Assembly (NCBI GenBank): GCA_029232285.1
Contig: JAOXFI010000049.1
Span: forward strand, 1 to 60,514
DNA length: 60,514 nucleotides
Reading direction: 5' to 3'
Origin: Agmasoma carcini (nom. nud.)
Lineage: Eukaryota > Microsporidia > Thelohaniidae
Position 1 is the first letter of the stretch; each line of letters opens with the position of its first letter. The notes beneath the pieces are model-generated. The model had not been told where the DNA came from. It did no database searches and saw only the letters and a list, made by a program, of their open reading frames with translations. The position numbers and the translations under genes are program-made. This document shows, in pieces, positions 1 to 60,514 of this stretch.

Positions 1-90
1 CTTATAACGGTTTCTCAAATCATTTATACAGTTTTTAATAAAAGAACAAAGGAGTTATATAATCTTATATTAAGGAGTCAAAACTATTTA

Positions 91-113
91 AACATTTTTC
101 AAAAATCACCCCA
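91..113 (+). promoter_or_regulatory. Microsporidian CCC-type start signal
   Basis: A run with ATTTTTCAAAAATCACCCCA lies immediately upstream of the ATG at 114. CCC-like and AAATTT-like motifs just before the start codon are an established feature of microsporidian genes, and this site fixes the start of the membrane protein. Confidence 0.6.
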
Positions 114-779
114 ATGAAAAATTTCATATTATTCAGTATCAACTTATTATCTTCTATCTCGGCAACAATAGATAAAGTAGATAAGTATTTGAATACAAAG
201 GGTTCAGAAATCACATTTAATACATTCTTGAATAGTTTGAGCTGCAAAAACATGAACATTGCGTCATTAGAGAATGAGAATGACCAGATATATAAATTGG
301 TGTTTGAATCTGAAACCGTTTATGATAAAATTAAAGAATTAAATTTTGATATTTACGGCGAAAATAAAGATGGCACCTTAGCTGCTTTTACTGAAGGCGG
401 TGTATTAAATAAAGTCAAGAGAGATGAAAGTTTAAATAATGGTAAGAAATTTTACACTACTTTTAATTTTGGACCTATATTTAAAAATCTGAAAGATGGA
501 GAAGAGAAAATTTTACGCTTCTTCTTTCAAGGAGATAAAACTTTGAGTGAAACAAACGTGAAATTCTTTACCTGCCATGATTGCATTGTTAGACAGGCTG
601 ATGGATCACTTGTTATTAAAAGTGGTGATGGAAACACAAGCACAGGAAAATCAAAGTTGTTGATGGTTATTTTCTCATTGCTTGCAGTCGGCGGTGTTGG
701 CTTCTTTGTCTTCAAGAAATACTTCAAAAAGTCATCTATCAGTGGTGATATTGGTAGCTTTGAAGGAGAGAGTGCTTAA
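114..779 (+). CDS. Type I membrane protein of unknown function
   Basis: A 221-residue protein that I do not recognise. Residues 1-17 (MKNFILFSINLLSSISA) look like a cleavable signal peptide. The middle is polar and contains two close cysteines (FFTCHDCIV, about residues 151-159) that could form a disulfide or metal site. A hydrophobic span at about 182-200 is followed by a basic stop-transfer run (KKYFKK) and a short Ser/Gly tail. The expected topology is therefore a lumenal or extracellular domain, one membrane pass and about 20 cytoplasmic residues, as in ER/secretory or cell-surface proteins. The start is supported by CACCCCA directly before the ATG. The next 1.9 kb holds no gene. That it is a real gene is fairly secure; its function is open. 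Confidence 0.75.
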   Translation: MKNFILFSINLLSSISATIDKVDKYLNTKGSEITFNTFLNSLSCKNMNIASLENENDQIYKLVFESETVYDKIKELNFDIYGENKDGTLAAFTEGGVLNKVKRDESLNNGKKFYTTFNFGPIFKNLKDGEEKILRFFFQGDKTLSETNVKFFTCHDCIVRQADGSLVIKSGDGNTSTGKSKLLMVIFSLLAVGGVGFFVFKKYFKKSSISGDIGSFEGESA

Positions 780-2669
780 TTAAGTAAATTAATATATTTA
801 ACCTTTTATTTTAGTTTGTTAAATGTACCTTTTTTCCTTCTATACTAAACTTCAGGAGGTGCAAGTAATTTATTTGGTGAAATTCCAGGAAATAGTTATT
901 GGACATATAGTATACCAAATATACAGTATATGGTATTTGTAATGTTTGAAATATAAACAAATAACACAATTTGTGCACTTTTATGATAATATTATCTGTG
1001 TTGAAAACATTTTTATTAAATTCATGTTCTGATATGAGTGGGAATCCCACAACTTCTTAAATACTCTTGAAATATTAAAGAATTATCATCTCGAGACATT
1101 GATATATTAATTTAATACAATGCTTTTCAATTTCTCATCTATAAAAATATATTAATTATGGGATCAAGGGCAAAAATTCCCCCTTGAACAAAAAATAAAT
1201 TCAAATTAAATCAATTTTCAAATTAACCTCTAATGATGCTACCCTTTGTCATCATTTCTACCAGAAAAAATTATATTCTCGTAGATTGTGAACCATTATT
1301 ACTTTTATAGATGTATTGACAATTCCCCAATATGACTCGATATTTTAAGTATGAGTGAAGGTTAAAAAGAACAACAAAGTTAAAATTTTGATTAACTGTG
1401 GAATGAAATCAAGTCGAGGCGAGAGTATATTTTAAAACACGATCACCATTCATCATAGTGGGCTACAGTACCATCCCTATAGACACGTCTGATAATAGGT
1501 AATAAGATCAACACACTTTTGTCTTAACATGTTACATGTATACTTTGGCGGGAATTGATAAGGTATCAGCGATACCGAAAAATTATACATCATTATTCTG
1601 ATACCTACCTCTATGTTTTTTTCTTTTGTTTGAATTGATTTTCATCAATCCGACAAACAACTTCAACTTTTCTAAACATCATCATTTGCGCATCAAAATA
1701 ATTCAAGCGCCTTGAAATGAGCTTTTCATAAATTTAAATTACCGTTTTCTTAGAATATTAGTTAAATTAATAACATTGATAACTGTTGTATCATCTAAAT
1801 AAAAACACACTATTAATTAAAAATAGCTAATGGTTTATCAAAATCATAAAAAACTGTTGCCACGATTAAAAATATTTATAAAATTGGTGCTCGTTTTATT
1901 AAAACCCTAAAAATCACTCCATCCATTTTCTTGTAAAATTTGATTCTATACATAGGGACGATAGATTGGACATAAATAATACCTTTTTAATATACTCAGA
2001 TATCGTATAAAAGTCATTATTCTATCGTCACTAGTTATCAATATTTCATATTTGTTAAAAAATAATTAAGTCGCATGGGGTATTGAAAATATATTTTTAA
2101 AAACCCTCAAAACTTCTGAAACAGAACTAACACAATTTCAAAGCTTCAGTTCAGGCATATAAGACACTAAAAATAAATCATATGCAATTTTTTATTTTAT
2201 TTCTTACCTCGTATAATACAATCAGGCAAAACAAACTATCTATATAAAAGTAGTTAGCTTCAAGATGGAGGAATTCTGAAGATCTTGTTTAACTTTGATC
2301 CACATTACAACTATTCAAAAATATGAAATCTCATTTGACCAAAGTGAAGTAGTGTATGGTCTGTATGAGTCCTTATCTTCACAACCCATGTTGTTACAGG
2401 CATGTTTGTTTATTACTTTTATATTTTTAAGCATATTATCGTACGCAGCCTTAATGCAGATACTCTTAAGTTTCTCACTAATAATTCTATGATGTGTGAT
2501 TTACTGTTATATCAATCAGACTATTTATGAAACATTAAAAATTACCCATCGCACGCAATGGAAAAACGAACAACAACTAACAAGATGAAATCAAGTCCAC
2601 CAAACATAAATAAATAAACTCTATTAAAAATCTATTTATTTTAACCGTCTTAAATAAAGGCGCCAGTTA
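780..2669. other. Gene-free AT-rich spacer
   Basis: I see no coding frame I would support; short open frames on both strands lack codon structure, signal peptides and start motifs. Two small inverted repeats occur. TCAAGGG at 1164-1170 pairs with CCCTTGA at 1181-1187. GGTATC at 1562-1567 pairs with GATACC at 1571-1576 across three bases. Neither has a T-run or a neighbouring gene that would make it an obvious terminator or operator. Confidence 0.5.
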
Positions 2670-2830
2670 CAGTGCTCCAAAAAAACCGGACACCCCAAAA
2701 AGTTTGTTTAAAAACTGTAAATTTTTGAATAAAAACAAATCGTGTTTTAGTATAAGTATATTGCAATGTTTTTATTTTTAAAATCACCCATTTTATTTAT
2801 TTTTTAAAAATTTTGATAATTTTTTAATCA
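2670..2830 (+). repeat. Left terminal inverted repeat of Tc1 copy A
   Basis: Begins CAGTGCTCCAAAAAAACC after a TA. It matches the inverted right end (about 3940-4098), with substitutions and small indels, through the segment containing TTTTGATAATTTTT. The inner limit is estimated by eye. Confidence 0.7.
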
Positions 2831-2911
2831 AAAAAACAATAAAAAACCGGACACCAAAAAAATACCATCAATTTTCCTCCTTGTATAAATAAAAACAAAA
2901 CAAATACCCTA

Positions 2912-3941
2912 ATGGGTAAACATGTTTCTGAATTCGACAAAGGTCGAATTTTTCAGCTAATTTCTAAGGGGTTTTCAATAAACGAAATCAGTGTAAAAAC
3001 CAACCTAAAAAGATCCACAATACAGGATCATGTTAGAAAATACATAAATGATAAAGAGGATAAGAGAAAAAGTAGTAGTGGTAGTAAAAAATCAATTGAT
3101 TCAGCAATAAATATCAAATTTATTAAAAGATGATCAATAAAAACCCATACGCTACATGCCGTAATATCAAAAATAATTTAATAAATTAAATATGAGTATC
3201 TGTGATAAAAGAATGCGTCATTTTCTAAAAAAATCACTTAGATGTGTTTATCCTTCTTCTAAGCTAAAACTATCAAATCTGCAAATCATTGACAATTAAG
3301 AATTGCAAAAAGGTGACTATTTAAAGGCAAAGACTACTACAGTGATGTTATATTTTATAGATGAAAGTTTTTTAACATTTATAATGACTCTAAGAGGCAA
3401 AAGGTGTGGGTTTATAAAACCATATCTATAATATAAATAAAAACTGTCAAATTTGGTAAAAAGATAATATTTGTTTGGGGTTGTATTATTAGAAAAAGTG
3501 TTGGAAATTTGGTGTTTTTGGACGGAACCTTAAATACACTGTATTATACTTAGATATTAAGCAATAATTATAATGAGAGTGCACGATAATTCTAATTTTT
3601 AAAATATAAATTTTAACAAGACAATGATTCAAAGCATAAAAATAAAATAACATCAGAGTTTTAAACATATGAACATTGAGGTGTTAGAATGGCCTTCACA
3701 AGGCCCAGATCTTAACCCAATAGAATATCCATGGGCTTATTTAAAGCAAAAAATAAGAAATATCGTTTTTGAAAACGAGACGCATTTAATATCAAAAAAA
3801 TGTGAGATGTGGTCTAATATCGATACTTTATATTGTAGAACACTAATAGATTATATGGGTAACATAATTAAAGAAGTTATCGTAGCAAAAGGTGGCATAC
3901 ATCAAATTAAACAAAGATGTCCGAGTTTTATTGGTTTTTAA
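2912..3941 (+). pseudogene. Broken Tc1-like transposase
   Basis: Two surviving open blocks (2912-3133 and 3669-3941) are separated by about 535 bp in which homologous fragments appear in shifting frames. The first block is a homeodomain-like DNA-binding region (GKHVSEFDKGRIFQLISKG). The last holds the GPDLNPIEYPW motif and a C-terminal VIVAKGGIHQIK stretch. A recognisable DE(S)F motif and a QDND-like remnant (TMIQSIKIK) sit between them in the right order. No full-length frame exists, so the copy cannot make its own transposase. Confidence 0.85.
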
Positions 3942-4098
3942 TTTAAAATTTTATCAAAATTATCAAAAGAGTTTTTATAAAATGCGCAATTTAAAAAATA
4001 TTATAGATATACTTATACTATTAGACACAATTTATTTTTATTCAAAAATTTAGTTTTAAAACAAACTTTTTGGGGTGTCCGGTTTTTTTGGAGTACTG
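3940..4098 (-). repeat. Right terminal inverted repeat of Tc1 copy A
   Basis: Mirror of the left repeat; read on the minus strand it begins CAGTACTCCAAAAAAACC and it is followed by TA at 4099-4100. The inner limit is estimated by eye. Confidence 0.7.
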
Positions 4099-4659
4099 TA
4101 TATTAAAAACAAAGTTTTTATATATAGCTAACAGATCAATATTTTTAAATAATGAAAGCCAATTATTGATAGACTAAAGTGTGGAGGCGTTTAAAGAAGA
4201 TATGTTTATTGTATTAGCTGAAATAATCTTCTTAAAATAATCAATTTTTAAGAAGCGTTGATTAATTCGCATTTGTTTGCTACAAATGTTGATGTCAATT
4301 TTATAAAAACACACTTAAATGAGAATTTAGTTTTTTTTGATTTGTTAAAAATAAAATAAGAAAATAATGTAAACACGCTTTAAATATGTTGATAATGTAC
4401 CCAAAGACAGGTAATGCGTTTAAATTCATTCTCAAAGATGACATTTCACTTTTCGGGAAATATAGAACCAGATTTGAGTATATTTTGATATAAACCCTAT
4501 TCGATTAGGTAGAGAAGACGTGATTTGTCAAATATATTAGTCTATGTTCACCTTAGACAAAATTATCATGTGGTAGATAGTTTGTGATGACAGGTGGGTG
4601 TTTGTGATATCTCTTCTGGGTCTTACAAATATTTTGTCACTTCTGTTCAGAGTATAAGT

Positions 4660-4990
4660 ACTGAAGTTCTTTTCCCAATCATCTTGAATGTTTGTATGTC
4701 CAGTTCAATTATTTAGATAGATAAATGTCGATCTTATTATTTTTTAATTTTAATCATCAAACTGTTAATCATTGGTATAATTTTATTAATATTTTAAATG
4801 ATACTAATATCCAGCCGATTGAATTTCTTTGGAATAAATTAAAAATTGTTTAAAACTTGATAGGAATAGTGTAAACGATTTGAATAGACATCTAAAAGAA
4901 AAGATGTGAGAGGATTTTATTAGTGATAAAGATCTTATGAAAATTTTAGATTTAATAAATAGTTATATTTTTATTTATATTGCCATAGCT
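4660..4990 (+). pseudogene. Merlin/ISXO2-like transposase relic 1
   Basis: Read in one plus-strand frame, the segment before 4860 gives HQTVNHWYNFINILND and then PIEFLWNKLK. This matches the conserved core of the ISXO2/IS1595/Merlin DDE family, normally of the form HxTVNHSxNFV...T..IExxW. Only the C-terminal part is visible. Stops and shifts occur on both sides and I could not find terminal repeats. Confidence 0.6.
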
Positions 4991-5260
4991 CATAGGTACA
5001 AAATCTAGACAAATATTTTATATAAATAGACTTGATTTCTTTAGTTTTATTTGATCTTGTTTAGTGTCTCTCGCAATTCTTCCTGGACTACCTTTCGGGT
5101 ATTAAAAAATAGTTTTTTATAGTCGCCATCTTAATATCAGGTGTGTAACCAGGTCTCTGCGTGGTTACTACAAAATATTTGAAAATTATACTGAGCTAGA
5201 TTTGTGTGCAAATTTTATACCAAATTCTAGCTAACATTTTGCTTCTTTGTAAATTTTAAA
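4965..5260 (+). repeat. Dispersed repeat family 2, copy 1
   Basis: Shares an ordered set of blocks with 20365-20720: ATTGCCATAGCT, GGACTACC followed by GGGTATTAAAA, and GTGTGTAACCA followed by a TGTGTGG-like block and an ACAAAATATTT-like block. It has no coding potential. It may be the end or a solo piece of an unidentified transposon, or a short non-autonomous element. Confidence 0.55.
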
Positions 5261-5479
5261 AAATTAATATTGTTTTGCATTTCTAATTTTCTGTCGACTT
5301 GAAACTATTAAAAATAAATTTATTTTAATTAATCGAAAACAGCAACAACTAGCCAAGCCCTAGTATAATATTCCAATTTGATTAATCACGTTTTTCAAAC
5401 ATGACAAAATATCACAATAGTAATTGTTACAAAAAATATCATTTTGGCCTTGTTAATACTATTATTAAACTCTTTATTG

Positions 5480-5770
5480 ATATTATGATAATTGCGAATA
5501 GAAGAGATGTTGATATCTTTCTTATAAATATTCAAAATATCGCACTACCTGGTTTAGTAATACATTCTGATGAATAGAGGGTATATGTAAAAATTATTGG
5601 TCTAGAATACGCTCATACGACGGTAAATCATTCTCTTAATTTTATAGAACAGACAACAGGTGTGCATACTCGGGCGATCGAATCATATTGGAATAAATGA
5701 ATGTCTTATATAAAGATAATACATTGGCTAATAAATAGTTATTTGAATTTATTTGCTTGAATTCATGTAG
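5480..5770 (+). pseudogene. Merlin/ISXO2-like transposase relic 2
   Basis: One plus-strand frame reads LPGLVIHSDE, then a stop, then YAHTTVNHSLNFIEQTTGVH followed by TRAIESYWNK. This is the catalytic core of Merlin/ISXO2 transposases (HTDxWxxY ... HxTVNHSxNFVDP.TGAHTQ.IExxW). The HSDE block carries the second catalytic Asp and AIESYW the final Glu. A stop after HSDE and another after YWNK show it is dead. It lies about 0.5 kb downstream of relic 1 but differs from it in sequence. Confidence 0.75.
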
Positions 5771-6044
5771 TGGGGTCAATTTTCTATTAGCGTGTTTTGA
5801 ATATTTGATTATTCGTATGAGAAATTATTCCCAATGTGAAATCTTTACACCACGAGTTACATGATTTATAATATTAAACTAAAATTGGAGCTGCAAGGTT
5901 CATTTTTTGTATTGTTGTATTTATAAAAATGTTGAGCTTAAATAATATAGATTTCAACAAAGAAATAACAAGAATTTATTATTTTCATATTGATCGAAAA
6001 ATAATTTATGATGAGATTTATTAAAGTTTTTAAATTTATGTTCT

Positions 6045-6320
6045 GCGATGAGTCTAGACTCCACGTGGTGCAGAGTGGTAACATTAGAAACAACGGCTAA
6101 TTGGGCTATAACAGGTCAGGGTCGTGAGGAAAAACGGTTAACCTTGTTTACTCTGCTAAACTGGTTTGCAGTCGATAGATTGACTTCTCTTATCCATTGG
6201 CAGGAAAATACCACTTCCTAAAGATATAAGTTAGTATGTACGCAATAACACTAAGCCAGCTATAATATAATATGGTGTCTTTAAAGTCATACCATCATCA
6301 TCTATGAAATGTTGATAAAC
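6045..6320 (+). repeat. Dispersed repeat family 3, 5' half, copy 1
   Basis: Aligns with 54535-54790 over about 250 bp, with shared blocks GTGCAGAGTG, TAACR, GAAACAACGGCTAATTGG (GGAACAACAGCTAATTGG in the other copy) and AGTCGATAGA. It has no coding potential. The TGGTGCAGAGTGG start resembles an RNA polymerase III box A and GGTTTGCAGTCGA loosely resembles box B, so a tRNA-derived SINE is one possibility; this is inference. Confidence 0.6.
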
Positions 6321-6359
6321 AACTTTTTACAATGCTTATTACCAAAGCATGATAAGTAT

Positions 6360-6535
6360 ATGATTGTAAACCCTTGTTAGCCATATATTTTAATCATATT
6401 TGTTTGTTTTTACTTGTAGGTTCGGCTTTCCTCCTTTTTCAGGTTAATTGACACTTTAATATTCTTTGTAGAAACTTGAAAATAGACGGAAGGTTTTCCA
6501 ATCGAATCCACTTTACTTTAATACTTTTTACCTGA
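6360..6535 (+). repeat. Dispersed repeat family 3, 3' half, copy 1
   Basis: Aligns with 58220-58410. Shared blocks include GTTTTTACTTG followed by TTYGGCTTT/TTGGCTTT, GTTRATTGA, CTTTGTAGA and CCAATCGAAT/CCCAATCGAT followed by TTACTTTA. It lies directly downstream of the 5' half, but the second copies of the two halves are 3.5 kb apart, so they may be one element or two independent ones. Confidence 0.55.
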
Positions 6536-6749
6536 GAAATCATATTGGACAATTAAGCTTATTATTATACAATATTTGAATTATAGTTATACGTTCAATA
6601 ATTATCAAATATTATAATTTTAATACTTTCATAAGTTATCTTGAATATTTCTTAAATATTCCTATTTTATTTATAAGAATCTCTTCTTATTTGTAACAAA
6701 GTAATTTACCTTCAGGTGGTGATTTTTTTAATCCAAAAACAACAACAAA

Positions 6750-6759
6750 AAATTTTACC
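6750..6759 (+). promoter_or_regulatory. AAATTTTACC start signal of RPN9
   Basis: AAATTTTACC abuts the ATG at 6760. It is the AAATTT plus CC combination seen before most conserved genes in this window and supports this start. Confidence 0.55.
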
Positions 6760-7737
6760 ATGTCGCTACAAGAATTAAGTAACTTTAGATCACAGGGAAA
6801 GTGGTATGAGTTTGGAGAGATTATCTGTAAGTTAAACGAAGCCGAAGCCAAGGAAGCCATTCAACAATATATCCAAGTGATGAGAGCTATCCATCCAAAA
6901 ACAATATCAAAATGTTCTATTTACCTTTCTAAGTTTTTACAAACAGAAGAGGCAATATCACTATTGCAAAAAACCGTCAACCAGATAAACAATTATAACA
7001 AAGAAATGCTGTTCATACAACAAATAATCGCACTTAAACTTGAAATTTACTCTAGAAACCTAGATAGCAACAATCTTGATCATATTGAAGGTTTTTTACT
7101 ATCTCTTAAAGAAACCCCTATAGACAATAATAATCATAAAAATATGATATTTTTAGGATATAAATTTTACTATAAGCTGAATAACCTCAAAGAAGCCTTT
7201 AAATACTCATTAGAGTATATAAAAGTGACAAAAGATGAAAGCCAACTGGAAAATTTAGTTATTCTGTCGCTATTAACTGAAGATTTCTTTAATTTCCCCC
7301 AAATATCATCGTTAGATGGTTTTGATAAATTAAACACAAATCTTGTTAAATTGTTTAATGATGTTGAAAAGGGTGTAATTAATAAGAAAATAACGAGTCA
7401 ATTCGGTGAAAAATTTGCTATAGTCAATGAGAAAGCTAAAATGGTGTGTCTTTTGAATGTTTGCTTTTTAAAAAGAGAGAAATTTGTTGGTTTTGATGAA
7501 TTACAGAGTTGTTTGATGGTTGATGAGACTGAATTATTATTTTTGTTAACAAAGTCGTTAGGATTGAAAATTGTTGATGGTTGGATTGATTGTGAGAAAA
7601 AAACATTCTTTTTTAACAGTTTGATACCAAGATTTTTGAATAATGATGAACTTACTGAAATTAAAAATAGGCTTGTAGAGTGGAGAGAACGTGTTAGTGC
7701 TATGAAAAACAAAATTTCTGTTGCTTTAAAGGAATAA
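6760..7737 (+). CDS. RPN9: 26S proteasome lid subunit RPN9 (PSMD13)
   Basis: A 325-residue PCI-domain protein of the proteasome 19S regulatory lid. The N-terminal two thirds is a TPR-like helical solenoid. LLTEDFFNFPQI at about 166-177 matches the family's LLGExVFNFGEL segment. The C-terminal third is a PCI winged helix: LQSCLMVDETELLFLLTKS at about 248-266 is the recognition-helix region. LVEWRERVSAMKNKIS near the end corresponds to the family's final LxxWxxxVxxM helix, which joins the lid helical bundle. At 325 residues it is shorter than yeast and human RPN9 (about 376-393), typical of microsporidian reduction. It is a single uninterrupted frame. RPN9 fits better than other PCI lid subunits (RPN5, RPN6, RPN7) because of the FNF and terminal motifs. 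Confidence 0.88.
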   Translation: MSLQELSNFRSQGKWYEFGEIICKLNEAEAKEAIQQYIQVMRAIHPKTISKCSIYLSKFLQTEEAISLLQKTVNQINNYNKEMLFIQQIIALKLEIYSRNLDSNNLDHIEGFLLSLKETPIDNNNHKNMIFLGYKFYYKLNNLKEAFKYSLEYIKVTKDESQLENLVILSLLTEDFFNFPQISSLDGFDKLNTNLVKLFNDVEKGVINKKITSQFGEKFAIVNEKAKMVCLLNVCFLKREKFVGFDELQSCLMVDETELLFLLTKSLGLKIVDGWIDCEKKTFFFNSLIPRFLNNDELTEIKNRLVEWRERVSAMKNKISVALKE

Positions 7738-7782
7738 AATACCTTTGAATTTAATTTAATTTAAAATATTAAGATTTTCACA

Positions 7783-8011
7783 TGTAGTGGATCAAGCTAT
7801 ACTGATTTTTAAGATATACTCTTAAAGGAGTCGTGTATAATATATTATAGATGGTAAATAACCGTAGTGGGTAAAATTATACTGATCTTTAAGATATACT
7901 CTTAAAGGAGCCGTGTTTAATATATTATAGATGGTAAATAACCGTAGTGGGTAAAATTATACTGATCTTTAAGATATACTCTTAAAAGAATCGTGTTTAA
8001 TATATTATAGA
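7783..8011. repeat. 80-bp tandem repeat, about 2.8 copies
   Basis: The block beginning ATACTGATCTTTAAGATATA recurs with an exact 80-bp offset (starts near 7799, 7879 and 7959). Each contains TAACCGTAGTGG; a degenerate partial unit lies upstream at 7783-7798. Copies differ at few positions, so the duplication is recent compared with the decayed transposons. It starts about 45 bp after the RPN9 stop and ends where dispersed repeat family 1 begins. Confidence 0.9.
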
Positions 8012-8012
8012 A

Positions 8013-8480
8013 ATAATAATAATAGGCTTATTTATCCGATACTGTTAATAGGCAAAAAGTATATATAATTAAAAAAACAAAGTAGTATCAGTTAGAAACC
8101 TATCCGATAATTTTCTATAAATTATCTCAAATATCAAACAACCTAGAAAAAAAGAAAAGCCTAATCTCCAATTAGAAAAATTTAAATAAAGAACAATAAA
8201 TAAAATGGAATGTAAAAGGGACATATGCATGGGATAACAATCATGCACTTATCGCGCCTTGGTAATAGGAAATAGAAAAAACCTTGATTGTCATGCCTTC
8301 ATAGATGATGATGGTAAAACTTTAAAGACATAATGCTATATTGTAGCTGGGCTTAGTGTCATTACGAGCAGCAACCAGCTTATATTTTCAATAAGTGGCA
8401 CGTCCTCTCCAATGAAGAAGAGGTGGCTGATTATCGACAACAAACTAGATTATCAGAATGGGGAATGTTATCTGTATTCT
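8013..8480 (+). repeat. Dispersed repeat family 1, copy 1
   Basis: Shares ordered blocks with 23935-24410, 29335-29640 and 37675-38060: AGTAGTATCA, TTTTCTATAAAT, ACTTGATTGT-like, ACTTTAAAGACAT, CTATATTGTAGCTGGGCTTA followed by GTG and TTACG, and CAGCTTATAT. It has no coding potential. It is a probable non-autonomous mobile element or a retroelement end whose class I cannot assign. Confidence 0.7.
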
Positions 8481-8652
8481 ACGGTCCCGCTTTAGCCCTT
8501 AATTTAATCTGTTATATTACAATTAGCTTATTTTTTTATCTGTATCATGTGGAGGTCCAAAACCATCACAGAGCCTAAAATATATCACCTTAAAATATAT
8601 AACACTACAATTTGTGTATACTTAACATTAATTTTTTTCATGATTTTTATTC

Positions 8653-9672
8653 TTAAGCTTTCTTCCTCATCTCAAGCTCAGGTGAGAAATGTTTTCTATC
8701 CTTTGATAATGTCAACTGTTCCTCCAGTTGAATAGAAAGATACTCTAACTCTTTTCTCAATATTTTACCTTTTTCTTCATGTCTCTCTTTAAGAATCTCT
8801 TCCATCTGTGATTGCAAACCTTCAAGACGCTTCTGTTGATAAGAAGGTGTCTCCTCTTTCTCAATCCATCCCTTTCTAAATGTATTATAAAATACTTCAT
8901 TTGTTTTCTCTTTAAGTGCAAAGAATGAATCATAAATTAGAATATGCTGAAGCTTAATAAATTCACTGTAATGTTCGCATTCAATATCAATGAAACCCCA
9001 TGGATACTTCCTGCCCCTAATAATATTCCCTTTGTGCTCATATGTCTTCTCTGATGCTATCGTAGACAATGGATAGGTAGCCTCATCATTATATAAAAAG
9101 AATCCTATATTGTTATCCTTGAATATCTTATCTATTTTCCCTTTCTCCACTGATAACTCTTCTTCCGTATACATATCAGCCTTAGTCATTACAGGAATAA
9201 CATTACATATCTTGCTTAGTTCCTTAAGACCAGATATCTCATTATCCGTCATCTTATCACCTGGGACTATAAACAAACAACAATGAATTCTCATATCTTG
9301 AAATTGGCAGCTCAAACCTTGTTCTTTCTCAAAGTACATTCTATAAAGTCTCTCAATATGTGATGTAACATGATCAAAGTCATCACTGTGATAAGTTGTC
9401 ACTGAAATCCTTAATTTTATATCATTCTCGACTATTTCGTTTATTGAGGTTTCCATTGTGTCCTTTCTGTCTTTAGAAACTAATGGGGCAGCGAATAAAG
9501 AATTGATCAAAGTTGATGAACCTAATCCTCTTCGTCCTACTACCAAGAGATTGAAATGAAAGCCTTTTCTAATGCTAATCTCCCTTACTTGTTCAGGTAT
9601 AGCACCAAAACCAACAGGGTTATCCAAGTTAATGTGTCCATAGTCATTTGAAGTTCTTGGAATATCAGACAT
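8653..9672 (-). CDS. Septin with degenerate GTPase motifs
   Basis: A 339-residue septin, a filament-forming GTPase-fold protein of the cell cortex and division site. Family marks are GFGAIPEQVR near residue 21, the hydrophobic strand NLLVVG before the P-loop, HCCLFI at 130-135, the TKAD base-specificity motif at 163-166, and the septin-unique RGRKYPWG at 219-226. A Glu/Lys-rich C-terminal coiled coil spans about 275-325. The P-loop reads GRRGLGSST (46-54), with serine where the nucleotide-binding lysine (GxxGxGKST) is expected. The DTPGxGD switch II motif is absent: the matching region reads SVTTYHSDDF at 90-99. This suggests a non-hydrolysing, perhaps non-binding, structural subunit. Yeast Cdc11 also has a changed P-loop lysine, so it may fill a Cdc11-like terminal position. 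No CCC signal precedes the start, but M1 places the N-terminus as expected. Confidence 0.9.
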   Translation of the reverse strand: MSDIPRTSNDYGHINLDNPVGFGAIPEQVREISIRKGFHFNLLVVGRRGLGSSTLINSLFAAPLVSKDRKDTMETSINEIVENDIKLRISVTTYHSDDFDHVTSHIERLYRMYFEKEQGLSCQFQDMRIHCCLFIVPGDKMTDNEISGLKELSKICNVIPVMTKADMYTEEELSVEKGKIDKIFKDNNIGFFLYNDEATYPLSTIASEKTYEHKGNIIRGRKYPWGFIDIECEHYSEFIKLQHILIYDSFFALKEKTNEVFYNTFRKGWIEKEETPSYQQKRLEGLQSQMEEILKERHEEKGKILRKELEYLSIQLEEQLTLSKDRKHFSPELEMRKKA

Positions 9673-12190
9673 GTTGTTTATTTATTTATTTGTTTATAAA
9701 GATGAAAAAAAATGTTTCAAATTAAAATATATGTTTGGTATTTTCTTAGAGAAAGGGTCAAATGTTGTAAAGATTACATTTTTATAATATTTTGTGTTAT
9801 TTTTAAGTGTTTGTGTTGTTTCTAATTGATGAATTCTATTGGACATTGAAAAACAGAAAAGTTCTAGAAATTTTTAAAGTATAAAAAAAAAGAAAAAAAA
9901 TGTTTTTGTCGGGATCTAAGCAGAACACCCTGACAGAAATTCTACATAGCATGGCTTTATTTAAATGGTAGACCTATGGTTTGTATTATAATTTCTATTA
10001 CCACGACTGTAACATTTGGTGTTTGGTTGTAATATTGACGGCTCTGGGATTTTATGAACATTGTTATGTGTAACATAGTTTGTGGAAGGTCCAAAGTGAG
10101 TAGTTAATTGGTAATTTTCGAGAATTATTGGTGGATGTTTGTTGGATTATTATTTAATTTAAGTCTTCAAGATTACAGATGGTAAGCAGATGATGAAGGA
10201 ATGATTGAAGATGAGTGATGGTTTAGTATAAAGACCTACTTTGTTTGATCATGGATATCAACTTGTGGGTCGGCCTTCACTAATTTATATCTTAGCATTC
10301 TTGCACAAGCAGTCACTGCTACTACACAACTTATGTGTAGGTCTTGAAGCTTTTGAATGGTAAATCCAGCCCTATCTATAATTTGAGTATGTTCCAATGT
10401 TTATCAAACCTTTCTATAAAAAGCTTCTGTTCGGTAAATAAGAAACGTATTATAATGAGTTAAAGCTTCTTAATTAATTTGGCAATTTAAACCTCCATTG
10501 CCTGTGATATTTGGTTTTAAGTATTTTTTTGATATTAAGTGCTTATTTTAGATCAAAATTTTGGAATCACGTATAATTTTATTTGTGTTAACAACTTGGC
10601 TAGTTTTAGCACGATGTTTAAGTATTCTTTACTCTGATCTTCTTAAATTGTATTTATGATGAACAATGCAGGTAAAATATTCTACTAGTTGTATTTTCTA
10701 TCTACCGATCTATATAGGCATAAAAGGCGGTGGATTATACCTCATGTTGTGTTTATAATTGCTGTTTATTTCTCGACAATGTATAAATTATTTGTATATA
10801 ATTTTTTTTATTTTAGAAAGTCAAAATAATATAAATGTTTTTGGTTATATTGGTACTGTAATTACTTGGCTTATATATTTTTAATGTTTATACAGAATTG
10901 GAAAAAAGTATTAAATATAAAAAGGCTTACTTTACATCATTTCAATACTTTAAAATGTAAATATAAGGTAAAAAGATAATACTATTAAATAAAAATGAAC
11001 TATAGGCTTGAAAAAACGTATGAAGTACTAAACCAATAATCACAAGGGTGGTGAATCTTGATGCTTCACACCGACCCATACATACGTTGCCGAATTGGTA
11101 AACATCTAATGATCATATTATGCTTTGATCAATAATCTCAAATATTTTTAAGAAACGAGTATTTTCAATTAGAAAACTTTGGATCAGAAACAAAATCTAG
11201 AATATAAAGATCATTAATGGGCATAGAAGAGTAATTGTATAATAAATATAAAGAAATAAACTTAATATGCTTTACGTTTATTTTTATACAATTTTTACTT
11301 GTCCCCATTACATATGCAAAACAATTCCATAGAGTCTATCAATATTAAAACTATTAAATAAAAATTTTTATAATAATAAACCAACAAAAAAAAAATTGAA
11401 ACAAATATAAAAAAATAAAAAGTGTTAAATTGTAAGACTAGTCGGAATAGATCTGAGCCAACCCAAAAAAAGGGGCAATAACTATCATCTGAGGGAAAAC
11501 CACTCATCAAAAGGCAGCAGAAATTCTGATTCGTCATCCCAGCCGTTGTTATGTCGGTGTTTCAGTGAAACTTAGGAAATAACTAAACAAACGATTCTGA
11601 ATAGTATCCCGACGGGGTTAAATAATTTCAAGTTTTTATAGATTTATTTTTTCTAGAAGCTTTTTTTAATGCAAATTATTAAATAAACCAATTAAATTGC
11701 AATGGAAGAATAAAGAAGTGGTTAAAAGATATAATAATAACATTAATCATGTTTTACTGTACATACTATGCAATTTATCTGCTTTATACAGTTAATATCT
11801 ACTCTAATACTAGTATATGGAAGAATTACATTGGGAGGCTATAGAATATGGATAATGTTAAAAAAAGCCTATAATTGGAACTACAAAACATTATTAGTAC
11901 AATATCTATCAAATAATACTTATAACATTGCTAAATTACTATTTATAAAATTTATATTATAATTCATAAATATCTTAAAAAAATTGGAAATTTAATCTAA
12001 ATGATTTATTTATGTTCATTATGCTCTCTTTACTCATTAATACCATCATATTCTCATCAACTACATATATTTCTCTATATATAACAAGAGTATGAAATTT
12101 ATAGATATTCTGGACTTTAAGTGAATATTTAAACAATTGTTTTATAAAAGATTGTAAAATCTGTTTAAATTTTTGTAATTTTTTTAAAAA
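9673..12190. other. Gene-free spacer
   Basis: About 2.5 kb between divergently oriented septin and SPT5 genes. Short open frames (for example 11295-11537 and 11768-11962) have no homology I recognise, no start signal and shadow-like composition. I see no inverted repeats, tRNA or transposase motif. A poly-A/purine run at 9885-9902 is unremarkable. Confidence 0.5.
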
Positions 12191-12197
12191 AATTACC
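12191..12197 (+). promoter_or_regulatory. AATTACC start signal of SPT5
   Basis: AATTACC following a poly-A run lies six bases before the ATG at 12203, matching the AAATTT/CC signal seen before other genes here. Confidence 0.45.
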
Positions 12198-12202
12198 ATC
12201 TT

Positions 12203-14236
12203 ATGACAAGAAGAAGAACAAGCAGATTTATTGATGAGTTTGCTGACGAAGATACAGATTCAAGTATTTATTCAGATCAAGAATCTGAAGATCTAGACGC
12301 TTTACCTATAATTCAAACATCTGCTGCAAGAACTGTTAAGTCTATGGACGAGTATACAAAAGAGTTGGAACAAAAATATGAAGCTGAAAATCTCGAAGAA
12401 GACTCGGATTTTGAATCTAAAACACTCGAAACCATAAATCAGCTAAATCTATTACCAAAACCCAGTTCGCCTCTCCTATTTCTGATCAGATGCTCCTTAG
12501 GAAAGGAAAACCAAATTATGATGAGAGTTCATTCTAACTCAGATTGTAAAGGAATCACATCTCTTTTTCAAAAAGATGGTTTAAAAGGTTATTTTTATAT
12601 CGAAGCCTTTTCTAAACAAGCCGTACAGGAAGCACTGGCTAAAGTGAGAAACGTTAATCGAAGCAAACTAACAATCGTTCCTAAAAATGAAATGGTGGAT
12701 GCTATTTCATATAAGAAAGATTTTATCACAAATGAGTTCGCAAGAATAAAAAATGGAAAATATCAGGGCGACTTAGTTCAAATCTTAGAGGAAGACCAAG
12801 ATGTTGTCACAATAAAGGTTGTACCAAGAATCAACAATGTAAAAAAACTATTTGATCCTGAAGAATTTAGGACACAAATCTATAGAAAAGAGGGTGGTTA
12901 TATTTATAGTAGGGATTTTTATAAGGATGGATATCTTCAGAAGGTTATGTTGAAATCTAATCTAGATTTTGATGTTAGTCCCACTTTTTCAGAACTTGAA
13001 AATTTAAATATTAAGTCACTTTTTGATTCATCTGACAAGGTAAGAGTTAAACGTGGTGAATTGATCAATACTATTGGTAAAATAGAGTCTATAAGTGGTA
13101 GAAATGTGGTTGTTGACAAAAATGGAGAGAAAGTAACAATAAACATTGATGATCTTGAACGATATTATGAACCAGGCGATGAAGTATCATTTAAAGGAAG
13201 AAATGCTGTCGTTCTTAATCAAGATGGCTTTAAAATAACACTAGGTCTTAATAATTTTAGAGAGGAAGCCGTCGTGAGTATAACTGATTTAAAGGCCCCT
13301 GAGATTGTGGGCCAGCCTATTCAAGAAACACCACAATTACCTAAAACAAGGTATCGTAGAGATAATCGCATATTTAAAAATGCTATGATTACGAAAGGCT
13401 CTTACAAGGGTTACAATGGTGTTATTAAGGAAATCAACAGAGAAAAGGTAAGATTGCAGCTATCAAGTAATTTGAAAATAATTACTTTGCCTTTGACCTC
13501 TTTGCAAATTGACGGTGCCATCAGTACAATTTATTCTCAGTCTGAGCTAAGTGCGATTGCCAGAAACGAACTAACTCAAAGTCAAATATCTTCAGACAAG
13601 CAGCCAATGACACCAGGCATTGTTGGATTAGGCGCACAAACACCTGGTTACAATACGTTAGGCGCACAAACACCTGGCTTCAATACGTTCGGAGCACAAA
13701 CACCAGGTTACAATACGTTCGGAGCACAAACACCAGGTTATAATACATTAGGCGCACAAACACCAGGTGCTTATACAGCTGCAACCCCAGGTCATAACGT
13801 AACCCAAACACCTGGTGCTTACAATCCTGCTACACCAGGTCCTAATACAACTCAAACACCTGGTATTTACACGCCTACCTGTTATTATACATATGATAAT
13901 GTTCAAAATAATAAGAGCAGCTGTGCTAACGATTTAACATCTAATTGGTTTAAATCTGATTCCAAGTATGAAGGTGCGTTGGTTAGGATGGGTGAAGAAA
14001 CGTTAACTGTATCAGACATACAATCAGGCCAAATCATTACCAATAAAGGTATTTATAACAGATCTGATGTTGTATATGTTGCACCTGATAAGTATGACTG
14101 TGCTGTTGTTATGGATGGAGAAAACAAAGGTTTGAATGGTGTTATGATTGAAATTGGTGATGATAAATGTAAGCTTAAGATGAATGATGGTGTGGTCAAA
14201 GAAATAAGTCTTCAGTACCTTGCAAGAAAGACTTAA
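12203..14236 (+). CDS. SPT5: Transcription elongation factor SPT5
   Basis: A 677-residue subunit of the SPT4-SPT5 (DSIF) complex, which clamps RNA polymerase II on DNA in the nucleus. Residues 1-80 are acidic (FADEDTDSSIYSDQESEDLD). The NGN domain spans about 90-172 (FLIRCSLGKENQIMMRV ... YFYIEAFSK). KOW modules follow: FARIKNGKYQGDLVQILE at about 180, INTIGKIESISGRNVVV at about 290, and MITKGSYKGYNGVIKEIN near 395. A C-terminal repeat region at about 467-557 consists of TPG-centred units (GAQTPGYNTF, repeated about five times, then TPGAYT-type units), the likely CDK9/BUR1 phosphorylation target. A last KOW (VVMDGENKGLNGVMIEIG) closes the protein. It is shorter than yeast or human Spt5 (about 1,060-1,090) but has all parts. 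It converges on the Derlin gene 44 bp downstream. Confidence 0.96.
   Translation: MTRRRTSRFIDEFADEDTDSSIYSDQESEDLDALPIIQTSAARTVKSMDEYTKELEQKYEAENLEEDSDFESKTLETINQLNLLPKPSSPLLFLIRCSLGKENQIMMRVHSNSDCKGITSLFQKDGLKGYFYIEAFSKQAVQEALAKVRNVNRSKLTIVPKNEMVDAISYKKDFITNEFARIKNGKYQGDLVQILEEDQDVVTIKVVPRINNVKKLFDPEEFRTQIYRKEGGYIYSRDFYKDGYLQKVMLKSNLDFDVSPTFSELENLNIKSLFDSSDKVRVKRGELINTIGKIESISGRNVVVDKNGEKVTINIDDLERYYEPGDEVSFKGRNAVVLNQDGFKITLGLNNFREEAVVSITDLKAPEIVGQPIQETPQLPKTRYRRDNRIFKNAMITKGSYKGYNGVIKEINREKVRLQLSSNLKIITLPLTSLQIDGAISTIYSQSELSAIARNELTQSQISSDKQPMTPGIVGLGAQTPGYNTLGAQTPGFNTFGAQTPGYNTFGAQTPGYNTLGAQTPGAYTAATPGHNVTQTPGAYNPATPGPNTTQTPGIYTPTCYYTYDNVQNNKSSCANDLTSNWFKSDSKYEGALVRMGEETLTVSDIQSGQIITNKGIYNRSDVVYVAPDKYDCAVVMDGENKGLNGVMIEIGDDKCKLKMNDGVVKEISLQYLARKT
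13605..13875 (+). repeat. SPT5 C-terminal repeat array at DNA level
   Basis: The repeats GGCGCACAAACACCTGGTTA and near-identical variants recur at 39-bp spacing about five times, then give way to shorter TPG units. The similarity of the DNA copies suggests recent expansion or homogenisation inside the coding region. Confidence 0.85.
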
Positions 14237-14280
14237 ATTAAAATTAAAAGGAAATTTGACAATAAATTTATAAATCAATT

Positions 14281-15894
14281 TTAACGACTTTTATTTTCTT
14301 CATCAATTGAGGTGTTTGAATTTTCATCATTTAAAGAAGGAATGCTGGAAGGCAAAGTTTCAAAGTTATTCCCTTGTTCGGAATTAACACTTTCCTCTTC
14401 AAAACCATCATCAATAATTTCATTTACAACGGCATCCGTCGGTTTGCTGCTAATGTTACTATCTTCCTCGTCCAGTGACTTAAATTTATTTTCTTTAAAA
14501 TCTTTATCATCGTCAGTCGACTCAACCTCTTCACTTGCAAATCCATCTTCAATGTCAGCTGAAGCATCCATTTTTACATATTCAGATTGATCTACAGATA
14601 AATCATCAATAATTTCTTCTCGATTATCATTTTCTTGATTATTTTCTACAGAAACATCGTTATCTGGAGTTACAACTTCAATCGAATGAAGTGACTCAAT
14701 GCTTTCTTCATCAAATTTCATATCACCTTCGTCATTATCAATGCTGATTACATCATTAACATCCTTTTCGCAAATAATCATCTCATCATCACATTCGCTT
14801 ATAGCTTCAATATCTCCTTCGTTAAAATTAGTCTCTTTCTCATCAACAACATCACTTTGATTAAAATTTTCAGAACTTCTTTCACCAAAATTAACATTTT
14901 CATCAAGATTTATATCTTCTTCATCACCAAAATCAAGATCAATATCTTCTTTATCATCTTCATCAAGATAAACCTTATTTATAATCTTAAAACTCTCTTC
15001 GATATGTTCCTCATCACTTTCACTAATGATTTCAATTTCTTCATCATCAAATTCAACGTCTTTATCAGATAAATTGCTGATATCACCAACAATATCTTTA
15101 TCTAAATTAGTATTATGAATATTAATATCATCGTTCTCCTTATCATCAATAACTTCATTAAAAAAGTTATTTTCTCCGAGTGTATTTGTTTCATCCCTAA
15201 CATCACTGTTAGATGAAGAAGACGAATCAACTGTTACTGGTTCTCTTTTATTTTCAGTGCAGCACCTTCCTTCCTCACCAAATAACCTATGTAAAAAGCA
15301 AGGTGTCCTTAAAATGTTAGAACCTAAACGTGGATAAACATCCCTTAAATAGTAAACAATGTGACCTACCAAAATACCCATGATTTCTTCCATAGAGACT
15401 CTGCTTTCAAATATGATAGTGAAAAGTGGAACTAGGAAGGGTAAGTAAAAGGCCGGAAAGTTCACAAAGCCTAATATTTGAACTATGGCATGTGGGTTTT
15501 TTCTCGTCCAGATATAAGTTATAGTACAAGAAAAGCTTGGACCTAGCATAGGAATGTAGTAGATACTGCTGAAGAACAACAAAATGATCCAAATGACTGA
15601 GATGAGGTAAATGTAATCAGAAACTCTAGACATGCCCTCCTCCAACATTCTCGAGTACCTATAGAAGAATAGCATATGCATAGCACCTTCTATCCCAGGC
15701 TTACCCAGATAAAGGAATGAAGTAAAGATTCTGTGTAAATGTAACCTTTTTAGGTAATAATAAGAATAGGTGAGTTGACTGCTGTCCAAAGCCTCTATGT
15801 AGACTAAGAAAGATAGTGAGATCATTCCTAATAACAATATTCTTGTTATTGGAGGCATAGTCTTAAGGAAGTTAAGAACAATCGAGTCTGTCAT
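14281..15894 (-). CDS. DER1: Derlin (DER1-like ER protein) with giant acidic tail
   Basis: Residues 1 to about 215 form a Derlin, a rhomboid-like pseudoprotease of the ER membrane that helps retrotranslocate misfolded proteins for degradation. Marks are PPITRILLLG at 14-23 with the hydrophobic segments after it, HRIFTSFLYLG at about 53-63, MHMLFFYRYSRMLEEG at about 72-87, and GHIVYYLRDVYPRLG at about 177-191, the family's GHxYYFLxDVYP signature. Derlins are normally 200-300 residues. Here about 320 extra residues follow that are overwhelmingly Asp/Glu with Ser/Asn, for example DDEEIEIISESDEEH, and contain no recognisable domain. The tail should be cytosolic, where Derlins recruit CDC48/p97, so an interaction or chaperone-like role is possible (inference). 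GGGTAAAATTTTT follows the start codon complement, giving the expected ACCC signal. Confidence 0.9.
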   Translation of the reverse strand: MTDSIVLNFLKTMPPITRILLLGMISLSFLVYIEALDSSQLTYSYYYLKRLHLHRIFTSFLYLGKPGIEGAMHMLFFYRYSRMLEEGMSRVSDYIYLISVIWIILLFFSSIYYIPMLGPSFSCTITYIWTRKNPHAIVQILGFVNFPAFYLPFLVPLFTIIFESRVSMEEIMGILVGHIVYYLRDVYPRLGSNILRTPCFLHRLFGEEGRCCTENKREPVTVDSSSSSNSDVRDETNTLGENNFFNEVIDDKENDDINIHNTNLDKDIVGDISNLSDKDVEFDDEEIEIISESDEEHIEESFKIINKVYLDEDDKEDIDLDFGDEEDINLDENVNFGERSSENFNQSDVVDEKETNFNEGDIEAISECDDEMIICEKDVNDVISIDNDEGDMKFDEESIESLHSIEVVTPDNDVSVENNQENDNREEIIDDLSVDQSEYVKMDASADIEDGFASEEVESTDDDKDFKENKFKSLDEEDSNISSKPTDAVVNEIIDDGFEEESVNSEQGNNFETLPSSIPSLNDENSNTSIDEENKSR

Positions 15895-15895
15895 T

Positions 15896-15908
15896 GGGTA
15901 AAATTTTT
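15896..15908 (-). promoter_or_regulatory. AAAAATTTTACCC start signal of DER1
   Basis: On the minus strand AAAAATTTTACCC lies one base before the ATG at 15894; a full AAATTT plus CCC microsporidian signal. Confidence 0.65.
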
Positions 15909-16380
15909 ATATTAAAATGAAAGGATTGTTGCAAACAATAGAAAAATAAAATATCAAAGGAAAAGTCAAAGTATTAAATATTGGGATGTCAAATGTTAAT
16001 ATATTATATATTTATGGTATTTTAATTAGTTTCTATACATTCAACTGAAGGTTATACAAATATAATAAAATATGTCAACTCATCAGGATTGAACCCCAAT
16101 AACATAAATATACTATTTTTTAATATGATAAACTTTATAAAATATTAAACTAACTAATATTAGACTATTAACGGGTCATTTTAACAATTTTTAACAGAGG
16201 CTTGTTCAGATGAACCCCGTTAATACATCAGAACCGTAAGTCTAATATATCACAGTTAGAGAACAATTTCTAAAAGAAGCTTGTCTTATAGAGATTAGAT
16301 TATTCAAATGATCACCATTAACAAGCTATATAGTAATAAGCTTAATATCACAATTAAATAATATTAAAAAACTATTTTAT
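15909..16380. other. Spacer with degenerate duplication
   Basis: No gene. Between about 16178 and 16365 two related blocks follow one another; both contain AACAATTT, a GCTTGT core and a TAATATATCACA/TTAATATCACA end. GGTTCAATCC at about 16085-16097 (minus strand) resembles a tRNA T-arm, but no cloverleaf can be built around it. Confidence 0.45.
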
Positions 16381-19300
16381 TTAGTTAAATATTTCTCTTA
16401 TCTCTTCACAACTCATTTCCTTTTTGCTCTTAACAATTTCAATTATTGATTTCGTCTGATTAGATTTTGGATTAAAATCCTTCCTATCAATAATGGCCTT
16501 CAAATGCAACAATATAACCTTTACTAACTTAAAATCTGACTTATCTAGCTTTAACTCACCATAAAACTCATCAATCACATCAAAAATATGAACCAATTCG
16601 TCTTCTTTAAAATCGTTCTTAGAGTTTCGCCAAATCAACTTAAGAATTATTTTAGAATCATAATTTTTAATAATAAAAGAATAATAAACCTTTAAAATCA
16701 CATAAGACTTACAATAAAAACAATTATTGATAAGAATATCAGGTACTAAAGGATTATAATCGATAATATCAATTAATTTATGAGTTAAATCAAATAAAAC
16801 ATTAAAATCAAGATTTTCACTAAATTTCTCTTTAGAAGTAAAAAATTCTAAGTTTTGTAAAATAAACTCTAAATGTTCATGATGGATAGTAAAAGCATCT
16901 AAACAATTAGAAATTATGTTATTTGCATGGATAAAGGCATCTTCAATCATAAAATTAATCTTTCTTAAAGCTATAGAGAATATTTCAGGATCTTTGCTTT
17001 TTATATTTTCAATAATTTCTAAAATTTTATCAAACGATCTCTTTTTCTTAACAGGGGTATCTTGTATAGAAATATTACATAAAGACTTGTTAATATCAAA
17101 ATCATCATCTTTTACCTCAACATTGATGCTATCATGTAATGAAGGTGCATCAATGTCATTTAGATCACAGATTTCAATACCTTTTGTATCATAAGTGGTA
17201 TTTTGAAGGCCATCATAGCCATTTATAATATCTTCACCATAATCATTAACTTTACATGTATTGCTATACTCTATATCAATTTCTTTAGTAACATATTCAT
17301 TATCACCACCTTGAACACTTACAACTTCTACCTTATCACTCTTACAACTATCAAATGGATCTACACAGGCCTCTACTTTAATTTCATCATTATTTAAAGA
17401 ATCTATAAAAGATATAAAAGAAACATGATTGACTATTTCCTTTTCAACAATACATATATCAACATCATCTGATCTATACCTGTTAACCAACATATGTGTA
17501 TATTTTATGACTTTATCACTTAAAATACCCCTCGTGACTAAACTATAGCACTCTGTGTATATTTTAGATACGGGATAGACTCTGTCTAGCATTTCAATTT
17601 CTGTATAAAAATCATTTTCAAGGAAATAAATTATGACATCAGTCACAGAATCTAAAATAATTCTATTAGAAATGAATAAAAGTATTAAATTATTGAAGTA
17701 AGTTGATGGTTGGCTTTGCTCTATAGCTTTTTTTATAAAATGGTTTGGTTTTTTCAAAGCTTCTTTAAAATTATATAAATCAGTAGATGAACGATCTGGG
17801 TTATGATTATATGGTATTTTATGTTCAACTGTGGCAACATTGCTTACATTAGATAAGATTAGGTCTTCAGCTGGCTTGTCTTCAATTATATTTGTTGATT
17901 TATCTAATAAATCTTCGGTTACATCAATTTTATCACTAATATTTGTATAAAATGATTGAAACTCGTTAAGAATCTTCTTATCTACACCAATAACACTCAT
18001 TTTAAACAATTCTTCTATTCTCTCGTCCTTAATTTTACTATTTTCAATAATTTCTTGTAAAATCTTTAAAAAAGACTGAAATTTCTTGCCTTTTTGATTT
18101 TTAATATTGAAACAAATGAGTTCAATTGAATAAGAAGGATCAATAAAAAATGAATCTTTTGATATTTTAGATTCTGTGATTTTATGTATTAAATAGTTAG
18201 TTACCAATACATAATCATTTATATAACTTATTAGTTGGTTTATAATATGAAAGTTGCCCTCTTTTGTTGTAATTAAATATTCTAGAATTGTGAATTTATC
18301 TTCATTTTTTAAATTTGATTTTTTTATGAAATCCAATCTTTTGTTCCATTCCTTTAAACTAAGAAAATCATATTTATCATTTAAATAATCAATAGTTGCT
18401 TGTTTTTTGTAGCTTGCAAGGTCAAATGTTCTATAATCAACACTGAATTGCTTATGATTAGAACTTATACTGTTTCTACGTGTGGTATTTGTTGTTACAT
18501 TTGATGTACTACGTTTAGGGGTGGTATTAGGGTTACGAACAGGAGTATTTTTGGAGCTACGATTAAAGGTAGTCTTTGTATTATTACTAGTATTATTTTT
18601 AGTATTATCGTTGGTATTACGAATAGGGGTAGTATTACTTGATATAGTATTTGATATTGTATTATCATTGGTTCTAACAATATTTACATCTTTATTACAT
18701 TGCTTATCATCAGTTCTTAAAATATTTTGTATTTTTTTGCTTATACAATTATCAGTTACTTTCCCATCTAATAACTTAGCACATTCAAACCTAACACTCT
18801 TGTTGGAATCATTCAATAAATTTTGTAAATCACAAACTTCAAAAGACTTAAGATTTCTTAAAATGCCTAATTTAACTTCTGGATTTTTATTTGATAAGTT
18901 AGAAATGAAATAATTATCATTATATTCATATTTAGACAATAAATCATCAATAGAATTGTTAAATCTTTTATCTTTGAACCTTTTTACTAAGTTTTCAATA
19001 AAAAAATCAATATTTGTTTTTTTATAATTTTTCTTAAGAATCTCCAAGGCAATGATAACTATTTGATTGTTGGGATCTAAAAGCTTAATATTTATCATAT
19101 CATCAATACAAATATTATTTTCATACATAAAATAAATAGAAGCTCTTCTTTCTTTATAATTTTTAGAATTTATAAAATTTGTAAAATTATTTTCGTTAAG
19201 AGAATCAAAAAATATTTTATCTTCACCTAATAAACTAATATTGAATGATGGATTAATACTTTGATTAGGAATATCACTACTGGTATTGCTTATATGATTT

Positions 19301-19917
19301 ACGTTACTATCCATTGTATTTATATTAACTAAAGCACTTCTACTATCATCAATATCAGCTATTTTAGATTCTATATTAACTACAGCGCTTCTACTATCAT
19401 CAATATCAGCTATTTTAGATTTTATATCCTTCATAATTAAAGGTTTTACATCTTTTAGATGATTAAATATGACATCACCAACCTTTTTGTATATCACTAA
19501 TATTAAATTAATACCTATTTTCTTAACTACAGGATCAGTACTACACATTATAACATTTAATTCAGTTATAACATCAATATTTTCAGTTGAAATATAAATT
19601 TCTATGATATTTTGTATGTTTTTGTACTTTTTAATTTTCATAAAATCAATTAAGTAAGATTGAAATTCAACATCATTATTAAATAGTGAAATAAAGAAAT
19701 CTTTAAGTATGTTCTTCTTGTGTAATAAAAAATTTTTAGTAATATTCTCAAAATTGGAATATTTAAGTAAATCACTTGGTACGTTAGGAAGACTTGGTAA
19801 AAGGACTGGTAAGCATGTTTCTTTGTCTAATTGCTTTATATTATCAATGTCTATCCTTTCAAACTCAATTAGTCTTTCTTTAAAGTCTTTTTTGGTCTCT
19901 CCTTGCTCTTCATTCAT
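16381..19917 (-). CDS. TOG/HEAT-repeat protein, probable XMAP215/Stu2 family
   Basis: A 1,178-residue all-helical protein, the largest gene here. Residues about 115-175 (VVKKIGINLILVIYKKVGD followed by KPLIMKDIKSKI) resemble the end of a TOG domain in XMAP215/Stu2 microtubule polymerases, where a helix of the type IRxxAIxLLGxLYxYxG precedes a KPALLxxI helix. Other HEAT-like helices include ERRASIYFMYEN, NPEVKLGILRNLKSF and SVRFECAKLLDG. A direct 17-residue duplication (SKIADIDDSRSA, twice) occurs at about 170-203. An Asn/Thr/Ser/Arg-rich basic linker at about 410-490 could bind microtubules or be disordered. Acidic unstructured stretches lie at about 690-730 and 840-950. A CLASP, importin-like or other HEAT protein cannot be excluded; the gene itself is secure. 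Confidence 0.6.
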   Translation of the reverse strand: MNEEQGETKKDFKERLIEFERIDIDNIKQLDKETCLPVLLPSLPNVPSDLLKYSNFENITKNFLLHKKNILKDFFISLFNNDVEFQSYLIDFMKIKKYKNIQNIIEIYISTENIDVITELNVIMCSTDPVVKKIGINLILVIYKKVGDVIFNHLKDVKPLIMKDIKSKIADIDDSRSAVVNIESKIADIDDSRSALVNINTMDSNVNHISNTSSDIPNQSINPSFNISLLGEDKIFFDSLNENNFTNFINSKNYKERRASIYFMYENNICIDDMINIKLLDPNNQIVIIALEILKKNYKKTNIDFFIENLVKRFKDKRFNNSIDDLLSKYEYNDNYFISNLSNKNPEVKLGILRNLKSFEVCDLQNLLNDSNKSVRFECAKLLDGKVTDNCISKKIQNILRTDDKQCNKDVNIVRTNDNTISNTISSNTTPIRNTNDNTKNNTSNNTKTTFNRSSKNTPVRNPNTTPKRSTSNVTTNTTRRNSISSNHKQFSVDYRTFDLASYKKQATIDYLNDKYDFLSLKEWNKRLDFIKKSNLKNEDKFTILEYLITTKEGNFHIINQLISYINDYVLVTNYLIHKITESKISKDSFFIDPSYSIELICFNIKNQKGKKFQSFLKILQEIIENSKIKDERIEELFKMSVIGVDKKILNEFQSFYTNISDKIDVTEDLLDKSTNIIEDKPAEDLILSNVSNVATVEHKIPYNHNPDRSSTDLYNFKEALKKPNHFIKKAIEQSQPSTYFNNLILLFISNRIILDSVTDVIIYFLENDFYTEIEMLDRVYPVSKIYTECYSLVTRGILSDKVIKYTHMLVNRYRSDDVDICIVEKEIVNHVSFISFIDSLNNDEIKVEACVDPFDSCKSDKVEVVSVQGGDNEYVTKEIDIEYSNTCKVNDYGEDIINGYDGLQNTTYDTKGIEICDLNDIDAPSLHDSINVEVKDDDFDINKSLCNISIQDTPVKKKRSFDKILEIIENIKSKDPEIFSIALRKINFMIEDAFIHANNIISNCLDAFTIHHEHLEFILQNLEFFTSKEKFSENLDFNVLFDLTHKLIDIIDYNPLVPDILINNCFYCKSYVILKVYYSFIIKNYDSKIILKLIWRNSKNDFKEDELVHIFDVIDEFYGELKLDKSDFKLVKVILLHLKAIIDRKDFNPKSNQTKSIIEIVKSKKEMSCEEIREIFN

Positions 19918-19923
19918 GTTTGT

Positions 19924-19936
19924 AGGAAAAATTTTT
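19924..19936 (-). promoter_or_regulatory. AAAAATTTTTCCT start signal of the TOG protein gene
   Basis: AAAAATTTTTCCT on the minus strand lies six bases before the ATG at 19917, an AAATTT-type signal with a weak CC part. Confidence 0.5.
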
Positions 19937-19974
19937 CTTATTTGTTAAAATCTTCTTTGGAACTCCTGAGAAAT

Positions 19975-20070
19975 ATTAATTTTGATAAATGATGTGATAA
20001 TAGGATATGAGATATTTTTGATAAATGATGTGATAATAGGATATGAGATATTTTTGATAATAAGATATGA

Positions 20071-20136
<66 letters not shown>

Positions 20137-20215
20137 ATGAGATATGAGATATGAGATATGAGATATGAGATATGAGATATGAGATATGAGATATGAGATA
20201 CGAGACACGAGATTT
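19975..20215. repeat. Heptanucleotide satellite upstream of the TOG protein gene
   Basis: Two 36-bp units (TTTTGATAAATGATGTGATA and following) at 19979-20050 lead into about twenty tandem copies of GAGATAC and then GAGATAT from about 20062 to 20207. The array lies 60-290 bp upstream of the TOG gene. It is open in one minus frame with a seven-residue periodicity, which is a consequence of the 7-bp unit and not evidence of a gene. Confidence 0.95.
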
Positions 20216-21461
20216 GTACTATAAAAATATTATTATATTAGTTAAAAATGCTTAAATTAGTCATAAATAATATTTTTATAAATTTTATTAGAATTGATAT
20301 ATCAAAATAAGATGATTTAATAAATTCATGTTACATCACATAAATTTAAAGATTTAAGACTGTATCAAACCATTTTTTTATTGCCGTAGCTGCATGGTGT
20401 TATCAAGCCTCAATAAATATCTTACGTAGATGAAATTGATTTTAATATATTTATTTAATATTCTCTCTCTTAGGACTACCCTTGGGGTATTAAAATTTAC
20501 ACCTTTTAAAATTATACTTTTAGTAACAAATGTGTAACCATTAGTCTGTGTGGCTATCACAATAAAATATTTAGTAATATCACATTGATTTGGTTAACTA
20601 CAGACGTATAATCAAATACTTTACTCTTATCTGGTTGTTCGCTACTTTAAAAGATTTACAATAATTTACCCCATAAGTCAACACTAGAAAAAGAAGATAA
20701 TCAAATATATTTATTAAGGCTACAACATGGTTGTCCCTTCAATGTTATTAACAACAATAATTCATAGACTCAATATTCAAATATAAACTAATATATTTAT
20801 TAAGAATTAATAAAAAAGTTATTATTACTTAAATTTCATAGTGATAAAAATTGATTTTTTTTTATTTTTTCTAAAATAAAATTATATTAGAATTTGCCAG
20901 GGGTAATTTGTGACATTTTTATATATAAATTTATTTATTAAATCTGAATTTTCGATACATTCAAACAATCTCTCCAAATCTCTTAAATTAAATTCTCAGA
21001 TTTCCAGCCATAACTAGCGTTATTTTTGAATAAATTCCGGCTTGAGTTGGACAAATTCTGACCTTGATCTCTGGCCTTGATCCTTTAATTTATTGAGAAA
21101 AAACGGATATATGAGATGACGATAATTAGCTTATTAAGTTTTGATAAAAAAAGGTAAAATTTCAACCCCTCATCTTAACTATAAGGGTAAAACTATAAAT
21201 AAATCTACCATAGGATGCGTTACAGTTAGTTTTATTGTTCTACCCGAATCGGTCAGCTTATATTCTCAAAATAATTGAATTATTAACTATCGTTAGTTAG
21301 AAATGTTATTACTACTCTTTAACTATATTTGTATAACTTAAAATACTCTAAAAATATAATTTTATTATACCAAAATTTTTATATCGTCTATAATATATGT
21401 TAAAATATTTTCTATAAGAATATTTTTTATAAGAAAAATTTTTTTAAAAAATATTAAAAAA
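20216..21461. other. Intergenic spacer with a dispersed repeat
   Basis: No gene seen between divergent TOG and IMP4 genes. It contains dispersed repeat family 2 (20365-20720); the rest is featureless AT-rich DNA. An AAAATTTTTTT run at 21435-21446 precedes IMP4 but no CC motif follows it. Confidence 0.5.
20365..20720 (+). repeat. Dispersed repeat family 2, copy 2 (longest)
   Basis: Matches 4965-5260 in its first half (ATTGCCGTAGCT, GGACTACCCTTGGGGTATTA, TGTGTAACCATTAGTCTGTG). It matches 36222-36370 in its second half (GCTACTTTAAAAGATTTACA, TTTACCCCATAAGTCAACAC, GAAGATAATCAAAT). It is therefore the copy that links the other two into one family. Confidence 0.6.
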
Positions 21462-22229
21462 ATGTTAAGATACTTCAAAGACAAGAAAAAGTTTTTAGCT
21501 GATAAAGAACTACAAAGGAAGAAAGAATCTATAAAAGATAACTTAGAAAACGATACTAACGTTCAATATGGACTTAGAAAAGAAGCAAGCAAAATATTAG
21601 ACGAAATTATATTCGAAACCCCACAAATAGACTCAGAATCACATCCTAGAGTAGCAGTAACAACCTCTCATACACCAAGTTCTAAACTTAAGAGCTTTTC
21701 AAAGCATTTAAGCTTGATTTTCAACGGTGTTAATCTTATGAGGGGTAAGCTAAATAATTCTGATATTATTGATTATTGTAACTATAACAAAATAACACAC
21801 TTAATTATCATAAACGAAAGTAAAGGAAATCCAAGCACTTTGATTTTAAACAAATTCCCAGGTGTGACTTATAAATTTTCATTGTTCAATCTTAAGCTAA
21901 AAAGAAGGCTTTGCAATTTATCAGAAAGTTGCTCTTTAATAATGAAAGATTTTGATTCTGAGATTGGTGAAAGATTAAAGCACAACATAAGAACTATGTT
22001 TCCTATGAAGAAAGAGTCTAAAAGGGTTGTTGGCTTTATTAACGAAGGTAAAGCAATAGCTTTTAGACATTATTTGGTTGATGGTAAGATATTGGAATCA
22101 GATTGTGAATTTGATCTAAAGTTATTTTCTATTCTTAATAGTAATTTTAATACTTCTGGTGAGGTTGACTATGCGTTGTCTGCTTATACTAATACGAGAA
22201 ATGATGATGTTTTAAAGTTGAAAGAGTAA
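21462..22229 (+). CDS. IMP4: U3 snoRNP protein IMP4 (Brix domain)
   Basis: A 255-residue Brix-domain protein of the nucleolar small-subunit processome, which with MPP10 and IMP3 helps pair U3 snoRNA with pre-18S rRNA. Residues 1-60 are charged and helical. The Brix domain starts at about 63 with PRVAVTTSHTPSSKLKSFSK (family form: TTSRDPSSRLKxFxKE). It continues with THLIIINESKGNPSTLILNK (VIVHExRGxPDGLVVxHLP-type), PGVTYKFSLFNLKLKRRLCN, KRVVGFINEGKAIAFRHYLV and FDLKLFSILNSN, ending in ALSAYTNTRNDDVL, close to the IMP4 WxxxPYTNTxxK end. The PYTNT-like terminus separates IMP4 from RPF1, RPF2, BRX1 and SSF1. It is slightly shorter than the usual 290. No CCC motif precedes the start, but the upstream poly-A run and first in-frame ATG fit. 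Confidence 0.93.
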   Translation: MLRYFKDKKKFLADKELQRKKESIKDNLENDTNVQYGLRKEASKILDEIIFETPQIDSESHPRVAVTTSHTPSSKLKSFSKHLSLIFNGVNLMRGKLNNSDIIDYCNYNKITHLIIINESKGNPSTLILNKFPGVTYKFSLFNLKLKRRLCNLSESCSLIMKDFDSEIGERLKHNIRTMFPMKKESKRVVGFINEGKAIAFRHYLVDGKILESDCEFDLKLFSILNSNFNTSGEVDYALSAYTNTRNDDVLKLKE

Positions 22230-22239
22230 ATAAAAAGTT

Positions 22240-22590
22240 ATATTCTATAGTATAATATGGTACATGATCTATAATATGCTACGTGATATATAGTAATAAA
22301 AAGGTACGTGATCTATAACACTATATAGCACATGATCTATAATACAATACAGTACGTGATATATAGTATAATATGGTACGTGATATACAATATAATATGG
22401 TACGTGATATATAGTACATACTGCATGATATACAATATAATATGGTACGTGATATATAATAATATATGGTACGTGATCTATAATACTATATGGCACATGA
22501 TATATAGTACATACTGCATGATATATAATATATAGTATATGATCTATAATATAATATGGTACGTGATCTATAATTAGTATTATTTAATAT
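22240..22590. repeat. About 24-bp minisatellite between IMP4 and VMA6
   Basis: Degenerate tandem units of the type GGTACGTGATATATAGTATA plus four bases, about 14 copies, begin about ten bases after the IMP4 stop and end about 80 bp before the VMA6 start. Each unit carries a near-palindromic TACGTGATCTATA/TATAGATCACGTA core, so both strands show similar periodic short open frames; these are not genes. Confidence 0.92.
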
Positions 22591-22668
22591 TTAGTTTATA
22601 AATAACAACCCATTTAATTATGTTTATTATTGTATCAAATTATAAAAACTGATATAAATAAATAAATA

Positions 22669-23544
22669 ATGAGTCTCATCAAAGAGATTGAAGAACACGG
22701 CTTTATAGTTGCTGAGATGAATGGTAGATTCAATTCTTTACTAAGAAAGACTGAATATTCAAATCTAAAGAACAGCATCAACTTTGAAGATTTAGTTCTT
22801 AAGCTTAGTAACTATTTCCCAGGTGTGCAAGAATCTACAAATATTGTAAGTCTAAGAAAAAATATGATAAACAAAATTATATACGAAGTCAAGGAATATG
22901 AAAATATTTATGTTGAATATTTTCTAGAGTACTTCAAAATACAAAATTTTTTTAATAAAATTCAACTTGGCTACATTTCAGAGTTGGGTGAGTTTCCACA
23001 CTTAAGTATAGTGAATTTAAGCCATGACTTTGATCAAATTGAAAAATTAATCATAAATGAATCATTTCTAAAGAAATATTATAAGGAAGAATATAAAAGT
23101 TTTTCTTATCAAAAAATGTGGGCAAAAATACTTAAAAATTTTATGGATTTTTACTATAAAAAAAGTAATAATTTTTTTAGAGAAATTTTGGAAATTGAAG
23201 GTGATAGGCAAATATTAGAAATTTGTTTGAGTCCTTTACAGAACAAAAGAGAATATTTTCCATTAGGATCTACTTTAGGTGAAAAAGACAAAGATTTGCT
23301 TGAAGAATCAAAGTCAATTGATGATATTAGGAAAGTATTTAAAGAATCAGATGATATTGTTTCTTCACTTATATCAAAGCAAAATAGTGTTTACAGTGAA
23401 AGCTTTAGTCAATTTAATGATTTGTCTTGTATATATTCATATTTAAGATTAAAAGAGCAGGAAATGAACAATGTATTGTGGATTGCTGAGTGTATATTAC
23501 AAGATAGAAGAGATAAGGTTGATGAAATAATTGTTTTAGAATAA
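22669..23544 (+). CDS. VMA6: V-type ATPase V0 subunit d (VMA6)
   Basis: A 291-residue V-ATPase subunit d, the cytoplasmic collar that couples the V1 rotor shaft to the membrane c-ring in the vacuolar or endosomal proton pump. The C-terminal motif RLKEQEMNNVLWIAECILQD followed by RRDKVDEII is diagnostic (family RLKEQExRNIxWIAECIAQ). Other matches are FREILEIEGDRQILEICLSP at about 168-187 (family ILEFEADRRAxxITINSF) and YLRLKEQ at the end. The N-terminal GFIVAEMNGRFNSLLRKTEY at about 11-30 corresponds to GYxEGLVRGFKxGLLxxxDY. Yeast Vma6 has 345 residues; the central region is trimmed here. It lies in the same direction as IMP4, separated by the minisatellite. Confidence 0.93.
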   Translation: MSLIKEIEEHGFIVAEMNGRFNSLLRKTEYSNLKNSINFEDLVLKLSNYFPGVQESTNIVSLRKNMINKIIYEVKEYENIYVEYFLEYFKIQNFFNKIQLGYISELGEFPHLSIVNLSHDFDQIEKLIINESFLKKYYKEEYKSFSYQKMWAKILKNFMDFYYKKSNNFFREILEIEGDRQILEICLSPLQNKREYFPLGSTLGEKDKDLLEESKSIDDIRKVFKESDDIVSSLISKQNSVYSESFSQFNDLSCIYSYLRLKEQEMNNVLWIAECILQDRRDKVDEIIVLE

Positions 23545-23549
23545 AATAT

Positions 23550-23895
23550 TTTTTTATTGATGTTAGTATTGATGTTAGTTAGTTAGTCAGGTTAGTTAGT
23601 CAGTCAGGTTAGTTAGTATTGATGTTAGTTAGTTAGTTAGTCAAGTTAGTTATTTAGTTAGTATTGATGTGAGTATTGATGTTAGTATTGATGTTAGTAT
23701 TGATGTTAGTCAGGTTAGTTAGTCAGGTTAGTTAGTCAGGTTAGTTAGTCAGGTTAGTTAGTTAGTCAAGTTAGTTAGTCAAGTTAGTTAGTCAAGTTAG
23801 TTATTTAGTTAGTATTGATGTGAGTATTGATGTTAGTATTGATGTTAGTCAGGTTAGTCAGTCAGGTCAGTCAAGTCAGATTAGTTTTGGAAAAT
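23550..23895. repeat. Minisatellite downstream of VMA6
   Basis: Interleaved tandem units TTAGTTAGTCAGG (13 bp) and TTAGTATTGATG (12 bp), with higher-order duplications such as AAGTTAGTTATTTAGTTAGT occurring twice about 160 bp apart. It starts within 20 bp of the VMA6 stop. Confidence 0.92.
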
Positions 23896-23934
23896 TATAT
23901 CAAAATGCGTATAAAAAGGTGGTAAATATTTATT

Positions 23935-24440
23935 TTTTAATAATAAAAGATTTATTTATCTAATATGCTTGCTCAAACGAAAGTATGAATATATATAAAC
24001 AACAGAAATTAGTATCGATTGAAAAACCCACCTCTTATTATCTATAATAAATCTTAAGTATTACTTAACTTATGAAAAGCTGAACAAATAAGTAAAAACT
24101 CTTTAATTAAACAAAAATATAGAAAAAACTTGAATGTAAGGACTTCATAGATGGTAACAATAAGACTTTAATATGATAACAAACTATATTGTAGTTGTTT
24201 AGTGCTATTAGCAAACCCCCAGCTTATATATTGAAGAAATGATCTTTCCCTAACAATAGAGAAGATTGCCTGATTATTGACCCAAACTCTTTTCCTAGAG
24301 TGAACAAAATTATTCATATTCCTTTGACCTGTTATGGTCCAATTAGTAGCCGTTTTTTAACGTTACTACGTGGAGATCTTGAGTCTTTACATAACCTAAA
24401 AGATAAATACAATTATATAATTTATCAATATTATACTTTA
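23935..24440 (+). repeat. Dispersed repeat family 1, copy 2
   Basis: Shares TTAGTATCGATTGAAAA, AAAAAACTTGAATGT, CTATATTGTAGTTGTTTAGT, GCTATTAGCA, CAGCTTATAT and, near its end, CCTGTTATGGTCCAATTAGT with copy 3 at 29.4 kb (CCTGTTATGGCCCAATTAGT). A short open frame at 24300-24509 lies inside the repeat and is not a credible gene. Confidence 0.7.
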
Positions 24441-24888
24441 CCTGACATACAACCCCTTTCAATAAAACCCAATTCTTCAAATATTGTGCTTTTATTATTA
24501 CATTTTTAAGTCTAAACTTTCTCTATATTAATCTTTTCTAAATACACTTATTCTATCACAATCTTAATATTCAAATTATTGATAATTCTAACATGAATAT
24601 TTAATTATGTAAATTTAGATGACATTAAAATAAATTTTTATATTAAACAATAATCTATTCTCAAGAATTTTGTTTTTGTCAGAACCTTTTTTATTATTAT
24701 TAAATATTTCAATACATTAAAAACAACACTTAACTATAAAGGTAAACTTTTATATCAAATTTTACAAAATTCAACATATATAACAATTCTCATATGATTA
24801 ATTATAAATAATACCTTAAACGTATAACTATAATCTTTAACTTATAACCTTAAACAATACAATAAATTAGAATATTTTATTTTTTATT
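24441..24888. other. Featureless AT-rich spacer
   Basis: About 450 bp after the repeat and before the convergent 3' end of the transporter gene; nothing recognisable. Confidence 0.5.
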
Positions 24889-26244
24889 TTAGCTTTCAGT
24901 ATTCAAAATTTCATATTTTTCAATAAATAAATCAGAATTTTCTTTGTTAAAAATCAACTTTTTTCTTAAACCAAAAGCCAAGTAAAATAATCCTAATGTA
25001 ACAATACTAAGTACAATATTCAACCAAAATAAATACTTAAACTCACTATACGTCTCTAAACTATTAGAGAATAAAAATGACGTAACTTTACCAGTAAATA
25101 CAGATGATATCGCTATAAATACTCCATTATACACAGTCTGAGATGTACTTTTCAACTCTGATGGGCACATCTTTGATGCTAAATAAACACCACTATTAGC
25201 TAAAAGACCAAATCCAACACCCTTTAATAGTTCAATCACACAAACAGATATAAAAGGATAACTAATATCTTCAGGTAAGCAATAATAAAGTACAAACCTA
25301 ACCACCTGTGCTAAAATACCTACAAACATAGGTGTAAAGTATCCAAATCTATTTGTTATATTCTTACCATAGAAAAATAACAATATTTCAAATATAATAG
25401 CACACAAAGAACATAAAGATTGTGGCTTATATATAAAGAACATTAACTTATCAAACGTACTTTCAAGAGGCCCCTCCTTGGGCTTAACTAACTTTAACAC
25501 CTTTTCCATATATGATGATAAATAAAGTGTCATACTTGATCTAGAAATACCAACTAAAAAAATAATACCTATAAATGAAACATAATCAGGATTTGAAAAT
25601 AAAGTACTAATTCCTCTAAACAACCCACGACTGCTTCTATTTCTAACACTTACATTATTAACAAACAATATTACACATATAGCTGTTAGTACTGCTACAA
25701 TACCACCATAGTATCTAACTTTTATAAATTTATCCACACCTGTTGTTTTATTATCAATCAGTGTTTCTATTAAAAAAGTCGTTATTAAATAACCAAATGA
25801 AGACCAAATCTTTTGTCTTCCATAATCATCCTCACTCGCACCTGGAACGTTTTTTAGATATTCTAAAACTATTTTATTGGTAAGAGGTAGTGTTGTTGAT
25901 ATTAAGGAAAAATATATTAGATATTCAATTTTAAATAAGCTAGCTGTTGTGAGGGGTAGGAAAAATATTTGAAAAATTGTAGCTGAAGCTAGAAAAAGGA
26001 ATAAAAGTATTAATTTTTGCCTTCCCCAGGCATCGTTGACATATGCGAACATGATATTACTTACAAATGAGATTGCTTGAGCCAGTGATGTTAGTTCACC
26101 AGCTGAAATGGTTGAAATATTAAAGGCATCATTCATAAATTTATTTCTAAACTGATGAAGAATGTAATAAGACATACTCATAGTTAGATATATCAATTTG
26201 GGTGCAAATAAGTATTTTGACTCAGTTTTAGTATCTAATAACAT
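24889..26244 (-). CDS. Major facilitator superfamily transporter, paralog 1
   Basis: A 451-residue polytopic membrane protein with about 12 predicted hydrophobic segments and a polar central loop at about 205-240. It is a paralog of the protein at 42412-43779, sharing YYxLHxFRxxF near residue 30, DYGRQKIWSS/KYGKQRMWGT at about 143, SRSSMTLY/TRSAMSLY near 235, and IELLKGVGFGLLANSG/VEIIKGMYFGLAHMSA near 345. The CPSELKSTSQTVYNG segment at about 365-379 matches the xPxxLRATxQ motif of LacY/NupG-like (MFS_1_like) carriers. Microsporidia are known to have an MFS family of surface purine-nucleotide transporters; membership is plausible but inferred. ATP or nucleoside import would fit the parasitic lifestyle; sugar or another substrate cannot be excluded. 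Its start has a full CCCC signal. Confidence 0.8.
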   Translation of the reverse strand: MLLDTKTESKYLFAPKLIYLTMSMSYYILHQFRNKFMNDAFNISTISAGELTSLAQAISFVSNIMFAYVNDAWGRQKLILLFLFLASATIFQIFFLPLTTASLFKIEYLIYFSLISTTLPLTNKIVLEYLKNVPGASEDDYGRQKIWSSFGYLITTFLIETLIDNKTTGVDKFIKVRYYGGIVAVLTAICVILFVNNVSVRNRSSRGLFRGISTLFSNPDYVSFIGIIFLVGISRSSMTLYLSSYMEKVLKLVKPKEGPLESTFDKLMFFIYKPQSLCSLCAIIFEILLFFYGKNITNRFGYFTPMFVGILAQVVRFVLYYCLPEDISYPFISVCVIELLKGVGFGLLANSGVYLASKMCPSELKSTSQTVYNGVFIAISSVFTGKVTSFLFSNSLETYSEFKYLFWLNIVLSIVTLGLFYLAFGLRKKLIFNKENSDLFIEKYEILNTES

Positions 26245-26247
26245 ATA

Positions 26248-26260
26248 GGGGTAAATTTTT
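26248..26260 (-). promoter_or_regulatory. AAAAATTTACCCC start signal of transporter 1
   Basis: On the minus strand AAAAATTTACCCC lies three bases before the ATG at 26244. Confidence 0.65.
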
Positions 26261-26299
26261 TAGATAAACAAAAATATATATTTTTAATAATTTATTCAT

Positions 26300-26605
26300 A
26301 ATATATGTGACTATGATAGTGTGACTATGATTGTGTGACTATGATTGTGTGACTATGATTGTGTGACTATGATTGTGTGATTATTACAATGTGACTATGA
26401 CAGTGTGACTATGACAGTGTGATTATGTGATGGTATGATTATAATTGACTATAATTGACTATAATTGACTATAATTGACTATAATTGACTATAATTGACT
26501 ATAATTGACTAGATGTGACTAGATGTGACTATATGTGACTATATGTGACTATATGTGACCTAGAAGTGACTATATGTGACCTAGAAGTGACTATATGTGA
26601 CTATA
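26300..26605. repeat. Compound minisatellite upstream of transporter 1
   Basis: Three successive arrays: GTGTGACTATGATT (14 bp) about five times from about 26318; TATAATTGAC (10 bp) about seven times from about 26439; and ATATGTGACT/AGATGTGACT (10 bp) about eight times to about 26601. All share a TGACT core, which suggests they grew from one another. Confidence 0.93.
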
Positions 26606-27042
26606 TATTAATAATATCATGTTTTAAGGTTCTGAATCATACAATTTATATATAAGTTAGTTAATATATATAAATATTATATTAACACACTCCTTTTTAT
26701 TAAATTAATTATGATTTTTAATCAATATTACATGTCATGATAGTAAGATTTGTTAATATTAAACTTATGTTGTTTTTTTCAAAACCAAACTTTTATTATC
26801 ACTTTCTTATATTGATTGATATATTAAATATTTATTATACTTTAGACCATTTAATGACATTCTTATTGATAAACTAATAGTCTTAAGACAGCAACCATTC
26901 TTTAATATTACAATTATTTACTGTCATATTCCTTTTTCATATCTTAATATTTATTTGTAAATCACAATATTAACAAATATATTACAGCATATTTTACATA
27001 TAAAAATAATTTTAATAAATAATTTTTTTTAAAAAAAAAGCT
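26606..27042. other. AT-rich spacer
   Basis: No gene. A TTTTTTAAAAAAAAA run at 27027-27040 precedes the RRS1 start; no CCC motif. Confidence 0.5.
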
Positions 27043-27486
27043 ATGAAAAATTTTATTCAAGACTATCTTTGTATATCTTCTGATATTCAAAACTTAGATG
27101 ATAACGCTATCTCCAAGCTAATCAACCAAGCAAAGAACGAACTACTAATAAATAACTCAATACTTAAACTTGGAACTTCTTATCACGAAGCTATTCCAAG
27201 CTATTATGAATTTCCAAAATTAAATAACGAAATATTAACAAAAACTAACTGGCAAAAATTCGTTGAACAAAAAAACTTAAAATTCAAGAAAAAACCTAAA
27301 ATGATCTACGATGAGGACACTAACCAATACATTCCTAGGTTTGGATACTTAAGTAAGAAAAATAGAGACTTAAAAACTGGTATATCAGAGGATAGCCTCA
27401 ATAAACTAAAAAGAGACAAGGCAAAAAGAGTCAAGAAAAATAAAACTAGAATGTTGGCTAACAAGCGAAAAATGTTCGGACAATAA
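27043..27486 (+). CDS. RRS1: Ribosome biogenesis protein RRS1
   Basis: A 147-residue nucleolar protein that, with RPF2, loads the 5S RNP into pre-60S particles. The N-terminal half has the LLxNxxxLKLGTSYHEAIPS pattern near residue 35. The diagnostic block is TKTNWQKFVEQKNLKFKKKP at about 66-85, followed by KMIYDEDTNQYIPRFGY at 86-102, equivalent to the family's TRWExFAKxKGIxxKKRSxxVxDEExxxWxPRxGY. The tail is Lys/Arg-rich (KRVKKNKTRMLANKRKMFG). It is shorter than yeast RRS1 (203 residues), having lost mostly the C-terminal basic extension. It converges on the primase gene with only 7 bp between the stops. Confidence 0.92.
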   Translation: MKNFIQDYLCISSDIQNLDDNAISKLINQAKNELLINNSILKLGTSYHEAIPSYYEFPKLNNEILTKTNWQKFVEQKNLKFKKKPKMIYDEDTNQYIPRFGYLSKKNRDLKTGISEDSLNKLKRDKAKRVKKNKTRMLANKRKMFGQ

Positions 27487-27493
27487 ATATTTA

Positions 27494-28306
27494 TTAAATA
27501 ATCATAATCCATTCTTTCATAATATTTTTATATCTTTCCATCACACTTGGATCATTTATTACAGTGTCTACTGTTGGTAAATCTACATATTCTGTGATAT
27601 CATTAGGGTCTAAAGGCACAGATATGTTCATTGTGTCTGGATGGACTGAAAACGGCATTTTTATCAAATGATTCTTACTTACTGTGACTTGCTTATCAAT
27701 CTTTGGGAACCAATCCTGTATTAAATCTTTCTCATCTGAAGAAAACTCGGCCATTATTTTACAATATTCAGGAATATACAGATTTTTCTTAATAACAGAA
27801 TCAAAATATGTAAAAATTGCATTTCTAACGTTATCAGCCATTTCTAAATGGTCAAATACCCAACAATGGACACCCCTTCTTCCACTAAATACAAATCCTA
27901 CGTTCTTGAATCCAAATTCGGTTCTTAGAGAATAATCAAAAATCTTGATTGCACATTTAATTTTTTCATAACATAAATTACAAGTCATTTTACCGGTACA
28001 GCATTTTCTATCATAGTCTGTTAGATCAATATCGAACACCAATTCTTTAGCTAATATGTTTGCACCATTATTTTTAGCAGGGATATCATCATATATTGCA
28101 CCTACTTCAATTCTTGTTATATTTGATTCTTTGATTCTATCTGAGAAAGCTTCAAGACTATTGAAGGTCTGAAAGCGAAGAATGGTTGAATCGTTTTGAA
28201 AGAACACTATTTCACGTCGATTGTTGATTCTTAAGGTGTCATATAGAAGTTTAGAGGGAAATAAGTTTTTATAGTAGCTTTTAAGCTTGAATGAAGAGTT
28301 TTCCAT
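27494..28306 (-). CDS. PRI1: DNA primase catalytic (small) subunit PRI1, compact
   Basis: A 270-residue archaeo-eukaryotic primase that makes the RNA primer within the polymerase alpha-primase complex. ELVFDIDLTDYD at about 88-99 holds the catalytic aspartates (D92, D94). Cysteines at about 102, 103, 109 and 112 (KCCTGKMTCNLC) match the zinc-binding knuckle. SGRRGVHCWV at 141-150 is the nucleotide-binding signature. NHLIKMPFSVHPDTMNISVP near 218 is the conserved block before the end, and PKIDKQVTVS just before it carries the third Asp. Family members usually have about 400 residues. The missing length falls between the GRRGVH block and the SVHP block, the helical insert subdomain, so this is a minimal version with all catalytic motifs present. 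Confidence 0.95.
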   Translation of the reverse strand: MENSSFKLKSYYKNLFPSKLLYDTLRINNRREIVFFQNDSTILRFQTFNSLEAFSDRIKESNITRIEVGAIYDDIPAKNNGANILAKELVFDIDLTDYDRKCCTGKMTCNLCYEKIKCAIKIFDYSLRTEFGFKNVGFVFSGRRGVHCWVFDHLEMADNVRNAIFTYFDSVIKKNLYIPEYCKIMAEFSSDEKDLIQDWFPKIDKQVTVSKNHLIKMPFSVHPDTMNISVPLDPNDITEYVDLPTVDTVINDPSVMERYKNIMKEWIMII

Positions 28307-28639
28307 GGATTTTTTTTTGAAAAAGAAAAAGAAAAACTTGTTTTAGATTAAGCACGAAATTTATTACTAAAATTTTTATTTTTTAAAAAAACTAAACTTG
28401 CTTGTGGTAAAGAATGTAAACATTATTTAATACTTGATTACAACAGATACTAGAACTATATCCAAATATACTTGATCAAGTATGAGCATTCATCGTCTTA
28501 GAGTTAATATTAATGATAATAGTTGGTTTATTTATATAATAAGCTTGTTTTAGGTAAAGAGTATGAAAAATACAAATAGCACAAGGTAGTATCAATTGAA
28601 AACCTTTCAGCTCGTTTTCTATAAATAATTTTAAGTAAC

Positions 28640-29110
28640 AATTGTTGTATCAGAATAATATATCAAAATCTCAAAAGTATTTAATTAATTGTGAGACTAT
28701 CACCCATCTCGGAATATGGATTTAATAAGGATTGTTGTAAATGTTGGTACCAACGTGTTTATTTATGTTGTTAGTCTGTTCACTGCCCATCTCATCAAGG
28801 TAGGGTGATAATTATAGCTAATAATTAATTTTGTAAATAGATTCGAAATATTTATTTATCCTTTCTGTCTGTTCGCTGACCATTGTCCCTAAAGGTAAAA
28901 CCTTTGAATAGTTTCTGACTTATCTAAGATATTTTGATTAATTGAAATCTGATGTATCAAAATCTCAATATATTATATCTTCATTATCTCAAGAGTATTT
29001 AAGTAATTGTGAGACCCTCACCCATGCCGGAACATGAATTTAATAAAGATGTTTTCAACAAAATCTGATAGATTCATCTTTATTCATGTTACTTGCTCCG
29101 TTACCTACCA
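28640..29110. repeat. Two-copy degenerate direct repeat, about 300 bp apart
   Basis: ATATATCAAAATCTCAAAAG followed by TATTTAATTAATTGTGAGAC and CACCCATCTCGGAATATG (about 28657-28725) recurs as ATGTATCAAAATCTCAATAT, then TATTTAAGTAATTGTGAGAC and CACCCATGCCGGAACATG (about 28950-29040). Both are followed by ATTTAATAA. It interrupts dispersed repeat family 1 copy 3. Confidence 0.7.
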
Positions 29111-29334
29111 TCGTTGGGATAAAACATTTTTTCCTTAAAATATCACTAATTATATCAATATTAAATACCTCTTACTACAGCAAAATTAATTTTATTTTGA
29201 TATCTCATTGCTATCCCAATGCAGACTACAACAATTAACATGGGAGATACAACAAAATGTTTTCAACATTAATCAACTAATAAATTGAGGAAAATTAAAC
29301 CAACAAACTTATAAAATTAAATAATAAACAAAAT

Positions 29335-29640
29335 AGTATATATAAAGGTATGATAGTCATACAATATTCGTGTTTTGGTAAAAGGTAGATGATAAAACTT
29401 GATTGTGATGCCATTTAAACCTTTTTAGATGTGACAGTACGACTTTAAAGACATTATACTATATTGTATAGCTGGGCTTACAGTACTATCACGTACATAA
29501 TCAGCTTTCTTACTTAATAACAAAAATATTATTATTCCCTCGTACTTGACCTGTTATGGCCCAATTAGTTGTTTTCCCTACGGTACCAACTGTAAGTCTG
29601 GTCTCTTTACAAAACGTGCATGGTTATGAATAAAAGAGAA
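29335..29640 (+). repeat. Dispersed repeat family 1, copy 3 (3' part)
   Basis: Contains AACTTGATTGTGATGCC, ACTTTAAAGACATTATACTA, TATTGTATAGCTGGGCTTA, ATCACGTACATAATCAGCTT and CCTGTTATGGCCCAATTAGT in the same order as copies 1 and 2. The 5' part (AAGGTAGTATCAATTGAAAA, TTTTCTATAAATAATTTTAA) is at 28525-28640. Confidence 0.7.
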
Positions 29641-29715
29641 GAAAATTATATTTTTCACTTTTTAAAAACATTATCGTCCTCCGATAAATAATCTATTTTA
29701 TCATAACTAAGAACT

Positions 29716-30363
29716 TTATTTAATAGAAATATTAAGATCTTCAAGCATGCCATATTTTGCTAAATAGTTTGAAAAATTCTTAATTAACTCGTGATATTCC
29801 TCAAATTTTTTATAAATATTGATAAGAGTGGTAGAATAGTTGATTTGTTCTTTGAGGTAAAGGATTTGAACTTTGGTAATGAAATCATTAAATTCAAGGT
29901 ATTTATGATAAATAATATTGGAATTTTCATTGGCTAGCCCTAAGGCTTGTATTTTATAATAAAAGTAGTCATTTATTGTTTCGGAATTGCAATTAAGTAA
30001 ATATTTTTGTAGCTCCAAGTATATAATTTTGGATTTTTTATAATTTACAAAAATATTGGTTTTCTTTGAATAATCATTAAGTAAATTACAGAACACCAGT
30101 GCAGGTTGACTGTAAAGGTTTTTTCCTTTATAGCAAGTCGAGTCATTGAAATGATTCACCATATTTTTAATGAGATCAATATGTTCAAGGTTTTGATTAA
30201 ATTCTTTAAGGATTTCAGAAATGTGTACATGAGTTTTCAATGAGTGTTGAATGATGTTACATGTGGTGATGTTGCTAACCAATGTGTCTTCCGTGTGAAT
30301 ATCAGATATTTCTGAACTCCAAACCAAGATTAAGTTTAGAAAATAGATTTTTTTTAAAAACAT
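29716..30363 (-). CDS. Probable secreted protein, family member A
   Basis: A 215-residue protein starting at the ATG at 30363; the frame is open for ten further codons upstream but lacks an ATG there. Residues 1-19 (MFLKKIYFLNLILVWSSEI) look like a signal peptide. The remainder is helical and Asn/Lys/Tyr-rich, with a single STCYKGKNLY block that resembles LLCYKGKKSL in the protein at 39.1 kb. Similarity to that protein is otherwise weak, so family membership is tentative. No domain known to me. Such small secreted proteins scattered in repeat-rich DNA are common in microsporidia and are often candidate host-exposed factors (inference). Confidence 0.55.
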   Translation of the reverse strand: MFLKKIYFLNLILVWSSEISDIHTEDTLVSNITTCNIIQHSLKTHVHISEILKEFNQNLEHIDLIKNMVNHFNDSTCYKGKNLYSQPALVFCNLLNDYSKKTNIFVNYKKSKIIYLELQKYLLNCNSETINDYFYYKIQALGLANENSNIIYHKYLEFNDFITKVQILYLKEQINYSTTLINIYKKFEEYHELIKNFSNYLAKYGMLEDLNISIK

Positions 30364-30393
30364 AAAAATATTTTTTTGATAGTATAAATACAA

Positions 30394-31036
30394 ATATAAG
30401 AATTAATTAATGAATATTTACATTTTATATTTCCTAAATAATTCAATCTTTTTATAATAATTAATAAATTTTTATGTTTCCTTTAATGAATTGACATATA
30501 TCAATTGATTTACCAGGCTTAGAATTGTTCAATTTTTAATAAATGGTAATTTTGAATTAATTAAATGTATTTAAGGTTTGAAATATTATTTACCAATGCG
30601 AACTCTAATATATTAAAATATTATTATACCATGTTTATGTATTAAATGACTATAATTGTTATAAATGTAATTTTATAAAAATAATTTTCAATATTTTCAT
30701 AGTTATAAATATCTGAAATATTAATTAAGTTTATATAGAAATATTAAATTAATAAATCCTGATTAAAATTAATTTTTAACTTAGTATGTTATGTTAAAAT
30801 ATAAAATAATTATGATGTTTAAGTTAATTATATAGTTAGTTAGTTTATAGGTCTACATCTTTATCACAAAACATAATATAAGAAATTATATCAATGAAAT
30901 TTAACTGTTAATAAAAAGTCTAATAATTTAATATTGTTCTGAAGGACGGTATTCCTGTGTGAAGAGAACCGTTATTCGGGTAATTAAGATTAAAAAACTA
31001 ACTAAAACACTCTAGATATATTGTTTTCAACATATA
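30394..31036. other. AT-rich spacer
   Basis: Nothing recognisable between the secreted protein gene and the transposon at 31.0 kb. Confidence 0.45.
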
Positions 31037-31200
31037 CACCGCTTTGCAAAAAAGTAGCACCCCAAAAAATGAAGATCTTGTGCTATATAAAACTAAATAG
31101 AAAAAATATATAATAAAATAAACTCTTTAAATACATATATATATATATTCTTGTGTTTTTTAATATTTCAATGTGAATTCTAAATATAATATTTAATGTG
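31037..31200 (+). repeat. Left TIR of the 31-kb transposon
   Basis: Starts CACCGCTTTGCAAAAAAGTA and includes GTGCTATATAAAACTAAATA and AAATAAACTCTTTAAATACA, both mirrored at the right end. Confidence 0.75.
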
Positions 31201-31379
31201 AACATGTTCGTAAAAAAGGTAATATTTTGAAATTTAATAATTAACATGTCTCCTCTCAGATCTATAAATAACCAAAGCTCAAATCATAATACCTCTTTAT
31301 TTTTGATTTATATTGTATCATATTTAAAAAAATATCCGTTAATTCACCTTCCTTCAAAAACCAAAAACGTCTCAATTTT

Positions 31380-32160
31380 CGCTTAATATATGCCTAAATA
31401 TACTCGAAAGGGTTTAGATCGGGCGATTTTGGTAATATTTTATTAAATTCTAATTTTATGAATTCATCATTGTTTGAACTGACTTTGCTGTGTGACAAGG
31501 TGCATTGTCTTACTGGAAAATAAAAACTAAAATATTATCATAAATGCAAATTCTTTGAGATTTAAGCAAGAAGTTGTTTATACGTAGCATCAATAGTATA
31601 ATCAAGAAAACACAAGTTTGGCTACTCTTTTAGATGATATGCAACCAATACCAATATTGATCCTCCACCATACTTTAATTATAGTGAAATATGCTTAGGA
31701 TTTAGCCTTTTCATTTTTCTTCGTCGCACAAAACAAGAACTATCTGGCTGATAAAGGTTAATCTGCATTCATCAGAAAAAAGTTGATTTAAGCTCAGTTT
31801 TTGAAAATTCTAAAAAATCATTACATAATTATAAAAATAATGTGTTGATACCTTGTTTGTTTATAGTCCTTGATATTGTTGACATGTATACATTGATATC
31901 GTATTGCCTTAACATGCTATTTTTTATTTCTGATAAAGTGATAAATAAGTTTTTATCAATACACCTTATCAAATATTTTACTGAAAAGGAATTAAACTTC
32001 ATATATCATCGAAATCTCGTCCTTAGATTAATTTGTTCTTTGTTGATATTTTGCATTATCCTGCGCGAAATATTGGGTTTAAAAGAGATAGAATTTTGGC
32101 TTAAACATTTATTAAATCACTTATAACATTAATTTTTGCTCTTTTAAAAATGTTTTGACA
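31380..32160 (-). pseudogene. Broken transposase inside the 31-kb element
   Basis: Homology is visible only as short blocks in different frames (SPDLNPFEY near the C-terminus, DKNLFITLSEIKN near the N-terminus). An open plus-strand frame at 31842-32126 is a shadow of this gene and is not itself coding. Confidence 0.65.
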
Positions 32161-32204
32161 TGGGTTATTCGTTAAATAAAATTTTATTATAAAAACATAG
32201 GGAA

Positions 32205-32368
32205 GTTTCAGCTGCTACATCTTTTTCAAACTAAATATTATATTTAGAATATTAAAACACAAATATATATGTATTTAAAGAGTTTATTTTAATTAATATT
32301 TTTTCTATCTAGTTTTATATAGCACAGGATCTTCATTTTTTGGGGTGCTACTTTTTTACAAAGCAGTG
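32205..32368 (-). repeat. Right TIR of the 31-kb transposon
   Basis: Inverse of the left repeat; on the minus strand it starts CACTGCTTTGTAAAAAAGTA and is preceded on that strand by TA. Confidence 0.75.
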
Positions 32369-32636
32369 TATATAAATGCAATTTCTAAATATGTTGATTA
32401 AATTGTTTAATTAGATCAAATAACAAATAAAATCACATTTTACAATATGTTTTTCTCACATTAACATTATGTAAATACGATTCCAACAACCCAGTACAAA
32501 AACCCATAATATTTTTGATCTCTTATAAAGACTCAATATTTTAATTATGAACTCTATAATAAAATTTAAACTATAATTAACTGTCAAATAAGTAAAGTTA
32601 AATTTGGGGTTTTTATATAATTAGACCATATATCAT

Positions 32637-33075
32637 TCTATAATATCCTTCTCTTCACACATTTTTGATTTATGTAACAGAGTTGATTCACTCTTATCCT
32701 CATCTAGCTTAACAAAATATTTTGAATGTGAAGTTGATGTATTTGCAATACCAAACACCACTCGGTTTTATCATCAACTTTGTGCTTTTACTTGAATTAT
32801 AATCAAACCACCTATCATAATTAGAGATTTATCAAAATATAATTTTATTATTTCTTTTATATTTTGGAGCATCTTGTTTGTCAAACTTCTAAATAAATTA
32901 TATTCCAGAAAGTGTGGTATATTATCAATTGAATTCACATACCATACTTTCTTAATAGAAGTCTTACAACAACATATCAGCATTTTTCATCTTACTATAT
33001 TAATAACACCAGTGGTATTGTTTTGGATTATTACAAATTTATTTTCAAAATTTAACATTGTAAATTTTTAAGGTA
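32637..33075 (-). pseudogene. Possible degraded protein gene, unidentified
   Basis: The minus strand shows coding-like texture in two frames. A 69-residue open block (32774-32983) ends in a hydrophobic stretch LIMIGGLIIIQ. Further downstream another frame gives TSHSKYFVKLDEDKSESTLL and a charged tail ending at about 32637. I do not recognise it. It could be the wreck of a membrane protein or simply chance; low confidence. Confidence 0.22.
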
Positions 33076-33401
33076 ATATGGTGTGATAAAACAAATTGCT
33101 GTGGGCTTGGGAAATGTTTTGAATAAATCCACTTCATTTCGAAGCTTTATTTTATTGTTTTTAAGGATAAGTATGTGTCTAATAGTTTATTATTTTGTTT
33201 ATTAACCTTACAAAAACTTATCCTATGATAATGCTTACTTTGTGTTTCTATACACACAAAACATTAAAATTATCAGTCATTTCGGAACCTAAAAATAACA
33301 AAAATAGTTGTATTAAGTTAAAAAATTATGACAGAAATTAAATGACTTCAAAGATAAAAATTGAAATAGCACTAATATAAAACTAAAATACGTGATATAT
33401 A
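33076..33401. other. AT-rich spacer
   Basis: Nothing recognisable before the transposon at 33.4 kb. Confidence 0.4.
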
Positions 33402-34704
33402 GTTTTTTAAAAGATTTAACGATTGTTACAAAAAGTTTAACGATTGTTTTAAAAAGTTAAATAATATTTACTAAAATTTACATTTTTTAATTGTATATTT
33501 CTATTGTTTAAAATACAATATAAATATTCTTACAATTCAAAAAATATATTTAAGTTTTATTTTATTATGTGTATATATTTGGTAAATAACAATAAATTGT
33601 AAAATTTTTAATCAAAAATTGATTCATTATGAATAACCCTTTCCAAGTATGAAAGCATATTTTCTCAGTATCCTTTGCAGTCATCTTTTGTAATTTCATT
33701 AAACCCATTTTCAATATTATCCAACAGATCTGCCTCGGATCTAGAATTTGACCTAATAACATGATTCTTATATTTTGAAAAACAATTTTCAATTGGATTA
33801 AGGAATTCTGAATAAGGCGGTAGAAAAGGAATTTCATGTCGGCTATTTTCAAATAAATTCTTTATTAATTGTTGCATTATAAAACAAGGGTCTATCAATT
33901 TGATCATTTACATATGAAATAAGATTTTCAAGATATTCACAAAACTTAACACCATCATATCTTAGCGCATTATGCTCATAATAAACGAGACCACCTCTTT
34001 GATAAGCCGCACATACACTTAAATTCCTTGATCGTATCGCAGCAATTATTGTAAAGGCACAGTACCTTAAGTGCTCTTCCTCTTTTAGTTCTCATTGTTA
34101 CACAAAACTCTACTTCATCGACAAAAATAATATTATTTTCCGAATAATGGGTACATACCCGATAAAAAGAATCAGCATAGGCATGCCTTTTTGTAATATT
34201 GTCTGGTGCATTCTCAGCATTTACAACCCTCGCAATGTGTTTAAGGCTATAATTAAAGTCATTAAGTATCCTATGAATAGATGATATTGAGATAATTAAA
34301 TTGTATTTATCCATTATACTTATAATTGTTAAGTCTGCATTATCATCCACCAATCTTTTCACATATTGCCTTTGCTCATTTGATAATCTTTTCTTCCTTC
34401 CACACTTTGAATAAGACATTTCAATAACCCCGTTTTTATAAATTTATTTATGATGCTGCTAATGGTAGATTGTGGAAGCTTCATGTCATTTGAAATATCA
34501 ACCTTTCGAATTCCCAACTTTAACTTCTCGATAATCGAATGTCTTATTTGGTCATGGATAAAATTCCTGATCATAGTTTTTTTATAGGAACAATTTAAAA
34601 AAAATATGTAATAATGATTAATGTAAATTTATAAAAATTATTTGATATAAATAAATAATTGTTTATTTTTTTTAACAATTGTTAAACTTTTATTAAAAAA
34701 ACCT
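33402..34704 (-). mobile_element. IS630/Tc1/mariner-type transposon, third family
   Basis: The left end (GTTTTTTAAAAGATTTAACG) and the inverted right end (GGTTTTTTTAATAAAAGTTT) are related; both contain TTTAACRATTGTT and sit beside TA. A nearly intact minus-strand transposase occupies most of the interior. The exact end positions are estimated to within a few bases. This is the least decayed transposase in the window. Confidence 0.8.
33665..34574 (-). pseudogene. IS630-like DDE transposase, frameshifted
   Basis: Three open blocks in order. An N-terminal homeodomain-like HTH (34359-34574) includes IRKVDISNDMKLPQSTISSI. A middle block (33976-34419) has KCGRKKRLSNEQRQYVKRLV followed by the catalytic FVDEVEFCV, like the xxDExxxxx first acidic residue of IS630/pogo-type enzymes, and MRTKRGRA. 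A C-terminal block (33665-33907) has IPFLPPYSEFLNPIENCFSK, the family signature PPYSPxLNPIE around the last acidic residue. The middle and last blocks are separated by roughly 70 bp in other frames; the block around the second Asp was not clearly identified. It appears to need at least two frame corrections, so it is called a pseudogene. Confidence 0.85.
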
Positions 34705-35389
34705 TATAATGTGTATATTATGTGATAATAATGAAGTTAGAACAACAGTCTTTTATGATAGAAGTCTAAAGTGTTTTGAAAAAGGGTATAATACGATAAA
34801 AATAAAAAGTTATCATTATTATTACTTGCTATCTCAAATTAAAACATCAAGGGGTTTAAAATATGATATAATAAAAATTGTTAGGTCTTAAAATATTTTT
34901 ATCTAATGCGGTACTAGTATTTAAATTATTGTATTGTGGTGATCTGATTTGTTGCCACAATGATTATTTATAAAAGTCTGCCAAAAATTTACCAAATGTT
35001 TATATATGAACTACCGATATAATAAGATATGTAAACCATCTTTGATAAACTTTTACTACTCCACGGGGTGGTTCTGCAGTGAGTTACCAAAATATTATTA
35101 TATTATCGTAATGCAGCTCAGCCATGATATACTTAGCTATATGATAGATTATGATACAATAATCCTTAATTGACGAGTCAATCTATTTAAAGGTAATTCA
35201 CAATGCTTAAGAATAAACAACCTTATACAAATCTATCTATTTTTATGCTTCTATAGCGCATCTATACAGCAATACATCACAATATTTATATTTTTATTGT
35301 AGTTTTTCTACTCTTTAATAATGGTATAATTTTTATAGATCAGTATATATTATAAATAGCATATAATATTAACAATAGTAAAATATAAT
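34705..35389. other. AT-rich spacer
   Basis: A short plus-strand frame at 34709-34891 begins MCILCDNNEVRTTVFYDRSL, but no start signal, homology or signal peptide supports it. Nothing else is visible. Confidence 0.4.
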
Positions 35390-36091
35390 TTAATCAGTGT
35401 TATCCACATTTCCCCATTTCAACATTTTAAACATGACTTCATTACCCATAGCTAAAAGACACATATTTTCATCTAAGAAATGTTTATATTTCCTAAGAAA
35501 ACAACTATCTTTAATTAAATCAATTTCTTTATGATTGTTATAAATAAACTTAAGTATAAGATCAAAGTCTTTCGAAGCCTTCTTTAATCTGTTAAGGTAT
35601 ATTAACTGTTCAGATTGATTCTTTTTATTGATCTCAATTATGCTATTCTTTAAATAATTTTTTATAATTTTATTTAAGAAATCAATAAAAACATTTGAAT
35701 TTGAAAATGATAATTCTAGCTTATTTCTGATTAAATAATCATTAACCAGTCCTAAATGTATTGAATCGTTTGGTGGCATTATAAACAAACTTTTATAGGT
35801 AGTTTTACATCTTCGTGTTACAATATTAGCATTATTAAGTAATAAAAGAAGATATTGTTCATTGCTTAATATAAACATGCTTTCGTCTGTTCTAGCATCA
35901 ATGTAACTATTAATTGATTCCAAAATAGTGTTGATGTTAAATTTTAAGAGATTTGGATCTTTAGAAATCCGACAAATCTCTATTTCACTTAATATTGCAT
36001 CATCATTGGATGTGGTGCTTGATACTTCGTCATTTCCACCTTTACACCAACAAAAACTTAAAATAAAAAGAATTATAACTTTTACTTCCAT
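35390..36091 (-). CDS. Secreted protein, family member B
   Basis: A 233-residue protein with a clear signal peptide (MEVKVIILFILSFCWCKGG) and a strong AAATTTTTACC start signal touching the ATG. The mature part is helical and charged. NDDAILSEIEICRISKD near residue 28 and INTILESINSYIDAR near 54 align with SPDAILNIEELEVLKQD and LNDLLDTMISYVDTR of the protein at 39.1 kb, and the C-terminal CFLRKYKHFLDEN aligns with SYKYTSFLMKYKD there. The two are therefore diverged paralogs 3 kb apart on the same strand. No known domain; function unknown, possibly host-directed. The start signal argues it is expressed. Confidence 0.72.
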   Translation of the reverse strand: MEVKVIILFILSFCWCKGGNDEVSSTTSNDDAILSEIEICRISKDPNLLKFNINTILESINSYIDARTDESMFILSNEQYLLLLLNNANIVTRRCKTTYKSLFIMPPNDSIHLGLVNDYLIRNKLELSFSNSNVFIDFLNKIIKNYLKNSIIEINKKNQSEQLIYLNRLKKASKDFDLILKFIYNNHKEIDLIKDSCFLRKYKHFLDENMCLLAMGNEVMFKMLKWGNVDNTD

Positions 36092-36102
36092 GGTAAAAAT
36101 TT
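36092..36102 (-). promoter_or_regulatory. AAATTTTTACC start signal of secreted protein B
   Basis: On the minus strand AAATTTTTACC directly abuts the ATG at 36091. Confidence 0.6.
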
Positions 36103-37283
36103 AAGGAATTTTTTAATTTTCAATTTATGATAGATGTCTCTATATTTAATTAAGTTTTATTTTCATATATTTAAATATTTTTAGAGTATTTTTGACAGGA
36201 ATTTTTTTTAAATAAATTATAGTAGCCTCTGTTACAGACGAATCACTAAAAATTGTAAATTAGAGAAAGATACTCAACTAAAAGCTTATTTGCTACTGTA
36301 AAAAAATTTACAATTTTACCCAATGAACCAACACACAAGAAGAGAAGACAATCAAATCTAATAAAAGATAGTTACACCAATTCTGGCATATATCCGTCTC
36401 AAGAGACTTTTATATTATATTTGGTATTTAATATGCTTATATATTAGAATTTTAAAAATATTTTATTTATTTAAAACCATGGTAAGAACAAGGCATGATA
36501 ATAAGATTATAAACCCATCATTGGTATTATCGTTTGATTGAATAATAAAATATATAAAGATCTTTTATATTCAAGATTAGGTATAATGAAGAAAGATTAA
36601 ATTTATGGCACAATTTAGATTGATTGAAAATAGCATTAACTGTTCGGTGTGTGATACATTAATGGTCCTAATTGATAACAGTAGCAATGTCTTAAAAGGG
36701 TTACTTTAAAAAAGCTATTTTTTAAAATATGACTAAGCTTTAAATATTATTAAAAATTATAATAAAACCAGTTTTATATACCTCGAACAGGCTTACAATC
36801 ACAAATAAACTCAACAAAAGACAATGCAATTATGTGTATAGATAATATGATACACTCTCTTTTAACATATAGAAATATATAACAGAGGTAGAGTTAAAAG
36901 AGAACAAAAATTGCTTTGTGGGAGTAGTAAGCAATAGAACAGGTCAACGAAGATAAGAATTATTATAAATAATATAAAAGAATGTTAATTAAATATAATA
37001 AATAGCAGATATGAACATAAGACCATCAAACGTTCATGATACAAATGTACACACGTAATCTATTGTGTGTCTCTGATATCGGGTAAAATATGAGCTTAGT
37101 AAGAAAAAAGGTATTATAAATCAAATTTTTCATTTAAGAAGAAAAAGGGTTAACGTTTTATTGGCATTAATGAATTGTGATTCCTATGATTAAGAATTTC
37201 GTAATATTTTTCTCCAGGGGAATATTCAAGGAATTTTATAAAATCCTTTATAATTCCAAATGTTTCTTGAAACAGACATGAAC
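36103..37283. other. Spacer with dispersed repeat family 2
   Basis: No gene. The 36222-36370 segment is a repeat copy; the rest is AT-rich without recognisable structure. Confidence 0.45.
36222..36370 (+). repeat. Dispersed repeat family 2, copy 3 (3' part)
   Basis: Shares GTTACAGACGAATCA-like, TTGCTACTGTAAAAAAATTT, TTTACCCAATGAACCAACAC and GAAGACAATCAAAT with 20590-20720. Confidence 0.5.
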
Positions 37284-37616
37284 CTAAATTCTACTTATTA
37301 AGGCTACAGTGTCGCTTTCTACATGCCATCTACGACAATATTTAAAAATAAACTTAATAATATTATAATTTTTGATAAATAATGATGTATCTTTATGAAT
37401 TAGTCCTAAAAATATATCTTCAATCAATTGTACCCGATTTTTTGTTTTTAAACAAATTGATATACACTGTTTTACTAAGAATGGCATTCTTCCGTTGGAG
37501 AGACCATTATAACCAAAATTATAAATATAAATAATGAATTCTATTGAGGTTTTATAGATTGCAATGACTTTAAGTGTAAAAATACAATAAAATATAATAA
37601 TTATCCTAAAAAACAT
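37284..37616 (-). pseudogene. Possible truncated member of the secreted family
   Basis: From the first ATG (37616) the frame gives 110 residues beginning MFFRIIIIFYCIFTLKVIAI, which could be a signal peptide. The end, KDTSLFIKNYNIIKFIFKYC followed by RRWHVES, resembles the C-terminal YTSFLMKYKDVIIRSLKLRR of the protein at 39.1 kb in spacing and basic ending. The central region of that family is missing. It may be a decayed paralog or a short independent gene; no start motif supports expression. Confidence 0.3.
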
Positions 37617-37674
37617 GCAAAACACAAAATAATAGTGATTAGAAACGCTATACAACTTTTCACATTTTCTAAAA

Positions 37675-38060
37675 GAATAAAAAAGTATTTAATATTTATC
37701 TAGAAAAATTGGAGCATATATCAATAAGATTAAAAAAGAAAATGGATGGCGTTAATAGAAGATATACAATTATAATACTTTGAATAAAACAAAACATCAT
37801 TATATCTTAAATGATAACATTAAGACTTTAAAGATGAAATTGTAGCTGGGTTTGGTGCTATTACGTACATCCTCATTTATATCTTTTGAAGTGGCTATCT
37901 CTATCTACTTTAAATTGGTTCCTAGTGCTAACAAGCAAATCATATCATTTTAGTCTTAGTTTATTTAGCTGTTGTGTCTGAAGTTACAACGTAGAGGTGC
38001 AGATTTATCTCACATCTATTTTTAAAATTAAAATCAATATGGACCATATAATGCAATAAA
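37675..38060 (+). repeat. Dispersed repeat family 1, copy 4
   Basis: Contains GACTTTAAAGATGAAATTGT, AGCTGGGTTTGGTGCTATTA, CGTACATCC and a TTATATCTT block in the order seen in copies 1-3, but is more diverged after about 37880. Confidence 0.6.
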
Positions 38061-39090
38061 ACCCAATTTTAAATTTTAATAAAATTTTGTGATCGACTAT
38101 GTTTTAAATAATGATGTAATAAATGGTATTTACCAAGAACCAATTAAAATATTAAATACCGGTATCACAGATGAGGCATTTAAAAGATTTTGACCATAAA
38201 AAGAAATACTACGATATCAGTTTTTGTTTATTTAAGGTATTTATATACACTCTTGAGATTTGGTCAAGTGACCGAGGTACCCAGAAATTACAAAATTATA
38301 TTTATTTAGGACTGTTCAAATTCATGATTTAATTATATTTTTATAATTAGAATATCTGCTTAGGTTTATACAACATTGTGATATTGATTATAACCTTCTA
38401 GCAAGACAGTCCAATTTATTGTATTTAAAATTCTTTTTTTATATTTAACCACTTTTACTGCTATAAATATTATTTTTTGATTTTAGGCTTTTGCTTAATT
38501 GAAACATTTTTTTATTATGATATATTAGTAGAATTGAAGGTTTGGTACCCGTCAGTAATTTTATAAGGTTGATGTGTAGCAATAATCATTAAATAGTACT
38601 AAAAGAAATATTTAGATGTTGTATCTAATCATTAAGTATACTGTCGTAATGTCGAACCTTAGGCATTCATCTGCCCCTAAAATTGTATCCAGGAAATAAA
38701 AATTACCCCACCGGAAAATAATGAAGAAATCCAACGGAGAGATAAAAACAATAAATAAAAGTTTTGAAGTAAAGTCTATTTAAGACATTTACTAGGACTC
38801 CGCCCACATTCCTTTCACAAGAATACAAAATAAAAATAAATAATTTATTTTATTATACACGATCACTAAAGTATTATATTTTGGTCAATATTTATAAAAA
38901 ATACAAATATGTAACCGTAAAAGCTATAAATTGTTTGTAATGAAAAACTTGGTTGTTTTATTCTTCTGGCTCTGTTGATTGCCATTGGGCGGGATATAAT
39001 TTTTCCTATTTATAGTTTCAATAATTCCGATTCATCTTGTAATATTTACCATAATATTACATTTTATATTTAACATAGAACTACTTATAT
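38061..39090. other. AT-rich spacer
   Basis: No gene or repeat recognised. Confidence 0.4.
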
Positions 39091-39795
39091 TTAAATTTGA
39101 TTTATTACCCTTTCTGAATTTCTTCTAAGCTTTAACGATCGTATAATCACATCTTTATATTTCATTAAGAATGATGTATACTTATAAGATGTATCTTGAG
39201 TCATAAGATCTCCAGAATAATATTCATATTGTATACATTTAAGAATATCATAGAATTTTTTTACAACATATTTTAAGAAATTCAATTCAAGAACAATATT
39301 GTAATTTTGAACATGATCATTACCATTTTGCAAGCTTTTCTTACCTTTATAACATAATAATGTATTTAAATGCTTTAAACTATGTAAAATATGGTAATTA
39401 TGATAATCTAAGTAGAATAAAACCCTGTCTTTATCACTTTTGATATGTTTTTCATCAAAAAAATCATTCATTTTAATTCTATTTAAATATTCAGGAATGG
39501 GTGGATAATTTACAAACTCTTTGTAACTTGACCAGTTCATATACTCTAAATTATCCATTATATAGTTGTTGTAGTCTGATAATAAAGACTCTGTAGTATT
39601 AATAACATCTAAGTTCAATCTTGTATCAACATAGCTTATCATAGTATCAAGCAAATCATTAAGGAAAAATTTTGTTTTTTCAGTGTCCTGTTTAAGTACT
39701 TCCAATTCTTCTATGTTAAGTATAGCATCAGGTGAATTCGTTGAGCTAGAAATAGCACTATGACTTGACAGTCCTAAAACCAAAATTTTGAACAT
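39091..39795 (-). CDS. Secreted protein, family member C
   Basis: A 234-residue protein with a short hydrophobic N-terminus (MFKILVLGLSSHSAISSS) that could serve as a signal peptide. It aligns with member B at 35.4 kb over its N-terminal 40 mature residues (SPDAILNIEELEVLKQD, FLNDLLDTMISYVDTR) and near its C-terminus. LLCYKGKKSL at about 146 recalls STCYKGKNLY of member A at 29.7 kb. It is mostly helical, Asn/Tyr/Leu-rich, with only one cysteine. No recognised domain. No clear CCC motif precedes the ATG, only CCT. All members lie on the minus strand within 10 kb of transposon-rich DNA, which suggests duplication and spreading in an accessory zone. Confidence 0.65.
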   Translation of the reverse strand: MFKILVLGLSSHSAISSSTNSPDAILNIEELEVLKQDTEKTKFFLNDLLDTMISYVDTRLNLDVINTTESLLSDYNNYIMDNLEYMNWSSYKEFVNYPPIPEYLNRIKMNDFFDEKHIKSDKDRVLFYLDYHNYHILHSLKHLNTLLCYKGKKSLQNGNDHVQNYNIVLELNFLKYVVKKFYDILKCIQYEYYSGDLMTQDTSYKYTSFLMKYKDVIIRSLKLRRNSERVINQI

Positions 39796-40450
39796 AGGTT
39801 TATTAATTCCTTTTTTATATATTTTGAGTACTATATCATAATATCAATGATGTAATTTAAATTTTGTATGTTTTTGTTCTTTTTTTGTTTATTATCAATT
39901 TTACAATTTCTATATTCTATTTTTTAGCCTATATCAATTGTTTAAAAATCTTTTGATATCTAAAATAATCATTTTGAGAAAGCTGATATGATCTGTAGAA
40001 TTACATCTCTTTGTTCGGAATTTTATATATTTTAACTATTTCTTAAATCTAAAAATATAAATGTGATCTTTATGGTTTTCAATTACAATTGAAAAACTCT
40101 TTATTTTGTATATAACCTAACAATGGTTGCAGGTATATAAAATAGAAGATTTACACATATTTATGTTATAAACCAAATATGTTTGGTTTTTTGGTTAATA
40201 ATGAAAACACTAAATGAATATAACTATGTTTGTAGTTATTACTGCATATCACATTTTTAATTTTATATGTATATTGTTATATGTTTTTTACGATTTTTGT
40301 AGAATTGGGGAAAAAGTCGGACACCTTAAAAAAAGATGATTCTGTCTTTAAACTATACACTTACGAATATTCATTAGTTTTTAAACTTAAAGACGATAGA
40401 ATGTAATAAGGGTGAATTTTAAAAACATGGGTGTACCCAAATCATCAGTA
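39796..40450. other. AT-rich spacer
   Basis: No gene. A short GTCGGACACCTTAAAAAAAG block near 40317 recalls the end of the 2.67-kb Tc1 family but no matching partner end was found. Confidence 0.4.
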
Positions 40451-41594
40451 CATGAAAGCACATGTTTTAGCCCATGGGGCTAGAAAATGAAATCATAACA
40501 TTAATAAATAAATTTATTGTGAAAGAACACCTTTTTATTTTCAAAATAACTGATAAAAGTCGATATTTCTGTCGAGAAATGTATTGTTTGGGAGAGTGTA
40601 GGGCGTTAAAGTCAAAAAAACACTTAAATGATATTAAGATGCAATATATGACTTGAAGAATATAAGATAAATGAATATTTCTACATCAATTTTCTAAGAA
40701 TAAAAACCAACAAAATTGTATCGTCCGCATATTTATATGCATATAAAACACCAAATTATTTAGTTGCTGCGCGAATAAACATAAACGAAAAAAACTTATA
40801 TAAAACTTAAAAACATTTTTATCGAAGCAATTAGTGATATTATTAAACACATAAATAAATTAGAGGGATTAAAAGGTCAGTACAAATCGATGAAACAGCA
40901 TGCTGCCGTAGCAAGCATATTTTTAACCCCACAACTATGAAAACTGAAACACAAGGTACTAAATAGATTATTGGTGCAATATGTGAAATCACAAAAAAAT
41001 AAAACTTGAAATTTTACCAGACAGATCAATTGAAACTTTTGAAATGTATAAAAAAAATCATAATAAATGACACCTTAATCAAAACAGATGGATTTCCATC
41101 TTATCCATAAAATGTTGAAAACTCTTATATGTCGACATAGTATAATTAACCTCAATAAAGGTTTTAGGAACGAGAGAAGAGAAAATACGAATACTATAGA
41201 AAGTGTATGGTCGGGTCTTAAGATTGAACTGAAGTCAAGAAGAGGTGTGTCGTATGATAATCTAAGCAATTTTGTAAAGGAATATGAATTGATGAATATC
41301 GTGAATAAACAAAAACAATCTTATTGTGATAAGTTATTTTTAAAAATCATTAAAATTTTTATAATAAAAAATAGTAATTTTTTACCGGATTTTATACAAG
41401 AGTCTCCAATTTTTTATTTTTTTAATATTTATCTTTTAAACTGTTTGAATACAAATTTAAACATTTCTGTTCGCCTAAAAACTTGTCTCCACAGCCATTT
41501 TTTTGAACATATCAAAGCTTATCACTTATTAATTTATGAAATATTTGCTATTTTATTTATTATTATGATAATTAATTATCACCACCAAACTTAA
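40450..41594 (+). pseudogene. Merlin/ISXO2-like transposase relic 3
   Basis: A plus-strand relic with blocks in the right order. VQIDETA near 40878 holds the first catalytic Asp (family VEIDEx). IIGAICEITK lies near 40968. TDGFPSYP near 41085 carries the second Asp. NTIESVWSGLKIELKSRRGV at about 41190-41250 carries the final Glu and is followed by an open C-terminal frame to 41594 (DNLSNFVKEYE). The upstream open frame at 40474-40656 (ITLINKFIVKEHLFI) may be the N-terminal region. Stops occur between the blocks. The C-terminal half is the best preserved of the Merlin relics here. Confidence 0.75.
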
Positions 41595-42396
41595 AATATA
41601 TAAATTTTAAAGTCAGAAATATAAAATCAATCTATTAAGTAAAATAATTTATTGCTATAATCTTAAATCTAAGTATAACATTCGATTTTTGTCCATTGTT
41701 AATATATGATTATGTGTGACAGATTATAAATTATTATGATAAGATATCATAAAAAAACAACATTCTTAATAAACGATCAAATATATTCTTTCTTAATTTT
41801 ATGTTTTTCTAACATCATAATATTATTGATTGTTCTATCTAGAATAATAAATATACGTGTTTATATTACCATGACAAGTCATTATAATTCTAGATCAAAG
41901 ATATAAAAAATTATTTAAGTTTTGTTATGGTGGTATTTGTTTATTAAAGACCAAATACTTCATGTTATATTATTAATTCAAATATTAAATAAATAAACAC
42001 CAATTACTGTGTATATAAGCTTTATATAACAATTGTTATTAATATGTTATTTAGTCTCATATTAATTTAATCAAGGATAAACAAACACTTAAAAACATAA
42101 TAATTATCATAAGTTATGATGATATAATCATATTTATAACATCTATCTAATTAATTAAACATTTAAATACAGTTTTAATATATTTAATTACATATACAGT
42201 GCTTTCGATATTTCTAATCATTTTTGTATTATTAACATCATTTCTTATAAATTAACAACTATTTTATTATATAAACATTTTTGATTCATAAATAAAAGAT
42301 TTGAACATATTTGTTATTAATTCTAAAATAACAGCCTAAGAGTTTTTACTACTATTTTCAAATTTAACAAACAAAATAAATATTTATTTATTTTTT
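41595..42396. other. AT-rich spacer
   Basis: Nothing recognisable; very AT-rich and lacking long frames. Confidence 0.4.
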
Positions 42397-42411
42397 CAAA
42401 TTTACACCCCC
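42397..42411 (+). promoter_or_regulatory. CAAATTTACACCCCC start signal of transporter 2
   Basis: CAAATTTACACCCCC abuts the ATG at 42412; one of the strongest AAATTT plus CCC signals in the window. Confidence 0.65.
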
Positions 42412-43779
42412 ATGAATCTACTAGATAGACTTGAGAAAAAATTCCTTATTAAACCTAAACTTCTATACTTTATCTTAAACCTTCAATATTACTCCCTTCA
42501 TAATTTTAGGGTTCATTTTGCTAAACAAAAATTTCAAACAAACGATGGCAGTTACGGCAAGTGGATAGGCGCAATAGGCTTTAGTACTTTCTTTACAAAC
42601 ATGTTCATAGCTAACCAATCAGATAAAACTGGTATGCACAAACAAATATTGATCTCTCTCATCTTATTAACATGTCTAACATTTTTATCATTTTACCTCC
42701 CACGTGTAGGAACAATGGAATTCTGGTTGATAGTCACCATGTATTTAATACTAAATGCACCAAAACAACCACTCTTAGATAAAATTATGTTAGATTACCT
42801 TGCAGATAATGGTATTGATAGTTCTAAGTACGGAAAGCAAAGAATGTGGGGTACCGTTTCATACGGTGCTGCTAACTTTATCAGTGAAACCATAATAACA
42901 GTTCCTGGACAAAAAAATTATGATTTTACAAATCTAATATATTATTCTGTCATCACTACCATATTGTCTATATTTTGTATAATTACATTTATTAAAACTA
43001 AAAATACCAAAAGAGACATGGCTAAGGTAACTGGACTTAGTGAATTATTTAAATGTAAGGAATATATCATATTTCTTATTATTATGTTTTTAAATGCCTT
43101 AACGAGGTCCGCAATGTCCTTGTATCAACCCTTATATGTTAAGAATGTGATAAAAGTTAAGCCATATGTCTTATCAGATGATATGCCTGAAGTTTTAAGA
43201 GTATTTTTAAATTTTTTTAATGAAAAACCAATTGCTACTATGTCCTTATGTGGTATTACCTTTGAAATACTTGTTATGTATTTTTCTGATACGATAATTA
43301 GTAGTTTAGGTTATTTCTGGCCTTTACTTATAGCACAGCTGATGACTTTGATAAGGTTTGGTACGTACTTCATGCTTAATGAGAATGTAAAACATAGATA
43401 TATCATAACCTGCTGTGTTGAGATAATTAAAGGAATGTACTTTGGGCTTGCTCATATGTCTGCTGTTCAAATTGCAAAGAAATTAGCACCAGAGCATTTG
43501 AGAGCATCATCACAGATGTTGTATGCTGGTACATTCAATGCACTTGGATCTCTTATATCAGGTCAGTTCTTTGGACATTTCTTTGATTCGGTCCTTAAAT
43601 CAGAGAATGGACAAAAGGAGGCATATAATACTTTCTTTTTAACTAATACTTTAATAGCAAGTGGAACGATTCTGTTCTACATTTATAAATATGGTGTAAT
43701 TGAAAGGGTGTTATTCAACAGGGCCAAGGAAGAAGAGTTACTTAATAGATTTAATGAAATTGAGATCAATGAAGAATAA
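42412..43779 (+). CDS. Major facilitator superfamily transporter, paralog 2
   Basis: A 455-residue, roughly 12-span membrane transporter paralogous to the one at 24.9-26.2 kb. Matches run the full length: YYSLHNFRVHFA near 24-35, KYGKQRMWGTVSYGAANFIS at about 140-159, TRSAMSLYQPLYVKNVIKVK near 231-250, EIIKGMYFGLAHMS near 341-354, and APEHLRASSQMLYAG near 363-377, the xPxxLRATxQ motif of LacY/NupG-like carriers. Sequence identity to paralog 1 is modest, so the duplication is old. As with paralog 1, membership of the microsporidian MFS purine-nucleotide importer family is plausible but inferred. The C-terminal cytosolic tail is charged (FNRAKEEELLNRFNEIEINE). Confidence 0.82.
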   Translation: MNLLDRLEKKFLIKPKLLYFILNLQYYSLHNFRVHFAKQKFQTNDGSYGKWIGAIGFSTFFTNMFIANQSDKTGMHKQILISLILLTCLTFLSFYLPRVGTMEFWLIVTMYLILNAPKQPLLDKIMLDYLADNGIDSSKYGKQRMWGTVSYGAANFISETIITVPGQKNYDFTNLIYYSVITTILSIFCIITFIKTKNTKRDMAKVTGLSELFKCKEYIIFLIIMFLNALTRSAMSLYQPLYVKNVIKVKPYVLSDDMPEVLRVFLNFFNEKPIATMSLCGITFEILVMYFSDTIISSLGYFWPLLIAQLMTLIRFGTYFMLNENVKHRYIITCCVEIIKGMYFGLAHMSAVQIAKKLAPEHLRASSQMLYAGTFNALGSLISGQFFGHFFDSVLKSENGQKEAYNTFFLTNTLIASGTILFYIYKYGVIERVLFNRAKEEELLNRFNEIEINEE

Positions 43780-44575
43780 AAAATGTGTATAATTCTAAAT
43801 GCTTTTGTTTTATTGTTAAGATTTTTATTAAGTGAATTATAAGTATAACATCAAATTCTAAAAGATGGTGATTTTTTATAAAAGTAATTATACGAAAGCT
43901 CATTATAATGTGAATTGAATAGTATAAAAATTATATTTATAATAAGCTTTGACATACATATTATAGTTCCATAGGTTTAATTTTGTAAGATGCTTATTTT
44001 TATAATAATAATTTTAAGAAAAGAACTAATTTGTTATAATTTAAGATACCATCATATTCATAATAAATGATATCCTAAGTGTAAAACCTAAACATCAGAA
44101 TTACCAGAGGTACACCCCTGTCATATACATAATGTGATTAGATTTCAAAAGATAATTATATATAACTTAATCATTATTCTTCTCTAGGGCAGATGACCAG
44201 AAGCTCTATTTTATATAAGTCTTCACTCTAAAGCTTATTAATTTTCCTTTAACATCAATTTATACTTAAAAATTTTTCCTTTTATATTTTTTGTTTGTTT
44301 CATAACACTAATAATTTGTGTTTTCACGTTCAATAAATCTCTCAAAGTCAAGCTTCGCCAATTCAGTAATTTTATTATTGTACTATGACGGAATTCAGTT
44401 GAACCAATCATTACCATGAGAGAAGACTGTGATTAAATTATACAATCAAATCTTATATAATAATTAAGCCCCTAGGCACGTAAAGTAAATCATCAATAAT
44501 TCCTTATTCATAATATGCTCACTTATCACTATAAGAGCTTCTGATCATATTTAAAATAGTTAAAAAAATAATTTT
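43780..44575. other. AT-rich spacer
   Basis: No gene, repeat or RNA recognised between the convergent transporter 2 and SRC1 genes. Confidence 0.45.
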
Positions 44576-46114
44576 TTAATTTTGATTTAATAATGGACTT
44601 TCTATCATTTCAGTTTTATACAAGGCAGGTCCTATCCATAACCATTTTTCTCCATCCCTTGTATATTCAACTGATACATTACTATTATTATGCACAATCT
44701 CCTTAACATAACTCCAAACATCATTTTTAATTTCCAAACAGTCTTTTAGTTGTTGCTCATAAACAAAAGAATTAAACCTTTCACTCTTAACAGAAAGCAT
44801 GAATTGCCTAGTCAAGGTATCCAAAACATTTTTGGTCGCCTTATGAGCCTCTTCACTTAATTCCTTTCGTCTGTAATATTGTCTGATCAATATTTTAATA
44901 TAAATCAGTAAAATTATTGCAGGAAGAATAAATTTCATACTTTTCCAAAAGTAAAATTTGATAAATAATTTAACACTGAAATATTTATCTTTTGAATAAA
45001 CAAAACCGTTATCAAATATTATTTCTTTAGAATCTTTAAGCATATTTAAAACAACATTATCAGTGGTTAAAAGATCTGTTTTAACACGGGGAGTAGATAA
45101 ATAACCATAAGAATATTCATTATTTACAAAGGCTAAATGCTTTTTTATCTTTTGTGATATTTCATATTTAGATCGTTGTTCATCATTCTCCAGTATACAA
45201 GATTCAAATAGACCATTAATTTTTTTAAAGCCAACCCTACAAAATAGTTCATTTCCTCTTAAATAAGAATTTTTAGGAATTGGAACACACCACCTAAGGC
45301 CGGGCTTGCAATAAGGGCAAGAATACTTCAAACAGATCACCAATATTAAAATTAAAGAAATCATAACATATTTAAGAAAAGTTTTACAGCTATAATGTCT
45401 ATTTGTTTGAGTAGATGAATCTGTATGAGTGGACTGATAGTCTGATTTCAAGGATACAGAGGTGGTACTAGATTCTTCATTAGTCATTACATGGGTTTCA
45501 AATGATTCATTAGTGTGTTTCTTCAATTGTATTCTAGGCCTACTTCTGCTCTCCTTATCGAATAGTAAAGGTGTCTCTGAGGGTGCCCTTGAGACTTTTC
45601 TGGGCCTGCTATTGTCTTCTGCATCAGATAATAGAGATGCATCTGATGGTATTTTGACTTTAAATGAACCCACTGGTTTTTCAGATACAGAGGAATCTGA
45701 TTTTTTTAGCTTAACACTAAATCTTGATTGATCTAAAATTTGAGGTGCTGGTGATAATGTAGAAGATTCGATGTCTTCCAAATTGATTCCACTTATACTG
45801 CTTCTATCTGGCTTTCTAGTATTTGTTGTAACGGCTACAAAGGGTGAAGTTCTTATGTCTTCTGATATATCTGTAAGTGTAGAATCAGTGTAACTTTGGA
45901 AAATATTTTCATTATTTATGTCTTTACTAATTTCATCAATCCTATCATATATGTTTTTCTTATAAGCTTCTAATATAATACTTTTTTTAGATATATATGG
46001 AGGTATTCCTTTAATATTGTTTTCTGACATTATATTTCTTAGTTGATTCTTAGTTAGTTTAGAATAATCAAAGGATTTATCTAAATAGTCGTCAGGTGTA
46101 CAGTCCCGAGTCAT
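44576..46114 (-). CDS. SRC1: Inner nuclear membrane protein SRC1/HEH1 (MAN1/LEM2 type)
   Basis: A 512-residue protein of the inner nuclear envelope. The N-terminal HeH (helix-extension-helix, LEM-like) domain covers about 16-52: YSKLTKNQLRNIMSENNIKG then PPYISKKSIILEAYKK. A Ser/Pro/Arg-rich nucleoplasmic linker follows (about 85-235). The first membrane span is at about 246-262 (MISLILILVICLKYSC). The lumenal Man1-Src1 domain has a Cys-rich start (CPYCKPGLRWCVPIP) and further cysteines in ELFCRVGF and FESCIL. The second span is near 393-408. The nucleoplasmic winged-helix end contains VSVEYTRDGEKWLWIGP, matching the family's xxVExxxxGExxxxWxW. Yeast Src1 is 834 residues. These proteins tether chromatin and work with ESCRT in nuclear pore and envelope surveillance; an NSP1 gene lies 6 kb away. 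The start has a CCCC signal. Confidence 0.9.
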   Translation of the reverse strand: MTRDCTPDDYLDKSFDYSKLTKNQLRNIMSENNIKGIPPYISKKSIILEAYKKNIYDRIDEISKDINNENIFQSYTDSTLTDISEDIRTSPFVAVTTNTRKPDRSSISGINLEDIESSTLSPAPQILDQSRFSVKLKKSDSSVSEKPVGSFKVKIPSDASLLSDAEDNSRPRKVSRAPSETPLLFDKESRSRPRIQLKKHTNESFETHVMTNEESSTTSVSLKSDYQSTHTDSSTQTNRHYSCKTFLKYVMISLILILVICLKYSCPYCKPGLRWCVPIPKNSYLRGNELFCRVGFKKINGLFESCILENDEQRSKYEISQKIKKHLAFVNNEYSYGYLSTPRVKTDLLTTDNVVLNMLKDSKEIIFDNGFVYSKDKYFSVKLFIKFYFWKSMKFILPAIILLIYIKILIRQYYRRKELSEEAHKATKNVLDTLTRQFMLSVKSERFNSFVYEQQLKDCLEIKNDVWSYVKEIVHNNSNVSVEYTRDGEKWLWIGPALYKTEMIESPLLNQN

Positions 46115-46115
46115 T

Positions 46116-46127
46116 GGGGAAAATTTT
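46116..46127 (-). promoter_or_regulatory. AAAATTTTCCCC start signal of SRC1
   Basis: On the minus strand AAAATTTTCCCC lies one base before the ATG at 46114. Confidence 0.65.
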
Positions 46128-46899
46128 ATATAAAAAAATTTAGGGGAAATATTTAAGAAATTTAATTGTTTATATATTGAGAAGTTAAAGGTAATACATT
46201 GATTGATTTCTAAGATAAATTGATATATTTATTTAATTCTTTTATCTTTGATAGACTTAAATCTAATATTAATTTTTTTTGTTTGTAATTTTGTAAAAAA
46301 AAAATTTACGATAAATTTTATAGGTTAATATAAGGATAGAAGAAATATGAGATATTGGATGTATTGATATAATAATTCAGTACTATTATATATGGATAAT
46401 GATTAATTAGGTATATGTAAATGTAAGCAGGTGTGATAGAGTTGTATTTTTGATATACAAGGCAAGGAATGGTTGACATATTTTGATATATCAAGTTAGA
46501 GATTGAATAGAAAAATATTAGTTCATAGTCTCATGTCATAAAAACTAATATTTATAATTTTATATGTTTTCTTATATATATTGAATCTGGGGCCTTTTTT
46601 CACACCTATAAAAACAAAATCAACGTTAAATATAAAGATTTAAAATGTGATAAATATTTTAAAGCTTTATGATGGCTGAGCATCGTTATGTCGAATGGGA
46701 AATGATGCTATGTTCTCAATAGAAATTAAAATATTTTATAATTCTTCAATCAACACCCGATATGTTTTTTTAAAAGGTAAAAAGGGGATACTTTATTGTA
46801 TTATGAAGTGTATATATACAATATTAGTAAGAAAAAGGGTTCAAGTGCATTATAAAGAAATTTTAAATTTTTGGCTCAATCCGTTATAAAGTTTTTTTG
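46128..46899. other. AT-rich spacer
   Basis: No gene I would support; a 64-codon frame at 46695-46889 lacks homology and start signal. Confidence 0.4.
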
Positions 46900-47350
46900 G
46901 ATAATCCTCGATTCTCGTGCAAAATTTTTTAAAAAAAACAATTTTTTTGAAATTAATATATCATTGATGAATTTGGTGATTGAAACTCTTGATCATATGC
47001 TTTAGAGCACATTATGATAATAAATACATTAAATCTTTTATCAATGATAATATTAATCACTTTCTTCTTAAATTATGTTTTGTTTATGACCAAAGACTCT
47101 CAATAAATTGAGTATGCACATTTGAATCGGAACGGTCTACAAAATTGTATGAATGATTTACGATGGAATGTTCAAAGCATCATCATAAGATTTCCATTGA
47201 CCAGTCTATAAAATTTTCGTGTATCTTTTCTTGGATTATTCTTTCCATTGTTGATCTGTCTCGGTTCTCAATCACTTCCATAAAACATTTGCATGTACCT
47301 TTTTCAATGTTACCTACCATCAAGTAACCCATTTTTACTCTTCTTATTAT
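46900..47350 (-). pseudogene. Merlin/ISXO2-like transposase relic 4 (minus strand)
   Basis: The minus strand reads MGYLMVGNIEKGTCKCFMEV then IENRDRSTMERIIQEKI, and after a short break HSIVNHSYNFVDRSDSNVHT followed by QFIESLWS. These are the G(I/V)IxRxxGKxFLxxVxNRDxxTLxxII and HxTVNHSxNFVD...VHTQxIExxWS blocks of the ISXO2/Merlin family, in the right order and spacing. A double stop in front of HSIVNH and a stop after LWS show decay. This is the clearest single family match among the Merlin relics. Confidence 0.8.
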
Positions 47351-47689
47351 ATTTTCTTACCTTACTCATTCATATCATTTATTTCTGCACACCTCTTCTC
47401 ATATTTGAATCGTTTTTATTTATCTTTAATTGTGATACTATGACTTATTTTATAAATACTTTTTATAGATTTAAAAAAAAATGGATATGTTTTTAATAAC
47501 ACCGCTATATCTAAAAAAACTTTCTATATGAGTCATCATTTATTAATTCTACACAAATTCAACATTTTATGGTATTTTCTATCAGTCTAAATTTAGCCAA
47601 AAAATTTATTTTATGTGCTTATCAATAAGCTGTGAATATAAAAATATTCATTCATTTTAAGATTAAAAACCAATTCTGGTATAACAACA

Positions 47690-48450
47690 TACGTTTCATT
47701 ACTTATTCTAAGCATGTTGCAAAAATTTAAAATTTTGGGTCTACTGGATGAAAATCACATTGTTAATTTTATACAATAAAGCACAAGAACTTACCTAAGG
47801 CTTTGCAAAATGATTTTTTTGAGTTCTTATCAACACTGTCGTTAATTTTAAATATAACAGATGGAGAGAAATTCTTTTTTAGGAAAGAGATTGACAATAG
47901 ACCTTTAACTATAAATTAATTAGGCATTTAAATGGTGTGATTTTAAGTGTTCAGAATGCACCAAAACACTTGATTACTTTAATGTAGCACTTACTATAAC
48001 TAAAATATAATTTTTGGTCTATTTATATTCAATAATACACCAAATTGGTCGGTTTTGTCACAATTAAAAATAACTGACAAGAGCTAAATAAATTAAAAAT
48101 TATTTATTGATAGTATTGAAGACATAGTTATTGAAATCAATTTAACTTGATGAGACTGGCATACGAGGCACAAAATAGACTATTAGTGCGAAAAGAGGTT
48201 AAGTTAGACGTATTTTCACATAGAAAAATTTCGAAGCTTTGAAACGTTTATTAAGAACAATATCAAAGAAGGCATACTTGAAAAGTGATTGGTATCTTTC
48301 ATATCCCAAAGCCGTTTTGATCTCTAATTGTAGACACAGTATTATAAATCATAATCATGGGTTTAAAAATTGATATAAGAAACAGAAGAGAATGAAATTT
48401 GATAAATTAGAAAATACGTCAAAAACACCAAAATAACAATTTTTATTCAG
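47690..48450 (+). pseudogene. Merlin/ISXO2-like transposase relic 5
   Basis: A heavily decayed plus-strand copy of the subfamily of relic 3. A KITDKS block (near 48070) matches KITDKS at 40547. A DETGIRGTK block near 48150, followed by a stop and ISAKR, matches the IDETA...TQGTK then stop then IIGAICEITK region of relic 3. A CSECTKTLD block near 47950 may be the zinc-ribbon remnant seen in this family's N-terminus. Confidence 0.5.
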
Positions 48451-48839
48451 AATCATTAAAAACCAATTTAATTAATTATTATTTTAAAAATCTCTTATAA
48501 CAGAATTGAATCGATTATTTATTTTGTGATCAATGTTGAATGGTGGAATTATCGATCATTTCGTACCCTTTTCAATTTGATTATATTTACCCGACTGATC
48601 AATTTGTATAGTTTTGTTATCAATAGTTAATTCCATATATTTTAAATTATATTATATTGGGTTGATCGATGAAAAATGACATTTTGTGTTTGATTTCTTT
48701 TGCATGGTGTTTTTAATATAGAATTTCTCGATCCATATGAGCATCTAATATTATAATATTTAGATATCTTTAAATAATATCCTTAAAGTTCATCATATAT
48801 TAAGGATACCAGTTATATTTTTATTGGATTTGCCTCTTA

Positions 48840-49560
48840 TTATCAGATTCTTCTATTTAATAAAAATTGATAGGATTTAGGACTGGTGAATATGACAGAA
48901 GATATAACAATTTAAAACCCAGTTTTCAACATAATATTTCATAAAAATAATGTTATGTTTTAGCATGTTCTAAAACAAAATCAGGTCAAGAATACCACGT
49001 TATTCACAATTTTATTTTGATTAGAATAAAAATGATTTAAAATCATCACCATTGATAGGGCGCATATGAATTTTACTGTATTTATACATTTTTTCTCGAT
49101 AAAATAGATAACAATCCCTGGGTTTTTTATCGAAACATAAACCCTAATTTTATCAAAAGATATGATTTTTTGTCTTTAAAGGCTTCCATTATGACCTATA
49201 CTAGCTTATATATGTATCCCTTAGATTTATTGTATTGTCACAATTTCGTCTCTTATGAATTATTGAAATATAATTGTTATAATTTTCACTAAGTTTATTT
49301 GAAATTTGTTCAAGGTTAATATACTACGATCGTAAATACAGCAATTATTGTTCTTTTGGCTTCTAAATTTAGTTTAGGGCTTCTATCACAACCTCTGCTT
49401 TTTGGTTGAATAGATCTAGTGTCATGATAATATATCACAATTCTTAATACTATTTGGTGAGGGTTTCTAAGGGTGTTGCAATTCCTGTTATTGACCATCC
49501 AGAATCTGTCTTTGGTGCTATTCTCTCTATTTCCTGTGATTTTCTTTCTGCCCACCCATT
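48840..49560 (-). pseudogene. IS630-like transposase relic (minus strand)
   Basis: The minus strand gives QPKSRGCDRSPKLNLEAKRT near 49335-49400, matching the HTH-linker (KRGGDRRSKLTEEQ) of IS630-like transposases. Near 48860 it gives FTSPKSYQF, or in another frame SPVLNPINF, like the terminal PYSPxLNPIE block. The region between contains shifts and stops. No terminal repeats found. Its motifs resemble the transposon at 33.4 kb in type but not in detail. Confidence 0.5.
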
Positions 49561-49584
49561 GGAGTTAAATAGGAAAAACCATAT

Positions 49585-49664
49585 CTATAATATAATATAA
49601 TATAATATAATATAATATAATATAATATAATATAATATAATATAATATAATATAATATAATATT
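49585..49664. repeat. Pentanucleotide microsatellite (TAATA)n
   Basis: About 15 perfect tandem copies of TAATA, immediately upstream (on the minus strand) of the IS630-like relic. Confidence 0.95.
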
Positions 49665-50852
49665 ATTGCTTATATATTTCGATTAATCCTATATAAGATT
49701 ATTTTTAATTTTAAAATCAATTTTAGTTTAACATAATATTTTTACCATTTGTGAGTTGGTAAATTTAACATTATATTTTGTTTTATAATTATTCACATTT
49801 GGATTTAGTTTATTAACCAACTATGCTGATATGAAATCACCTGATGTGCTTGTTTTAAATAAGGCACTTAATGTTTTATAATGCACGTTTTTTTCAATGT
49901 AGAAAATTTTCATTTAAGATGTTTGTTCATTGTCTTAAATGTATTCATTGGATATTTTGTTATTAAAGCTCATGATTGAGCCTGTTTATGATATTTGGTA
50001 TTTTGTAGCAGATTTGATCATCTCCTTATAAATTATAAAACTTCGCTGATATTATCAAGTTATTGTCTTTTAATATTTGTAAGCAGATATAGGTTATTTA
50101 TAATTCTTTTCTCTATATTGTTGTTTATTTCTGCTTTTGTGTAGTTTTTATGATTATCAACTCATTATAATATCCTTGAACCAATGAATAATTATTCTGT
50201 ATCATTTGTTGTAATTATACATTATCGATGCCTTTATGTAAGGCTGATACTTAATCATGTTAATTATCTAAAATCTCAAAGGTTTTGATCGCGAGTATAA
50301 GTTGTTGTCAAAAATATTTTAAAAAAAGAGATTGATGTATCTTTGTACTGTAGTTTTATTATGTTGATTAATTCTAAGTTATATAGCTGAATTATATATA
50401 TTGTAAATGTGATGTTGATATTTTTAATTTCTGTATCTAAACTCATATCTCTGTGATTGTGTTCTGTTGTATAGTGAGTGTAGAGTTCGACTTGTGAATA
50501 CACATTGTCATGTGCATGCGGTATGGTACAGTACTTGGATACGATTGGTGTTGTTGATATATTAAAATATTTTCTTTTAGTTTATTTTTACTAAAAAAAT
50601 ATATCAGTAAAATTAATTTTCTATTTATACTAATCTTTATAAATTAACAATTATATCCGATAATAAATAAAAAAGGATTCTTTCAAACAATTTTAATTAT
50701 TGTATTAAAAAGTCCGGAAATGGTTCTGTTCCACTGAGACATCAGAAAATAGAATTGCCTATAAAAGTATCTTTTCAACAGTAGAATACCAGCGGAATAC
50801 GACAACGACAAGAATCTAACATCCAGATCACAGCAGAAAAATCTAAAAAATA
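49665..50852. other. AT-rich spacer
   Basis: No gene or repeat recognised; small frames such as 50276-50503 (minus) lack support. Confidence 0.45.
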
Positions 50853-50924
50853 TGGAGAGTACGGGAATCGAACCCGCGATCTCTTACATGCTAAGCAAGC
50901 GCTCTACCACTGAGCCAACTCCCC
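50853..50924 (-). tRNA. tRNA-Ala (anticodon AGC)
   Basis: A 72-nt cloverleaf on the minus strand. The acceptor stem is GGGGAGT paired with ACTCTCC plus discriminator A. It contains a G3:U70 wobble pair, the universal alanine identity element. D-arm GCTC/GAGC with loop AGTGGTA; anticodon arm CTTGC-TTAGCAT-GTAAG with AGC at 50890-50892; T-arm GCGGG-TTCGATT-CCCGT. No intron. Box A (TGGCTCAGTGG) and box B (GGTTCGATTCC) are intact. CCA is not encoded, as in eukaryotes. Confidence 0.97.
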
Positions 50925-51600
50925 TTATAAAATAAATAAAATAAGTTTATAAAAATATTTATATATTTATTCTTTTATTTATACTTACTTTTAAAGTATA
51001 ATATATTAATGATCTTGTAAATAATCTAAAAATAAATTATTTGTGAGCGCAGGATGGTATAAACTTTATATCAAATACTTAAAATAACCGATCATAACCA
51101 AAATTTTATTTTGTATTTATTCTAATTAATAATATTCCTTTTCTATTTCTTAAAATCTCAAAACTTTAATATCCTAAAATAATATAATTATTTATTATGG
51201 CGTACAATCTTATTATTGTAAAATTAATATGAATGGTCATCTATTAATATTCCACTCACCTAATCATCACAGCCTCAATAAAATATTTTATTTCTAATTT
51301 TTATCCCTTCTAATATATACGTAATAAGAATATGATTAAATATATTATATCATTTATGAATAATATCATATTTCATTTAATGTTTGATACCCTTAATATT
51401 TAATAAAAATATAAGAATATATATTATATTATATCATTTATGAATAATATCATATTTCATTTAATGTTTGACACCCTTATATTGTGAGATTACCAACCTA
51501 TTCAATTTTATTTCTTAAATATATATACATTAAATTATTAATTTTCAAATATAAAAATAATCAAATTTATGAAAAATCACTTCTGTATATTTAAAAATAA
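50925..51600. other. Spacer with a direct duplication
   Basis: No gene. It contains an 84-bp-offset direct repeat (51338-51480). Confidence 0.5.
51338..51480. repeat. Two-copy direct repeat, 84-bp offset
   Basis: TATATCATTTATGAATAATA continuing through CATATTTCATTTAATGTTTG occurs at about 51346 and again at about 51430, with one difference (GATACCC versus GACACCC) in the shared part. Confidence 0.9.
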
Positions 51601-52185
51601 TCAAAATTTCTTATGATATAAAGAAAACCCCCTGCAAGCAATTTGATAAGCTAAACCTGTTATAATAAACACAGATGGATCATCATATGTTATAATATAT
51701 AAGAAATAACTCATATCATTCATAAGATTTACAATAATTATTCTTTTACTTGATTCATATTGATAAATAAATAGACTTAAGTTTGTAATTATAACATCAA
51801 TAATAAATATAATAACATCAAGTAATGAAGAAATATAATCATAATCAATAATTTCCAATATCGTTTTATGTATGATACAGATCATTAAAATATTTGATTT
51901 TAAGTAATTTCCAAATATTTTGATTTCATGCTCATAAGAAGGTCTACTAAAGTAAAAAATAAAAAATAAATTCTTAAAAATAGTTATATAATTATTAACA
52001 AACTTCAGTAGTACCAAAAATGTAAAATTCTTATAAGTTTCATTTAAAATTTTCATTTTTGTTAGAATCGATAAAATATGAAGAAATGAAAGTAAAGGGG
52101 GTTGTGTTGTACTGTGTTTGTGTATTTCCATTAAAGATGAAGCTATATATAAAAATACTGACCCTGTGAAATACAAAATTTTCAT
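51601..52185 (-). CDS. Hypothetical multi-span membrane protein
   Basis: A 194-residue protein with a hydrophobic N-terminus (MKILYFTGSVFLYIASSL) that is a signal peptide or anchor. Several further hydrophobic stretches follow, including FKNLFFIFYF near 83 and LLDVIIFIIDVIITNLSLFI near 120-139, and a basic end (RGFSLYHKKF). I do not recognise it and no start signal of the CCC type is visible, although the single long open frame, the ATG and an upstream AT-rich leader fit a gene. It lies in divergent orientation to NSP1 with about 300 bp between the starts. Confidence 0.5.
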   Translation of the reverse strand: MKILYFTGSVFLYIASSLMEIHKHSTTQPPLLSFLHILSILTKMKILNETYKNFTFLVLLKFVNNYITIFKNLFFIFYFSRPSYEHEIKIFGNYLKSNILMICIIHKTILEIIDYDYISSLLDVIIFIIDVIITNLSLFIYQYESSKRIIIVNLMNDMSYFLYIITYDDPSVFIITGLAYQIACRGFSLYHKKF

Positions 52186-52471
52186 TGTATTGGTTGGATA
52201 TTTTTTTATATAAATATAATAACCTTAAAACTAAGTCATATATAAATATTAATTATGGTTCATTATTTGAGTTGATCAATAATAATAATAAATTATTATA
52301 ACTATCCTTTATAATTGTAAATCTTACATCAATATTAAAATATATTACCTTAAGTATCATAAAATAGACCATCTAATCATTTACGTGATCATTAAAAACA
52401 ACATTCTTCGTATGTTCCTTTACAAGCTATTTCTTCTAAATTATTTTGCAAAAATATTTAAAATATGAAAT
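52186..52471. promoter_or_regulatory. Divergent promoter region of the membrane protein and NSP1
   Basis: About 300 bp between divergent start codons; AT-rich, with no repeat or other structure seen. Confidence 0.35.
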
Positions 52472-52484
52472 AAAAATTTTTACC
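52472..52484 (+). promoter_or_regulatory. AAAAATTTTTACC start signal of NSP1
   Basis: AAAAATTTTTACC ends three bases before the ATG at 52488 and argues for that start over any upstream non-ATG codon. Confidence 0.6.
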
Positions 52485-52487
52485 AAG

Positions 52488-53669
52488 ATGAACAACCAAA
52501 ACAATAATCAGAGTGGAGGTCAACCTAATAATCCATTCTTTCAAATAGGTGCTCAAAATACAACATCTAATCAACAAAGCACATCATTTCCTTCTTTTGG
52601 ACAACCTCAACAGAATTCTCAGCAGAACCCTTTTAATTTTCAAACTAGTCAACCAATGGGTGGAACACAACAGAGTAACACTTCAAATCCCACTTTATTT
52701 GGTCAACAAGCAAACAATCCAGCCGCACAAAATACAAATTCATTTTCTTTTTTGCAACAGCAACCAGGACAAACTTCAACATCAATCGGACAGCAAAATA
52801 CACAACCTAGCAGCGGATTTCCCACGATTAACAATTTTTCAAATCAGCAGCAGCCCAATCAAAGCTCATTCATGAATCAGTCAAATGCTGCAACCTCTAC
52901 AAATCCATTCATGGGTAATCTATCAGCTCAACCTAATCAAAATACTGGTACTTATGCATCAACTCAACCCTCTAGTGCACCCTTTGGCTCTTTAAATAAT
53001 ACTTCAGAAGTTAAATCAACTAACCCTGTTCAAACTTCAAATTTTTTAAATACCCAGGGATCGTCTACAGCACAACCTTCAACTACAAATAGTTTTATTG
53101 GTGGAAACATCACTAATTTAAGCAATACATCCAATCCTAATATATCTGGTGTCAATTTACTTGCTGATAAAACAGTTACTGGTTGTGTTTGCGGTAAGCC
53201 TAATTGCAACTGTAAATCTGCTGTTCTATCAAAAACATCTTCAAGTGATTTAACACTGCTACAAAAAACATTGGGTGAAATTTATTTGAACCAAGTTAGA
53301 ATTCTTGAATCAAACATTTCAGATTTTAGAGAAAAGGCTGAGAAAGTATTCCAAATTGATCAAGAGTTAATTGAAAGGAAACGTATTTATGATGAAGTTC
53401 AGAAAAAAATAGCTGATGAAGAAAATAAAATGAGAGAAGTTGATGAGGCATTGGATTTCTTAATATCTCATCTTGAAAATTTACCATCAGAGCATACTGG
53501 TGAGGCTGGAAAGATTATTGAAGAATTTGAAGTATTATCAGATCAGTTTTACACCACAGTTACAGGACTCAAGGATGAGCAAGGTGAAGTATTTGATTTG
53601 ATAAATGAAATGTATAATTATATAGAAGTGATTGACAAAAAGTTAGATTCATTTGAAGAAATACAATAA
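52488..53669 (+). CDS. NSP1: FG-nucleoporin NSP1 (NUP62)
   Basis: A 393-residue central-channel nuclear pore protein. Residues 1 to about 220 are a Gln/Asn/Ser/Thr-rich disordered region with scattered FG dipeptides (SFGQPQQ, LFGQQ, PFGSLNN) and NPF motifs, which binds transport receptors. The C-terminal part (about 250-393) is a coiled coil equivalent to the NSP1/NUP62 domain: LTLLQKTLGEIYLNQVRILE, then ALDFLISHLENLP matching LDFILxxQxELExLL, and LINEMYNYIEVIDKKLDS at the end. A CVCGKPNCNC block near residue 236, just before the coiled coil, is unusual. The start is the ATG at 52488; the frame stays open upstream without an ATG. Yeast Nsp1 is 823 and human Nup62 522 residues, so the FG region is reduced. 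It would pair with NUP57/NUP49-type partners elsewhere. Confidence 0.92.
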   Translation: MNNQNNNQSGGQPNNPFFQIGAQNTTSNQQSTSFPSFGQPQQNSQQNPFNFQTSQPMGGTQQSNTSNPTLFGQQANNPAAQNTNSFSFLQQQPGQTSTSIGQQNTQPSSGFPTINNFSNQQQPNQSSFMNQSNAATSTNPFMGNLSAQPNQNTGTYASTQPSSAPFGSLNNTSEVKSTNPVQTSNFLNTQGSSTAQPSTTNSFIGGNITNLSNTSNPNISGVNLLADKTVTGCVCGKPNCNCKSAVLSKTSSSDLTLLQKTLGEIYLNQVRILESNISDFREKAEKVFQIDQELIERKRIYDEVQKKIADEENKMREVDEALDFLISHLENLPSEHTGEAGKIIEEFEVLSDQFYTTVTGLKDEQGEVFDLINEMYNYIEVIDKKLDSFEEIQ

Positions 53670-54534
53670 ATTTTTAATTGCCTTTAATATTGTTATAGAA
53701 TATTCAAGCTTAGGGACTAATTTGAGTTCAGATTTTATTAAAGGTGGATTGGTTTCGTTTCTTAAGTCTATCAATATACAACAAAGACCTTATAAAGGTT
53801 TATTGATTAAAGTCTATAGGTCTTAGGAATATGTACTTTTGTGTAATTTCCATAGTAATATAGACTTGCATTTGTAATATTTATTGATTAAAGTCTTTTG
53901 ATCTTATGCTTCAGATAAGAGCCAGCGTTTTATGCTTTCTTCAAGCGATTTTTTTTGAAATTCAAGCGCAGTATTCATATGATAGGCATATTGCACTGAT
54001 AACTTAATTTGATATGAGTGAATCATTTAAGGATGTTATTATAAGTAGAGAGTTGTGAATATAGTCAGTTTTTTTAATTAAGCAAAATTATGTTGATCAT
54101 GAATAAGATTATTGGTTTTTAGATAGAAAATATTATAAATTCAAATACATTTAAGGTTAGTGATATTTTGGTTTGTAATTCATAATATAACTAATATCGG
54201 TTTTTTTTCTATAATCCATGTTTTATAGCTTAGAAATATGTATGAATTTAATATAAGAAAATGTGATTTTTCTACACTACATCGTTTTAGAAGTTTTTAA
54301 AAACATACAACAAATAAGAGTCGATTATGAAATAATTGAGATAGACCAGAGTTTTACCCAAAAGAATAAGCTAGTAGCAATTATTATCATCTATGTACTC
54401 TTAGATTACCAACTAGAAGTTGGTATTGCTCTTTTGAAGAATTTATTTATATCAGTTAGGCTTTTGTTCCTCGCATATTGTTTATTGATCAGTTTTCTTA
54501 AAGGCTTATTTTTGATTGCTCTCCAAAGAGTTCA
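53670..54534. other. AT-rich spacer
   Basis: No gene supported. TATTGATTAAAGTCT occurs twice (near 53800 and 53881), in related TTTATTGATTAAAGTC contexts about 80 bp apart. A frame at 54263-54547 partly overlaps a dispersed repeat and lacks other support. Confidence 0.4.
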
Positions 54535-54790
54535 GACCTTCACGTAGTGCAGAGTGATAACGTTGGGAACAACAGCTAATTGGTAAAAACAGATCAGAAC
54601 CGTGGGAGATACGGATAAACTGGTTAATTCTGAGAAATGGTTTGAAGTCGATAGACATACATTTATTCTTCGATAAAAGTAAGGGTCACTTCTTAAAGAA
54701 TCAGATGGTTGGTGTGTAAAATAAACTAAGTCTAGCATCAAGTAAATCCTATAACATGGGGTCTTTAAATCCTATTGTCACTACCTAATA
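54535..54790 (+). repeat. Dispersed repeat family 3, 5' half, copy 2
   Basis: Matches 6045-6320: GTGCAGAGTGATAACG, GGAACAACAGCTAATTGG, CAGATCAGAACCGTG, GGTTTGAAGTCGATAGACAT, CACTTCTTAAAGA and ATGGGGTCTTTAAA occur in the same order. Confidence 0.6.
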
Positions 54791-55139
54791 TGGTTAAAAC
54801 TATCATTTCAATCGGGTTTTGTTCCATATCTGTTAAAATTGTTTTTAATAATCCTCGACTCCACCTGATAAAAAATGGGCTTGTGGGTAAAAGATTAAGA
54901 ATTAACGAAGACATCTAGGATTCATATAATATTTTTTAATATGCTTGATGAATTTATATATAAATCGCTATATAAGGTGCAAGATTAAACGGATAGATAA
55001 TGAAGGATATGTTGTTGTATTATGGGTTTTAAGCGTTTTTAGGGTTTTTAATAATACTCTAATATACACTTTGACAATTCTAAAGCATTTGGTTTTAGAT
55101 ATTATTGCAAAAGATGTAAGAAGAAGTGTGATGTTAAAT

Positions 55140-55720
55140 AGGGTACGATGATTAAGAGAACAAGAATAGAAATCAATGATATTTTAAGAGTATTAATTCT
55201 ATTTGCGGATAATTTTGGTGTAACAAGAATATTCGAAGAAGTTCAAGTATCTCGTAAGACCATCGCAAAAATTATTAAAATAGTGAGAGAAAAGATAAAA
55301 ACTCATCTTAATAATTTGTTCAATTTACCTTGAGCCGAACATAAAGTAGAAATTGATGAAACATTATTGGCTAAAAAGGAAAACAAACAAAGTTCGATGT
55401 ATTGATCAACAATAGATTTTTGGTGCAATAGAAAGGGTACAGGAAAAGTACTTTCAAAAATGTTGAGAAAAATGACAAGAAAACATTGAATAGAGCGATA
55501 AGAACTTTCATTGTTGCAAACGCTAAAATTTTAAGCGATTGTGGCTTACGTATATGTCATTCTTTAGTGAAATGATACGTATGCGCATGATTTGGTTAAC
55601 TGTTCAATGATTTCGTTTCGCCAACCAGCATAGAAGATCATACTCAATCAATTAAATGTTTTTAGGAATTATTTTAAAAATGGTTTCTTGGAAGAAATTA
55701 TATAAAGAGAGACTGCATTG
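55140..55720 (+). pseudogene. Merlin/ISXO2-like transposase relic 6
   Basis: An N-terminal open block at 55148-55333 has an HTH of the family (VTRIFEEVQVSRKTIAKIIK). After one in-frame stop the same frame continues HKVEIDETLLAKKENKQ, the first catalytic Asp block, and a shifted frame gives IFGAIERVQ. Later parts are unrecognisable. VEIDETLL is closer to the family consensus than in any other relic here. Confidence 0.75.
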
Positions 55721-56502
55721 AGTTAAACTTTAGTGTATTTGTTTTCAGAATAAATTATAAATCATTAACAAGATAGACTTTTTTGGGCTTCTACTTAAAA
55801 TTATTAATAGTTAAATTTATTAAAAATATTTTTTATTTTGATTGCGTTAATTTATTGATTGATTAATATTATGATGTGTAATATAGTTTTAATATTTGAA
55901 AAGTATTATAATATATTATTAAATCATATAAATATTATACACATACAGGTTATGTTATATACAACCATGATAGTTTGCATATACGTGGATATCTTCAATT
56001 TTATAATTCAAATTTATAAAGGAATGGTTTAATATAAATGTTAGTTTTTATAAATTTGTATCTATATAGAAGTAACTGTTGTATTTATGAATATTTATAA
56101 ATTTTATATTTGGATGATTAAATAAATCCAATTTTAAAATTTATAATCAAATTTTTAATTTTTAATTTTATGTCTTCGCTAATTTCTAATACCCCTCTTA
56201 TTACCTAGAACCCAAAAAATAAATAAATGATAAAATTTATTTTATTATAAATGAATTTAATAATTAAAATTTTTGATTAAATGCATCAGAGTTCAATATG
56301 ATAAAAACACATTAAATTTTATTACGGGTTTAGGTCATTTTATATTGTGTTTTAACATAAAGTATTTTAATATTTAATTAAATTTATCTAATATGAAATT
56401 TATATGTATTATAACGTTTACAAAAATGTAGAGTAGTTAAAATGCGACGAGCATATGAAAGAGTTTGTTTTGTGATTTAGAAAAATGTTGTCAAGAGGGA
56501 TA
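55721..56502. other. AT-rich spacer
   Basis: No gene or repeat recognised. Confidence 0.45.
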
Positions 56503-57830
56503 CATTACTCCAAAAAAACCGGATGCCCCAAAACAATTAATAAAAAGTGTAATTTTTTTAATAAAAAAATATTTTTAGTTTAATAATATAAGTATATCCA
56601 TAATATTTTTGTTTTTTAAATCGCGCATTTTATATAAACATTTTTGATAATTTTGATGAAATTTATAATTAAAAACCAATAAAAAATCAAACACCTAGAA
56701 AAAAATATTATATATCGTTTTCTCTTTATATAACTATAAATACAAAAATACTCTAATGGGTAAACATGTTTTTGAATTTACAAAGGTCAAATTTTCAGCC
56801 ATTTTTAAGGAGATTTCAATATGTGAAATCAGTGTATAACCGACTTAAAATGATCGCGCTAAAATTAAAAGAATAATAATAAAAGAAGAGGTGATAGTCG
56901 CAGAAAGAAATTGATTGATTTCAGCAATAATAAATTGATTTAAAAATGATCAATAAAAAACCTATGTTACAAGCCGAGATATCAAAAAAATGAAGAAAAA
57001 TCAAATATTAGTATATGTGATAAAAGTGTGCGTCTTTTCTTAAAGAAAAATCATTTTAGATGTGCAATTCATTAATAGATTAAGAATTGCAAAAATGTGG
57101 CTATTTGGAGACAAAAGGTACTTAAGCGATGTTATTTTACAGATGAAAGTTTTTAACATTTATAATGACTCTAAGAGACGAAAGGTGTGATTTAAGAAGG
57201 AAAATCAACGCCTATAAATGAACTGTAAAATTTGGTAAGAAGAAAATATTTGTTTGGGGTTGTATGAGTAGAAATGGTGTTAGAGATTTGGTTTTATAGA
57301 TGGAACCTTTAATGCACTATATTATACTTAAATATTAACCAATAATTTAAATGAGAGTGCACAAAAATTCCAATTTTCAAAATGTTATTTTTAACAAGAT
57401 AATGATCCAAATCATAAAAGTATGATAGTATCAGAATTTTTAAATATATGAATATTGAGGTTTGAGAATGGCTTTCACAGAGCTCAGGTCTTAACCTAAT
57501 AGAACATCTATAGATTTATTTTAAGCAAAAACTAAGAAATGTTGTTTTTGAAAACGAGGTGCATTTAATATCAAATATTAGTGAAATGTGGTCTGATATC
57601 GGTACTTAATATTGTAGAACACTAGTAGATTCTATAAGTGACGAAATTAAAGAAGTTATCGTGGCAAAAGGTTGTCATATACCTCGTAAAATATAGGTGT
57701 CTTTTTTTATTAGTTTTTAATTAAAAATTTTATAGATATGCTTATACCTTTAAACTCAAATTATTTTTTATTTAAAAATTTACATTTTTCAAACAAACTG
57801 TTTGGGTTGTCTGGTTTTTTTGGAGTACTG
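56503..57830 (+). mobile_element. Tc1/mariner-type transposon, copy B, heavily decayed
   Basis: Same family and orientation as the element at 2670-4098. The left end is CATTACTCCAAAAAAACC and the inverted right end CAGTACTCCAAAAAAACC, each beside TA. The interior aligns with copy A throughout: ATGGGTAAACATGTTT, TTTATAATGACTCTAAGAG, TATTTGTTTGGGGTTGTAT and GAACACTAGTAGATT (copy A: GAACACTAATAGATT). About 100 bp are lost relative to copy A (1,328 versus 1,429 bp). No transposase block longer than about 20 residues stays open. Confidence 0.9.
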
Positions 57831-59218
57831 TATATCAAAATTTTCATTGATGGTAGCTGTCTTAAGACATCTCTTACACATAAAATAAAGACTGTTAAAG
57901 TGATTTTTGATGACATTAAAACAACCAATTTCTTTGAAAATGTATGATATTTTGTTATTAACTTTTAAAATAAAAATTTTCTTCTCAGAATTATTTATTT
58001 CGTTCAAAAGTGAAAAAAAACTTCCTCTAGTTTCATAGATAAAATTTTGTGCTTTATCTCATAAAACCTTAAAATATTGAATAACTAAAGATTTTATTTA
58101 AAGAAAAAACTATTCTGAAATAACTAAAAATATTTTGTTGTCTTTTCTAACCATAAGTCAAAACCTCTTTATAACGGCACGGCCCAATTTTTCAATAGTT
58201 TTTTACTAAAACACAAATAGTGTATGATTATTATTACCGCTTTCCACCCCTTTTATATTATATTTTGATTATTGTTTGGTTTGAGTGTTTTTACTTGCTA
58301 GCTTGGCTTTTCTCTTTTTGTGAGTTGATTGATATTTTAGCTTCTTTGTAGAGAATACGAATATGGCGTAGAGGTTCCCAATCGATATTACTTTATGTCA
58401 TTTCTTTTTATATTTTTGCATTAGCAAGTATTTAGATAAATAACTCTTTATTATTTTTACCAGTTAGATTTAAGCCTTTGATTTTTAACTTCATTTAAAA
58501 GAATTTTTTAAAGCTTTTCTGTCATTCTGCAATTGGAAGGTCTTTGTTAGATTTAGTTAATAAAACCTTCTTGTTTCGATTTAATTTGTCATCAATCAAG
58601 ATGTTTCTATCTTACATCGCGAAAAGGTTTGATTTCTTCCCAGAGCAAATACAATATAATACAAATATTAAAATTTTTGTTATGTTGTCAATATAATCAT
58701 CATTTATAATATTTCTTGTTTTGATAAAAATGTAAAAACATTTAGAGCTATTTATAGTAAATGCTATATAGTTTGATTATTAAATATCATAATTAATAGT
58801 TGTATATAATATTATTGTAGTGTTTCATATATATATCACGTGATAATACTTTAAAATTGTATCTATATTAACTTTATTCATGTTATAATCTGTTTTTAAA
58901 TATTAAGTATTGAATATTTTGAAGTATCAAAATTTGTAAATTTAGCTGTTATATTTGTAATTTGGACATAAATTTATAATATGTTAATGAAGCACTGATA
59001 TTGATACACTTATACCCATCTATATTATAGTCTAAAGAACCTTAACAATCATTATTAGACTGTTTTTAAACATAATTATGTGTATTAAAACATATAAATA
59101 TTATATTAATTTTTTATACAAAACAAACAAATTTTATAATTAAAATAATGTTTTTTAAAAATATGTTTAAATACAGTTAAATTTAAACATCTATATAAGG
59201 ACGCTCGAAAATACTTTC
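57831..59218. other. Spacer with dispersed repeat
   Basis: No gene supported. The 58220-58410 segment is a dispersed repeat copy. Just before the next gene a TATATAAGGACG block (59194-59205) could be a TATA-like element, but no CCC motif is present. Confidence 0.4.
58220..58410 (+). repeat. Dispersed repeat family 3, 3' half, copy 2
   Basis: Matches 6360-6535: GTTTTTACTTG, TTGGCTTTTCTC, GTTGATTGATATTTTAG, CTTTGTAGAGAATACGAATA and CCCAATCGATATTACTTTA in order. Confidence 0.55.
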
Positions 59219-60514
59219 ATGATATTTAACTTGATTTACTTTTTTATCAAAAATACAAATGCAACTAATACCCCTGTTCAGGTTGTTGTAAATGATCCTA
59301 AACCTTCTACAAGCGGGAGCGAAAGTGATGAAACTCCTCAAAATAAAAAACCTAATAAATCCAATCCCTCTAGAAGGCCATCATCACCCAATCCCTTTGA
59401 AAGACCATCAGCACCAGATAACACCGGAGAAATGCCACAAGATGTTTACTATTCTATTTATAACTTCTTTATTTCACGAATGGGCTATCCACCACATCCA
59501 AATGATGTACGTCAGCTCTACAATTGCTGCTACCACAATGATCCTAGCGCTTTTAATAATTTTTCTAACACCTTTAACAACACTGCAATCCCACGACCAT
59601 TCCCTCCAAGTTTTGGAATGGGTCAAAACCCTTTCAATCCCATATATTCTGGGTTTCAAAATAACAATTTGGGGGTGACAAATGACATTTTAAATCCAAT
59701 GAACAATCAGTTCTTGCGAAATCTACTTTCTTCAGGTGGTTCAAGACAATTTGGTCAAAATCCATATATTAGTTCGCTAGATAACTTACAATCAGGATGG
59801 CCTGAAGTGGAGAAGAAGACTTTTGAAGTTCTCAGACGGATTGCCTCTGATATACAAAAGAAAACAGTATATACATTACAAGAATTATCAAATCCTAGTC
59901 AATATGACTTTTTGTTCTTACTTATTCATAATTCTCTACTAAATAGTCCTTCTAATCCTACAATTGCTTCATTTTTCGAATTAAACCCAAATCTGAGAAG
60001 CTTCCTTGACAAACTTTATATTTTTTCTAACAGAATTCTTTCTCAAGATCCATTACTACTCTATCAAAACATAATTCCAATTCTTCAAACGGATTTTGAT
60101 GCCTTATCTCTTATCAACATCCTTCTTAACCTGATCAATATTAAGAATCCAGGTAGTCAACAAAATTTAGGTAATATGGCACAAGGTCGTTATCCAGTAA
60201 ATAATATGGTACCAAACCAATCATTTTGTCCACCTCAACCCGCATATCCAACTCAGAATCCAATGCCAAATAATCAAGCTTACCCTGTTAATCTACCACC
60301 TCGTCCTAATCCACCCTGTCCTACCACAGTACCTCAAAATCAACCTTGTTTTGCTACAGCACCCCCAAGTCAACCTTGTCCTACCACAGTACCTCAAAAT
60401 CAACCTTGTCCTGCCACAGCACCCCCAATTCAGCCTTGTCCTGCTACAGCACCCCCAATTCAGCCTTGTCCTGCTACCGCACCCCCAATACAGCCTTGTC
60501 CTGCAACAGAACCC
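59219..60514 (+). CDS. Probable secreted repeat protein, spore wall or polar tube candidate (3' truncated by window)
   Basis: An open frame of 432 codons runs from the ATG at 59219 to the last base of the window without a stop; the frame is closed just upstream (TAA at 59167). Residues 1-15 (MIFNLIYFFIKNTNA) could be a short signal peptide, although it contains a lysine. Then come a Pro/Ser/Asn-rich acidic stretch, a Phe/Asn/Pro/Gly-rich region (MGQNPFNPIYSGF), a helical part (about 180-310; FDALSLINILLNLINIKN) and a Pro/Gln/Cys tail. From about codon 367 the tail becomes a decapeptide repeat, CPATAPPIQP, with six or more copies still running at the edge. Secretion plus evenly spaced Cys and Pro-rich repeats is what polar tube and spore wall proteins show, but there is no specific match I can name. 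Confidence 0.7.
   Translation, partial: MIFNLIYFFIKNTNATNTPVQVVVNDPKPSTSGSESDETPQNKKPNKSNPSRRPSSPNPFERPSAPDNTGEMPQDVYYSIYNFFISRMGYPPHPNDVRQLYNCCYHNDPSAFNNFSNTFNNTAIPRPFPPSFGMGQNPFNPIYSGFQNNNLGVTNDILNPMNNQFLRNLLSSGGSRQFGQNPYISSLDNLQSGWPEVEKKTFEVLRRIASDIQKKTVYTLQELSNPSQYDFLFLLIHNSLLNSPSNPTIASFFELNPNLRSFLDKLYIFSNRILSQDPLLLYQNIIPILQTDFDALSLINILLNLINIKNPGSQQNLGNMAQGRYPVNNMVPNQSFCPPQPAYPTQNPMPNNQAYPVNLPPRPNPPCPTTVPQNQPCFATAPPSQPCPTTVPQNQPCPATAPPIQPCPATAPPIQPCPATAPPIQPCPATEP
60316..60514 (+). repeat. 30-bp tandem repeat coding CPATAPPIQP
   Basis: Units such as TGTCCTGCTACAGCACCCCC plus ten bases recur at 30-bp spacing, in frame. Early units vary (CPTTVPQNQP, CFATAPPSQP, alternating), giving a 60-bp higher-order period; the last units are near-identical. 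The array continues past the window end. Confidence 0.92.

Follow-up and report, generated by a model that had tools for sequence, protein, structure and literature searches.

The stretch of DNA analysed here (the window, 60,514 nucleotides) is the whole of contig C36 in a genome assembly of 4,263,419 bases and 69 contigs. At its right end lies the 5' part of a coding sequence that begins with an ATG, has no further ATG between this codon and the preceding in-frame stop, and runs open through the last base of the contig (Table 1). In a set of 50 sequences simulated by a first-order Markov model of the window's composition, the longest ATG ORF arising by chance measured 134 amino acids; the frame of 432 uninterrupted codons is far above this and is a real gene, so that an earlier sequence-only reading was correct in describing both a frame without a stop up to the window edge and a genuine gene. 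The approximately 5.5 kb preceding the gene (53670-59218) hold no ATG ORF of 90 amino acids or more.

Table 1. Features of the C36 reading frame, of its encoded protein and of its likely continuation (positions in the window unless a contig is given)
Feature	Position	Strand	Basis or remark
5' part of coding sequence, 432 codons, open at contig end	59219..60514	+	
Putative short signal peptide, residues 1-15 (hydrophobic 2-10, possible cleavage after A15)	59219..59263	+	inferred
Ser/Pro/Asn-rich, probably disordered, residues 16-73	59264..59437	+	composition
Predicted three-helix segment, residues 74-122, with Cys103-Cys104 pair	59438..59584	+	single-sequence AlphaFold
Further predicted helices, residues 196-321	59804..60181	+	low confidence, pLDDT under 50
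Pro/Asn-rich linker, residues 322-365, one Cys (337)	60182..60313	+	sequence
Decapeptide array A B' A B B B and cut seventh unit	60314..60514	+	very likely runs on past contig
Likely 3' part of coding sequence, 113 codons and stop	G000:C45:47170-47511	-	outside window

Composition and decapeptide array

The part of the protein encoded on C36 contains 16.0% proline and ranks second among 86 ORFs drawn from 280,514 bases, namely the window, the C45 end and C65 (both chosen), and the first 10 kb of C1-C20; the third of the 86 has 7%, and the ranking is to be read with the C65 stretch having been chosen, not sampled. Asparagine and glutamine each rank fifth in the same set. Overall cysteine content is ordinary (2.3%, rank 26 of 86), with only two cysteines in residues 16-335, and it is their spacing that is the unusual feature: cysteines stand at residues 103, 104 and 337, and from 367 through 427 they recur at a strict 10-residue interval. 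The pI is 6.7 for the C36 part minus residues 1-15 and 7.7 for the part on C45.

The regular cysteines belong to a decapeptide array that starts at residue 366 and comprises six whole units and one cut unit, each with a single cysteine at a fixed place (TRF: 30-bp array at 60313-60514, score 236). The units follow one another in the order A (PCPTTVPQNQ), B' (PCFATAPPSQ), A, B (PCPATAPPIQ), B, B and a cut B-like unit (PCPATEP), in agreement with the initial description of a repeat with one cysteine per unit in which two alternating forms give way to nearly identical ones. None of the units contains Lys or Arg, and trypsin would therefore be unable to cut them.

Elsewhere in the window are three secreted-looking ORFs of 215-234 amino acids on the minus strand (35390-36091, 39091-39795 and 29716-30363); two of these show N-terminal kinship (31-34% over 50-68 amino acids, E 1e-4 to 3e-6) and the third is not clearly related, so that a tandem family of three is only partly borne out. 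The contig also carries two transporters of the MFS_1_like / nucleoside symporter type (24889-26244, minus strand; 42412-43779, plus strand), as well as two short ORFs that by eye resemble transposase pieces (33976-34419, minus strand; 41088-41594, plus strand).

N-terminus and predicted fold

The N-terminus lacks a positive n-region and offers a short hydrophobic stretch followed by a small-residue site at T13/A15. Its early hydrophobicity ranks 21st of the 86 ORFs, and its value of 2.05 compares with 2.31-3.41 in five other secreted-looking proteins, 2.45 in PTP2 of the same genome, and 2.66 in the PTP1-like protein encoded on C65, whose start it resembles in weaker form. A crude signal-peptide rule, devised after the sequence had been seen, picks out 17 of the 86 ORFs, this one included. 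Six of seven PTPs of Anncaliia algerae have reported full and mature lengths that imply signal peptides of 13-20 residues (PMC10229552). A signal peptide is plausible, weak as the N-terminus is, and the protein is probably secreted.

AlphaFold without an alignment returned block means of 67-72 for residues 70-109, 58 for residues 110-119 and below 50 from residue 121 on, with a mean pLDDT of 40.7 for residues 70-330; the model thus lends support, within residues 70-109, to the N-terminal helical segment proposed earlier, as a predicted structure.

Alternatively, the protein may act inside the cell as a proline-rich scaffold, such as a coat or trafficking adaptor, with a hydrophobic N-terminus that is not a signal peptide. 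NPF tripeptides, which are linked to EH domains, occur at residues 58-60 and 137-139, and these would suit such a scaffold, as would the weak signal peptide and the richness in asparagine and glutamine, whereas a fixed cysteine in every unit suits an oxidising site better. Moreover, none of nine proteins whose annotation marks them as soluble and intracellular (SPT5, septin, V-ATPase subunit, Rrs1, primase, Nsp1-like, Hsp70-like, importin-alpha and EF-hand) reaches a hydrophobicity of 2.0 in the first 30 residues, a count that leaves out four membrane proteins (Der1, two MFS and MSC), two of which do reach it. We consider an intracellular scaffold unlikely.

A CC within 12 bases before the ATG, similar to the CCC/GGG-type upstream signal mentioned for microsporidia (PMC6675976), is found in 45 of the 86 ORFs and in 34 of the 58 ORFs of at least 200 amino acids, and is absent from the window gene. 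As a class signal of secreted ORFs it was rejected, being present in 6 of 11 secreted-looking ORFs of at least 200 amino acids.

Homology searches and host lineage

Searching the protein database with residues 1-345, which exclude the repeat, yielded 1962 candidates and none at E ≤10. Two proteins of the same genome served as controls: PTP2 (665 candidates, none at E ≤0.001) and importin-alpha, for which the 7994 candidates with most shared words were scored, the best 120 were listed, and at least 228 proteins, named microsporidia among them, were found at E ≤1e-10. Since microsporidia are represented in the database and a known, fast-evolving spore protein also draws a blank, the lack of homologs is no proof of uniqueness. 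Pfam gave no family for the window protein at E up to 10, hence no PF17022 (PTP2) match, and a PDB sequence search returned nothing useful (best E 0.69). In the literature passages surveyed on microsporidian spore walls and polar tubes, no cysteine decapeptide array was found. The window protein is most likely none of the named proteins tested, but of a known general type.

The presence of PTP2 on C65 (PF17022, 79.2 bits, above the Pfam cut-off) identifies the genome as microsporidian, an origin that had been supposed and that is also indicated by an importin-alpha tree of 15 rows (the query, 11 of the 12 named microsporidia in the best 120, and three animals; a partial Dictyocoela sequence was left out). 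Here the importin-alpha encoded on C45 groups with Glugoides, Vittaforma, Pancytospora and Enterospora at 98/98, its position within that group being less sure (94/94). Among the named proteins in the best 120 listed, it is closest to that of Glugoides intestinalis (45% identity), and it is 43% identical to that of V. corneae. A microsporidian SSU rRNA model had no match in the genome.

The PTP2 locus

On C65 a PTP1-like gene is followed by PTP2 in the same orientation (G000:C65:11351-12571 and 13990-14850). The PTP1-like protein has 406 residues, a hydrophobic N-terminus, a Pro/Gln-rich composition with 16.3% proline, 20 cysteines and a pI of 4.1. For PTP1, pI values of 4.2-4.5 are given in Encephalitozoon (PMC10468886) and 4.6 in A. 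algerae (PMC10229552), and cysteine-bearing ends are reported (PMC7040029, PMC10468886). As the C65 gene has the place and make-up reviewed for PTP1 (PMC10468886, PMC10229552), the window protein is not the PTP2-linked one. The suggestion that the window gene encodes the main proline-rich tube protein is not supported, a separate PTP1-like gene being found beside PTP2.

The window protein could still belong to PTP1, either as a diverged form or as an additional copy, and act in the wall of the polar tube, given that it is cysteine-bearing, contains tandem repeats and matches the C65 protein in its 16% proline, that PTP1 is described as diverging strongly between species, and that ptp1 and ptp2 seem no longer to be linked in A. 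algerae (PMC10229552). However, that linkage is reported as conserved in several species (PMC10468886) and the PTP2-linked slot is here taken by the C65 gene with its acidic, cysteine-rich product; the two proteins have no detectable similarity (best E 2.4), and the C36 part combines a pI of 6.7 with a long, cysteine-poor N-terminal domain. We regard a PTP1 copy as distinctly improbable: the window protein is probably not PTP1, for which the gene beside PTP2 is the better candidate.

On the evidence of one gene tree, and of naming by place and composition, the genome appears to belong to the Enterocytozoonida and to carry a PTP1-like gene in the PTP2-linked slot. This bears on the total loss of PTP1 and PTP4 orthologs that was reported, after checking by tBLASTn, for all nine species examined from that clade (PMC13174016, 2026). 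The reported loss of PTP1 may reflect a failure of similarity search, or PTP1 may have been retained in this lineage.

A second repeat locus and a probable split gene

A genome search with the window protein located two places: C36, and the minus strand of C45 at its right end, where a frame open at the contig end, in an orientation matching that on C36, continues for 113 codons to a stop. This frame begins with the end of an A-like unit (VPQNP, not VPQNQ) followed by two A, three B and one B-like unit, the last of which passes into a proline-rich tail; the final 49 residues contain no cysteine. Allowing at most two mismatches, the unit pattern occurs at 13 places genome-wide, seven on the C36 end and six on the C45 end, and a reversed control pattern matches nowhere in the 4.26 Mb genome.

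Searches with the unique 5' part and with the unique 3' tail each gave a single place in the genome, and one flank of each kind most simply means one gene; two split genes would leave four repeat-bearing contig ends, compared with the two found. For one random second match, the probability of lying no more than three bases from a contig end and being correctly oriented is about 5 in 100,000, a figure weakened by the tendency of repeats themselves to break contigs, which leaves the flank count as the better argument. The C36 and C45 ends have no exact overlap beyond one base, their best ungapped overlap being 188 bases at 90%, and they may be overlapping, diverged alleles. This poor overlap would also suit two different genes with a common repeat, which is nevertheless very improbable given the single 5' and single 3' unique flank where two of each would be expected. 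We infer with some force that the assembly broke inside the array and that the two ends are very likely one gene. The predicted protein would then comprise 545 residues plus any missing units without an overlap, or about 480 with the 188-base overlap. The frame thus very likely goes on past base 60,514 into C45 and stops there, which is the extension that the sequence-only reading had called for, and nothing in the continuation points to a stop or frameshift immediately past the window edge, either of which the same reading had named as grounds for its own rejection.

Seven of 23 contig ends examined fall in tandem arrays; the sample consists of 21 left ends together with the right ends of C36 and C45, which were picked because of this repeat. 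Short-unit tandem arrays occupy the left ends of C4, C8, C11, C13 and C17 (five of the 21 left ends). Other genes or spacers may be split likewise at array-bearing contig ends.

Divergence among repeat units

Compared with the commonest B unit, seven B-type units (including the deviant second unit of C36) show 7 silent and 3 amino-acid-changing differences, all three of the latter in that second unit; of the 90 possible changes of the commonest unit, 25 are silent. Outside this count stand the cut last unit of C36 (1 silent and 1 changing difference) and the unit of C45 that merges into the tail (1 silent and 4 changing), and with both added the tally becomes 9 silent to 8 changing differences. 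The four complete A units differ only at one third position, the cut A-like unit at the start of the C45 part has one amino-acid change, and the cysteine codon is identical in all units of both contigs. This pattern fits selection on the array protein, with the proviso that the units arise as copies of each other and do not count as independent.

The expansion that had been proposed from the C36 units for the array's 3' end is not supported, because the window edge is not the end of the array and the A and B unit types mix again on C45. The order of units may reflect turnover by blocks.

Discussion

In our view these observations are best explained by one gene, split between C36 and C45, that encodes a secreted structural spore protein, disulfide-linked in the spore wall or the polar tube. 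We place the probability of this at about 0.55, divided roughly equally between wall and tube. A secreted, proline-rich structural protein is favoured by a proline content equal to that of the PTP1-like protein, the next ORF having less than half as much. Counting against it are the weak signal peptide, the ordinary overall cysteine content, the lack of homologs and of a Pfam family, the low-confidence fold, the cysteine-free last 49 residues of the C45 part and the lack of exact overlap between C36 and C45.

In such a protein, a short signal peptide would direct export and the N-terminal helical part might dock on partner proteins, while the proline-rich tail could form an extended, polyproline-II-like rod. 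Proline-rich chains tend to the polyproline-II form, with 3 residues a turn; at a 10-residue cysteine step, the rod would show one cysteine per approximately 3 nm, turned by approximately 120 degrees from unit to unit, a spacing that suits cross-links in several directions. Neighbouring rods in the spore wall or polar tube could thereby be joined by disulfides in several directions, and the threonines of the rod may be O-mannosylated, judging from PTP1 and from general knowledge. Polar tubes are reported to need reducing agents to dissolve, PTP1 and PTP2 of A. algerae being soluble only with such agents (PMC10229552), and disulfides are described as important in the polar tube (PMC10229552, PMC7040029). 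Furthermore, a pull-down with PTP3 of Vairimorpha necatrix is reported to have recovered, in addition, unknown proteins that carry signal peptides or are highly disordered (PMC10931468).

A bolder extension of the secreted-protein reading, which we hold to be doubtful, is that the protein is a lineage-specific polymer of the polar tube or wall, a disulfide-studded polyproline rod that acts alongside a divergent PTP1, in a clade from which PTP1 has been reported lost, and whose array would vary in length between isolates and so tune cross-link density and tube mechanics.

The fixed 10-residue step of the cysteines would offer a clean object for testing cross-linking in the wall or tube. More generally, structural spore proteins of microsporidia evolve too fast for homology searches, as illustrated by PTP2, which here found none, and where fast evolution is combined with assemblies broken at repeats, such genes may go missing from gene catalogues. 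As this case shows, they can be found by looking for contig ends that face each other and both open within a single coding repeat.

Among known systems, the decapeptide arrays of mussel foot protein fp-1 and the plant extensins likewise place short proline-rich units in a cross-linked extracellular polymer; to our knowledge their cross-links are not formed through cysteine, and the resemblance is one of analogy only, not of kinship. PTP7 of A. algerae, a secreted protein that is restricted to few species, was found by proteomics and is soluble with reducing agents, is a further comparable system, and differs in being threonine-rich (11%) with 6 cysteines, no decapeptide array being reported in the available account (PMC10229552). 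Spore proteins with proline-rich tandem repeats are themselves an already known kind, represented by PTP1 and NbSWP16. The latter, a spore wall protein of Nosema bombycis, is likened to the window protein by its listed features only, namely its proline-rich tandem repeats (PMC10381864); it has a heparin-binding motif and a length of 211 (PMC10381864) or 221 amino acids (PMC7040029), compared with 432 for the window part alone. PTP1 differs from the window protein in its commonly PTP2-linked locus, its acidic rather than near-neutral pI and its cysteine-bearing ends, in contrast to the cysteine-free C45 tail, and the window protein in turn has most of its cysteines in repeats, a long predicted N-terminal helical domain and no similarity to the C65 PTP1-like gene, the only PTP1 comparison made. 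Nevertheless, the window protein is, like PTP1, rich in proline, built in part of tandem repeats, equipped with several cysteines and probably secreted.
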